From: Amphirosellinia nigrospora
Lineage: Eukaryota; Ascomycota; Sordariomycetes; Xylariales; Xylariaceae
DNA length: 64,000 nt
Assembly (NCBI GenBank): GCA_004123355.1
Contig: SCHM01000004.1
Coordinates: 2,636,316-2,700,315 of the forward strand
Direction: 5' to 3'
In this document: piece by piece, positions 1 through 64,000 of the stretch
Layout of the letters: every line of letters starts with the position of its first letter
Position numbering within the stretch: the first letter of the stretch is position 1
Notes under the pieces: generated by a model
Told to the model about the DNA's origin: nothing
Seen by the model: the letters and a program-made list of their open reading frames with translations, nothing else
Database searches by the model: none
Program-made: the position numbers and the translations under genes

Positions 1-2640
1 AAATTTAATATTATAAATATTTTATATAAGTTTTATTAATTAAATAGTTTTATTTATAATATTTATTAGCTTATTATTATATTTTATTATAATTATATTA
101 TTTTTATAGTAAAATTAAATATAATATATATAATTTTTAAAAGCTATTTATATAATATTAACGTATTTATTATTAATATAATAATTTTATATATATTTTA
201 AATATTTATTAATAATTAATATTATTTTTTATAAATAATTATTTTTTATATTAAAGTTATTAAATTTATAAAAATTAATTATTAGTTAAATATTAGCTTT
301 AAAAACTTTAGATCGAGCTTTTTATATTATTTTCCGGTAAGCTTTTATAAAATTATAGTTAATATATTTTATAGTTTTAATTTTATTATTTTTTTAAAAA
401 ATAATCGTTATTTTTTTAATATAAATTAATAGTTATTTTAATAGTTTAAAACTTATATATTTTAAACGTTAATATTATTTATATATATTAGTTTATAACT
501 AAAAACGTTTTATATAAAAGTTTAAAAAAATTTTTCGGGTATAAAAAGTATATTTTATTAAGCGTACTAAAAAATACTTTATAATAAATTATTTATATAT
601 TCGGGTTAATAAATATAAAAGCTTTTTTTATTAGTATTTTAAAAAATCTAAGTTAAGTTTATTTTTTTAATAAATATTTTTATAATTAAAAATTTATAAT
701 AAAATAAAATTAATAACTATATTAAAATAAAAAACTATATTATAAAGTTTATAAACTATAAGTTTTTTTAGTTTTTATATTTTAATATTAATTTTTTTAT
801 AGTTATATATTTTAATTATACTATTATTAGCTAATATTATATTTTTTAAGTTAATATTTTTAAAGTTTAAAAAACAACTTATTTAATTAAAAATATATAT
901 ATTAAACTTAAAGTTTATTATAGCGTAATTATATAATATATATAATTTAATAAGTTTTTTATTAATTATAAAAAAGTTTATAATATATATTATTAATAGC
1001 TATATAAATTAATTTTTATATTAATTTATAAATTAATNGTATTATTATTAGCTAATATTATATTTTTTAAGTTAATATTTTTAAAATTTAAAAAATAACT
1101 TATTTAATTAAAAATATATATATTAAACTTAAAGTTTATTATAGCGTAATTATATAATATATATAATTTAATAAGTTTTTTATTAATTATAAAAAAGTTT
1201 ATAATATATATTATTAATAGTTATATGTATTAATTTTTATATTAATTTATAAGTTAATTATTAAATTTAACGCGTTTTTTTTTTATTAGTTTTTAGTACG
1301 TTTTATTATTTTTTTAATATTATTTTTAATAATTATTTATATATAAATAATATATTTAAAATAAATACTAATTTTAAAATTTTTAAAATAAAACTTTAAA
1401 AAAATAAACTAATAGTTTATAATTAAATGTTTTTTATAATAAACTATATAGTTTGTTATATTAGGGTTTTTTTTTTTAGTTTTAGTTTGTATATTTATTT
1501 TAAAACGTTTTATAAAAATATTTAAAAAGTTTTTTTAAAATTATTATATTAATTATTTAGTTAGTTTTAAGCTATTCGGGAATATATTTTTCGTTTTTAA
1601 TAAATTTATTTAAGTTAATTTTTATTAAAATAAACTAAATAATTTTTATGTTTTTTTGCTTATTAATTTTATAAATAATAAAAGCTTTTTTTTTAACAAT
1701 TTTTATAAGTATTTATATTATATTTAATATAAAAGCTTTATATTAAAGTTTAATAACTATTATTTAATAATTTAAAATATTATTTAAAATTTTATTATTA
1801 TAAGTTTTTTTTAATAATATAGCTTAAAATAAATTAATATTATATAAAGCTTTTTTTAAATTAATTATAAGTTTAAATAATTTAATAATATTTAATTTTT
1901 TAGTATTTATTTAATAACTTTATTTAATTATTTATTAGTTTATTTAACGAAATTTTTAATAAGTTTTTTTATTATATATATTAATAAACATTTTATAATT
2001 ATTTTAATATTTATATTTAAAAACTTGGCTTATTATTTCGTTAAGCTTTTTTAAATTATTATATTATTAATTAAAAGTTTAATAAGTTTTTATATAAATT
2101 AATTTATAGTTTAAATTTATTATTTTTTATATTTATTTAAAAAGCTTAATAATTTTGTTTTAATAAATATTATATTATTTTAAAACAATATTATAACGTT
2201 ATTAAATATTAATATATAAGGTTCGTTTATTTATTATTAAATTTATTAATATAATAATTATTAATTAATATTCGCAAATATAAAAAAATTAAATACGTTT
2301 AATACGTTTAGTTTTATAAGCTAAAAAGATTACGTTTTTTTTAGTTATAAATATTTTTAAAAATTTTTTAAAATTATAAACGTTATAAAGTTTTATTTTT
2401 ATAATAAAAAATCTTTTAACGAGTTAAAAATCGTAATAGTTAATATAAATATAATAATAATTTTAGTACATATTTTTATAGCTTTATTTTTAATAAAATA
2501 TAAAAATTATAATAAAATTTTTAATTATTAGATTTAATATATATATATTAATTTTATTTATATATTACTACTAAGCTTAATTAAAGCATTTTTAGTATAA
2601 AGTATTTAATAAAAATATTAGCTATTAGTTAAGCCCGGCG
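1..2640. repeat. AT-rich RIP-like degraded repeat block
   Basis: This stretch is almost entirely A and T, has no open frame of note, and ends sharply at about 2640 where normal base composition resumes. In Pezizomycotina such blocks are typically transposable elements mutated by repeat-induced point mutation and packed as heterochromatin. No element family can be recognised from what remains, so it is treated as a fossil of unknown type. One ambiguous base lies at 1038 inside a local tandem duplication. Simple AT-rich non-repeat DNA is the alternative; a search for sister copies elsewhere in the genome would separate the two. Confidence 0.75.
820..1258. repeat. Tandem duplication (period about 221 nt) flanking an N
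   Basis: Two nearly identical copies of about 217 nt lie head to tail, roughly 820-1037 and 1041-1258, separated by a few bases that include the single N at 1038. The copies differ at few sites. This could be a genuine tandem repeat, but a duplication centred on an ambiguous base is also what is left when two overlapping contig ends are joined without being merged. Confidence 0.8.
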
Positions 2641-2682
2641 TACTGCTATATATTAAATAAGCAACCGGGTAATTTATTTAGT

Positions 2683-2895
2683 GATGTATAGGTAGATTAC
2701 TAGTTGGTGCGTAATCTAACAACATATTGTTAACAAAGTAGCTCGCCCTCCCTCGCGCTTTACCTAGGTCCTAGGGCTATTTCTGTGTCCTCTTTCCTAG
2801 TGGATTCGTCCGCTAGCGCCAATAACAACTATATATTTATTTATTGAATAATGTGAACGGTTGTAGCCTTAAGGCCGTCGAATACTGTTTATAAA
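2683..2895. mobile_element. LTR-like retroelement fragment (fossil)
   Basis: Directly after the AT-rich block a segment of normal composition starts near TGTATAGGTAG, contains ATTACTAGTTGGTGCGTAAT and a stretch reading CTCTTTCCTAGTGGATTCG, and ends near GTCGAATACTG. This arrangement resembles the long terminal repeats of fungal Ty3/Gypsy-type elements as I remember them. No partner repeat, primer site or coding part is visible here, so it would be a solo or truncated LTR at the border of the degraded block. Family and exact ends are uncertain and age cannot be judged. Confidence 0.35.
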
Positions 2896-3593
2896 ACTAA
2901 GTTTTATTTATTAATAAACTAAGTTTTATTTTATAATAAAAATGTTTAATAAAAAATAATAAAATTAAGATAAGCACTTTATATGACGTAAGTTTAATTA
3001 TAAATAAACTATAATATATCAAGCACCATAAGTTCCACTTAAAATCCCTTAGCGCTAGCTGGCCACTTGGACTTTTGTCCTTTTAGTCCCTACGTACTCC
3101 GTATGGACCACAGTAACTTCCGCTGTACATGGACATCCCCGGTCTCCGTCACCGTCGCCCGTTCTGCACTAACGAAGCTTCATCGCCTCGAGGTCCGCCA
3201 CCCATAGCACCCATCATAGGCGCGCTGAATCACACGACGAGAAGAGCATACCGGAGCAGAGCGCCACGCGACAGCATCGCCCTGGCCTAGCAAGCTGTGC
3301 GACGAGCCGAGCCGAGCCTTGCCGTGCCGTGATTGCTTGGTGTCTGAGATACCCATTGCGCGACGGCGTGGCAATTAGTTCGCCTTCGTCAACACGACGC
3401 GCTACCGATGAAGCTCTGCTTTAGTTAGCCGGGCATCGTGTCTCTGTTTCTCCTTCTCTCCTCTCACTTCATACAGCTCCGCTTGCTCGGTCGCCCTCAT
3501 CCATCGTCGCCAACCATTTCTCGTGTCATCCCGACATCGTAGTCGGCGATCTCGTAGATACCCACCCCATTTTCACGCGCGTCCTGGCTCGCC
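2896..3593. other. Intergenic, transition from repeat to gene space
   Basis: The first part is still AT-rich, with a short direct repeat of AAACTAAGTTTTATT near 2897-2935. From about 3100 the composition becomes normal. The last 200 bases are pyrimidine-rich (TCTCCTTCTCTCCTCTC near 3450), as expected for a fungal promoter and 5' leader of the gene starting at 3594. No gene is seen. Confidence 0.6.
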
Positions 3594-5016
3594 ATGGCCT
3601 CCGCTCGCAAGCGCCCTCGACCCGATGAGGACACCCAGGCCGAGTGTCCTTTCACAGTAGCCCATCCCGATCCGAATGAGAAGGACAAGAAGGCCAAGCG
3701 CAGACGACAGGAGTCCGAGGACCAGCCAATTCCCAAGACACCCCTGCAAGCTTCCCCCTTCTCGCCTATGGCAAGTTCAAGGACCCCAACAACACCATGG
3801 ATCGATATTATCAGGTTCTTCCCCACCAGAAGTGGATGGATATGACCCGATATAATAGTTTTGTTCGTGCGTAGACCTTTGTGCCCGACCTCATTGCCGC
3901 TTCTTAGCTAACAAGTCCTCGCTTCACTAGTCAACGGTGTGAAGTATTATAGCGAAGGTTTTATTTTTGTTGCCAATAATTCGACCATCGAGCGCCAAAA
4001 GAACCCCGGCGAGCCACGCCAATCGAGACAAAAGTCGGAGGATGATTGGGTGGCCAGGATCCTCGAGATCCGCGCGAGCGACGAGCATCACGTGTATGCC
4101 CGTGTATATTGGATGTACTGGCCAGACGAGCTGCCTGCGGGCACCCAGGAGGGCAAGAAGTCCATTCAAGGGAGGCAATCCTACCATGGCCAGAATGAGT
4201 TGATTGCGTCGAATCATAGTAGGTGGTCGGTTAATATTCCCCGAACAGTGGGCACTAACATGTCGCAGTGGATGTCATCAACGTTGTCAGTGTGACTGCT
4301 CAAGCTACCGTGAACCAATGGGATGAGACGAACGAGGACGAGGTCCAGCAAGCCTTATATTGGCGTCAAGCCTTCGATGTCCGTAGTATGGAGCTTTCGG
4401 TAAGATGCCATGCTCGTATTTGTCTGTATTTGATGAACTGACCGAGGAATAGTCTGCGTTACCGCGATGCAAATGCAACCGCCCCGAAAACCCCGATAAG
4501 CAACTTATGAACTGCACGAATCCGGAATGTAGGAAGTGGCTACACGACGACTGCCTTATCCACGAGGCCCTCATGAAAACATTTACGCGACTGGGAACAG
4601 ACCGGCCCCATAAACCATCACGAGTGAAGAATGAAGAGCCGGAAGGTGGACAGCGCCCCCTCAGCCCAAGCGAGTCGGGCGCGGCCCAGACAGCTCAACA
4701 GTCAATAGACGTTAAGCCAGAGGACCAGACCATCAAGTTGGCCGATGTCGAGAATACCGAGTCATCGGTTAGGGCGGAAACACGCACGGTACCCATCATG
4801 GCAGCGTCTGAGCCGAAGCGCAAAGGGCGTCCTCGGAAGTCGGAGGTGGTCGAGGTGGTCAACACCAAACCATACGAAGGACTATTTTCGGCTGTCATTA
4901 ATGACACGTCACCGCCTGTGGTCGAGATCCAGGATCTCCGCGAGAGTGTGACAGGCGGCGAGAAGTCTTGGACGGAGCCGCTCCATTGCCTCCTCTGCAA
5001 CGCCGAAATCAACTGA
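3594..5016 (+). CDS. BAH-PHD chromatin protein, EPR-1/BP1-like
   Basis: The predicted nuclear protein has an N-terminal basic tail (MASARKRPRPDED), a BAH domain spanning the first three exons (MTRYNSFV, GVKYYSEGFIFVANN, WVARILEIRA, VYWMYWPDELPAG, ELIASNHMDVINVVS) and a PHD finger (CKCNRPENPDK, MNCTNPECRKWLHDDC), then a low-complexity tail and a Cys-containing C-terminus (LHCLLCNAEIN). The order BAH then PHD matches the ascomycete family that includes Neurospora EPR-1 and Fusarium BP1, readers of H3K27 methylation needed for facultative heterochromatin silencing. Exons are 3594-3866, 3931-4218, 4269-4399 and 4453-5016, all with GT-AG introns that restore the domain reading. One frame break of a single base lies near 3764-3768 between SPFSP and YGKFK. 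Orthology to EPR-1 rather than to another BAH protein is an inference from domain order and local motifs. Confidence 0.85.
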
Positions 5017-5982
5017 GGCGAAGCTGTCGGTTGATACGTTTTAAATCCAAAATTCTCAACGTAGGTTTCTCAGGCGAAGATTATAAATTTTGACTCAGGT
5101 GTTGTCTCTCCCATTTTAGGCCTTTCCATGTCTACGGCGTTGGTTTATGGCTGGCGTTTCGGAAACAAATGATACCCTGCAATTTCGCTGCGGGGAGATC
5201 GATTTCCTTTGTCTCCATGCGCGCGCCCACCGATGTTGGCGTGGAAGATGATCCGGCGCAGTCGGCCGACCACGCACGAAGTGTTGCCCGAGTGGCCTTG
5301 TAGGCTAGTGGTGAGAGTTGTTGCACCAGTGCATCAATCGCATTAAGGGGTTGGATCTCTCACAAAAAGAAAAAAAAGTAGAAGTACCAGTGGCTAGACC
5401 TCGTTCATGGCCCTCTCTCGGCCCAAATAACATGTGTCATTAGTCGGCCGATGTGTAAATACCTCTTGATGTTTTTGTTCAGGGATTTTCTCTCTGACTG
5501 TCCGCCGTAGATTAGATAGGCCTTGTGCTTATTCGGTGAGGGTTTTGCATTGCGCACGGCATAGCATCATTGCAGACTTCACTCTATTAATTTATTTATT
5601 TTATTTTGTTTTATTTATCTTTTGTTCCGATTCATCACGTTCTCTACTTTATCTGAATTATCATGCTATTCAAGTAGAAGGGGTGAACAACGTACCCCTT
5701 GTCGGCCGTCCTACCCGGCAGCCGTCACAGCAGCTCAGCTCAACTCTATCCCGGGCTGCCCCACCTTGGTGCCAAACACACCTAAGGTTATACGCTTATT
5801 GAAACCAACCCCACCATGCATCATGCATCATCCCTCCCGCTTCATACATCCATCCTAATTTACCTCCATATTATACATGAACAGCTCCTTCACGCCAGAC
5901 AACGACTTTCTCGGTTCGATCCAAGTCACGGACTTCTGTTGATACATTAACACCCTCGAGCTACGATCATCCACCCTCCACA
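5017..5982. other. Intergenic between BAH-PHD gene and cap2
   Basis: No coding signal is seen. The segment contains a T-rich stretch around 5580-5640 and ends in a C-rich, ATG-free leader just before the capping protein gene, so it should hold the terminator of one gene and the promoter of the next, both on the plus strand. Confidence 0.5.
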
Positions 5983-7115
5983 ATGGCGGCTGCCGACCCT
6001 TTCGACTCGGCACTGTACGTATCCCACTTCCCCCCTCTCGCTGCCCGCGTCCAGGTAGTTAGTTAGTTGTTCAACCAACGCACCCACTGCCAACACCACC
6101 GAGGGAGCAATGCGCGAACCTCCTCACGATATCACCACGACCTAATCTATTCTCCTCTGGCCTCCGATCTCCCACCGCCTAGACAGGACAGGACAAATTC
6201 AGCTAATCCAGACATCGCAGCGACCTCCTCCGCCGGCTCAACCCAAAGCACACGGCCGAGCACCTGCACGCCCTGATCAGCCTCGCGCCCGACCTGACCG
6301 AGGACCTGCTTTCCTCAGTCGACCAGCCGCTGGCGGTGCGGCGATGCCGACAGACGGGGCGCGACTACCTGCTGTGCGACTACAACCGCGACGGCGACAG
6401 CTACCGCTCGCCCTGGAGCAACGAGTTCGACCCCCGCTGCAGGACGGCGGCGCCCCCAACGGCGGGTGACGATGACGAGAACGCCGCCGGCCTCCCCAGC
6501 GAGAAGGTCCGGAAGATGGAGATCAAGGCGAACGAGGCGTTTGACCTCTATCGTGAGCTCTATTACGAGGGGGCGTGTCGAGCGTGTATTTCTGGAATCT
6601 GGACGATGGGTTTGCGGGCGTCGTGTTGTTGAAGAAGGGTAAGTTTATATATCCTCCCGGCCATGCCATGGATTTTGGGAGTGGGGGCGGGGCGTGAAGT
6701 CTCGCTGATGGGATGCACGTAGTATCTACGCCAGGCACCAGCGGCGAAGGCACGTGGGACTCGATCCACGTCTTCGAGGCCATCGACCGCGCGCGGCTGA
6801 CGCAGTATAACCTGACCTCCACCGTCATCCTATCACTCGCGACAGATTCCAACCCCGCATTAGGCGAGCTGGATCTCTCGGGCAACATGACGCGGCAGGT
6901 CGAGATCGAGCTCGCGGCCGAGAACGACGAGCAGCAGATTGCCAATATTGGCAAGCTCGTCGAGGACATGGAGCTCAAGATGAGGAACCTGCTCCAGGAA
7001 GTCTATTTTGGCAAGGCCAAGGACGTAGTGGGGGATTTGAGGAGTGGGTAGTTTGAGCGAGACGGCGCGCGATAGGGAGGCGCAGAAGGATCTTATCGGA
7101 AGTATGAAGAGGTGA
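5983..7115 (+). CDS. cap2: F-actin capping protein subunit beta
   Basis: The product caps barbed ends of actin filaments as a heterodimer with the alpha subunit. Exon 1 (5983-6014) encodes [11 protein letters not shown]. Exon 2 (6221-6638) continues with [47 protein letters not shown] and [20 protein letters not shown]. Exon 3 (6723 onward) carries [27 protein letters not shown] and the C-terminal actin-binding helix region ([19 protein letters not shown], then [19 protein letters not shown]). These are family-specific and in the right order, and the length of about 280 residues is normal. The reading frame is disturbed at four short runs: 6431-6435, 6464-6466, 6569-6573 and 7046-7048, all G or C homopolymers. 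The gene is conserved and normally single copy, so I read these as consensus errors. The 206-nt first intron is longer than the others. Confidence 0.92.
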
Positions 7116-9144
7116 GGATAAGCGCCTATCTATCTGGCCTTGCTACTGAAGCAGAGAATTGCGGTCCGTTTATGAGATGAGGGGCGGTGCGAATCGTATG
7201 GATCTGATGAAAGCATGATGCCAACATTTGGCGTCGAAGAAAAAAGTAACATGACAAAACGATCTGCACGTCTGCGCAAGACACATAGCTATCCACGTGC
7301 CTACCATAAAAGGAGGCTGTTCATACACCGTTTTTTAAGAACAACTGTCTAAAATTGATGACCTCTCAGACGAAGTTCTGATTATATTTACTGGCTATTA
7401 TTTTTGTAGAGAGATCACTTGACCAATATTGTCTTAGCCATCTAGAATATGTTATCGATTTTTCTGTGTTTAGAGGTTAGTTACTATAATTTCCACATGT
7501 TGTCTACATGAACTTGTTGATATAATACTTTCATGCGAGTCCTTGAAAGCGAGCAAGTGGAATGATTACGGATCACCATAACTCCGTTGCACACGGTATA
7601 CCTACTTATCGTTCATTTCTATTCTACCACGGCAAGTCCACAGGTGCTTGAAATACTTCACTAGTGACTTCTTTGCCGATGATCCGACTGTTGACCCGCA
7701 CATACGACATGCCAGGAAGTTTGTCATATGATGTCTTGGCACTTCTAACAGTCATTATAGAAAACATAGTAATCAGAAGAACGCTATATCGAGCCAACAT
7801 ATTCTCTCCCTTCCATAGTAAAGTTAGGTCCGTCTCCTCGCTTCAATGCTTATTTGTCTCTACATCCATCTTCACACAACCTAGGTGCCTTAGCCTAACT
7901 CGGTTTATGTAGCGGATTGAATGTGCATTAATCCACCACCCCTTACATTATCCGTCCCATCTCCTTGCCGCGTCCAGCAGATAGACAACGTAAGGGCGGG
8001 CCATAGAAGGAAGATATAGCCAACATCAGAAGGAGCAAGGGGGAAGGATGAGAGTTGGTGTGATGCCGTAGCCTAACGTCCAAGATGGCTGACTCCCTAC
8101 CCTAGTCCGAGGTGGAGGCCAGTGATTTATTCACAAACGGAGGAACAAACGGAGAAACGAGTAGGAGTATATTTACGAAGTAGGCAGGCTGATACCAAGC
8201 TTCTTAACTACCTTGCTACTTCATATATACAAACACATGGATACCCAGGTACGTACTGCTTCGAATATCCTATCCGAGGTCTAAAGAACAAATCTCTCAT
8301 CTCGAAATCGAGTGAAGCTAGTAATAATATAAGATGAGTTGATGAGCCGAACACCAAACCGATGCTCATGTCACTACTTATTCAAACCGACCGAAGAAAT
8401 CCTCGGCCTCGCATAACCCAGCAAGCCTCCTAACCATTGGATCAATGTCCCTCAACTACATACTCGTCCTTGCAGTTACTCGTTCTCTCATCTTCGTAAA
8501 TCGTCTCAGGCTATACGTACAGCGAACAACAAGCCGCGAATTCTATTGCCATCATACATATACACAATACAAAGCAAACGATCCAGCAAGCAAAAGTAGC
8601 CAGAGGCATCTGCTCGACTCGGTGGGAGTGTATATGTATGAAATTATACAAGGTTTCGACTTGGATGAAGAGCAGTACGATAAATAATGCATTTCACAGA
8701 AATACAAGTGGTAAATCAGCCGCGCAAGCCGTCTACTCCCCAACTGCGCCCTACTTCACGTTTGATTCAAGAATATGGAACGCAAAAGCCAGTCAAAGTC
8801 GGGGAAACGCAAGCAAGTACATAAACGCGAGGTCTTAATAGGGGTTGGCTGGAATCATGAAGCAGTGCTTTCCAGGCTCGACACCCTATCAAGACAAATA
8901 GTCGACACATTCCTTCATTCCTTCATCCATCCCATCCTTGCCGAGTTGAGAGAAAATTTCTCTGTTCCATAACTGTCTCATTAATAAGATATAGACGCCC
9001 CTATGTCTATCTAGTTGGACACCATCCATCCAGCGTTAGAGCCACCCCGTAGTTAACGCCTACTGCTAGCGAGGCTTGCGGGGGAAAAAATGACGTGTAG
9101 TGTATGTTGTATATGCGATGGCGTAAGTGCGTGCGTCCGTGAGC

Positions 9145-9178
<34 letters not shown>

Positions 9179-9516
9179 ATGTGGTGTTGTCTTATGATAA
9201 AGACGAACAGAAAAAGAGAGGATATCCTACTCGTACACTTATCGCCTATTTTCTTCGCAAAGATCCGGGTTTTAGAACCGTAGCATAACGAGATAAACAT
9301 GACAGAAAAGACAAACAAAAAAGTAGAAGGAACCGCCTAAAAGTCTATCTGATGCGGAACCGTGGGCCGTCAGTCATTTCGAGTCGTTTGTTGGAATATA
9401 CTTGGGTCGTAACCCTTAGGCAACCCCTGCGAGGGTGTCAACATCCTGGCAATGGGGTGCTTGAGTTGCGGTAAAGAGCGGCACCGTTCGATTCGGTGAC
9501 ATCAGTCTGCCCCCAT
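7116..9516. other. Intergenic, 2.4 kb
   Basis: No convincing gene is visible. A short frame at about 7339-7425 reads KIDDLSDEVLIIF, reminiscent of an F-box start, but it lacks a start codon and stops soon after. The region otherwise holds a (GT)n microsatellite and AT-moderate DNA with no long coding frame on either strand. Confidence 0.5.
9147..9177. repeat. (GT)n microsatellite
   Basis: An uninterrupted run of about fifteen GT units, preceded by a less regular GTGCGTCCGTGAGCGG stretch. Confidence 0.95.
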
Positions 9517-10792
9517 TTACGGCCACCATTTCATCTTCTTATAGCTTTCAATCACGTCCAAGACAAGTTCCTTGGTAATGACTGGCTTAGTGTATTCGAA
9601 GCCGACGACCGTTTCCAGTCGGCTGCCGTCCATGCTGAGATCTGTGTCCTTCAGGAGCTCCTTCTCCATAAAGGGAGTCAACGGGCCAGGTCTCGTGATC
9701 CCCGCATCGCTAAGAAGGTCTGCCCATGGCCCAAGCACGTCGTCATTGACATCATCCACCACGCTATCCATGTTGAGGCGTGCGAAATTACTCAGAAGCT
9801 GACCTTGGAAATCCGTTTTGATGCCAAATACCTCGCCAATGATGCTTGCTATTGTGCCTTGTGTCGTAACCCCTTTATCGACCACATTGAAAATCGGGAC
9901 ATTACCCATAGATTTGGTGTCCCAGTTGGCCTTACCGGAGTCGAACCACGCTGCGACAGCCCACAAAGCTCGCGTGACATCGTCGATATGAGCCGTGTTG
10001 GTACGCAAATCTTTTGTCCACAGCCACTTCATCTCTTCGTCGAGAGCCTGGTATACACGTGCCAGGCAGAGCGCGGTCGCAACCCACTGTGATGCATACG
10101 GGCCGTATATGGGGTAGCCGTACGATGACTAGATTGAGCCTATATCGTCGAGCGATTAGTTGGCCTGTTGTTACCCCATGCCGTTTCTCTGAATTGGTAC
10201 TCACCCTCGATCTTGGCCAATTCCTCCTCGGCCTGAGCTTTATAAGTGGCAATCTTGCTCCAAGGTTTGAGCTTGTCGCCCTCTTTGCTGGGTGACGAAT
10301 TCGGCTTGTACACCATACCAGTGCTCAGCTCCACGAAACACCTGACGCCCCGTTTCGCCGCCTCTTTACCAACTGCTAGCGTTAAGCCTAGAGAGCGGAC
10401 TTTGTAGACCTCATCCTCCTGGGAATATCTCGTCTCGCCGCCGCAGTTGAAGACATAGTCCCATTGCTTGCCGTCGGCTCTATCGAATATGCGAGCTAGG
10501 GCCTCTGCACAAACGCCCATAGATATTAGTAAGATACTATAGCTAGAAAGAGCTTACCACAGAAGCCGGGGCTATTCCGGTGTGACTTACGCTCTCTGGC
10601 GTCAGCCTGCATGAAATTCGCTGCTGAGCATGCGTTCTCAAATTCTGGGGCCAGCCATGCCAGCTGGGGCAGGACTTTGTCAACTAGTCGTAATTCGGAC
10701 GCCAAATCGTTGTCGTGAATGTACTTGGCAAGAAATCGGCCGATATACCCCAAGCCGCCAATTATCAACACTGACGGCTTTTCCGAAGCCAT
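9517..10792 (-). CDS. NAD-dependent epimerase/dehydratase-like protein
   Basis: This extended short-chain dehydrogenase-type protein has a Rossmann nucleotide-binding start, PSVLIIGGLGYIGRFLAKYI, within its first 30 residues. Exon 1 (10591-10792) ends in ADARE. Exon 2 (10205-10504) carries DYVFNCGGETRYSQEDEVY, VELSTGMVYKPNSSPSKEGD and TYKAQAEEELAKIEG. Exon 3 (9517-10139) carries LNLVIVRLP, DLRTNTAHIDDVTRALW and ends MKWWP. The STGMVY and TNTAHIDD blocks are those of fungal epimerase-like proteins, but the usual YxxxK catalytic pair is not evident (the Tyr is followed by KAQA), so the catalysed reaction is unknown. Single-step frame breaks lie at the exon 2/3 junction (10205) and in a TATATA-like run near 10108-10112. 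A cytosolic location is likely because no signal peptide is seen. Confidence 0.85.
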
Positions 10793-11404
10793 CGTGAAAA
10801 ATACGAGCGTGATGAAGCGGTACCGTTGACTGCAGTAGAATGGTCACTTCAAACAGCGGGTGACCGAAGCACAATGCAATACGAGACTCGGATACCAGAG
10901 GAATGCGCGCACGGGAGGAGCTCAAAAGCCAGCGAAGAAAGTCCCAAGAAGTCAAGCGATGGAAGTGGCAGGACCTAAAAGCGTGCGCGGCGACGTAGAG
11001 GGTGTAGTGAAGATGGATACAACGAGTATCGAAGCTAGTAGCGGGCGTAGTAGTATATTTGTTATATCTGAATCTGATCCCGAAAGACTGTAGACAATAA
11101 TACGAGTCTAATATTGGCTCATTTCATAGTCCTCATGGGCGGAGAGAATCCTACGGTAATAAGTCAAGCGAGCAATGTCAAAAATGCAGTAGTGCAAAGT
11201 GGTTTGGCGGTATGAAGTATAAAACGGGCTGGCTGATGGCAAGGCAAGAAGGCGCACGGGAAGGATTTCTTGGCGACCTGCCTGCAGCTCTGGCCGGGCG
11301 AAAATATTTCAATATGAGATTACCCTAAGTGCAAGGGAGGGAGGGATGTTGAAGGTAGGTATCTGTGCGTGGTGGGCGTGGGCGTGGTGTGTGGTATGGT
11401 ATGG

Positions 11405-11437
11405 GTGTATGGTGTATGGTGTATGGTGTATGGTGTG
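11405..11437. repeat. GTGTATG minisatellite-like tract
   Basis: Four to five adjoining copies of GTATGGT/GTGTATG are visible, with a few variants on the left side. Confidence 0.85.
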
Positions 11438-11472
11438 GACGATGGAGGGTGTGAAGTGTCGATCGAATAATG

Positions 11473-11493
11473 AATAATAATAATAATAATAAA
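11473..11493. repeat. (AAT)n microsatellite
   Basis: Six to seven consecutive AAT/ATA units. Confidence 0.9.
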
Positions 11494-12004
11494 ATAGGTA
11501 CGGACGGTACTGCTGCTAGTCAGCAGGAAGGCACGGGCTTGGATGAGGGGAAGGATGCAAGAGAGGAGAGAGAGAGAGGGTCGGAGGCACTTGGCCCTAA
11601 AGAGTAAAGAATGAAGGAAATATGTGATGTTGCCGGCCTTGAGCAAGACGACAGAAAGGGGATTAGCGGGGGGAATAAGCACCAGGCAGTGGTTAGTGGC
11701 TAGCAGCGACCAGGCAGTGACCAGGTCATCATTCTAGCCGACGCTACCTTGTCTATTTGCTGCTAGTTGCGTACGCTACTTGGGTGTATATATGCACATT
11801 ATTATTAGAAGTCAAGCCGCCAGAGGGACGAGTTACGTAGATAGGTCCAGTATGTACTTGCCGGGCTAGGATACCTGGTAATGTGGTAATGTTGTAATGT
11901 TGGGTGGGAGAAGTGCTAGCGTACCTGTGTACTTTGATAATGCCAAGTTGAGTTTAGTCCCGCTTTAGTCCTACCTTGCCTTGAAGCAGACTCGATACTG
12001 CCGA

Positions 12005-12043
12005 GCCCAGCGCCCAGCGCCCAGTGCCCAGCCCAGTGCCCAG
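12005..12043. repeat. CCCAGCG-type short tandem repeat
   Basis: Five imperfect copies of CCCAGCGC/CCCAGTGC follow one another. Confidence 0.85.
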
Positions 12044-12175
12044 GTGTACCTCCAGCTGCGTAGATAGTACGTGTACTACCATACCTAGTAGATAAACATT
12101 TGAAGGGGGTACCTGGCCAGTTGGGTAGTTGTCTTTAACCCCGTACAGTAATAATACTTACGTCGTAAACGGGCT

Positions 12176-12219
12176 TGGGTTTGGTTTGGTTTGGTTTGAT
12201 TCGGCTTGATTTGGCTTGA
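12176..12219. repeat. GGTTT / GGCTTGATTT short tandem repeat
   Basis: Four GGTTT units are followed by variant GGCTTGATTT units. Confidence 0.8.
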
Positions 12220-13050
12220 AATCAGTACGACCTTGGTTTGATTTATCTGTGTCTTTTCTCTTCCATGGTTTAATTAACGGTGCAGTGCACGTGTGTGTGT
12301 GGTAGTAACTGATACATAACCACATAACCACATAACTACATTAGGTAAAGGAACATCGGCAGGTAGACATCGGCGCCTCGTAGCCTCTCGTCTTGCAGCA
12401 ACACTGATGTAACACGATGCGATGGACGACGAACAAGCATCCCCTTCAATCTTTCAGGGGAAGGTGGAGACTCTCGTTCCGCTCTTATATGACGAGAGGA
12501 CGAGAGGACGAGAGTGGCATACCACGACCTGTCCCACGACCTCCAGGGCTGTACCACGACTCTACGTGCAGTCTGATATGCTAGATACGGTAGGTCCTAT
12601 CTATGATCTACATATTAAAATAAACCGACAGCTGCGGCCCTGAGAGCGGACGACGAATGACATCTTCCCTCGAAGCAACATCAGACTGCAATGCAAGCCT
12701 TGGACTGGCTGGCACGTATAACAGAACAGTGTTACCCTACCTACTACCAGGTACCTAAGGTAGCCTGCAGGCTTGCTTGGCCTGTCTATTATTACACTTG
12801 GGTACATTACAAGTTTACAGTTTGCGGTTTACACGATAATCAAACAAGGGTCACAGAGACGCCACCGTATCAAATACTTAGGGTTAGGGGGTTACGGACG
12901 TATTGATCGCTGTTTTACTTTTGGTTGATGCTTGATGCCATCGATGATTGTTGTGGGGCTATCCTGTACTACTTACATATATCCATACCACAACCACAAC
13001 GTCTTCGCGCTGTCATTGTCATATATTAGCGTCGACAACCCTTTTCCTTA

Positions 13051-15180
13051 CCTAATTACCAGAGGGAAAAGCAAATATACATAATTTGTACTACGTCTCT
13101 TGGCGCCCGCTTTCACATATGCATGACATCCATCCTGACGGTATTTTAGATTATTCATCCAAACCAATGCAGTTAGGAGTTAGGTATTCAATCGTCGTAT
13201 CAATCTACGTGTAAGTAGTACCTCTGGCTGGTACAGTAGTTGTATGTCTACTTGGAGGTGCCAGGTTCGGCCTTGGCCTTGGCCTTACGTAGTATACTTG
13301 CAGGCAGTTTAAATTCTCCGTCGCGATATATCTCTAGTGTAAGACATGGATGTCATGTCATATCTTATGGTCATTCGATCTACTACCGGTAATAACACAT
13401 CTCCACTATCCGATTTCAAAGTCGGGGTGACATATCGGGCCGTCAAAAGTCGCGGATGATTTGATCTCGCCATGTCTGGATCGACTGGATAAAGCAAGCC
13501 TACCGGACCCCGATGGAAGTTTTCTGGAACAACAGAGATCAACGATCCCTGCGCAAGGGTATGCAGCACCTTTTGCTTTTTCGCTGCAGCATCACAATCC
13601 TGGTTCGCTATCCCTAGCGGTACCTCCAGACACACCCCGAGGAACCGTCCGCGCAGGGATCGGCCCTCCATTCCTCATCATCATGAAATCAATTCCAGGG
13701 TTGGAAGGGTGCGTTAAGCCTGTTTCGTAGATCACTATACGAGTGATCGCCATCATACTCTCAACAACAGCCCCGGCTTATCGAAAAAAGTTCCAAATGC
13801 CATTTTATCTGGTTCAGGGTAGGAGGAGTCACTCCCTGATAATACCGTCGCAGTATGGCTGCACGCTAATATAGTACGGTTAGACGTTGGCAATGTCTGC
13901 ATATATGTATGTTCCAGAACACGCGCCGTCGACCACACCTGTCCGTTCGTCAATCAATCAGAATCGAGCGAGAGAACCTAGTCCAGCCTCGTCGAAACTG
14001 TCAACCCTGTTGAAGAAATGTTCTAGATAATTGATGCCGGCAGCCCAAAGGCAGGTGGCCTGCATTCTTGGCCTCAAGCTGGCATGCAGCATGCATCCTA
14101 ATTACCGGTGCGCGTACGATCCTCCACCTCTTCCTCGTCTCCTTCAACTCGCTCACGCATCTCGCAGCATCAGGCGTCCGATAGCGGCCCACGCGAGCGT
14201 CATCATCACCTTCAACTTGTTCTTTCGAGCATGGCGTTATCCCTGATTGACCTATCTGCGTCAGAAGTCGAGTCGGCACATTCCGTTATTCTGGATGATT
14301 GGGCTTATTTATTTCCCTACGTTCCCCATGCGCTGGGTGCATGCAATGTAGGTCGTCCAGGGTAAGTTCACGCGAAGGGGGTTGATACACTGGAATAAGT
14401 GCGCATAAAAGATATCCAAGGCTTATTTACAACCCCCTACAGCATTCTATCTATTGAGTATGCGGTGTAAAAGTACGGCACGGCTTCATCATCAGACGAC
14501 CCGAGATGATAAATCTAAGTAGTTACAGCGCCAGACCCCGAGATAGCTAGATGCTGGGTCGACGTAAAGATGCAATGTGTTAATTATATGGCAAATGTCA
14601 CCGTGATATTGCACGTGTAGCCAAGCCTATCTATAGGCTGCAGACTCGATCTCTCGATTGTTGTCGTTATTATTTACTATTATTAATAATAACATTACGC
14701 CCATCGTGACGTGAAAATTCTCGTCCGTACTATCCGTCTCCGTCGTCTTTACCGTGATGGCACCCACCCATACCATATATGTACTCTACATTTCATTCAT
14801 TTGATCCTAGGCAAGGGATCCGGCCGCAGCATGTATGACCGCCTCAATCTTATATTTTACTTGTTTTTTCCCTTTTTCCCTCCTGTCCTTAACAAATACC
14901 TCAGAGACATTATTCGTATAGATAGTGATGACTAAAAGCTTTGAGTAACCATTTGTCCCACTTGTCTCACACATTTCCATCTGGTTTGGGTCATGTTCCA
15001 AAAGTCATCACCCTCCAATACCCCAGTTCGGCAACATCACTCGACAATCAGAAAAATGGAACAGGGGTGTTGCGTGTGACCGACACTAGACCAGGATCCG
15101 CCGGATTCAGAAGGTTTCTAGAAACCTTCCATGCAGCAAGCCACACGAACCAGTTAATCATCAATTTCCAGCTAATTTTT
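13051..15180. other. Gene-poor region, nothing recognised
   Basis: ORFs of up to about 120 codons occur on both strands, but their number is what chance would give and none has a recognisable motif or a consistent exon structure. Confidence 0.5.
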
Positions 15181-15263
15181 TTTTTCTCTCGACGACCCCT
15201 GCCGACCCTTTTTTCTCCAGATGTGCCCATGGTGAATTTCAATTCTCGTAAGTCCTAGCGCGT
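15181..15263 (+). other. Isolated exon-like signal (acceptor, ATG, donor)
   Basis: A long pyrimidine tract ending in TTTTTTCTCCAG is followed by two ATGs (ATGTGCCC and ATGGTGAATTTC) and then by CTCGTAAGTCC, a strong 5' splice site. It looks like an acceptor followed by a small first coding exon (MVNFNS...). No continuing exon can be found downstream, so this may be a chance match or the start of a gene I cannot resolve. Confidence 0.2.
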
Positions 15264-18200
15264 CCTTTATTTTTTCCCTTCTTTACTTTATCGACGGGTA
15301 ACGGGTGTTTTACCCTTTTGGGACTTTGACATCATTTTCCCACGACACGCTTTTCCTATTGTGGTAATGGGTTACGCGCTTAAGTCTGGCATGTGAACAC
15401 AACAAAAAAAATAAAAGCACCGAACAGCATAGCCGTAGCGTAGCCGCTATTTCGATCCACATAGTGTAGAACCTGGCAGTCGACTGCCAGAACGGGGAAG
15501 ACGAGAAAAAAAAGCCAAGGCGGGACGACGGCTTTGTTGAGGCTCCAACATTTCATCTACCTACCTACCCAATTATCTCTAGCCCGCAGCCTCGTTGCGC
15601 TGGATATTATCTGAAAAAGGCGCCTCTTTCTTTCTTTTTTCTTTCCTTCGTCCGGGGGTTTCTCCGTTGGCCTGCGGCGCAGATACGAGTGAGTAAGTGG
15701 AAACTCTCAGGCAATCCAAACGCTAGCAAGGGAGGAGAGCGGAGCGAGAGAGATTACACGTATAGTATGAAACATCTTGTGCCTCTCGAAAACTGTGCTT
15801 GGGTCGGACGGACGAACAGTTTCATCGAGGACCAGCTATCAAGAGCAGCATAAAGTTCATTTAAGCAAAGAAGAACAGCTATTGGGCAGGTAGCCTAGTG
15901 AAACAACAGAATTTTCGTCTGCTTTGTCCCAACCGGCCAGTTTTCGGCGGGGTTTGAAGTCACCGGTCTGACATGTATCGCGTTGCACATAATATCACGT
16001 ATCCATTTTCATAAGGCAAGGGATCCCAATCTTTACCACGACGTCAGCCAGCCCATAGGTTGGACCGAGACACCGGATACGCTCCGCGGGCGGGAGATGG
16101 CTTCGCTTGTTTCGATGTATAGCTGAGTAGGGGTCTTTTTCGCTATAGCCAGACTGTCGAAGAGTCAGCCGCTTTCGTTATACCACACCATATATTGCGC
16201 TCGCACACTGAGACATATTACTACACTTATGGCTCAAGTACCTTTGTAAGTGGCATTTCGCGGAGAGTACGGGGAAACCCGTCGACCTATGACCTACAGT
16301 AGTGCCCGTCACACGAGCGAGCCGAGAGGCCGACATTAGAGACTAAGTAGGTAGGTAAGTGTAGTACAGATGAAACACACGTATGTGACAGTCTCATACC
16401 TTGGTAGGCGGTCCAGCAAATATGCTGTAACGACACTACACTAAACCGTATATGGGATATCAGATTCTAGGTTGACAGATGTTGATCTCCCGCGGCAGCG
16501 TTAAATGAATACTACGTGCCTAGTCCGGCGTAGTGTACGTATCTACAGCATGTATCTATTTACCCAGCCACCTATACTACCCACCGCGGAGCGCGGACCA
16601 GAAGTGACCCTGACCCTTGCATGCGGCAGAAGTTGCTTGCTGACGCCCCGAAGCCAGTATCTACCCACAGCTGTCTGGGCGGCAAGATCTTCGACCAAAC
16701 CAACAATGTGCCTAGTACTGTTGTATACTGCTCATCTAGGTAGATCTAAACATGTGTAATCCTACCAAGATTCGGGCCGCAGGCGCACAGGACACGTTCT
16801 GTCGGCACACATTGGTCGTTCGGTGTGGAGACGTCGTCTGTGTCCGCGCCTCGGTGAGGAGGATCTTTAGGTAAATAGGCGAAAATGGCAATGGAAAAAA
16901 AGCTTGTGTGTGTCCGTACACTCGTACAAACATTGAAGTCGCGCCGAGATAGATAATCTAGGGCAAATTACCTACATAAACGTGCCCACTTCTGTGAGAT
17001 GGCCATATAAGCGACGTAGTCATACAACTAGCTATTCTTCAAACAATATAGGCAACAGTTCCGACCGAACGAGTTATCGACTGTCTTAAGATATACAAAT
17101 TTCTTCATTTCACCTATTACCCACCGCTCTTCCACGTTTCACTTGGGACATAACATACTTACGCGCCATCACATCTAACCCCAGTGTGTAAGGATGTCGT
17201 TTCTTATTTGAACAGTGCGTAGGTCTAGCAAACAATACAAAGCGAAAGAAATACGTAGATACCACATCGTATGCAAGCTGCTTACAATTCGATTACCCAA
17301 GGGAACGAATAACAAGGGAACCATGGAGGGGGAACGTAGGAATGTATTTATCTACCCCAGCTTACTTATCTAGAGGTCAGCGGTACGGTATTGATCTATT
17401 CCCGAGGTATCTATCTATCTAGCTCGATATAGAATACCATACATGTACACAGAACTTGTATTCCTCGTAGTGTAGATGTCATACAACTCTCTAAATGGAA
17501 GACCAACCTCGAGTGACTCAAGTCGTCATAGTGTGGCAACTTAGTACGCATCTTGTTTCCCCAGACGGGTATACGAAACAATACACCACATTCCCTCAAA
17601 TCCCGAGAAGACATCGTCGGCCACCGAAAGACTACCTTGCTACTGGAGAGACGTCAGCAACCTGGGCTATTGAGGAGACACCCGTGTGGTTATATTAGCT
17701 CGGAAAGTGCTCACTGTTGCAACACAGAAATTCTGCCCAGTTGTCTGCATATTTAGGTAGATCGGAGCTTATGCCTTTGTCATCTCCTCGGTTTTGATCG
17801 ACAAAGACAGTTGCCTGCTTGGCTTCAAGGTATAAGGCGATAGAAGGCCAGGCTCAGATGAGAAGAGAGCAGTGTAGGTCAGAGTAGGATAAAGCAGCTC
17901 CGCACGTTATACTTACCTGTCAGCTAAAAAAAATTAAAAATAAAAAAAATAAAAAACCCCAAATTTAACAATAATAAAAATTTTAAAACCAAAATACTGA
18001 TTGTAGTTACTTCTTTGTGCCCAGCATCCCCGTGCCTGCCAAATTATAGGCCATCTTTAAAGCATTCTACTGAAACATCCTACTTGACGATTGCCTTTAC
18101 CTTTGGGTAAAAACATGAAAAGAAAAAGAAATCACCACCGGACTAACCACTAACGCAAACAGAACTACGACGAAATTGGTATTGGTACTATGTACCATGA

Positions 18201-20585
18201 AGTTTCAACTTACAGTACCTAGCCATATGACACGAACGTGCCCCCGTCGTCCTTCATGATCGACCGTAAGCAAATAGAAAGCCGCCAGATCGCCACAAGC
18301 GTTCGCGAGCTCCGCAGTTGAGAGTCTCCCATGACCAAGAAGAAAAAAAATAAGTGCCGAGATTTCTGGCCAATTAGGTAAGGCTTACCTCGGTTCGTTC
18401 GTTCGTTTTTTCTTGTTCAGTGCTAAGGTCGCAGGAGGTTAGACGGTTGTTCGTGGTGTGGATCTAGCGTGAAATGTAGCCATATAAAACTCTTGAGAAT
18501 ACCCCAGGTTTACTAGGGGGGGGGGGAGCTCGGGAACAATAATATTTGAGTCTTTACCTATACATTATTTCTAGCTTATCGTGACTATAATTCACCTGGA
18601 ACCCAAACCCTGGTCGTGATTTCTTCGGGGGTGTGGCCCGGAGTCAGGCTAGGTCACCGATAAATTAATATTAGATCAAAATGCCAGGGCTAGGGCTCGA
18701 CATCATTGATGCCGAGACTTTCTGACAGATTTGCGGGCTCGAACCTCTAATTATAAAGTGGCACTATAACACCACCATCTTAAGGACGCCAGCCACTCCC
18801 ATAATTTCTGGTGCCTGATACAAGCCAGCCGTCATGTTTATTATCTTGGGAGTCTATACCGCTCTTGACACGGTGTCGTGGGATACTGTAGAATGAAACA
18901 TGATAGGCTGGTCGTTTATTATAAGACAACCTTCATCAATATGATAGATAAGGAAAGGTATATTCTGAGTATAGCGTCGGCGGGTATACATGTCTTGGGT
19001 CGAGGGCTTACTCATACCGCTCTTGCTATTCAGCTCATGTAAAACGAACTACTGTACCCTTCTTATGCAAGTATGTATGCAATAGCAACCGTAGTAGTAT
19101 CTTCCACCCTATAACTTGATGAAAACAAAAGTTCAGCTCTACGGCAGATCTTTGGTGAACCATTGCTTCAGCACAAGTACGGCACTTATAGCTAAATATG
19201 AACGAGGTTTCTTAGCCATATGGCTAGGCCCCAAATACTCAAGAGAGTTTAGCATCTACATTACTTCATGGCCGATGTGTAAAACTGACATAGAATCCAC
19301 GCCAGCACAAGACCCAAAACGTCGAGAGCTCTACCCTGAAAGTATAAAAGTAGGGTGTGATAGGTTACCGATACACTTCAAAAATACCGGCACATCCGAC
19401 ATGCACGTTTGCTTCGCCTTAGTCATCAGCTCAAGAACAACGGTAGTATCGAATACAACCACAATCAAATGCAAGAACGTCGCAAACCATAATTCTGAAA
19501 AGACCGGTTTTTGTCACAAGGATGTCTAATTACAATAATCTTCTAAATCGCCCCGGGGTGTGTGGCGATGCTATTCCACGGCTCCTTTGGGACGAACGGC
19601 GTGTATGTATATCGCCAGAGATAGGAGACCAACCCACGGCATAAGCGATTTCAGACCCTTTGCATGACAAGAAGTATCATAATGTATCTGCATACCAAGA
19701 TCCTGACAGGAGAGTGTGAAAAACATAGCCCCATTCAAACAGGCAGGAAATCTGTAGATTCTATGTCTGAACAGCCCGTCCTCTCCCTATTATTCCCCAT
19801 GTCGCCCAACTGTCTCGGTGTACTATCAGAGATCAGGTGAATACCTACCGATAAGCTGAAAGCCGAAGTCTCGTATCCATATCGACTCACGCAGAGTGTT
19901 TAAATCCTATGACTATGATATATATGATATGTAGGTATAAGTCTCAGGCACGTGCAACGTTAACCTATCCATTAGAGCAGCCTCACAAATCATATCGAAC
20001 AACCCACAGCCTGAATCTAGCATTCACTGCACGAATGAACCCGAGAGTGCGAGCCGTGACTCGGACGTCGCGCCACAGACCTTGTGTCGTATGGTGTAGT
20101 ACCATTGACAAGGCTGGCCAATACACTTCTGCCTACCAAGCACAACCTGCCGATAATGTCATATATCATGCATACCGCCTCTGTGCGCACCCGCGCAATA
20201 ACTGACTTCAATTACCACGCCTCCAGTCCAGTAAGAGGCGACCACGAGGCCGTTTGACACAAACATGCGTGAAATGACATCTTGGGGTATCACAAAGACT
20301 GCAGCTTTCAGAAATCGACCGAGTGATTGGTATCGCTTCACATAATCATTTAAGCTGTAGGCCTTGGCCAATGGTAGGAGATGAGTGCAGAGAGGGGTTA
20401 GAAGGGCGCGCCCCTTCAGAAACGGGCAGAGATATGTGAGGTTGAGTAGCTCTGTAAGGTTATATAAAGTAATAGTAAAACACTCCGGTCTTCCAGACAT
20501 TTCATTTACTCCGTTGGGCAGTTGTGTATCAGTCTGATACTTAGGACCTTCGTGACAACATTGATAATAGGTAGTATCAGGGAAC
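15264..20585. other. Gene desert, 5.3 kb
   Basis: No gene, tRNA or repeat family is recognised. The longest frame starting with ATG (19116-19529, 137 codons, plus strand) has no recognisable features. There is an A-rich low-complexity patch near 17925-17990 and a run of about ten G at 18519-18528. TAGGTAGGTA-like tetranucleotide tracts recur, as in many Sordariomycete intergenic regions. Confidence 0.5.
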
Positions 20586-22520
20586 ATGGCCGAAATATCC
20601 CGTTCAGAGCTGCGAAACCTCAAATTTCCATCTGCAGCTGAGATCACTGACGTTAAGCACCTGTCTTCCTATAACTGGATCGGCACTGAGTCGCCCACAA
20701 TCATCGTGCCTGGTAGCCCGGCGTTATGGGCTGCGCCTAGTCGCCCTACGCAGGTCAACAAAGACTCCGGTCTAATATACATCAACCAGAACGCAGCTCG
20801 TCATCCCGACAGTCCCCTAGAGCCACTATTTCTCGCGTTATACGCGACGCAACCTTCTTTTGACATTCTGTCGACGGATGTTGTCACCGATCGGAATAAT
20901 CTCCGCAAGCTGCTTTCCTTTGTAGAATCTGGTCATGAAGGAGATGCTCTCAAACCTTTTACTATTGAAATTGAGATTTACAAGAATACTGCCTGTTCGG
21001 CCGCGTTGAGGAATCAAATCAGGAAAGTATTCCGCCTGGGGAGTTTAGGGGCTTCGGCCACGAGTTCGAGAAGGTGTACACTCGAAACCAAATCGATGGG
21101 AGTACTGGACATCATCGCATAGTCTCATACCGCTTCGGTGGCATGAAATTCATAGTCCGCCATGAAACGGATGGATACGTTGGCGGGAGCTTCAAGTCAA
21201 ACCCACTTGACATCAAGGAGAACCAGGCTGACGAACTTTCTGGCGCTCTGGAATCATTATCCTTGACGCCCAATCCAAAGTTGACTGACATGCATAGCGT
21301 CGGGTCTAGACTGGTCGTTCGACGACAGGGCCAGGTCGTACCCCTCGACCGTACGCTAGAAATTAAGACACGCGCGGCCCATAGACGCCTTAGCATCCAA
21401 GAGGTTGCACCACAGATATGGATATCTCAGACCCCTAAACTTGTCCGTGCGTATCATCGAGGCGGCATGTTCCAGGAACCACAAGTCGAAGATGTAACAT
21501 CAGATATTCGGAGATGGCAGGCGGATCAACAAGTACAGTTGAGACGACTAGCGGCATTGATTCATAAAATTATCGACACCGCTAAGGGCTGTGGCAACAG
21601 GGTGACCGTGCGCTATGTTCACGATGGTGACAAATTGATCATCTCACCGCTTGGCGGAAAGTCAATGTTACCAGAGCATCTCTACCTCAAATGGGAGGCG
21701 AAGCCCGCTCTGCGCAACACTGTGCTGGAGACGCCGGCCATCACTACGCAGGTGAGAAGCCCGAGTTCTGGTGACTGACTCACGTTCCCTACCGGTGCTA
21801 AGGTATTCCCAGGCGCAGCAAGTGGATCAACACAAACCGGGATTGAGTATCCGGGTTGGCGAGACCACATACGAAGGCATTGACTTCAAGGCCATGCCGT
21901 ATTTCAAGACATATCTGGAGGCGCAGCTTCGCTCTGGCCATGACTCGCAAAGCACTCTCACGCACCCGGCCATTCCGTTCTTTGATGAGGTGGTCCGCGG
22001 ACTGCCCAAGGGGCCCAGAGAGTTCTTTCGCCTCATGCCAACGCGACTATCCGCTTATCGTGAGCTATGCAACACACTCAAATTTCTCAGCGTCAACGTC
22101 CTCGAAGGCCGGACTCTCCGCCATCTAATGGACGATTTCCGGAGCGGGAAACCCGATTATGAACCCGACGGGTGGGGGTTGGTTAATACTGACAAAAGCC
22201 AGGCTAGAGATTCGGCCTTCAGGCTGCTCTATATGTTCCTCTCGGATGGTCTGGTCTCGGATGTTCGAGATAAGGCCATGGCGTACAACGCCACGCTCTT
22301 CGTCATTTCGCACCAGGGCATATTCCGCTACCGAGCGAGGAAGATGGTCCGTTGGGTGTTTGACGAACGCTTTGAGGTGACTGATAAGCAGCGGACGAGC
22401 CTGGACAAGTGGCCGCTCAAGACTTCATCAGGGGGAGGGTCATCAGAAGACGACCAAACAACAGAGCGTGAGGATTATGGGTATGATGATGACTCGGATT
22501 ATTTTGATTACTCGGACTAG
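20586..22520 (+). CDS. Conserved fungal protein, often auto-labelled geranylgeranyl pyrophosphate synthetase
   Basis: Exon 1 (20586-21751) and exon 2 (21813-22520) encode roughly 625 residues. Recognisable blocks are HLSSYNWIGTESPTIIVPGS, YINQNAARHPDSPLEPLF, TDVVTDRNNLRKLLSFVE, EFRGFGHEFEKVYTRNQI, GSTGHHRIVSYRFGG and KFIVRHETDGYVGGS, followed in exon 2 by MPYFKTYLEAQLRSGH and an acidic C-terminus (YGYDDDSDYFDYSD). From memory, this family is widespread in Pezizomycotina and is frequently annotated as geranylgeranyl pyrophosphate synthetase. The two DDxxD motifs and the length of true prenyl synthases are absent, so that name is not supported by the sequence. The conserved RNxRKLLSF and RHETDGY blocks suggest a nucleic-acid- or nucleotide-handling protein, but no function is established. 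One base appears missing at 20992-20993 (a CC run) between KNTA and LFGRVEE. Confidence 0.85.
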
Positions 22521-23202
22521 ACATCTGTACTTCCGTCGTGTTGTTTGGTGATGATTGACTTAGCTGGGCAGGCCCTGAGTATGGTGTTTTACACAACAGG
22601 GCATAGTGTGTTGTTGCTTGGGCAGCTTGGGCCTAGCTAAACACAGGACAGCCCACCCCCGCAATCACGAGCATGACTAGGCCTTCTTAGGTAGCATCGA
22701 TAGTATCGATAGGCAGGTACGAAATAGTATACTAGGTGCTATGTAGGTAACCCGAATGCTGACCCCTCATGCCTGTGACGACAGATAATCAGGGGTGGTG
22801 AGATAGAGGTGGGGTTGACTTTCGTCATGTACCTCGGCCATTGCTGGTCGACGCTCACATATGCACGTACCTGTGATGCGGAAAGTCCAAACCTAAGCTT
22901 TTTGGCTTGTGACTGCAGGTAGGGGCTGGTTACCTACCTGCCTCTCCTCTCGGCGGTTTTATTTCAAGATTCCAGAGTCTTCAACAAACATCATGAACTG
23001 ATTGGTGATACAATAACCCCCTCCTTTCCGCCCTGTGACCTGTTCTTAAGTTGCACACCTACTCTCAACTTTGACTGCGACTACGCTCGAATAGCTTATT
23101 CTCACTTTCTGCTCATTTAAACATAATCACAAGCTAGAGCAGTAGCTCGAGCACCTAAGACTTTAGAGGGCAAAGACAATACACACACGAGTAAACCTCA
23201 CA
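22521..23202. other. Intergenic between two plus-strand genes
   Basis: No gene is seen. A small inverted repeat built on ATCGAT (about 22694-22716) and a CT-rich leader before 23203 are the only visible structures. Confidence 0.5.
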
Positions 23203-23850
23203 ATGGCGGCCCCAGCTTCAAAGACGATCGGTGACTTGAACGGGAAATGGGTCCTGGTACGTTCACCCTTCCATCATGAATTCATACGAGCTAACCCGAC
23301 CATAGAACAAAACCCTCTCGGACCCAACAGACCCTGCCCTCACCCTACAAGGAATAGGCTGGCTGCTCCGAAAAGGCATAAGCGCAGCGACCATAACCAT
23401 CGCCGTGTCGCAATCCATTGATGACGGCGGGGTGCCGCACATCGACATCGAGCAGTCGGCATCAGGCCTATCGTCGACGCACGAGGCGCGCGTCCTAGAC
23501 TGGACGGCGCGCGAGCACAAGGACTGGCTCTTCGGCCGGGTGGACGGGCAGTCGAAGTTCATCAGCGCCGCCGATCTCGCCGCTCTCGTGGCTGGGCAGG
23601 CGAAGGCAGAGAAGTGGGTGGACTCGGACTTCATTGCGGAAGACTGGATTGAGGACGCCGAGGCAGAAGGGAAGGGACCCAAGGGGAGACGCATGTCATC
23701 AGCCATGTTAAGGCTGATGCGGGTTGGTTCGCCACCCAGATTTGGGGGTTCCAGAATATCGGCGGTGAGCGACGACATGTCCGGAACGTAGTCGTTGCGA
23801 AGGGCGACAAGTTTGAGAACTTCAAGATGATTTATGATTTTATTGAGTAG
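23203..23850 (+). CDS. Small calycin/lipocalin-like fungal protein
   Basis: Exon 1 encodes MAAPASKTIGDLNGKWVL and ends at GTACGT (intron about 23257-23305). Exon 2 continues NKTLSDPTDPAL, LQGIGWLLRKGIS, IDDGGVPHIDIEQSASG, RVLDWTAREHKDWLFG and, after a one-base break at the G run 23683-23686, THVISHVKADAGWFATQIWG and KFENFKMIYDFIE. The total is close to 200 residues. The opening GDLNGKWVLNKTLSD resembles the start of lipocalin/fatty-acid-binding-type barrels, and the fungal family is usually left as hypothetical or lipocalin-like. A cytosolic ligand-binding role is therefore only a guess. There is no signal peptide or membrane segment. Confidence 0.75.
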
Positions 23851-24164
23851 ATAGGGGTTATCTGGGATGAGCAATACTGGTGAAAGAGAAGGGAACAGAG
23901 GAGATGGTTCAAACATCTGTGTAAGGATCGATGTGTATAGGGTCTGCAACATTAGACGTGTAGAGACAAAAGGTCGAACTAGACGGTATATACAATAGGC
24001 ATCAAATGCCTAGATTTCGAAGAAGAGTATACTACTGAGACTAGGAAGTGATGCGGTTTGTTGGATGTTCTCTCTTCTCCATCAGACACTCGTTATAAGG
24101 TCTGAGATCTATGTAGCTATCGAACGTAGCCCACCAAGCATCCTTTCATTTCTGAATAGTGTTG
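23851..24164. other. Convergent intergenic region
   Basis: This short gap lies between the ends of a plus-strand gene and the minus-strand small gene. No coding signal is visible, and it should contain the two 3' ends. Confidence 0.5.
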
Positions 24165-24504
24165 TTATTCCAACGTGTTCGCGCTCGTATCATTGCGTCG
24201 TCCATCAGTTTCATCAGCGGGAATGTTGAAAATCCAGCCGACAAAATAACCTGTGACGCCGAACTAGCCAAACACCACCGATCCGTCCGGCCCTTTCTAT
24301 GAGTAAAGCAACTGCCATGGTCCCCCGCAAAACGCCGTTGTGGTTGAATACAAAATCATCGAGTGCCTCCTTGGTATGACCCAAGCCGCCGAGATGGTGA
24401 GTTAGCCCTCAGTAAATCCGCAGATTTTCCCGTTCAGGTTGCGTCCAAAAAGATAGGCAGGCAGTTTATAACCCCCCATTCACTGATTGTCGCAGGGATG
24501 CCAT
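24165..24504 (-). CDS. Unidentified small protein, probable gene
   Basis: On the minus strand, about 110 residues of coding-like sequence can be followed from ATG at 24504 (MASLRQSVNGG) through YKLPAYLFGRNLNGKICGF, THHLGGLGHTKEALDDFVF, NHNGVLRGTMAVALL and GVTGYFVGWIFNIPADETD to a TAA at 24165. The segments lie in neighbouring frames and are joined only if single-base slips are allowed near 24473, 24395 and 24265, the same error type seen in the surrounding genes. The middle (GTMAVALL, FGVTGYFVGWIF) is hydrophobic and could span a membrane. It starts only about 58 nt after the stop of the CBS-domain gene, on the same strand. I do not recognise the family. It could instead be a 3' UTR that happens to look coding. 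Confidence 0.4.
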
Positions 24505-24562
24505 GAACGCATGAACGGCAACTTCCGAGGCGTCGATCTTTCACCGGTGGGCGGCAGGCCCC

Positions 24563-25239
24563 TTACGCAGGTCTTCTTTTGACAAACTCTTCCAGATCCG
24601 CCTTCGTCGCAACACCTAGGACAAATCTTCTATCTTCATCCGTGACGACGGCGAACTCCTGCTTCTGGCCTTGAGAGTCGCCCACCCCCGAAGAAGGCTT
24701 CGAGATCCTCCAGGGGCGTGTCGAGAGTGATGACGGTATACCGCCTGCCCTTGCGTTGAAACCGTACCATGGCGCGCGAGAGGGGCTCCTCGGGCTTCAC
24801 GGAGCCCGAGTCGAGCTGCGCCTGCAGAGTCGGAATGGCAATGTAGCCCAGCAGCCCCCTGGTCTCTGAATCGACGATCGTCAAGTGCGTGTACTCGCGC
24901 TCGAAGGCGGACACGAGAGCCAACGAGATGGGGTCGTTAGGGTTTAGGGATAGCGCGGCGGGGGCTCGAGGTCTTGGACTGTAGCCTACGGTTGAATAAG
25001 TAGATGTTAGTTTGATCTTTTCATGGCTGGTCAGTTGGGGCGTAAGATCGAATCAGCGGTTGTTTGTTATGTCAACTGGTTTCGATGTTTGCGAGGCGAG
25101 TGGCGAGTTGCGAGTTGCGAGTGAAGGTGCTGGCTTGGTTGCTTACCCCACGATACCGTGAAGACCACTTGGAGATGAAGGGCTTTTTAGATAGTAGGGA
25201 AGGTCCCACATGGACTGTAGTCTTCATTGTTTGCGCCAT
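24563..25239 (-). CDS. Two-CBS-domain protein
   Basis: Exon 1 (25147-25239) encodes MAQTMKTTVHVGPSLLSKKP and ISKWSSRYRG. Exon 2 (24563-24985) reads YSPRPRAP, LNPNDPISLALVSAFEREY, THLTIVDSETRGLLGYIAIP, then KPEEPLSRAMVRFQRKGRRY, VITLDTPLEDLEAFF and, after a one-base slip at 24681-24683, EFAVVTDEDRRFVLGVAT with end ADLEEFVKRRPA. This is a pair of CBS motifs (HLTIVD...LLGYI and FAVVTDE...LGVAT), the Bateman module that binds adenosine nucleotides and usually senses energy state. The length of about 170 residues and the KADLEEFVKRRP end fit a known small fungal CBS family. A second slip lies in the GGGG run at 25146-25149, at the splice junction. The partner protein is unknown. Confidence 0.88.
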
Positions 25240-26770
25240 ATCCGTAAAGCTCTGTGTGTGGATGTCGAGATGAGCTCCTGGGTTTAGATAGGTTGTGAGC
25301 AGAGTTGATAGATAGGTTTGCTCAAGTGGATATCGGGATAATTAGCCTCGAAGAGACTGAATGCCTGGCTAGTATCGGCTATCAAGTCGTGACCCGATTG
25401 ATTCTCGCCGTCGATGAGTGAGGTGAGGTTATGACAAAACCATTTCCGGCCATTACTGTAGGTACACTAAAAGTTTCGGGGTGGAGAACCTTAATTCTCT
25501 CTTTACACCAGCGCCCGACCGCCGCCAATCCCACTGTGGATCACGGGCCCCGGCAAGGACTCGCCCCTCCTGACCTTTCATCGTATATATTACCTACCTT
25601 AGCTAAGCTTTCATAGTCCTAGCTAGGATCTCAGCATCGTTAACAGAGACAGACGTAAGCGCGTAAGCACTCAAAAAAAAAATAGAATTAAAATCGCAGT
25701 CAGAATGGGAGAAATTGTAAAACTAACATAACTCGTTCCAGTGAAGCATTTATAGATTCCATTCCAAAACCTCGTGATACAGACTCCATCTCCGAGCTAG
25801 ATTATTGCTCAAAATAGATAGCACGTAACTTAGCGGACATATAATAAACCAATCAGAACTCGAGAAATGCGAGCTGGCCATTCTTGAGCCTTAAAACCCG
25901 GAGGTGGAGTCGCTGGAGATTTAGAGCTTGCGCCTGCCCTGTGGCACTAACGAACGCTCTGCGTGTAGCTGGCTAGCTTATAGCTAGCTAACCCCACCGA
26001 CGTCACTACCACTCATTCGATACTTTGTCTATACCTCGTGCAACAAACTCAAGATGAAGATGAGATGTTGAAGCTATTATACTGGAATGACGAGTCATGA
26101 GATACATTTGGTGGTGTGCGTTACTACAAGAAGAGGGTGCTTTACTGCAAGAAGGGCGAAAATAAACTCTAGTTTTATTACCGGAATGAACAGGGTGACG
26201 AGGAGGGAAGTTTTAAATCCGCAGATTCGCTATTGTACAGATACCGTACCTCACCTCTTAAGTTTTGAGAACGGGTTAGATATTGTATGGGGGTTAACTC
26301 CGGGAAGCCCTTCTCTGACGGTTTGAATGGAGGCATTGCCGCTCCCTGGCCAACCGAATTCTTCCGATTGGTAGGGTAGTAGCAAGATACCTACTTACCT
26401 TCCCGGTGATGTTTAGCAGTGTAGTGACAGACCCGTTTTATCTAACCCATGCTCTTTATTTTTAAACCTCTCATTCTCCTGGCTACTTTTTCGTCCAGGC
26501 CGACCTCGTAATTGTAACTCAAACCTCGTCTCCTTACCTCTCTTTTGAACAGAGAACTAGTTTTCTCTACTAAACGGGCTGATATCGGAAGATTCTATGA
26601 TCCTGACATAGTATGTGTTGCTCTATTATAATCGCTTTAGCAAGCGTGAAACCCCGCGACCAAGTCGTAATTTGGACTGCTGTCCGCGAGACGAATCGAT
26701 AGCTTTCGATGGTTTAGGTTTCATATGGAGCGGCTACTAACACGCGCGTGTAGATCAAGTCACCGGCAGC
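25240..26770. other. Intergenic, 1.5 kb, divergent promoters
   Basis: The region lies between the minus-strand CBS gene and the plus-strand phosphate carrier. No gene is seen. A cluster of AGCT palindromes (TAGCTGGCTAGCTTATAGCTAG region, about 25967-25990) is visible, as is an A run near 25671-25681. Confidence 0.5.
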
Positions 26771-28302
26771 ATGTCTCCTCTCTTCCCTACCTTCCAGGCA
26801 CTTCAGCAGACTTTCGCGCCCAGGGCCTCCGGTCAAACCGAGTCTCCGGCGCCGAATAAGGCGACGCCACGCCAAGCCCGCCCCGAGCTTTACAGCGCCG
26901 CCTTCTCCGCCCTCGACGATGCTAAGAAGAAGCTGAGCGCCGAGGCGCAGAAGGAGTTTGACAATGCGAGCGCCGCCACGAAGGCTAAGACGGGTCAAAT
27001 CGAGCTCTACTCGCCTGGCTTCTACGCCGCTGCTACATTTGGTGGTCTGATGGCTTGTGTAAGTGGCTACTGGTTCGTGGCAGTTGAATCGGGGTAGCTT
27101 TTTATGTTTCGTGACTATTCTTGTTGTTATTCAGGGCATAGGTGGCTAATATGGGACTATGTTCCCCTATTCTAGGGCCTTACGCATACCGCTGTCACTC
27201 CGCTCGATCTGGTAAAATGTCGTCGACAGGTTGATTCAAAACTATACAAGGGCAACTTCCAGGCCTGGGGCATGATCTATCGAGCTGAGGGTTTGCGTGG
27301 CATCTTTACAGGATGGGGACCTACACTCGCTGGTTATTCGGCCCAGGGCGCATTCAAGGTGAGCCGCCTAAAGGATCGAGATCCTATCGTGAGAATCTAA
27401 AAGAACCGGTATGACTAATATGCTGTCTGCGCATAGTACGGGTGGTATGAGTACTTCAAGAAGACGTATTCGGATCTCGCGGGTCCGGAGAACGCCTACC
27501 AGTATAAGACGCTCCTCTATCTCTCGGCCTCTGCCTCTGCCGAGTTCCTGGCCGATATTGCCCTGTGTCCCTTCGAAGCTGTCAAGGTTCGGATGCAAAC
27601 TTCTATCCCATCACCTTACGCCGGCATGGCGGATGGCCTAAGAAAAATAACAGCGGCGGAAGGCTTTGGCGGTCTTTAAAAGGTATCTACCCTCTGTGGG
27701 GACGTCAGATTCCCTATACCATGGTAAGTGACAACTGGCCTCGAACTCTGATTTTTATGTTCTCGTGAGACTACAATGCTTGATGGTCCTTAACTTCTGA
27801 GATCGAGATCCTTGTGCTATTGGGCGTGGAAAAAAGTATTCGAGGTCTAACTTGTGGTTTTGTAGATGAAATTCGCCTCTTTCGAGACCATCGTTGAAAT
27901 GATCTACGATCGTATGCCGGGTCAGAAGAGTGATTACGGCAAGGGTACCCAGACCGCTGTTTCTTTCAGCGGTGGATATATCGCCGGTATTCTATGCGCC
28001 GTTGTTTCGCACCCGGCCGACGTTCTTGTCAGCAAGTTGAATGCGAACCGTAAATCCGGTGAGGGTTTCGGAGCCGCTGTGGCGCGGAATTACAAGGACA
28101 CGGGATTCATGGGCCTCTGGAACGGTTTACCTGTGCGAATCGTAATGATTGGTACACTTACCGGTCTGCAATGGATGATCTACGTAAGGATTGAGGAAAC
28201 TATATTCTTTTTGACCACCCGCTAACAGGGGAACAGGACTCTTTCAAGATTTTCATGGGTTTCCCAACAACAGGTGGTGCTGCGCCACCAGAGAAGAAGT
28301 GA
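26771..28302 (+). CDS. MIR1: Mitochondrial phosphate carrier
   Basis: This inner-membrane carrier imports phosphate into the matrix for ATP synthesis. Five exons are supported: 26771-27058, 27176-27358, 27437-27723, 27866-28183 and 28237-28302. After an N-terminal extension, three mitochondrial carrier repeats follow: repeat 1 with [14 protein letters not shown], repeat 2 with [14 protein letters not shown] and repeat 3 with [19 protein letters not shown], all variants of the Px[DE]xx[KR]x[RK] signature. The phrases [35 protein letters not shown] and [14 protein letters not shown] are typical of the phosphate carrier rather than other family members. One frame break sits near 27675-27682, where GGL and [10 protein letters not shown] should join through one residue. 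The yeast symbol is used for the family; MIR1 versus PIC2 type is not resolved here, although the N-terminal extension favours the main carrier. Confidence 0.93.
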
Positions 28303-31300
28303 GTAGGAAGGTAGTTCGAGGTTTCATATGACATGCATCATCGTTATAATCGCTGCTACCCGCAAGCTCTATTGTGAGACAGGGCATGATGATGGCTTTG
28401 TCAGTAAGTATGGTTGGTAATATACTTTGAATGAGGGGATAACATTGCCGATTCTTAAGTTTTCTTTCGTACCTTGTAAATGTAGTTGTTCTTGCTCTTT
28501 TTTTTTTTTCGTTGTTAGTAGTAGTGATTCGGTTGAAAATGTGTGTGTATCGTCTTTTAGCTATAAGCATGAAATTTTCTATCGTCCCAATGTCTCTAAT
28601 GGAGAATACTAGCACATCTAGAGAAATACAATATGCTGACTAACATGAGCTACTCACAAATCGCGCTTACGCCTATTGTTATGATGATCAGGGCTCTACT
28701 GGTTTAAGGGTCTAAGTCTTGGCCTGTAAGTCTAACACTTTGGAGGCTGCGGCTGTTACGTGTGATATGCGTGTGGTACATCTGGGTTTTATTAGCCGAT
28801 GTTAGTTTGATCGTATAACTATTCGGAGCGCATCTTATGTGTTTCGATGTTTTGATGCCAGTACCCGATGAAAGGAGAACAGATCAGTACGCGCAACTCC
28901 CCGGCTTAGCAAATAATAAGTACCAGGATTTTCGCAGTGCATTCGAATGCTACCTAGCAATAGAAAGACTCTGAAATAGCCTATAACCTTGTAAATACCA
29001 GGCACAATCGACAACGGGGAATGGGTTGCTAGATAGAACGGGGACGGATAGGTGGACTATATCTCTCCAGCAAATAGCGGACTAAGCGAGACATTCTTGC
29101 ATCGCAAAGCATCGAAAGACGATCCTTCGTGGCCCGCGAGTGATTTCGATGGGTATTGGCTGCTGAAGGTAGGTTTTACAAGCTTATACTGTACCCCTCC
29201 ATGACCTGACTTTCGTCATTGCACATTCAGCCATGTGGCCAAGATGACTTGGAGGGGTGCGACAGCCGCCTTGTTGGTGGGATTGAGATGCATGGCGGCG
29301 CTACCTCGGCTCCCTAGTCGGTTGATTAGCATGGCGTTTATTTGTCTGTCTGCAAACATATTGGCTTTCTTCGGGACATCAATTCTTGGTCGAGTCTCGG
29401 CTATCGCTTAATTGTTTCTTAGTGACGCTGCTATGTTCCATGTTGTTATATGTGCCGTGGAGCATGTGGCGTGTAGATGTAGATCTGTATGAGTGGGAAA
29501 TCGTAATTCCTCAAAGATTTAACGTGGGATGCTATGTTGCGGTCAAGGCTTCATCTGCAACATGGATCATCTACTTAGATCACATCACGAGCCCAGACTT
29601 ACTGTTGGTTATTATTGCAGCGTGTAGGTGCAGTGTATCGTTCCACTGCATTGAGGCCTTGAAGTATACGAGTGTCTATCTAACTTGTGAAGAGAAACGT
29701 TCGATGATACAAACGCCACGTAATTACTTGCTCAGTATAGTCTGGATATCGATACTGGCGGTTGGGGTTGAAGTTGGAGTCTGAACGGTTTGACACATTG
29801 CTTCTCTTGGCAGCAGTGATAAGGGATGCTGACATCAGGGAATTAGGCAGGGTACAGTATGATATCGCAGGGTTGCACACAAGGACAGAGCTGAGAGATA
29901 CCGAACCCTTCCGGAATCCGAGACAGCCCATTAAACGATGCCGAGTCTAGCTATGTGAGGATGGCGACGTAGTGTATGTAACCGCAGGCTGAACCGTAAA
30001 TGACAACATAGTGGGACGAATATGTATCCGTTGTGTTGGGACCAGTTGTCGCGTCACATTGCCTGCTCGGTCTAGCCTAAGTAGATGTCGTCTACCCGTG
30101 GTCAGCGCCGGGGCAGGAGGCAGGAGGAGGGGATCGACCGAACGCTCGAAGCATGGCGAGTGGATCTGGCATGCTGCCCCGTCTGACAATGACCATGGAT
30201 CATGAACACTTGCTGATCAATAGGAGGTCATCGGTATTGGGGCGCACATCCGGGTCCAACCCCCATTGGTTGATGGAATGGGATTGTAGCTTGCACATAG
30301 CTTGCACATCGCTTGCTTGCACTTGCAGCAGGACGACAGGAGCTTATTAGCCGGTGCTAAGGTCGTATTCTGCGCAAGGGGCACAACGCCCGTCATATGC
30401 ATATTGTATGTGCCGTCAACAGCCTCTCAGAGTTATCCAACTGTAACTCGAGACAGGCCTGGGAATCCTACCGGTGTGAAGTGACGGAGAATGCCATTGT
30501 GTTGCGAAGCTGCTCAAAAGTCGGCGTCGTCTAGACTAACGGATCAAACTTCCCTTTCCAGACATGGTGCCCTCAGATGGCGCATCACGCTCCTCATAGC
30601 TTTGGCTATTGTAGCTCGTCTACTATGTAGAGCCGTACTATGTAGACGTGGGAAATCTCCCACAGATGCTGTTGGTAAACGTCGGCGCTAAGCGAAAATG
30701 CTGAAAGATTAGACCTAGACCGCCTTTAGTCATGGAGGAGCAGGTAGTCATACGTTGGCTCTAGAGCCGACAATTTCTAGAGAGGGCGAACTCAAAAACT
30801 AAGGCGTCAGATGACAGGTTCAGCTGTACATATAGTTTAAGCTTAATGAGGAGACGGCGATCCACGCTGTCGGGAGGTGAGGGGGATGATGGATAAACTC
30901 TATTTAATCTTAATATAAACCAGCGCCTCGGTCGGCGGAAATGCATTAATAATGACGAGATGGAAGGCGAAGGGACAATTTGAAATGCAGAGGTTGGTGA
31001 CCGATTCATGATAGACGAGCTGAGTTGATTCTAGGCGTTATCTCGACCGTTGAAATCTTGCCAAGAGACGCCGTCGTAATAGTCTAGTTGCTAGTCCAGG
31101 CTTCAGTTTACCCCGACTTTCAATTACTGTACTCCGGTAGGTATTGGTAGGTATTGCCCACGCAGGCCCAGGGGTGCCGGGTACCACAGCCCTCTAACGC
31201 AGCTCTAACGGGTCTAATGCATGGAAGCTAATTCCATGTTGTGGAAGAACAACCGCCTGTGAAGTAGAACCGCACAGTGACCGCGGCTGCATCTCAGCGT

Positions 31301-32008
31301 GCGGATCCCCGCCATAAGCCGCTGTCTAGCGGCCTTTGGGATGCTGATACCAGAATTGGTACCTACCTGTCCTGGCGCTGCGGGCGTCCGTACCGATAGA
31401 CCGGCGGGTCTCTGCGCGACAAGGCCCCGAATCCTTTCGACTACCCTTTACTACACCACCCAACCCACAGCAGCGCTGCAACACCATTACAACCAACTCG
31501 TCCTTCTACCTCCTGGCTCTCTTTTGTCCTTCACTCCGGTTTATGTGATACGCCTATTTTCTTAGAATCATTATTTTTGGCGGCCATAATCATTGTCATT
31601 TCTTCCCAATAACTACTCTTTGCTACTCAATTGAGAGAATAGAGGTTGTCTTTAGTAGCACATACGAACAACACGAAGATACGCACCCTATTCCAGAGCC
31701 TCCCTCACTTCTTGACCGACCGAACCTCAGTCGCCGAAGTGGAAGCATAGAGTCTAGCACGATTATTAATGTCGTCCAACTCTTGTCCATCTGCGTCGTG
31801 ATCCTCCGAGGGCGCCTTGGGCGTCTATATCATATAACACCTTCATGTCTGGACTGCGCCGCCCCAGGAATAACGAGGAATAGTGTTTCGGATGACGGTT
31901 GTTGTCGGTTCTTCTCGCTTTCGCTAACTCCTAGGCCGTGCGCCTCGACGCTGGCTTTACACTTGCTCGACATTGCCTTCCACCATATAAATAACCAGGA
32001 ACTTGACC
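28303..32008. other. Intergenic, 3.7 kb
   Basis: No certain gene. One weak two-exon signal lies at about 29076-29310, and a 132-codon frame at 29386-29784 has no ATG start. The rest is featureless apart from a run of T at 28497-28509. The last 500 bases are a CT-rich promoter and leader for the CreB gene. Confidence 0.5.
29076..29310 (+). other. Possible pair of exons, unidentified
   Basis: After a pyrimidine-rich acceptor (TATCTCTCCAG) a frame reads SETFLHRKASKDDPSW and DFDGYWLLK, ends at a GTAGGT donor (about 29168), and resumes in frame after CATTCAG (29230) with PCGQDDLEGCDSRLVGG before stopping soon after. Splice signals and residue composition look coding-like, but there is no start, no recognisable family and no further exon. 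Confidence 0.15.
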
Positions 32009-34448
32009 ATGGCAAGCTTCTTGAATAAGTGGAAGCCCGGCTCGGCGGTATGTCTCTGCCCAGGTTTTGGATTTCTTTTAGCTGTCCATACCTTCGCGAT
32101 CTGCACTTGCCACTCTATTCCGGCCTTGCCTTAGCTATTAAGTGCTGACATAGTTGTGAAAGTCCTTGAACTCTTCGGCGAAGGATGGCGTTAAGAAAAA
32201 GGAGGAACCTCCTGCCGAAACGACCCCTCTAGAGAAGATGCTTCAGAACGCCGGCGCACTCCGGCCAGATGGGAGTGATAAGTTTTTTGGCATGGAAAAT
32301 GTGAGTGTCCGGGTGTCCCGACATCAAATAAATCATTGCTGACTCCTGATACTTATAGTTTGGCAACACCTGGTATGTCGTGTCGTTTCGAGGCCTTGAT
32401 CTGCTGCTAACGTGATACAAGTTATTGCAACTCGATTGTCCAGGCCCTCTTCTATACGACAGCTTTTCGAGAACAAGTTCTGAATTTCCCGCCGTTATCG
32501 CCCCCTGATACGCCGAACGGCAGTCGGCCCAGGGTTAATGTGCAGATTAGAGCACCCAATACGAATGGCAATGCGCAAACAGATGCAAATGGCAAAAAGA
32601 ACCCGAACGAGAAAAAGCCGCCCACGGCTAGCCTCCCTCCACCGGGGCAGGTGGTGAAACCAGAGGATAAGCCAGATACCCGGAGTACAAGAAGAAACAA
32701 GCAATGCTGAAAGGACCTATTTTGGAATTGGCACAGGAGAGCACCAACACTTACGGGATGGAGGAGTGCACATTTACGGGCTTAAGAGACATTTTTATGG
32801 CATTGGTCGAAGGTAACACCCGCACCGGCGTACTTAGCCCGCAACGATTTCTTGAGATATTCAAGCGCGATAACGAGATGTTCCGGAACTCTATGCACCA
32901 GGATGCCCATGAATTCTATGGTCTAGTACTTAATGATGTCATCGCCAATGTTGAGAGCACTGCGCAGCGGTTATTGAATCGCGAGGCAGAACGTGCTGCA
33001 GACGGAATGACGGATTCTCTACGAACAGCATTAAGCGCAGTCGCCAAGACGACAACCAACGGAACGAACTCTCCCGGCACCGGCTGGGTACACGATATTT
33101 TCGAAGGGCTTTTAACATCCGAGACCAGGTGCTTGACGTGTGAGACGGCTTCCCAGAGAGATGAAACATTCCTGGATTTGTCGATCGATTTGGAAGAGCA
33201 TACATCGGTAACATCTTGTCTACAAAAATTCTCGGCTGAGGAGATGCTTTGTGAGAGGAATAAGTTTCACTGCGATCATTGTGGGGGGCTGCAAGAGGCC
33301 GAAAAGCGTATGAAGATTAAGCGTCTGCCGAAAGTGCTGGCTCTTCATCTCAAGCGATTTAAGTACACAGAGGACTATAGTCGGCTACAGAAGTTGTTCC
33401 ACCGAGTAGTATACCCCTATCAACTGCGAATGTTCAACACGACACCAGATGCGGAGGATCCCGACCGACTATACGAACTATACGCAGTTGTTATTCATAT
33501 CGGTGGAAATGCGTATCATGGACATTATGTGTCAGTTATCAAGACTGAAGATAGAGGATGGCTGCTATTTGATGATGAAATGGTAGAACCCGTCGACAAG
33601 CATTATGTGCGCAACTTTTTTGGGGATAAGCCGGGAATGGCTTGTGCGTACGTTCTATTTTACCAAGAAACCACTTTCGAAAAGGTCCGGGCGGAACAAG
33701 AGGCGGAAGGCCTAGAAGAAGTGAGGATCGTCAGTGAAAAAGCAGATGTTGCCCAAGAAACGAACAGGCAAATGGAGAAGTTAATGGGTTAACAAAACAA
33801 GTCACTGTCCCGGGTCGGCGTGCAGATAGTCACGATGGATTCCACACTTTAGACCATGCTGCTTCGGTGCCGAATCTTACTCGCAGTTCGTCTCACCGGC
33901 TACCAGTTCCGCCAACGCCTGACGATGTACCACCAGTCCCTGCATTGCCTAGGTCGAACACGGTCAAGTCGTTGAAAGAGACCAAGAGGGAAGCCAAGGC
34001 GCAAGAAAAGGCACAAGAGAAGGCGCGCAAGCAGGCTGAAAAGGATGAATGGAAAAACAAACGAAAACAGCGAGAAGAGTCATACTCACGACTACGCGAA
34101 GCGCGGAAAACAGAAGCAGCTGAGCTCAAGAAAGCGTTGGAGGAAAGCAAAAAGTCGGTGACCGAGGATAAGGAGAGGCAGAGCGAGGAACATGACAGCG
34201 TCCCGGCTCTGAATAGGGGAAGTCGAGGCAGCAAATCGATGTCGAGGAAGAGTTTTGGGTTTTTGAGAGGGAAGAGGGATAGCATCGAGACTTCTGACAG
34301 CAGTTGGAACGGTAGCCAGAACGGCGAGAGCGCGACACACGCAACGCAAACAGTGCAGCCAAAGGCCCCCGAGAAGCCCGAACATTTCAGTCTCCGGAAG
34401 AGCTTTAGTTTCGGGTTGCGGCGCAAGAAGAGCACCAAATTCCCCTAG
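32009..34448 (+). CDS. creB: Ubiquitin carboxyl-terminal hydrolase CreB
   Basis: This is a USP-type deubiquitinase, in Aspergillus part of carbon catabolite repression together with the WD protein CreC. Exons are 32009-32047 ([13 protein letters not shown]), 32163-32300, a 14-nt microexon 32359-32372, and 32422-34448. The catalytic Cys box FGNTCYCNS is split by the intron after the microexon, inside the Cys codon. Further hallmarks are [15 protein letters not shown], the zinc-binding pair ETRCLTCE and [16 protein letters not shown], the His box [11 protein letters not shown] and [20 protein letters not shown]. The C-terminal part from about 33960 is a highly charged coiled coil ([17 protein letters not shown]...), and a Ser/Lys-rich tail follows, as in CreB proteins. 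Single-base slips occur at the CCC run 32679-32681 and near 33783-33786. Neighbours give no clue to regulation. Confidence 0.93.
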
Positions 34449-35229
34449 CTTCAGGAGACCGCAGCACGGTCGTTGTTAGCTGAAACCCAAGGCCGAGCTG
34501 GTTGCGTTAAGGTTGGTGTCGTAGAACAAGCGTAATGCATTGGTTTGTCGTCGGCATTTTCCGGAGTCCAGGAATTAGTTCTAGAAGGGAGACAGTCGAT
34601 TCAGTTCCATCGTCGAGCGAGCATTTGCGAAAAGCAGCGACTGACTATTTTCAAGGCGGCGTGCTTTTGGATAAACGGATTGGCAGGCGGTTGGCCTACT
34701 AGCGCCACAACTTGGATTTGAGTTACAGACAGCACAGTGATGTTTAGGAGCATGGAATACCTGATCTACAATTGTTCGCTGTACAATATCCATGCCAGAT
34801 ACAAGTACACTAATTAATTGACTCGCAGCATCTAAAAAGGATGCCGCGTCTTCCAACAACCAATCTATATCATGCAAATAAAATATGCCAGAATGCACAT
34901 TGAATGCTGCACACTAATATGATATCAAGGCAAGGCCCTAGGCGATTTATGCATTTGATGATCCTCTGGCAGACAGAGCTGCAAAGAATGCCGCAACTGA
35001 GATTTGAAGCATTGTTAATATGCACGCTCTTCTCGCCGTGTCTTCCTTGGAGTCATGAACACATAATGCCATATATTGTTGGCACCTTTTAAACCCGAGC
35101 GATTGACCTTCAGATATTTATTATCCGCCACCCTACGGTGACCCGCGTCTCTGGACTCTCCTAGATCCCACTCGCCGCGACGTGGGGCGGGAGTGGTTAA
35201 TTGTATATCCCGTTTCGCTTTCTCGTCGT
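34449..35229. other. Convergent intergenic region
   Basis: The region lies between the 3' ends of CreB (+) and the Yos1-like gene (-). No coding signal; a few AT-rich patches are likely polyadenylation regions. Confidence 0.5.
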
Positions 35230-35749
35230 TTATCCCAGCACAAGTTCGTAGATAATTATTAACGTGTTAGTTAATATCAGTGGGACTAGCAGAGTCATTG
35301 TCAGTGAGTTACTCTTTCATCTTCCTCCTTCGCTCACGGCTTTGTCTTTACGGAGAGTTGGTCGGAGAGACTGGGTGGGCGCGGTGATGGAAAGCTTAGT
35401 GCAGGGCAGCGCACGTCACGTACTCCTCATGAGCGTCCGCACGCTCGCTATCAGGTTGATCGCCTTCGCTCGTATGCTCTGGGTGTCGGGGCCCGTGCCG
35501 AAGGCTGGGTCGTGGGAGGCCGAGGAGAAGTTGACTTAAGACGCATAGGGTTAGATTTCGCTGTCGTGTGGTCTGTTGGAAGGTAGGTTTGAGAGAAAAA
35601 ACGTACTGCGCGCTAGGAAGCGGTCCTCGGATAGGATTGCGAGGGCGTTTGTGAGGAGGACCAACACTGGATTAGCGAGTTAGTGGGCTGTTCGGGTCTT
35701 GATGGGTGGTGGCGGGGGTACCGTAGATGAGGTTCCCGATTAGCATCAT
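35230..35749 (-). CDS. YOS1: Yos1-like ER-Golgi transport protein
   Basis: A four-exon gene on the minus strand whose exons are all short: 35722-35749, 35607-35666, 35424-35534 and 35230-35285, every intron GT-AG. Spliced, it gives 84 residues without any frame break: MMLIGNLIYV, LVLLTNALAILSEDRFLAR, INFSSASHDPAFGTGPDTQ, SIRAKAINLIASVRTLMR, then IPLILTNTLIIIYELVLG. The pattern (N-terminal membrane segment, ILSEDRFLARI, DPAFG, VRTLMRIPL, C-terminal membrane segment) and the size of about 85 residues match Yos1, a subunit of the Yip1-Yif1-Yos1 complex needed for COPII vesicle traffic from ER to Golgi. Translation could start at either of two adjacent ATGs (35749 or 35746). It lies divergent to ALG12 with a 448-bp shared upstream region. 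Confidence 0.9.
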
Positions 35750-36197
35750 CTTGTCAGCGCTGGGCTCGCGACACGCGAGGGGAGGTCGTGTGAGGGAAAT
35801 GCGCGAGTTTGGACGGGATTATGGTCTTGAAAGTCGGCGCTTTTGGTGGTGTTGGATATCAGATGTTCGAGGTATGAGGTACGTAAGGCTGGCTGGTTGG
35901 ACACAGGCCAGGTGTCAACGGGCGCAAAGGAATGGTCCCGGAGGGATGACGTGGGGCGGGCCAATGAGCTTGAAAGCTTCGACTAAGCAAACGTCTTATA
36001 CAACTTGGCCACAGTAATTACTTGATAGGCAACCAAGCACCACTACATAGGTTATAAGAGAGGAACTCTTTTTTGGTTCCCATAAAATTTATGCCCTTAA
36101 TTGGCGTCGTGTATTCCTTTTGCGTTGTCTTCCGATTAAGGTTTGAATGAACTGACCAGCACGCGCGGTGAGTGGTTGAGTTGTCCGTCGCGACAAA
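35750..36197. promoter_or_regulatory. Shared divergent promoter region Yos1 / ALG12
   Basis: This is the only sequence between the two divergent start codons. No defined operator can be named. Two genes of the early secretory pathway sharing 448 bp is compatible with co-regulation, but that is inference. Confidence 0.45.
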
Positions 36198-37983
36198 ATG
36201 GGGAACGCCATAGGTGAGATGAGAAGACCAAATCCAAAATAAAACTAGCAATAATCAGCTAACCTCCCCTTCTAGACACTCTGTTATCTCTGTCCATTCC
36301 GGCTCTGGTCTTAATACATCTGATTGTGGCCCCTTACACCAAGGTCGAAGAGTCTTTCAACATCCAAGCGACTCACGACATCTTAGCCTACGGCACACCA
36401 ACGAAGAATGTGTATGAGCGTCTATCATCCCGTTATGACCATTTCGACTTCCCAGGAGCCGTGCCGAGGACATTCATCGGCCCCGTCTTCCTGGCCGGGA
36501 TAAGCCAGCCCTTGGTCGCTCTAATCGGGTTTCAGCATGCGCAACTCATCGTGAGAGGCCTTCTGGGCCTGATTAATTCAACCGCGCTGTTGATCTTTAA
36601 ACACAACATCGAGAGGTCTTTTGGAACGTCAACGGCGAGATGGTTTGTTCTACTCCAAGCGAGCCAGTTCCATATCCTATTCTACGCATCCCGGCCACTC
36701 CCAAACATGTTTGCGTTCCCTCTCAGTATGTATCTTAAGGACCTACTCGTGTAGCATCAATAGACTAACTTGCGATAGCAACTCTGGCATTCTCACAGCT
36801 TATACCACACCCTGACCCGAGGAAGCAAGGCATACGCTACAAAGTAGCTATCGCGCTCTTGACCATTGCCACGGCCATTTTCAGGTCCGAGCTAGCCATT
36901 CTTATGGCAACCGTTGCTCTCTACGGCTTGCTGGTACCTCACATCTCCCTGGCCCAAATCATTAAACCTTTCCTCGCCTTCTTTGCCATCGCTATCCTCT
37001 TATCGGTCCCCATCGACTCTTACTTCTGGCAGAAACCGCTGTGGCCCGAGCTCTGGGGTTTCTACTACAACGCCGTGTTGGGCTCCTCCTCGGACTGGGG
37101 CGTCTCGCCCTGGCACTGGTTTTTACGTCCGCGCTGCCCAAGATCTTGAACAGTTCGATAGTTCTCTTCCCGATAGCGCTGTGGAGCCCGGGGACGGCGA
37201 AGCAGGCGCGTGGCCTGGCGGTGCCTAGTTTGCTCTTTGTAGCCATTTACTCTCTCCAGCCACACAAGGAGGCGCGCTTCATCTTCTACGTCGCGCCCCC
37301 TCTCACGGCAGCCGCGGCCCTTGGCGCCAACTACGTATTTTCTCGGCGGACCAAGTCGTTTCTAATCCAACAGGCCTCACTAGTCATAGTAACAACTACT
37401 CTGACGTTTTTCGCCATCAGCTCTGCCATGCTCATCGTCTCATCTCTCAATTACCCCGGCGGCGAAGCGCTCTCGGCGCTCAAGGGTCTTGTTACAGCGT
37501 CAGCTTCGTCGTCGACGCTCGATATCCAGACCGCTTCTGTGCACATGGACGTCTACTCCTGCATGACGGGCGTGACGCTCTTCGGACAGCACTCCCGCTG
37601 GCCCGAGTCCGACACCCCCACGGCGCCGTGTCCTTCACCTTCGACAAGACCGAGGACGAGGCCACGTTGCGGAACCCGCTGTTCTGGGAAAAGTTCGACT
37701 ACGTGCTCGCCGAGGACCCGGCGAAACCCCTCGGCTCGTGGGAGACGATCGGCGTCGTGGAGGGGTTCGCGGGGATCGAGATCCTAAAGCCCGCCTCGGA
37801 CGCCTCGGGCGGTATCGAGAGCGGGAGGGACCGAGTCTTTGGACGGGGTGCGATTTTGGAGAGGGTTAGGGATATGGTTAGAGATCATACGGGCGGTTGG
37901 TGGATTGGTCCCCGCTTGGAGCTCGGGTGCATATTATGAGGAAAATTAGGGATGGGGAGGCGAGGAGGGCTGTTGCGGCTTGA
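36198..37983 (+). CDS. ALG12: ALG12 dolichyl-P-Man:Man7GlcNAc2-PP-Dol alpha-1,6-mannosyltransferase
   Basis: This ER multi-span GT22 family enzyme adds the eighth mannose to the lipid-linked oligosaccharide for N-glycosylation. Exon 1 (36198-36213) is only 16 nt (MGNAI). Exon 2 (36276-36725) carries the family signature TKVEESFNIQATHD, then DFPGAVPRTFIGP. Exon 3 (36779-37983) carries IFRSELAILMATV, PIDSYFW, LWPELWGFYYNAVLGSSSDW, GVSPWHWF, and the HKEARFIFYVAPP block, followed by the luminal C-terminal part (VDVYSCMTGVT-like, WEKFDYVLAEDP) and the end MRKIRDGEARRAVAA. Three one-base slips occur in runs: TTTTT 37120-37124, CCCCC 37615-37619 and GG 37918-37919. Length about 545 residues, normal for the family. 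Confidence 0.93.
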
Positions 37984-40900
37984 TGTTAGTTGTATGTCGC
38001 TTTTTTACGTGTGATGTGGTTGTAGTTTTATGTATATCAAGCGTTCATTTTCGAGACGAGGTTTGCATTGAGTTGCTGTGAGAAGTGTGTGTAGCGTATG
38101 AAAGTTTGTGCAACAAGTTACTGGCCGGTGACCTTAAGAGAACCTAGAAATCTACATGCGTAGATGTTGTAAGCCTACCTCTTACTTAAGTATGTAGTGC
38201 TCGGTTACGGCGACTATATCTTATTAGGTGTCGACCTAGGGGTATATTTTATGGTCAGATCGTTATATGATGCTTAAGAAGTAGAGACTAAGAATGCAGT
38301 GCAGCACGTCCCCAGCCCTCCATTTCGAGCCTCATACCCAATGAAACTGTAGGGCGCCAGGGGGTTATTTTAGGAGGATTACAGCCCGTTACCTGTTGCC
38401 AAACGGTCAAAATGTCACATTTTAACCTAGATAGAGTGGACTTGTTACGTTTCCAACGTGATTGCTACTATTATAGCGAAAAATGAAGATTTGCTACTGT
38501 TCCACTCCACACAGAATTAGGTAGGTAGTGTTTATTGTACTGAATCTACAAATGTGAATTCTAGTAGGTAGTCTGCCTACTAGAATCCTTAACACACCCT
38601 TGGCGCGCTACGGAAACTATACAGCTTCCCCAACGAAGTATTGTATTGAGTAAAAGCCTCACTTTAGCCACGAGATATAGGCTGCCATCTGTCACTCGTA
38701 ATCGACAACCTAGACGCAGTTATTTTATCCTTGAAGATAGGTAGTAAGACACTAAATGATAGAATCTGTGTGTTTTTCTTCACCGCCAAACATTGCCTAA
38801 CAGCGAAGATTTCTGCCCACCCGCTACACATACACTACTACACTGCAGGCTCTGCCCAAACGTCGCAGTATTGCCTCCGACTTACTCTAAGTAGCTTTTC
38901 GGGCCAGGAGCTAATTCATCCTTACAAATTTAAAGTGACCTCTGTTGCTACTGAGCGCTAGATACATAGAGCTCACCACCAAACCCCCTTTTATCATACA
39001 ATATCAGAATGATCGGATAGAAATGGCACCCTAAGCTGACGTCGGGGGCCAGGAAGGACCATGTTACATCACGTGGAGGCGGGCATCAAAACGTCGGGGG
39101 CTAAGGTGGTGTCGCCATGCACGTCGATTTCCAAATGGGCTTTCCCGGTTGGGGGCCGGTTGGTCTATAGGCAGGCTGTTGGATCGAGCCTTATAGCCTT
39201 GCTTATATGGTAGGTAAGTTACGTTACTTCGCCATTTAGACTGTTCTCGGCTCCGTAGCCGAGAATATGCACTAACATGTAAGCAGGAGTGGGTAAAGGG
39301 TGTACCATTCTTCGTGTTGTAGTATAAGCTGCTGATAGTCTGGGGCGGTGTGGTATTTTTATATACGTTGTTACGAGGCAGAGAGCTCGTTATGTAAGTG
39401 AGACGCTTCTTCGGTTTCCGTGATTCCCTTCGGCAATCTTTAACTTGCTGTAATGGAAGGGAACAGGTAACAGCTAATAGCATGACCAATAAAATACAAT
39501 TGGTTGTATTCCAGGCGAGATTTCTCCGGAATGTATTTCTTGGGCATACAATCATTCTATGATAATGAAAGACCATCCCGCCAACGTGGGTAGTACAATA
39601 GAATCTATATTCGAGGCCTCCCAACCCACAACGTTCCGTGTTCTTGAGGTATCATCCCGGATATCTAGATATAGTCTAAACCATATTCAACGACCTTGGC
39701 GCCACTACTTCCGTATTTGGTAATATGATTCAAGACACTGACTATAAAAAGTGGAAGAGCCCCACCGACCTAAGATAAACGTGGAGAACACTGCAGGGGG
39801 TGGGGCAGGGGTTTAGGCGCCTCTAGTGTGCAAGGTAGAGCTGAACCCCTGATGGATGGGCTTTTTTTTAATACCAACAACTGCAATGGAGATCAGGCGA
39901 GTGTGAGACTCCGCGAGCCTTTCACGTTTACTTATAACCTATAACTGAATCGAGATTCCGCCTCTTGTGGGAACTGTCGGGAATGTCTAGTACCTAGACT
40001 TGCTGTCCTAGATTAAGTGTTCCACTGTTCGATCTCTGGTCAAAGCCCGATGATGTCGGCGCTACCACATCTTCCATCGTATTCACATGCCCGTGTACGT
40101 ATTTCTGGATGTCAGTATTCGAAAATTTGGATTTACGAGGAAGCAGATGGGTACGTCGGGCCATGTACCAACAGCGAGCTAAGTTCTGTTGTAAATCCGA
40201 AACCCGTTTCGCTTAGGCCCCAGCTTTTTCTGGTTCCGGGTCTACCTAGTAATTAATGCTTTGCTATACTAAAATTGTTCGCTGCTTAATGGGTGACGCA
40301 TGCCTCGATAGGTACTACTTCTTTAGTTGTTGATATAGACGGCTATCAGAAGCTTAAGCTTAATCTTACTACCTAAAGCATATGCTTAAAAAGTGCCCAA
40401 ATTAGACATTACTGCATGCGACGCCATGTCTCTGCTGTGCAGCAAGTACTCTTGGTGTCCGGTGTGGAGCGTTGATGTTCGTTCATGGACAATGGACATG
40501 GGAGCCCGGGAGCCTTGCTGTCAGTACATACACTACACTACATTACACGAGTTTACTTGGGTTCTTACAGCCACCGCGACTAACGGCCGTTGGGCATAAC
40601 TCAAGCCACTAATGGCTGGGCTTGCAGATATCCATGACCTCCTCCGGCCTTTATGCTACCATGTTATAGCTGTCGTAAGTCGGCTATAGCTTACTTATAG
40701 GTACCTAATGACAAGCCATGTGGCATGCACTTCAATGTCTATAGGTACTAAAATATTTCGATTTTGCGCAGCTTTTCAATGTTCATCAATCCCAGTCTAA
40801 AATTTTGATTGCTGTCATAACTATTAGTATGACCCGAACAATCTCGCTAAGATTTGTTGTTTTACCTGAACAGTGAAAGGCGTGTGTAGATCAGTACGGG

Positions 40901-41446
40901 AAATACAGGAGAATCCTTACTAAACTCTACCCAATCTAGCTTAAAACTTCGCTATCTCTTGAGACAGAAACACCGGCGCACGTCCCGCACCCACTCCAAA
41001 GCCCACCCAAGCGCCCCTACCTACCTACCCTTTACTACAGCACCACTTTCGCCGGCCCATGTCCCATCTACAACGTATCTCTATCTGGCCCGAGATACGA
41101 TGTCAACACTGCATTTGTGCTTGATCATTCCCTGAACCACAGCAACGACGGAACACAATTTAGACGCGCGATCCCCGACCTTGCAAATAAACAACATCTT
41201 GCCCATTGCAATTGACTCGAATCGGCCAAAGCAAATAGCCCCTCCACCATCGCCCCTGGCTTCTTGGCGAATTTGGTGTTGTAGGCGGGGAGGGCACCCG
41301 GATCACGAGGACAGCAAACAACACACAGGTTTTTGCTCCCTCGCTCCGCACAGCACCAGATCACTCGTCCCTGACGCGCCGAGACTCCCTCGTATGCATA
41401 CACGTTGCTGCTAGTCGCTGCATGCGCTCCCATCCTACAGCAGACT
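37984..41446. other. Intergenic, 3.5 kb
   Basis: No supported gene. A 186-codon frame on the minus strand (39064-39624) contains one hydrophobic stretch (CILLVMLLAVTCSLPL) but no homology signal, and a frame of this size is expected about once by chance in such a window. The last 400 bases are C-rich leader sequence with ACCTACCTACC tracts. Confidence 0.5.
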
Positions 41447-44400
41447 ATGGAACACGACCTGTCCCCCGCCGACGGCGGTCGCTCCTCGCGGCGAGACCGC
41501 CTCATGGGCAAGCTCTTTAAGCCGAAAGACAAGAAGTTGACGAGCGAGGAGAGCGCAAACGAGATCTCCGACTTCCTGGGCACTTCAGACAGACTACAGG
41601 TCACTCATCCTCCCCCAAGACCACCTCCATTCCAGAACGCCGGCCTCCCGACACTGGCCATCGACACGTCCCAGGCAAGCCGCTTCACCAAAGCTGCCAA
41701 GTATGCCGCCGACTCTTCCCAACAGAGTCTTCCGTTTCGCGCACAGTCACACAGCCCACCGCGTCCACGGAGACACAAGGGGTTGACCGTACGCTTTGCC
41801 GATACGTACCCCGACATTATTGGTGAGGGAGGCGACGAATGTGAGACAGCTGTAGCCGAGATTGGTCGAAGAAAACGAGCGAAATCCGCTCCTATTGAGG
41901 CGTCTGCTCCTCCGACCAAGCAGGCAGTGTATATGGAAGGCAGGGAGGCACCTCGAGAGGAGATACGAAGGGGAATGATGACTTCGTACCTGCTCCCATT
42001 CGGCGAACACAGACGGGTTCTCTCAGAGATCAGATGCCAGCCGTACTAATTCTGTGGCTTCCTCGCGTACTCCTCCCGAGCCACCAAAACCAAGAGGTAT
42101 TCCTGCCGGGGAACCTGCCCCCTCGCGTTTCCTCGATACAAGCAGCCGAAAGGATGAGGACCGTCGTTCATTCATTGAAACCCACCAACAGGAGCAGAGG
42201 AGAGCTGAGGCGATGGCATTGACCGAAGCCATACGGTCTGCAAGCGGCAGTGCCCATCCCGATTGGACGATCACGTCTCGTCTCCTGAATCTGGCCACGG
42301 GTCGTCCCCTCAACAACGCCGGCAGCAGTATTCCGCAAGACCATCACAGGACCCACCCTCTCCCGTCGCCAGTGAAAAGCCCTCTCGGTCTCCTATACCT
42401 CCTTCATTGGCAGAATCCGTTTCCTCCATGTTACGAACACAATCTACGAGATCTCCCCTGACCCCCCTGAAAGAAATCCAGCTAGAAAGTCACCTCTCCC
42501 CGCGAAAACACTGGACAAGAGTCCATAGAACCGCCTTCCGCGAAGTCATCCTTACCGCCTATAGTAACAGCCCAACTTCCAGACTTTAATAGCGCGTCAT
42601 CTCAATCCCAAAGAATGTCTCCTGATGAGCTGAGGATCGTCACCAATAATTCTAATGACAGCCCCCCTCGGCATATTTGAGTTCTGTGCACTCTACATCT
42701 GACTTGTCTTTCAAATCGACCCCCATTACTCAGAATCCTGCATCGCGTGGATTTGGTTCAGTGGAAAGAACGAAATCTCTACACGATGTCGTATTAGCAG
42801 CTGGAGATGACGCGTTTGAGACCTTCATTGCTCGCACGAAACACTTGTACGAGCTGTTTCGTTTATATGCTGAGCAGCAAAGGCCGCTGGATACTGCTCG
42901 ACCGGAAGATGTTAGCCGGGCAGCTGTCTGGTGGTTCTTAAAGGGCAGGACGTCTCTAGAAAATGTTATTAGAAATCGTCCAAAGGACCCAGAAGAAACG
43001 CGCCATTTAATCGCCCGCTACCAAGCATATACGGACTTAGCCAAGGGTTATTGGTTGACCGAGGTCGCCCTCCCAGAAATTGCGGAGGGAAAGTATAGCC
43101 CGGTTGGCGGAGAGTTAGGAGATATAAGACAAGTCTTACAGTCCAATTTGCGTAAGCTGGCAATTTCGATGAAGAGAAATGGTTTCCTACCGCCGGACGA
43201 GCCTTTTCTTCCGCAGACTATGGATAAGTCTATCTGGATAGAATACCCATCCCTCAGCCAGGATATCATTGCGTTGCTTAACGGGAGATGGGATCCATGT
43301 TGACTGCCGCACAACAACCTACTCGTTCAATGGAATCGCTGGATGCATTACCTATTGGCGATACAAACAAGTACTTTATGTATACAAGAGTTCCTGTAGA
43401 CGTCTATCTCATGGAACAAGGCATCGAGTCCGCGCAGACGTATTTTCCTTGCATGCTCTCTGTAGTTCGGTCACCCGAGGAACCGAATCTCAACTTCGTT
43501 GTCGCAAGCCAGAACGGAAGTGTGTCTTTACGAATTCAATCCGACAAGAAAGCTGGCCCCAGCTGGTACAATGTCAAATGGAGGCCAGAAGCTTCCTCGA
43601 TCGAAATCAAGTTACCAAGAGGCTTTCTACTAGCAGTCCAATGCACCCAACAGGATTTTAACGTATTATGGGGCATCTTTGACTTTAGCAACAAGGTACA
43701 GGGCTATCTCTATCCACGGCAAGACGAGGTGGTTGCGTGCACTATGATGTTGCGAGGGTTTCATTATTTCGACGCCAATCCCCAAGGCAGAACATTCCCA
43801 AAGAAGCTGTTGGCCAATGTCAAGTAGCTCTCTTCGAGAAAACTTTGAAAGAAAATAGCCCCACGGGACCGCGAACGTTCCATCGTGGTTTCCGACTTGC
43901 TGTGGTAACTGGTTCGAGAACTCGAACTTTGAGTGGAGTCTCTCACGCGTTCGCACCACAACTCCCCATCCACTTCGCCATGCTGCGCGGCGAACAACGA
44001 GCACCTATGCTGCAGCTGGAATTCAACGACGGTAAAAACCGAGGTCGTATGGTCATGTCATTTTCGGATGAGAAAGAGCGGAGAAAGTGCTGAGATTAAT
44101 CAGTGGAAGTTATGTTCACCATGACGAGGAACTTGTGGCGGATGTACCGCTAGAGGGCATGGGCATATCGGAAGGACTGGCGGATATCAAAGGCGGATTT
44201 GCCGCGACTCAAGGATTACCATGGCAGCGAGCCCGCATCGTCAATGATCGATATGCTGGGGAGACTCCACAGACAGTACTAGCGGAGAAACTGAGGATTG
44301 AGATCGACTCTGTCGATAAGACTGGTGTTGGTATTGTGAGCACCATCACAGATCGTGTGAATGTTGCGCCTGGGGAGCTGAAGTTAAGGCTCGGCACCAA

Positions 44401-45114
44401 GGATATCCTCACCCTACAGGTTTTGCGACAGCCGCAGCTTGACCTGACGATTTCTCTTCTCGAAACCAGCGTACCAAAAGAATCGGTTCGCGATTTTGCT
44501 AGTCTCCAGAAATCCATCCAGAGTACTTCAACCGTGCGAACTTACCGCTTCCTAGTTTCAAGGATTTGCATGCCTTCCAACAGGGACTCACCGGGTATTC
44601 GGTTCTTTTTGACGGGATAGCTGCAAGTCTCAACATCTCGCGAAGAATGATGGTGGTTCCTATCCACAAAAATGGGAAGCTGGCACAACTAGAATCCAGG
44701 TAGTACAACAGGAAAGACGGTTCAGCTGCTCGCCTTCTTCGAAGACTGGCACCATGGCCAGTGCATGGGATTTGTGCTGAAGGGTACCGACGTATTCGAA
44801 TGTTTCAGCCGAGGTAGCAAAGCCGGGCTAAAGCTCGCAGACGCCAAATTCCACTTCCGAAGGTCCCGGCCGATGGTTCCTCCAAAACAGACGATATGGC
44901 CTTCTTGTGCTGGATATGCCTTTTGCTGGAGACACGATGATATTACTATTCTATTTGATGATGGTCACGGTAAGTCGCGTTTCCCCGAAAGTACAAGCAT
45001 ATTCGGATGAACTAACGGAGAGTTACGTAAACGGGATCGTCTTTGCTCCGTGTTGCCGGCCCAGTCAAAGGGTCGCGGCTTAGTAAAGTTAAGTGAGGTG
45101 CTAGCGATTATATG
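41447..45114 (+). CDS. Large conserved fungal protein of unknown function
   Basis: An almost uninterrupted coding region of about 1150 residues starts with MEHDLSPADGGRSSRRDRLM and GKLFKPKDKK. The first 400 residues are polar, rich in Ser/Pro and probably disordered. A folded part then begins near 42740 (SVERTKSLHDVVLAAGDDAF, LFRLYAEQQRPL, AVWWFLKGRTSLENVI) and continues with MYTRVPVDVYLMEQGIESA, FNVLWGIFDFSNKVQGYLYP, PIHFAMLRGEQRAPMLQLEF, GRMVMSFSDEKERRKLLRLI and LLAFFEDWHHGQCMGFVLKG. I recognise it only as a conserved Pezizomycotina protein without assigned function; the LEFND..MVMSFSDEKERRKLL stretch could be a PH-like element, which is a guess. The last intron begins with GTAAGT at about 44971 and the final exon and stop are uncertain. 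At least eight single-base slips break the frame, in line with neighbouring genes. Confidence 0.7.
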
Positions 45115-46975
45115 ACGATACGAGAATATGACTGGATGCAAGGGTTTATTGGATTGCATTCAAGACATCAATAGACGTTTAAACAGGCCACGATACCAAA
45201 AGTCATGCGATGAATAACCGTTGGCGAACAACAGACTTTAGTATGTGAAGACGAGAAGGGTCTTTGGCATAGATATAGGAAGCCACTCTAAGTGGATAGA
45301 GACTAGGTCGATTCGGGCCGAGTGCTGGGTGATGACGCCCATGTTCGGGCCTAGATGATACCGAGTGCGTGTTGAAGCACACTATAAGATAAACTTACCA
45401 AAGGGGAGACCTATTGGTGATGGTGTTGGAATACAATGGATGACTACTCATCCCTGTTGGAATACGTATAGCTATATGATGAATGAACGGCGCAAGCAGG
45501 TTGAACAAATCCGTCAAGTTGGCGTGTGATTGGATCTGCCTGATGCGGTGAGAGCTGTGTGTGTGTCTAAGACTTGCTTTGCTTGTGAATACATATTTTG
45601 TGAGTTTGGGGCTGTCGTCAGGCGTGTATCCCAGTCATAACTATTGTGTGTTTGCTTGAAGACAAATTATGGATGGTCGATGAACTGGGGGGCCGGGGTT
45701 AAGAAAATCTTAGATACATACACCGTTTCTCTGTCGCCTAGAAATACATTTATACTATAATTTAGGATGAAGGAATCATGTTGCCTGGAAGTGTTAGGTA
45801 TATATGTATCAATTGATCCGATTTTAGTAGCTTCGTAGACTAGCGCCACGATATTGATCTATTGGTTCTCCTCACTTTAAGCCCTTTGCTATAAGCCTTC
45901 GCAGATGCAAGTCAGGTCACAGCTGGGCGAGCTGTGACTGGGCTGCCTGTTTCCGCGTCTATGTGGAAATAGGTGATTTGAGCGAGATTCGGATGATGCC
46001 CAGGCAGTGAATAGGTTAGGTCTGCATAGATTCGCGGCGACCCCGCTATCAAGCACTTGTCATACATCCCTGCATGCATCATCGGGTACTTGCGTTTGAT
46101 TAAAAGTAGCACAATAGGGATAAAGAGCCATGCTTTACGTTTAGGCTTGAGTTACATGTCGACCAGTGCACTGTACCTCATACTTCTCAATATATATTGA
46201 TTATAAGGATAGGATTTGTCTGGCCACGCACCAGATTGTTAAACATATATAGAGATACGTACGTACCCAGGGTTGTCTTAACATACAAAGGGTTCATACC
46301 TAGTCAACAACGGCTACGTAGCCGTTCCAATGCAACGGGACCGGAGCAAAGCGATTAGGTATGGTAACTACCTGGTAGTTCACCCCCACTATCCTTCTCG
46401 CACCAAGTGGTGCTACTGACCAGGTAAGGTAGCTGAACTCTGGCGCGGGCGCGGCGCGGGACTCTTTTGGTGAGGTCATCGGCACCTACGCAATCGATAA
46501 AACACAGCCCACCTTGGCTGGTACTAATAAACCACCAGGCTGCTGTACCACTCCCTTCCAAAACAACCATAAACTCTCTATTAGCCAAGGGACATATAGT
46601 CCTACATAGGTATCAGGTCTGCTAGACAGGGGTTCACTCCGTTATTAGATTGCATATACAAAACCTACGTTTTTTAGCTGGGCAGTCTTCATACTCCCTT
46701 GCCAGTCCCGCCCTCTTGCCCTCGTTTTTGGATTTCAGGCCCTCCGTCGCCATCGATTCTCTCGCTACCACAGCATCGGCGCAGTGCGAAGCGCGGTACA
46801 GAAACCACCACAGCGACAATGCACGGAGGCAAGATCACGTCGGATTCACCCGTCGCCATAGGGCGCATTCCAGTGCTAGTATGGTCCTTGCCCGTTACCA
46901 TAACCCAACGTGGTCCTGCTGAGCCTGACTTTGTGACTTAGGTAACAAGTCGTCCGCTGACGGAGCTCCGGCGAG
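45115..46975. other. Intergenic, 1.9 kb
   Basis: No gene is recognised on either strand. Scattered frames of 60-80 codons are random in composition. The final part before 46976 is a C-rich leader. Confidence 0.5.
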
Positions 46976-48905
46976 ATGGACGACGACACGAGCGTCATGG
47001 AGCCTGATCAAGGAAACGGTCTGTCTGCTCGGCTATCCTGTCGCAAGACATACTGGAACCATCACATGCTAACACCCGTCCAGTCCTGACCCATATCATC
47101 TCCCAGCTTCGACCCGGTGCCGACCTTAGTCGCGTTGTGCTCCCAACCTTCATTCTTGAGCCGCGAAGCATGCTGGAACGAATAACTAAGTAAGAAAAAC
47201 CGGACCCGATAACGCGACAAGCTTTTGCTGAGTAAAACTAACTTGGGTTTTCTAATCGTAGTTTCATGTGCCATCCGGAGATGCTTCTCTCCATTCCCGA
47301 ACTAGAAGATCCGGTTGATCGCTTCGTTTCCGTCGTCAAGTTTTACTTGAGTGGCTGGCACATCAGGCCCCCGTAAGGCCCTTCCCCTGTCTATAACACT
47401 ATAGCTCTTTATGGCGTCTGCTGACTATGGAGTAATAGTGGCGTGAAGAAGCCCCTTAACCCTATTCTTGGAGAGGTGTACTCTTGTTATTGGACTTGCC
47501 GGACCAGACGCGCGCATACTACATATCAGAGCAGACCTCACATCATCCTCCCAAATCGAGCTACTTCTACATGGCCCCCGAACATATATCGCATAGATGG
47601 TACCTTGAAGCCTAGGAGTAGATTCCGGTAACTCGGCTGCCAGTTTGATGGAGGGTGTCGCTGTTCTAAGCCTGCTCAACCGGGACAGGACCGACAGAAA
47701 GGAGAGAGATAGTATGTTGCAAATGACCGCTTCAATCATGCTTTTTTCTCCTCCTCATAAACTAACGCCCCCGTCTAGTTGGTTAACGCAGCCCAACATG
47801 TACGCCCGAGGCATCTTGTTTGGAAATATGAAGTACGAGCTAGGTGACCATAGCGTAGTCCGTTGCCCCGAGTTAGGACTTGCGGCCGACATCGACTTCA
47901 AAACAAAAGGGTGGGTTAGTGGCACTTACAACGCGATAGGGGTGTCATCAGAGATGAGAAGACGAACGAGACATTATTCGAAATCTCAGGCCTGTGGAGC
48001 GAGAGATGTTCATCAAAGATCTAAGAGTAAGAAAATTGTTGCATGCCCTTTGTATCGGCACGCGAAACCCTGGCGCGCTAACTCTGCTTTAGAACGGCAA
48101 CAAGCAAATGTTCTTCGATGCTCGGAAATCAAAACCATCAAAGCCAAAAGTCAGGCCCATAGAAGAGCATCATGAGCACGAATCAAAGAAACTATGGCAG
48201 AAGACGGCACAGGCAGTCAAGGACAAGAACCACGAACTTGCTACCGAGGAGAAAACGAAGATCGAGGATAGACAACGAGAGGAAGCCTAAAAGAGCAGCG
48301 GCAGGTGTTGAATGGCATCCGCGACTTTTTAGACGGTGAGCCCGAGGTTGATGGCAATGACGAGGATATGGAGAAATTGGAGTGGATATCAACGCCAACG
48401 TGTAAGTTTGCTTGACCTGACGCTTAAATATGCTGACTTTGCGGGAGTGATGCGGAAACGCCTGAAAAACAGGCTGAACAGATGATGGCCATCTATCCTA
48501 TATTGGAGGGCCAGGTTGCTAATGAGCGAGTGATCCCCCCTCACCATGCACCCCCAAGCACGACCCGAGAGCCTGCTCCCGCGACTGCTTCTACTACTGA
48601 TTCTACTGCTGCGTCTGCCAAAAATGGCGGAGATTTGATCGATTTTGGTCAGAATGATGATCCACGCCATCAAAGACAGAGCCGCCACCGCGAAGGTTGA
48701 AAACCAACGCTCCTCTGCTGACATTACAACTCTGCTAGAATCAACCGGCCAGAAGGCTAACGGCCCTTTGATCGACTTTACTGGAGATTTGAAGAAAAAC
48801 CTACCTCCCTCGAAGGAGGCTAAGGTACCTCAAAGCATGAAACGGGCCGATACTGAGGAGAGTAATGATGCATTTTTCGACGCCAAGGATAACAGACACT
48901 TCTAA
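46976..48905 (+). CDS. Oxysterol-binding protein, Osh4/Kes1-type
   Basis: A cytosolic lipid-exchange protein that moves sterol and PI4P between membranes. Seven exons are traced: 46976-47018, 47084-47189, 47262-47372, 47439-47711, 47779-48026, 48093-48401 and 48448-48905. The N-terminal lid and core read [72 protein letters not shown], and then the OSBP signature with EQTSHHPP, which lies in a shifted frame around 47529-47552. Later blocks are [33 protein letters not shown] and [11 protein letters not shown], ending in a low-complexity tail ([22 protein letters not shown]). There is no PH or ankyrin domain, so it belongs to the short Osh class. The frame is broken roughly ten times by single bases, more densely than in neighbouring genes, so a decayed copy cannot be excluded. 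Confidence 0.85.
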
Positions 48906-49938
48906 ACCGATTGGAGGCGAAACAAGGCAACCATTCGATATAACAGCCGTGGACGGACATTGGACGACGAATCGGTCATGACTTCGAATCAACAAGTCGT
49001 CAGAGGAAAGATAGAGAGTATGAAAATGTGGAAGTCGAAATGGTTGAGCCGAGGTAACACAACTAGAAGCTTGACCCTTTAGTCAGTGGCCGCATCCTGA
49101 GTCGATTTGAAGAGCTATGCCTACACCTCAAGGGAGATGTTAAGGACGTGTAGGTTCCTAGCGCTTCTTGAGAGAGTAGATGGCGCTCGAGCATCGGTTA
49201 GCCACACTACTTACTCTGTGATGTGGTTGCGGAATAGGAGACGATGCTGTATATACCCATGTAGTGTGTTTAATATCATGCAAATTCCTTTACATCTTGT
49301 TTGTTCCGACGCTCAGCTTGATTAGCAGCGCGCACATGTCACAGAGAAAAGGGATCTACGTGCGTTCAATAAATGTGATGGACTAGTGATCCGACTTAGC
49401 TATAGTGAAGGGTCAGTCCAGCGTAGACTAACGCGTATGTTTAAGCAGTTTCGATTCACGGTAACAAGATCGCCTCATTCATGAAGGCTAGTGGCTACCT
49501 GCTTGCTCCATGAATGCTGGTGAATTAGAACATTTGCGTGTAAACCTCGCGGGGTATCAGTTTTATTGCTTCTCGCTTTTGTCCCATATATTACACGTGC
49601 GTTGGTTATTAGCATGCCGTCAACTCGTTATAATTCCGCCCATTGATCACTCGTCGGGGGTCCTTCAAAAGCCTTCCTTGTGACGAGGTTCCTAGTTGGC
49701 CTCGTCCACACCATGATTATAAAGTCTGGCTCGTAATCAGCCCAGCCACCTACTCTCGACGGTGGTTGGCTCGTTCCTCCAATTATACACCTCCGCGCCT
49801 CAGTAGTATTCCCAGATTGGTGTTAATCTTCCATCTGCCCGTGGCCACCGCCAGACGAAACTGTCTAGTTCCGCCGTCACGATGACTCCTCCTCGCCGTG
49901 CTGCTCCGGCCCATCTCCGCGCGATCAACCGCGTCCGA
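48906..49938. other. Intergenic; first part stays open in the OSBP frame
   Basis: After the TAA ending the oxysterol-binding gene, the same frame remains open to about 49081 with a coding-like composition (DWRRNKATIRYNSRGRTLDD, MTSNQQVVRGK). This may be an extension of the protein if the stop is an error, or 3' UTR. Nothing else is seen up to the end of the U2AF gene. Confidence 0.35.
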
Positions 49939-50563
49939 CTAAAACCGCCGACGCGTAGGCTCGGGGCTCGGGCTCCGGGAGACGCTCTTCTCGTCGCGGC
50001 CGCGCATCTTGAGCCACTTCTTGGTGGCGAGCACGAGCTCGCGGTCGAGCTCGGGGGTCGGGTTCTTGCGGTGTATGAAGTTGCAGAAGCCGCCCCGGAC
50101 GCAGCCCTCGCCCGAGTTCAGCCGGCAGCAGGCCTCGCGAAGTCGGTGACGGGGCTCAGCTCGCAGTAGATGGGGCGGCCGGCGTACCAGCGGCTGTTGA
50201 GCTCGTCGCAGGCCGTCTGGGCCGAGTCCTCGTACTTGAAGCGCGCGTAGACGTTGCCGATCAGGTGGTCGTTGGTGTTGTCGCAGACGAGAGCTCCTCG
50301 AGCTCGCCGTACTTGCACAGCTCGCACCACAGGTCCGTAGAAGGCGTCGAAGTGGTTCATGCACTGCTCCGCCGTCAGCCGCGACTTGGGGTCGTGCGCC
50401 GGGTTCTGGTACATCGAGGGCAGCAGGATCGTCTGCGAGTACGACGGCTTCACGTGCTTGCGCGAGCACCGGTCCCGTGCCGGCACGCGCCGATCTTGTA
50501 GTAGAACGAGCAGTTGACCTTGTCCTGTTCCGTGCCGAAGATGGAGGCGAGAAAATTGGCCAT
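49939..50563 (-). CDS. U2 snRNP auxiliary factor small subunit (U2AF35/U2AF23)
   Basis: This nuclear splicing factor recognises the AG of the 3' splice site. From ATG at 50563 it reads [20 protein letters not shown], then the first CCCH zinc finger ([13 protein letters not shown]...CSRKH), [16 protein letters not shown], the RRM-like homology domain ([56 protein letters not shown]), the second zinc finger ([23 protein letters not shown]), and a short tail [20 protein letters not shown]. No intron is needed. Frame slips lie near 50490 (G run in GACRHGD) and between about 50280 and 50345. The gene is essential wherever tested, so these are probably sequence errors. Codon use is very rich in G and C at third positions, unlike the accessory genes to the right. 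Confidence 0.92.
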
Positions 50564-51691
50564 TTGACGGTAGTCGGGGGGGAGTTGGTCGAGGTGAGGA
50601 GACGGGGATGGGATGGGATGGGTTGGACGGAGGCTGGAATGGGGCGCGAGCGCGAAGCTTTCGTTGTTGACTGCGAAGAGTGTCGCGCCTGTCGAGTGGT
50701 TTGCGTGTATGTCTGTTTGATAGGGAGATTGAGATCGGGCGGCGGTGGTGACGGACAAGGGAAGAGAACTGCTTTGCCGCAGAGGTTTGATAGTTAGTTA
50801 GTGGTGTTATACGACCTCTGTTTCTGGGTTAGAAATCTATGTTCCCAGGAAGAATGCGGATGAATTGGGGCAAAAGAAAGGCTGAGGTGGAGAATTAGAT
50901 GCAGGTAAAGATACTTGGTACTTGGCGTCCCTTTTTGGTGGAACCATCTGAGTCGAGGCTGACCAATTATCTATCGAAAACTCGATGATATGTCAGCCAT
51001 CTAGATATTTCTCCGCTAGCCACAAGCCACACGGCCTAGATTAGCTAATAATTCCGCAGCGCCATGCGGGAACAGAACAACCACCGATCCCCTGTACAGA
51101 AAAAAAAGCTTCTAAACCTTAGAGGCAAGTGGGTAATCAGTATTCTCACCGTCGCAACCTTGAGAAATCTGTAGAATCTCGACACATAGTTTTTAGGTAA
51201 TATCCTCTTACACTCTATCTCGATGTATTGCGATAACCAGACGGCCAATCGGAGACGCCTCGACGTGCATTTCTTACGGCATTGAGACTATCTATAGACT
51301 ATATACAGGATGCATAGAATTGCGTCGCCCTGTTGTCAATTGGAACGGCATCTACCGGCATCTCATTCTTAGTGAATAAATTGGCTTTATATAACGGACT
51401 AGCCGATCGGAACAGACAAGGGCGTAAAATTGACAAATTGGTGGAGACTGAGGACTATTACTCACAACGAGCTGCTTGTTGTATGCGAGAGGAAAAGCGA
51501 CGACTTCCTCAAGATAGCGGGGGTTTTTATTTATTTAAGCTACGCCCTAGGTAATCAGCTGAGCTTAATTACCAAACCATAACTTATTCCTCAACATAGT
51601 TTCCTACTGTCAAAGATTTCTCTTCTCAGACCTTCGCTCCCGCAGCTCGCGTTCGCACCGCACATCAAATGGCACCGTCGATAGCGAGAGC
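50564..51691. other. Intergenic, divergent promoters
   Basis: The region lies between U2AF (-) and the GNAT gene (+). No coding signal; G-rich just upstream of U2AF on the plus strand (about 50575-50640). Confidence 0.5.
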
Positions 51692-52246
51692 ATGGTGCCG
51701 GCTCAAGAATACACTTCACCTAAGCCCGGCATGGGTATCATAAGGGCACGCCAACCCTCGAGGCGAAAGCCATCGCGAAGATCGGCGCGGACACATACAC
51801 CGCCACCTTCGGGTTCTCTGTGTCTGCCGAGGACCTGGCCAAGTTCTCAACGAGACGTACATCGAGTCCGTCATCCTCGCAGACATGAAAGACCCCGCGA
51901 TAGAGACGTGGGCGGCGCGCGACGCCGCCACGGGCAAGGCGCTCGCATGGTGCAGCTCGTGCGGGAACTCACGGACCCCTGCATACCGGGGAGCGGACGA
52001 CGCACGCCGAGCTGCGGAGGCTGTACGTCGACACGGCGGCGCACGGCCGGCATCGGCAGCAAGCTCATCGCGGCCGTCGAGGAGCAGGCGCGCGCCGAGG
52101 GCTTCAAGCAGCTGTGGCTCACCGTGTGGGAGAACAACGCCAACGCGCGCGCCTGTACGCGAGGCTGGGGTATCGCAAGGTCGGCACCACCGACTTCCTC
52201 ACGGCGACTGCGTCCAGACGGATAATGTGCTCTTAAGAGCTTGTGA
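51692..52246 (+). CDS. GNAT-family N-acetyltransferase
   Basis: The likely start is ATG at 51692 (MVPAQEYTSPKPGMGIIR); an upstream ATG at 51669 is in another frame. Reading across single-base slips gives IGADTYTATFGFSVSAEDLA, NETYIESVILADMKDPAIET, WAARDAATGKALAW, VRELTDPCIPGS, LRRLYVDTAAHGR, GIGSKLIAAVEEQARAEGFK, QLWLTVWENNANA and LYARLGYRKVGTTDFL. The acetyl-CoA-binding motif A (R/Q-x-x-G-x-G/A) is represented by HGRGIGSKL, and the LTVWENN...LYxRLGY motif B is clear. The acyl acceptor is unknown; the closest resemblance is to fungal small-molecule acetyltransferases. At least four one-base slips are present in about 550 nt. The stop at 52246 assumes the end reads DCVQTDNVLL. GC-rich codons, as in U2AF. 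Confidence 0.8.
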
Positions 52247-52940
52247 AGGAGCGATGGTTTGCGGTAATGGATAGAATGGACTGGAGTTGGTTTGGTGAGC
52301 GGGGAAATGAGACTTTAGAGGGTTTAGAGGATACACGGAAGAAGGTTTCACGAATCAGGTATGATGGCTTGCGGATTTGTCGGCGTTCGGGAGTTAGATG
52401 AACGATATCGGTTGACTTTTAGTCTGAGTTTTGAGTTTAATAGAAGGCATAAATGAATACACTGTGGGTGCGCTCAACTCATGCTTCCAAGTTCCCTCAG
52501 GGACGAACCCCTGGCATCTAGCAACGGCGGGCAGTTGCGGACAGCGCATAAATCTCGAGAGGACCTACTTAGGTAGTGTGTTCATATTGAAATGGAGTGA
52601 CTTACCAAGAAGAGTAATGAAGTTAAGAGGCACATCGTCCACTCTCTTGGATGCAACTCCCTCTCATAGTGTAGGCGCACCCACAGGTGGAAGCATATAT
52701 CCACTAGTTCTGATGGCGATGTGGAAGACCAGACCTTACATGAAGTCCAGTGACGAAATAGGGATAAGGCAGCTCAACTTAGTCTGTTCCCTGACCTTTG
52801 ATACCTCTTAGGATTATCGTCGACATCACAACACTACTTCTACTGCATTATTCCATCCAGGATCTTTGGGAACTTATAATACTCGCTATTCAGAATAGTA
52901 TTGTATTACTTCTATTTTGAAGTCACAACCAAAAGTGATC
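52247..52940. other. Intergenic between two plus-strand genes
   Basis: No gene is recognised. A 126-codon frame (52431-52811) has no ATG near its start and no motif. Confidence 0.5.
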
Positions 52941-54568
52941 ATGTCGAACAGTCCCTCCGTTTACAACAGCGACCCCGAGATGGGCCTCGAACTTGGCAAC
53001 ATTTCCCCGGCGAATACCGGCACTCCGTCATCTAGTAACCAGCCAGCCAGCGGCCCTTCCGAACCCGAACCCGCGGAAGGCTACATCATGATCGGGTATA
53101 TGCCGGTGTCGAACGGAGACCAGGCGCACGCTCCTCCAGATCCTGCTCCAACTCCACCCATGGCACCTCCAAATACACCCGTGGTACAAGCACAGGGACA
53201 AGACCCAGCCCAGCCCGGCCAGCTTGTCGAGCAAGGACCCCCCGTCCAAGAACCTCATGTACAGCGAAGAAGATTCCGCAGATTTCTGGAAAAAGTCGAC
53301 TTTAGCTGGTATATCTGGCCAATGAACTTGGGCATCACCTCGATTCTGATATATGACTGGTCAATCCCCTACCCAGAATATAAGGGGAAGTTTTCGTGGG
53401 TTTGTTTATTCTACCTCGTTCTAAACTTAATGCTGTTCTCTGTTCTCCTTGGGTTGACCATTATGCGGTACCATAAAATCCCAGGAACCTATCAAGACAT
53501 GGTGACGCAACCTCGCCAAGCAGCCTCGTTCGTCATGGTACCTCTGGCCCTTTGGACGATCATCACCCTCTGCACCAGGCTTGTGGAAAATGAAACACGA
53601 GCCATCGTGGCTCTATGGGCATTATGGTGGATTGACGTGGCTCTTAGCCTGACAGCAGAACTTGGTATAACGCTCGCACTAAGTCTCTCGTGGGTTAGCC
53701 ATCCCATCGTGATTGCCGAATGCTAACAAAATGGTATAGCCAAACACTCATAGAAGATCTCGTTGCCCTTGATAACCTGTCAGGTAGTTAGCTTCTACCT
53801 GTCGCCGCTCCCATCGCCGCAGCAGCAGCTGGTGGCGACCTTGTTGCGAAGCTCGACACAGATCTAGCGAAGCTCATCACGATTTGGATCAGCTACGTCC
53901 TCCTGACCCTGGGGATCTTGCATGCTATCGTTATATCTCCCTTCGAGGTCTATAGATTCACCAAAATCGTAGTCGGGAGACGTTTACGAGTAGAGAACAT
54001 AACCGACCTATTCATTCCGCCAGCTACCCTTGCCCTGGCTGGATTGGCTGCCGAAGAGCTAGGAAGGCAAGCGTTCCAACGATCCAACATACTTCCAGTA
54101 TTATGGGAAAACAATCAATTGATGGGCGCTCACCTTTATACCGTGGGCCGCTTTTGCAGTTTTGCGTGCTGGTCTTTAGGGATATTCTGGAACTCCGCCT
54201 TGGCAGTGATTTTCCTGCCCCTGAGTATCAAGATGGTAGTGAGGGGGTTGTTCAACAACAACTGGTTATCCTTCCCGTTTTCGTTGGGTGTTTTTGCTTC
54301 ATCCTGTTCGAGACTGCTTCTGGAACACTCACACGAGGGCATCGTGACCTGTGGCTTTGGTCTCGGGGTTGCCGCCATAGTGATTCCTTTTGTCTTCACC
54401 CTGAAGACGATGGGGTGGGATGGAAACCTAAACTTCAATTGGGCTAACAACCGGGCTCCGCTGTTCGGCATGCCTGGAACCGCAAGAGAAAGACTCGCCT
54501 ACCTTAACAACCTGGTGTGGAGAGGGATACTGAGAGCCCTCCTCTGCGTTATGAACGTCTTCGACTAG
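52941..54568 (+). CDS. TDT/SLAC1-like transporter with in-frame TAG at a Trp position
   Basis: A membrane protein of 525 residues if read through, from exons 52941-53689 and 53740-54568 (intron with donor GTGGGT, TGCTAAC branch and TATAG acceptor). The first 115 residues are Pro-rich and hydrophilic, followed by about ten hydrophobic segments starting at FSWYIWPMNLGITSIL. The order and the motif LLPVAAPIAAAAAGG after the fifth segment match the tellurite-resistance/dicarboxylate transporter family (fungal Mae1 malate and Ssu1 sulfite transporters, plant SLAC1). The substrate is not predictable. Both exons are free of frameshifts, unlike most genes here, but codon 267 is TAG (53789-53791), exactly where relatives have Trp in WLLP. 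Bases 53781-53801 form a perfect 7-bp stem (CAGGTAG/CTACCTG) with the TAG in its 7-nt loop. Editing of the A to inosine would restore Trp. Other readings are a true nonsense allele or a base-call error. Confidence 0.85.
53781..53801 (+). promoter_or_regulatory. Hairpin presenting the TAG of the transporter (candidate A-to-I editing site)
   Basis: The arms CAGGTAG (53781-53787) and CTACCTG (53795-53801) are perfect reverse complements, and the loop is TTAGCTT with the stop codon TAG at loop positions 2-4. The candidate edited base is A53790, preceded by U and followed by G. Known sexual-stage mRNA editing in Fusarium, Neurospora and Sordaria favours adenosines in hairpin loops with U at -1. 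The structure is seen directly; the editing is inferred. Confidence 0.6.
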
Positions 54569-55757
54569 GCATGATAAACAATGTGTTTATAACATCTGTG
54601 TCTCTTTCGTGCTCGGAATGAGCGACGAGCCGATAATTTTAATAATAACTTTATAGTTTCTTTGAATCGAGTGTTATCCTTGGTATTTGTGCAGTGATAT
54701 CCCTACTCAATTTAGTTGAAACGGTGTAGGTGAAAACAAACTCCACTAACATTATAGGGATGAAGGCGAGAGAAAAGGGAGAGATTTAGCTATTTGCCTT
54801 GCTATCATCGCTTAGTTCCCAGCACTATTTTATTAATGTAGATTTTTATTATTTTAGTATTGTATAAATCCGGAGCCCAGTCTTGAGGTAGGAAATAGAC
54901 ACTTGTGGTATGAAGGTCTCTCAACTGCATTCGTGGAGGGCTGAGACTATACCCCTTTAATAATAACCCTTTCGGCAAAGCAACTTCGTAGCTGGAATAC
55001 AAGTACTGTGTATTTTTTCATAACGTATTTGACTGATTGATGCTATCCCGAGATTCCACCTAGAGGAGTCTCTAGGCTTGCTTACGTCCGTGTGAGATGG
55101 ACGAAGGCTGTCGTTGTGCCAAGTGGCTTATTAGCATGCCCTAGCTCCGTAGAGTTTCGAATGCTGTGTGTTCTTCTCCCTTAGCACCGATTGCCTCTTA
55201 TTGCTTTAGCCTTTCCGTTAATATGTCTTCATTGATGAAGTGAAAGCGACATATCTTAAATCAAGCATGGATTTATTTTATCTCACGTAAGTTGAAGGTC
55301 TGGTATCAAATATCGTTTTCGCATGCCTATGTGCTTTACAAATAATATATCGGCCGGCAGTCCTCCTCAGAAAACGATGAAATTTTGTTGAACCAGGACT
55401 TCTCAATTTACCCGCTGGTGTCTGGACCTCAGGCGCTGGCTCCATATGCCGAATGCCACCACGATAGCAGCTATGTCAATAACCGGCTGGGCACTTATGC
55501 GAGCTTCCCTCTGAGTCGTCGGGGAGCGGGTGTGCAAGTTCCGAAATAACACCATTTGCTTATTGGGATATAAGACTGTTGATAGGCACGCAGTATTGCT
55601 CAAGTAGACTTCGGAGTGGCTGCGTCTCGTCCAATAGGGCCAATTTCAGATTAAACTAGGATGGAAAATCAATATCCGGTCGCAATGATATAAGCTCGTG
55701 CCCGCTCATATCCACACTTCGCTGGGTTTCAGTCGAAGCTGAGTAACCGACAGCAAG
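54569..55757. other. Intergenic, 1.2 kb
   Basis: No coding signal on either strand; moderately AT-rich. It should hold the end of the transporter gene and the promoter of the oxidoreductase. Confidence 0.5.
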
Positions 55758-57847
55758 ATGAAGCCAAACATCAAGCAAGGCGTGATCTCGAGGGCGATAG
55801 CGCTCGCGCTCCTAGCACCGGGATTTACAGCTGCTGCGCCGGCAGCTCAAGCGACCGAATATGATTATGTTGTGGTCGGTAGTGGTCCCGGCGGCGGCCC
55901 TCTCGCAGTAAACTTGGCGAATGCTGGGTATTCTGTTTTCTTGATCGAAGCTGGCGATGCCAGCACGGCCACCGGCTTCGGTCAATATCCGCCGGCTATA
56001 ACGTGGGACTTCTTTGTCAACCATTATCCTGATGGGGACCCTAGAAATAATCAGTACAGCCATTTGACCTGGAAGACGCCCGAGGGTCGTTACTGGGTTG
56101 GACAAACGGGTGCTCCGGCTGGATCCAAACTGTTGGGCGTGTACTATCCCCGTGGTAAGCTAACATGCATTGTCACTCTTGATTTCTTTTAAACAGTGAA
56201 GTGGATGGCGCTGACGAGCCTAAAGGAGCAACGTTGGGTGGCTCTAGCATGATCAATGCTATGTGTACCTGGCTTCCTAGTGATAGTGACTGGAATTATG
56301 TGTATGAGTTGACTGGAGACGAGACTTGGAAGTAAGCACAGACTATCACAACGGACGACGGAGAGGTGAGATAGACCAAACTAACCCCTGAGTGCCACAG
56401 GGCGGAGAACATGCGCAGCATCTTTACCAAGATCGAACACAACAACTACATGCCAAAAGGCACAGAAGGTCATGGCTTCGACGGCTTCTTCCAGACCAAC
56501 ATGGGCGCCAAGCTTCAAGCCCAGCGTGGCCCCTTAAAAGGCAATAAAGTGATGGATGCCTACGCATCCGACCTCAACATGACCCTGGCAATGAATGATC
56601 TCTTGCAACGAGACCCCAATGTCCTCTCCGTAGACCGCGACACGACGTCAAGCATATATGGTCTGGTGCAGCACCAGTACACTAACGGTGGTCGGTACAG
56701 CTCGCGCGACTATATCCAAGCCGCCCAGAAAAACACCTCCGTCCCGCTCACTGTCTCGCTCAATTCTCTCGCAACGCGCGTCCTCTTCGATACTACCGGC
56801 AGCTCCAAATGTGGCTCTTCTGCCGCCGCCGCTCCCCGGGCTACGGGAGTCGAGTATCTCGAAGGGAAATCGATCTACGCCGCCGACAGCCGGCGCACGT
56901 CCGGCTCGATGGGCACAAAGAAAACCGTCACCGCCAAGAGAGAAGTTATCGTCGCTGGCGGCGCCTTCAACTCGCCTCAGCTGCTAATGCTTTCCGGTGT
57001 CGGGCCTGCAGACCACCTGAAACAGTTCAACATCACGGTTGTCAAAGATCTGCCGGGCGTCGGCCAGAACATGATGGATAATCAAGAGATGCCTATCGTC
57101 GGCTCTGGCAGTGCGGGAACAGGCGACGCCGGTGTGGCGATGATTCGCACTTCCCACCCTGCGCACGGAAACGAGCGCGACATGTTCCTCATGGGAGGAC
57201 AAGGGTAAGTTACCATCCCAATCTCCACTTGCTCTTCTAGCGAGGAGATGATAGTTAACGCGAAAAACTCGCATAGCTTCTTGTTCCGAGGCTTCTGGCC
57301 AGAAACCAAACAGCCCCGCTACCAGCCGAGCCGCCGCAGCCGTACGGCGTAAGCATGGTGAAGGGGTCATCGGTCAACAACGGGGGCTGGGTGAAGCTGC
57401 GGTCCGCGGACCCGCAAGACACGCCCGAGATCAACTTCAACCACTACGCCACGGGATCCGAGTACGACCTGGCGGCCATGAAGGACGTCATCGCGTGGGT
57501 GCGGCGGATCTACCTCTCGATCGGGATCACGCCAAAGGAGCCCCTTGCTCGGGCACCCTGGACGCGAACGGCGGGTGCGGACAGGAAGACGAGGACTGGC
57601 TTCACAAGCAGACTTTCGGACACCATCCCACCAGCACGAACCGCATCGGCGCCGACAACGACACGATGGCGGTGCTCGATAGTAAATTCCGCGTCAGGGG
57701 TATCGATGGGCTGAGGGTCGTGGATGCTAGTGCTTTTGCTAGGATCCTGGTGTGTTTCCCGTCGTGTCGACGTTCTTGATTAGCCAGAAGGCGTCGGATG
57801 AGATGATTGCTGAGTTGCGAGCTGGTACGGCGATTAAACAATGTTGA
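55758..57847 (+). CDS. Secreted GMC-family oxidoreductase
   Basis: A flavoprotein of the glucose-methanol-choline family, which oxidises alcohols or sugars using FAD. Exons are 55758-56154, 56226-56331, 56401-57204 and 57277-57847. A signal peptide is clear (MKPNIKQGVISRAIALALLA, then PGFTAAAPA), so the protein is probably secreted. The FAD-binding Rossmann motif is YDYVVVGSGPGGGPLAVNLA, followed by VFLIEAGD. Family signature 1 is YYPRGATLGGSSMINAM, assembled across the first intron, and signature 2 is GGAFNSPQLLMLSGVGP. The C-terminal catalytic region reads HKQTFGHHPTSTNRIG, with the catalytic His, and ends VVDASAFARI...GVFPVVSTFLISQKASDEM. The GxGxxG variant with GGGPLA and the HHPTS motif resemble choline-dehydrogenase-like or cellobiose-dehydrogenase-type fungal enzymes; the substrate is unknown. 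Single-base slips fall near 57300-57330, 57543-57548 and 57748-57751. Confidence 0.9.
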
Positions 57848-58950
57848 AATGGCGGGATTTTTTTCATTGCTTGTTAATGATCTCAAGTTACCCGTATTAG
57901 TTCCGCGGAAAGGAGAATATAAGTTCGGTTCATATTCGTGTTTGTCAGTTGAGACTCTAGACCCCTTACTTATTAGGTCAGGCTTCTCAGTTCGGAGGAG
58001 TTCAAGTATGATCGCGTTCTGGGTTTTAGGTACCGGCCTTTATGTCGTTGTAGTCTTTGCAGTGGTGGTATGGTTTATGTTTCTTCAGACACACTAGCCA
58101 CGATTAAACGAGATCAGAATGTAAGTTAGGAGGTGAAAGGTAAGGGAACATAAACATGACGGACGTGCCTGATTATGAAGTCTACCGCCTTTAACGCCGA
58201 TCTTGTTCCCTTTGGAAATTTGTGGAAACTCGATATTTCGCATGTAGGGATTTTATCGAATGTTTATTTAGGCTATTGTCACGTTATTTTGTAGAAAGTT
58301 AGAGCCCACATGAAACAATTAGTATATGGAGAAGACGGGAGTCGTAGGTATAACATCCATATTGGAAAATATCGAATAATAAAGCATTGCAGACACCATT
58401 AGTAATAGACGAGAAGTAGATTCCTCCTCATACCTTGAGAGTAAAGGGCCGGCGAGGGGGGACTTCTCTGTAAATTAGAATACTTAAATTCTGCGGACAG
58501 GGGCTCTAGCCGGTACGATTAAAGCAAAAAGGGGTCGCAGAACGTAAGACCTCCAAGGAAAGAAAATAAGGAGCGGGTGATGCAGAGACACAGCGTTGGC
58601 TGGATCGGCGTAGGCAAGAGGGCGCCAATCTCTGGGGGCTTCTTTTCTACTAATATGGTAATTACCCCGGCAGAGGCGAGGCAATTCTGGGGAAACGTGG
58701 TATTGAAGGAGAAGACTGTGAAATGGCTGATGACCGTCCATGCCGTGTTGAACTTGAGCCGCTTGATTGTAAATACATAAATGGCAAAAACTTTTCCTTC
58801 TCCGCTAGTTGTGTATATATATATCGTAGTACAATCCCCGACTAACGGCTTCATGGCAAGCTGAGCGCTAAACGTTTCGAGTTATAACGATTACCGAGCA
58901 TGGTAATCAGTTATTAAGCTCGAGTTGAGGGAAAGCCAAGCAATACCCAA
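57848..58950. other. Convergent intergenic region, 1.1 kb
   Basis: The region lies between the ends of the GMC gene (+) and the dehydrogenase gene (-). A 111-codon frame on the minus strand (58519-58854) has no recognisable features. Otherwise nothing is seen. Confidence 0.5.
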
Positions 58951-60030
58951 CTATTCCGTTTTATCTGCTTCTTCCCGGGCCAGTGCCTCTTGCCACAATC
59001 CTTTTGTGCGTTGCCATGCGGCTTTGGGACGACTTTTATCATCCTCCCAAACCATCTCACTGGGCTGTCTCGAAGGCGCAAGCTCGCCGTTTTTATCGAC
59101 TTGGAAGGCGCCGGGCCCGCAAGGACAACTTGAGAGATAGTAAATGTGCCGTTCAAGGGCCGTATTCGGCTTTCTCCCGAAAAGCCGCTCCGACACATTG
59201 ACGCGAGCGTTCACAATCGCGCGCCATGCTCTCAGAAACACGCCCATAGTTTCAGGCATCGCGGTGCCAAAGAAATTCCATCCCCCGGATCACGACCGGA
59301 CTAAGTATGAATGAAATTTGGCCATTCTTCGTCGCCAAATGGTTGAACACCAAATTTGTCATGATAAAGGTGGATCGTCGTACCCTTTCGTCAATCCCAT
59401 GCTCCATATTCGTGGAGTCTTGAGTTCCATCGCTGAGTATGTTCAGGACTCGTCGCTCCTGGGATTGTCGGAGTAAAGGGAGCAAGTTGGAAAGTAGACG
59501 CATTCTGGAGATGTACCACAAGGATAAACAGGCGTGTAAACCTTCACTTATGACTGTCGCAGGATGTTAGTTAACCAAAGAGAGACATTGTTTAAGACAG
59601 TAGGCAAGTAAGTAAGTAAGGGGCATCAGCGTGATGACTCACTTGTGGTCTTGCCCGGAGGCATATCTTTCTCGCTCATGCATAGATAGTCGACTTTCTC
59701 TTCCGCGGCCATTATTTGCTTGCTCGCAGCATCCATGTCAGATATGAGCGAAATGTCAGCATCGATGAAGACAATTCTACAGCCGCGATTAAGGAGAGAT
59801 TCCAGCACCATCTTCCGGTGCACATTCCAACGGTCCGAGAATTTCCATAGTACGTAAAAAACCGTTGAATGGTACGATGCCAATATCGTTCTCTCGAGTA
59901 TCTTGGCACCAATACCACTCATGGCACCAGCGAAAACATAGACGATGTGTTCGCTTCGGTGGGCATTGCGGTTCTGATCCGCAAACTCTTCATTCTTCTC
60001 GATCATGGCGTTAATTCTCGTTTTCGCCAT
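58951..60030 (-). CDS. Short-chain dehydrogenase/reductase-like protein
   Basis: Exon 1 (59643-60030) begins MAKTRINAMIEKNEEFADQN and contains the nucleotide-binding motif VYVFAGAMSGIGAKILERTI (consensus TGxxxGIG), then RIVFIDADISLISDMDAASK and VDYLCMSE. Exon 2 (58951-59553) continues EGLHACLSLWYISRMRLLSN, LLPLLRQSQERRVLNILSDG, MTNLVFNHLATKNGQISFIL and, after a one-base slip near 59265, MPETMGVFLRAWRAIVNARV with end KGLWQEALAREEADKTE. The layout matches the fungal NAD(P)-binding proteins usually annotated as short-chain dehydrogenases of secondary metabolism (LALHYYSRMRF type). The classical YxxxK catalytic pair is not obvious and the GAMSGIG loop lacks the usual Thr, so activity is uncertain. 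The codons are less GC-biased than in the housekeeping genes to the left, which suits an accessory gene. Confidence 0.75.
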
Positions 60031-61105
60031 TTTTTTAGGGTTTCATCTAGTCGACAATACGGGAAGTCAGATTGCTGAGAACTTCGATGAGTTGGTGGCT
60101 GACACTTATGAGGAAAGTGGGTGAGATTATGGCTCGGTTAGAGATCGAAGGAGAATAATCATCTTGAACATGGTGACACGAAACGCGCGAGAGCCATGTA
60201 AACATTGGCTAATATTATTGGTGGTGACATGATTCCTCGCCCTTGCGTAAAAATGTAGTCAGCCGTAAACCAATAAACGGGCTAATAAGCGAAGCTTATG
60301 GCACGTAGCCAAGTGAGACAGTTGAATTTAGTGGTTAAATTATTTTTACTTATTTCTTTTTAGTGTTTTGATTTGTTATGTCCGGCCCACCAATGGCTGG
60401 TATTATAACGAGAAAGTAATGAAATCCCCAACTCCCTAATTATTCAGTAAAGCTAAATCCAATCGTGTTGGTTATGATTGTGCTTTCTTGACCCTCTCTG
60501 CGAGCAAATGATAAAGTTACATCAACTCGATGGGATAATTATGTCACAGTTCGCATGATTTATTGTTACTGCGCGAGATGTGGCGAACTTGCTTACTGAG
60601 GGTTAGTCTGTGAGACTTATAGCCTTCTAAATAGCCTCGATTTTGCCTCTATCTCTACTCTAGTATACATAGTACGGGCTAAGGGTTCGTGCCTAAGACT
60701 TGCTAGCTTCCGGAGCGTCCCGTGGCATCTTAGACATATCACTCTATCGTATAGTGGGAGCGGAGAGGAAGTTAGTTAAACTGACCTCTGGAGCAGGGGG
60801 GTGACGAGGGGCGCAAAGCGGGCTGATTTGAGGGGCGAAAGGGAGCCGCAAACAACGTAATTGAAATAACTTCTTTAACCTTCTCAGGTTAGCTTAAATT
60901 CGGCTCAAGGATTCTTTGAACCTTTCTGTTAGGTGGGCGACAAAGAAGTCCCAATCCAGTCCAGCCGAAACCATTTACGTGACACTACCTGGCAGTAGAA
61001 CCAACCAAGACAATTCGTGCACCCTATTTTTGCAGATTCATGTCAGTTCCCATTGGGATATTGTGTTTTGCTTAAGCAGGCAGAAGCTCCGCTACCGATA
61101 TCGGG
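60031..61105. other. Divergent intergenic region, 1.1 kb
   Basis: AT-moderate, with no coding signal. It should hold the promoters of the dehydrogenase (-) and the kinase-like gene (+). Confidence 0.5.
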
Positions 61106-62596
61106 ATGGCTGCTCAGCTTTCGGAAGGGCAACAAGCAGTTCTGCTCAGATCAGCAACCGATCAGATTAGAGGGCTTTTCACGAATCATCCATTATGGGA
61201 GCTCGAAAGGATCCTAGGGAATGGGGCCTACGGCGTAACAGCGTTGTTAAGGGATAGAGGGCACTTGAAATTCGGTAGGTTCAAGTGGGAGGTTCGCAAG
61301 CACATGAAAGTGGTCCTCAAGCGGGCTATATACCGACAAGCCGGAATTCAAGACTTCCAAGCTGAGATTATTGGGCTGAATGTAAGCAAAAGAATAATGA
61401 GCCCTTGCTATGTATTGCGCTAGTTGTGCTGACGAAGCTATTGAACTAGAGAGTCCGTGGTCTGGCGCATCATGTTCAATCGATTGCGACAACTCTAAAT
61501 ACAGCCGCCTATCGATCTGCCTCTCGGAGGGGAGTCCGCGACGTCCTGAGAAACCTGCTTAGGCCATTTCAGAACCCACCAACTAATATCTTTACTATTC
61601 TGGGTCCCTTCGAAGGCCCTGCACTATTGCTAGAATATATAGAAAATGGATCATTCATGTCCTTTATTACCAAGATATGGGAAGACCAGATCCAACTACC
61701 TAACCGTTTGCTGTGGCGTTTCTATCTTTGCCGTAAGATAGTTTCTTTTCCAACCGTATCCAGATACTATAAGGGAAGCCCTTTACTGATTAAACCTAGT
61801 CCTAAAAGGTGTCTGCGGACTGGTTTTCCAACAGAGAATCCCCGTCCAAACCCCGTCGACCCTCTGGTGATCGAGGAAATTCCCAATAATCCTACGAGAA
61901 CTGAATTCGTGCATGGCGATATTGCCGTTAGGAATATCATGTTTGGCGGGTATAATCCTGAACTCGATGAACGTAAGCGATTCTCCAACAGTCCTTGCCT
62001 TATTTTTCACGAAAGGAAAGTTCCGGTCACGATTTACTCTAGGAGTCTGCATAACCGGCCGTTTCACCACATACTATGGAGCAGTTGCTAATATGATAAT
62101 AAATAAAAGACGCCCTGACCCCCACCCTGAAATTCATCGACTATGGATTGTCTAGTTTTGCCGCCTCTCACGAGGCAGCCGTTAATCAGAATCTGTGGGA
62201 GGTCAATAAAGTAAGGCAAACTCTGAAGAATTCGGCTAGAATACATGCTAAGAAATGCCATTGCAGTTGATGTTATACCTAATAAATCACCATTCTTACC
62301 AATTGTCATTCTTACCAAATGAGGCAGTGCTTTATAAAGGAGTTTACACACTTGCTGCTAGCCTCATACGTGCTAAGGACTTCGACCCGTCACCCCATCT
62401 CGACGTGCAATTGCGAGACCTCCTCTGTGAAAGCTTCAGATTGAATGAACGTCTCCGGCCATCGCTCGAAGAAACGTTAATACGTGTAGAAAATGGGGTT
62501 GCGAAAAGGGCATCAGCTTACGCAAATCGAGAAGTGGAGGAATCCGATATGATGGTCACAACGTATTTACAGCAATTGCTACATAACGCTGCATAG
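61106..62596 (+). CDS. Fungal protein-kinase-like protein (HGD/DYG type)
   Basis: Exon 1 (61106-61381) starts MAAQLSEGQQAVLLRSATDQ and holds a glycine-rich loop (LERILGNGAYGVTALLRDR) and the candidate ATP-binding Lys in HMKVVLKRAIY. Exon 2 starts at 61450 (RVRGLAHHVQSI) and contains TILGPFEGPALLLEYIENGS (hinge region). The catalytic loop is EFVHGDIAVRNIMFGG, with HGD in place of HRD and the Asn conserved. After an intron at 61973-62109, the metal-binding motif appears as KFIDYGLSSF, DYG for DFG. The C-lobe continues to LRDLLCESFRLNERLRPSLE and ends LQQLLHNAA. Exon limits around 61733 and 62205-62250 are uncertain, and a repeated CATTCTTACCA pair near 62283-62310 marks a frame change. It resembles the expanded, fungal-specific kinase-like families of Pezizomycotina. 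No signal peptide or membrane segment. Confidence 0.7.
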
Positions 62597-63467
62597 CAAG
62601 ACTTCAACGACGCACTATAATCCAAAGATTTCAAACGCTTTAGACAGAGTGGTGTCTCATTTAGGGTTTTTGGAGGGAAAAGGGGGAGTTGGGGGGGGGG
62701 GGGGGGTTGGATATTTATTGGATTCATGGAAACAATGGTTGCAGGTATTCGTTTCGACATTGAGAAGGACTCGTACGGATGAATGGTATTATTGGTAAAT
62801 AGTATCCAACACTAAAGTTGTACCGCATGTTCAGCACATACATATATATCTCTCCTGTTCTCAATTCGCAGATTTACTGGGCGTCCTATTTTGGACCGCC
62901 ACGAGGTTTACATCACGCTGAGAAGTTGATATTGCTAACCAAAGCCACGCGCGACCACGAATAACTGCCGATGTTTGTTGAGAATACACCAACGAAGTGG
63001 CCAGCCCTCACATCCGTTTCATTGAGCAGTAAGTCGTTGATTGATAAACGTGGTGCTCACTGAGAGAGTGATGTTTCCTAAGATAATTCCCTTGGCCTTA
63101 AGAAGCTACTCGCTGTTAGCTGAGGACTTACACTACCCACTGGAATGGCACAAACCCTATCCGCAATAGGGGAATTTCTCATGACGGTCGAGCCAACAAG
63201 GGCAAGATTGCTATTAGTAATATTGTCCACCTCCATACTTAGGTTCATTTCTATATTATCCTAGTCTTTTTAGGCATGGGCACCTCTCACCAGGGTCCGG
63301 GCTGCTTACCTTCAACAGTACAGGAATTCCGGGTAGAGGGCCGCTAATATATCCCTCCGCTCTCATATCGTCGAGCCCTTTCGACCGACCAATAGCCCGA
63401 GGCTCTAGCTGGTAAACGGCCTTCAATATTCGTATTCAAAACACAAGAAATATTTGCCAGATCAATT
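62597..63467. other. Convergent intergenic region, 0.9 kb
   Basis: The region lies between the 3' ends of the kinase-like gene (+) and the DUF3500 gene (-). Apart from the G-rich tract listed separately, nothing is recognised. Confidence 0.5.
62664..62706 (+). repeat. G-rich tract with G-quadruplex potential
   Basis: Four G tracts occur in order: GGG (62664-62666), GGG (62675-62677), GGGGG (62682-62686) and a run of 16 G (62691-62706), with loops of 4-8 nt. It lies about 70 nt after the stop of the kinase-like gene on its sense strand. Confidence 0.7.
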
Positions 63468-64000
63468 TTACCCCTCCCACACATAATCCTGCTCCACGCC
63501 CTCAATCTGATTCCGGAGCGCCCACCCATAGTCGCCGGCATTCGGCGTGCGCAACAGAGTATGGATATGAAACTTCGCAGGGTCGGCATTCGTCAGAAAG
63601 ACGCCCGAGTGATGATCGAATTCGGCGATAATCACGGGACTCTGGATACGATAATAGAACGCATCATCGTCCCCATGTCCCCCAATCCAGCAGAAATACG
63701 TCTCGTCAAACACCTCCGTTGCGTCCTGCAGTCGCAGCTCCCGCGCCCGAGACGGGAGGTATAGAGGTACTGTTCTAGGATTTGCATCACGAGGTCCTGC
63801 TGCTCGCGCGTAAGGGAGGACACCAGCACCCCCTCGTATGGCACGATCCGGTTGTCCCGGTACGCGCCGCACAGATGGCGCTGGTCGTCGTGGTTCCATC
63901 TACCGCGCGGCATGGCGGGGTCTTTCATCAGCTTATACACGGTCGCCTTCTCTTGAACCTCCCTATCTAGAGACTGCATGAGCCGCAGACCCAGGCGTTC
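63468..64000 (-). CDS. DUF3500 family protein, partial (5' end outside the window)
   Basis: Only the C-terminal part is present, running off the right edge. It reads RLMQSLDREVQEKATVYKLM, GRWNHDDQRHLCGAYRDNRI, VPYEGVLVSSLTREQQDLVM, then, after a one-base slip near 63760-63775, VFDETYFCWIGGHGDDDAFY, YRIQSPVIIAEFDHHSGVFL and KFHIHTLLRTPNAGDYGWAL, with the stop at 63468. The IxEFDHHxGVFL...FHIHTLLRTPNGGDYG block is the hallmark of DUF3500 proteins, found in bacteria and fungi. Their activity is not established to my knowledge; the WNHDDQRHL and conserved His-rich motifs suggest a metal site. Confidence 0.85.

Follow-up and report, generated by a model that had tools for sequence, protein, structure and literature searches.

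A candidate stop-correcting A-to-I editing site in the predicted hairpin loop of a fungal SLAC1/TDT-family transporter gene

A predicted gene of the SLAC1/TDT transporter family lies at positions 52941–54568 on the plus strand of the window, the whole stretch of 64,000 nucleotides analyzed here. The gene model runs from an ATG at 52941 to a terminal TAG at 54566–54568 and contains one predicted intron of 50 nt (53690–53739; GTGGGT..TGCTAAC..TATAG), the removal of which keeps the frame. Exon 1 (52941–53689) is an open frame from the ATG, while exon 2 (53740–54568) carries both the terminal TAG and a second, in-frame TAG at codon 267 (53789–53791). The claim of an earlier note that about 1.6 kb of coding sequence is free of frameshifts and interrupted at codon 267 holds, provided that the predicted intron is spliced out: among the 525 codons that result, the in-frame TAG is the sole interruption, with no second lesion and no change of frame. 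Among start positions from 53000 to 54600, a textbook intron motif matches at this intron and nowhere else. The match adds little to the case for the intron, as the window holds 20 occurrences of the motif compared to a mean of 16.45 (sd 4.5) over 20 shuffles, which is no clear enrichment.

The Pfam profile PF03595 is matched on both sides of the in-frame stop, at profile positions 3–123 by exon 1 (60.1 bits) and at positions 140–330 by the part of exon 2 after the stop (67.2 bits), and both scores exceed the cut-off of 27.9. From these matches the gene product is predicted to be a SLAC1/TDT-family anion or dicarboxylate transporter, a family exemplified by the Mae1-like dicarboxylate channels. 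The protein looks divergent, its halves scoring 60 and 67 bits where the top 12 bacterial matches reach 280–327 bits; other bacterial PF03595 members, however, score far below that range. The 258 codons 3′ of the stop retain their profile match, their third-position GC is 0.605 compared to 0.553 in the first half of the gene, and the codon-position composition of the two parts is alike. The composite RIP index of the gene (−0.41) indicates no RIP bias, and RIP across the whole gene was rejected on this value. Two other accounts of the stop were also set aside: a second, separate gene after the stop would have its first Met only at residue 111 of 258, and a changed genetic code conflicts with the TAG in which the transporter gene itself terminates. 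Neither exon sequence matched a chain in the set of solved structures at E values up to 1. The exon 2 protein found no relatives in the genome and viral contigs (genome_contigs and viral_contigs), a search in which only close relatives are detectable, nor in the plasmids by tblastn, and tRNA and Rfam scans of the sequence gave no matches.

Several other genes in the window are spread over more than one reading frame. A U2AF small subunit similar to fission yeast U2AF23 (49942–50828, minus strand) is split over at least two and probably three frames; within 49.9–50.8 kb, U2AF23 residues 31–146 lie in one frame and residues 136–206 in another, and a zinc-finger match in a third frame, below the cut-off, abuts the other two pieces. 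The split is most likely the result of assembly indels in a gene with a third-position GC of 0.90. Capping protein beta (6207–7048, plus strand) has one frame change, between 6207–6629 and 6557–6694, where the profile positions overlap, and one probable intron holding an in-frame TGA at 6695, where about 100 nt stand for five profile positions. At 43282–45007 (plus strand) the domains DUF7611, DUF7612, DUF7613, and DUF7614 appear to belong to a single gene carried by ORFs in different frames; one frame change falls at 44072–44090, the junction of DUF7612 and DUF7613, where an intron would not fit, and an earlier one is probable, the DUF7612 piece in the first frame being below the cut-off. Both are further probable draft indels. 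A USP12/46-like deubiquitinase (32671–34445, plus strand) is followed by an overlapping ORF in another frame (33738–34445) that has no Pfam match and is perhaps a further frame change. Third-position GC is 0.89–0.90 in capping protein beta and U2AF, 0.72 in a GMC oxidoreductase, and 0.50–0.60 in the USP, DUF7611/7613, and transporter pieces. Positions 1–2600 are extremely AT-rich, with 7.9% GC in positions 1–2000, cytosine contexts of 6% CpA, 6% CpC, 65% CpT, and 23% CpG, and a composite RIP index of 1.14; this region looks like repeat DNA worn by RIP, and within it the segments at about 822–1000 and 1035–1240 look duplicated by eye. A scan of the window for in-frame stops whose flanks stay open for more than 40 codons returned 151 candidates, the transporter stop being invisible to it because the intron cuts the upstream flank, and the flanks of only a few high-scoring candidates were compared to Pfam. 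Of the 151, the TAG at 27992 (27758–28126, minus strand) is the one with the most coding-like flanks and could mark a second interrupted frame; no Pfam match was found on either side of it.

The position of the transporter stop within the protein family was assessed with bacterial relatives, collected through a family search of 3 and of 299 bacterial genomes (one genome common to both). All 33 loci returned (L082–L114) were aligned, matches without a locus being left out. The column of the in-frame TAG holds Trp in 29 of these 33 bacterial rows and Leu in the other four, and Trp in all 12 of the relatives that score 280–327 bits (L086–L097). On this alignment the stop occupies a conserved, but not invariant, Trp column, and the rows of the relatives bear out the earlier placement of the TAG exactly at the Trp of the WLLP motif. 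The protein resembles the SLAC1/TDT family (PF03595) in that both halves exceed the cut-off and the stop falls where a WLLP-type motif would be expected. It differs from the best relatives in its low score, in the loss of the MFTRQ-type segment, and in the loop between the helix and LLP, which is 5 residues longer than in the 12 best-scoring relatives.

The in-frame TAG also lies within a hairpin. As had been noticed before, the 21 nt at 53781–53801 (plus strand) form a perfect 7-bp stem (53781–53787 with 53795–53801) that closes a 7-nt loop around the TAG, of which the A is the third loop position. When 30 nt on either side of each TAG are folded, the transporter TAG ranks 10th by local hairpin energy among the 1779 TAGs on both strands of the window; in 500 of these 1779 folds the A is part of a hairpin loop. 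Watson–Crick stems of at least 7 bp with loops of 3–9 nt are found at 10 of 1781 TAGs on both strands, and a 7-nt loop with the A in third position at only one. When the sequence was synonymously recoded with amino acids and codon use held, stems of at least 7 bp appeared in 2424 of 200,000 recodings (1.2%) and the exact hairpin geometry in 2175 of the same set (1.1%), so that, for this protein, the geometry is commoner than one would expect from the count over the window. The surprise that attaches to the hairpin lies between roughly 1 in 80 and 1 in 180.

Stability of the hairpin depends on the length of the sequence folded. The minimum-energy fold of the genomic strand contains the hairpin with flanks of 15, 30, 75, or 100 nt and lacks it with flanks of 50 nt; at ±30 nt, the published test length, the A is in a stable hairpin loop, and the hairpin is weaker in longer contexts. 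In sliding windows of 61 to 301 nt, stem pairing averages 0.59–0.91, while the pairing probability predicted for the spliced mRNA is about 0.06 at ±100 nt and about 0.4 at ±200 nt. The hairpin competes with other folds. In its geometry it recalls the anticodon arm of a tRNA, in which A34 is likewise third in a 7-nt loop, and the loop sequence UUAGCUU closely resembles the anticodon loop of eukaryotic tRNA-Ala(AGC), apart from a difference at the base after the anticodon.

These features can be compared to published descriptions of A-to-I mRNA editing in fungi. At Fusarium editing sites the main preference described is for U at −1, accompanied by C or U at −2 and A or G at +1, with weaker preferences for G at +2 and for A or G at +3 and +4, and with C at +2 and U at +3 and +4 depleted (PMC9600606). 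The same source places more than 62% of editing sites in predicted hairpin loops and gives hairpins more weight at sites with less preferred neighbors (PMC9600606). The transporter TAG fits these preferences at −2 (U), −1 (U, 53789), and +1 (G, 53791) and departs from the weaker ones with C at +2, U at +3, and U at +4. The editing is attributed to Tad2–Tad3 acting with Ame1, the preferences for A34 of tRNA being kept (PMC11156358), and the Tad3–Ame1 interaction is described as having arisen in the Sordariomycetes (PMC11087585), in a source that also states that the complex edits mRNA in yeasts. Genome-wide editing in the sexual stage is reported for Sordariomycetes and Pyronema; according to the same account, none was detected in either Aspergillus nidulans or Botrytis cinerea (PMC11156358). 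In Fusarium graminearum, PUK1 and another 70 genes are stated to require UAG-to-UGG correction (PMC11156358), and a membrane protein, AMD1, is named among the genes of this species that need stop correction. In the OLD–ZAO system, stops in ZAO are corrected under virus infection via the neighboring OLD gene, and the system is also described in Eurotiomycetes and one Basidiomycete (PMC12754623), so that stop correction would not be bound to one class. Among the titles and abstract openings found, no TDT/SLAC1 gene was named as a target of editing. In the window, a scan of 40 of the 89 ORFs of at least 70 aa at 45–64 kb gave no match to any deaminase family, in a draft where frames are broken.

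Taken together, the observed frame, stop, hairpin, Trp column, and family make the transporter TAG a candidate A-to-I site for premature-stop correction. Editing is the best single reading of the locus, held tentatively and at less than an even chance. The earlier assertion that loop, stem, frame, and amino-acid choice all agree stands for the U at −1, the G at +1, the loop, the stable stem, the Trp column, and the intact downstream frame; it does not extend to the depleted bases at +2 to +4 or to a hairpin that has to compete with other folds. If the base is real in the genome, the species edits, and the mRNA folds as predicted, unedited mRNA would yield a 266-residue fragment cut off within the membrane domain. 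In fruiting bodies, the Tad2–Tad3–Ame1 deaminase would take the local hairpin for an anticodon arm by its 7-nt loop, the U before the A, and the A in third position. Editing would then convert UAG to UIG, which is decoded as UGG, and the resulting Trp would allow for a protein of 525 residues. A little less probable is the fuller account in which a stop set in a mimic of the anticodon arm, with U33/A34-like geometry, holds the transporter off in mycelium and the tRNA deaminase switches it on in fruiting bodies only; in this account an alternative intron may serve as a second way to take out the stop.

A rather unlikely alternative is that the gene is real but a divergent paralogue that the fungus can do without, and that the TAG is an ordinary nonsense lesion in it, making it a young pseudogene or a null allele. 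Such a lesion could stem from a G-to-A change through RIP or cytosine deamination, as TGG to TAG is a TpG-to-TpA change in the RIP direction and the genome looks RIP-hit in the first 2 kb, with its 7.9% GC and depleted CpA and CpC; the low scores of both halves would also suit a divergent paralogue. Against an ordinary lesion of any origin, it would be single in 525 codons, the region after the stop is still coding-like, and the gene itself is without RIP bias. The lesion could also have come as one short strand-switching insertion in which neighboring bases were copied, so that the extra residues, the stem, and the TAG would share a single origin. The 5 additional residues before the stop are consistent with such an event, as is a 7-nt direct repeat (53775–53781 and 53797–53803, plus strand), found through a repeat search, that overlaps the inverted repeat of the stem; 7-nt inverted and direct repeats coincide at only 11 of 59,955 positions (7 places by eye). 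When segments were scored against 13 rows chosen for reading WLLP, TLIEDLVAL (9.3) was a better family segment than the stop-adjacent VALDNLSGS (6.8), and 324 of 20,000 shuffles of VALDNLSGS reached its score. If TLIEDLVAL is the family segment, the codons just before the stop would be an insertion; VALDNLSGS is the other candidate for this segment. One strand-switching event could thus have produced the stem, the extra residues, and the stop, in which case the hairpin would carry no weight as evidence for editing. A base error in the draft assembly, with the genome reading TGG or another codon at the stop, is a less probable explanation than a lesion and is considered unlikely. The draft looks error-prone, to the point that single bases in it are not to be relied on, with three clear frame changes that leave no room for introns (U2AF small subunit, capping protein beta, and the DUF7612/7613 junction) and two further probable ones (U2AF zinc finger and DUF7611/7612, on matches below the cut-off) in three conserved genes of the window, though genuine decay of these three genes is a possible, if less likely, cause. 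If the draft was built from long reads, substitution errors would accompany the indels; of the 2900 errors retained in one bacterial draft of this type, about 900 were substitutions (PMC12007338). For this reason, the earlier argument that a substitution differs from the indel-type errors elsewhere is weak, although about 1.6 kb of the transporter is indeed free of frame changes, and nothing would direct an error to an uncommon hairpin.

Splicing provides a further way to remove the stop, one that the editing proposal of the earlier note had not considered, and it is improbable as the explanation of the locus. Enumeration of introns identified an alternative intron of 98 nt (53694–53791, plus strand) whose last three bases are the TAG. 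Used as the only intron or as an alternative to 53690–53739, it would make the TAG a 3′ splice site, end exon 1 with the Trp codon, and join TGG to CTT CTA CCT in frame, so that the frame is left open and WLLP is rebuilt across the junction. The only other enumerated intron to do so (53619–53791) has a GC donor and costs a helix. The family alignment does not support intron 53694–53791: the 16 residues 251–266 would be lost where relatives carry a conserved segment, whereas a spliced-out stop is expected in a stretch that relatives lack, and the replacement residues score −9.1 compared to 6.8–9.3 for those retained. The donor GTTAGC and the skipping of nearer AGs after the branch-like TGCTAAC, which this intron demands, also count against it. 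FgBUD14 provides a precedent, its UAG being edited and the intron that holds this stop also being alternatively spliced (PMC11156358). In AMD1 and CHE1, conversely, annotators wrongly placed such introns over edited stops (PMC5496914, PMC11169179). An alternative isoform that uses intron 53694–53791 is possible. A second intron beside 53690–53739 was rejected: of the candidates that open the frame, some end at 53791 with a length of just 27 or 30 nt, and the others take away at least part of the LLPVAAP stretch. Explanations outside of editing, lesion, assembly error, and splicing are very improbable. The prior odds of editing and of an ordinary lesion are judged to be similar if the species edits, based on about 70 correction sites per genome and a general expectation of how frequent broken genes are. 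In the weighing, which is a matter of judgement, the hairpin favors editing, and the bases at +2 to +4, the quality of the draft, and the possible insertion count against it. The editing interpretation is supported in part: its cis features fit published premature-stop correction, while the intron ending at the TAG and an insertion carrying both stem and stop have to be set beside it.

Should the TAG be edited, the transporter would join the genes that fungi turn on through stop-codon editing, and a stem-loop so near the tRNA anticodon arm would be a clean substrate for setting ADAT loop geometry against the bases at +2 to +4. Should it not be edited, the locus would be a caution that an uncommon hairpin at a stop can arise through one mutational event or in an error-prone draft. 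If real, the site would be a further example of an already known form of editing, premature-stop correction, for which the transporter is a candidate member. The premature-stop-correction sites of F. graminearum (PUK1, AMD1, FgAMA1, and FgBUD14) likewise have a frame that is intact but for a UAG, which stands at a codon compatible with Trp, has U at −1, and lies in a hairpin loop; AMD1 shares with the transporter that it is a membrane protein, in its case of the MFS superfamily. Those sites are backed by RNA evidence, whereas the transporter site is a sequence-based candidate and departs from the preferred bases at +2 to +4. The hyphal site of CHE1, which encodes a zinc-finger factor, has its TAG in a hairpin loop as the transporter does. 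In both CHE1 and OLD–ZAO, stop correction works as a switch, with ZAO edited through its neighboring OLD gene, unlike what is proposed here for the transporter.
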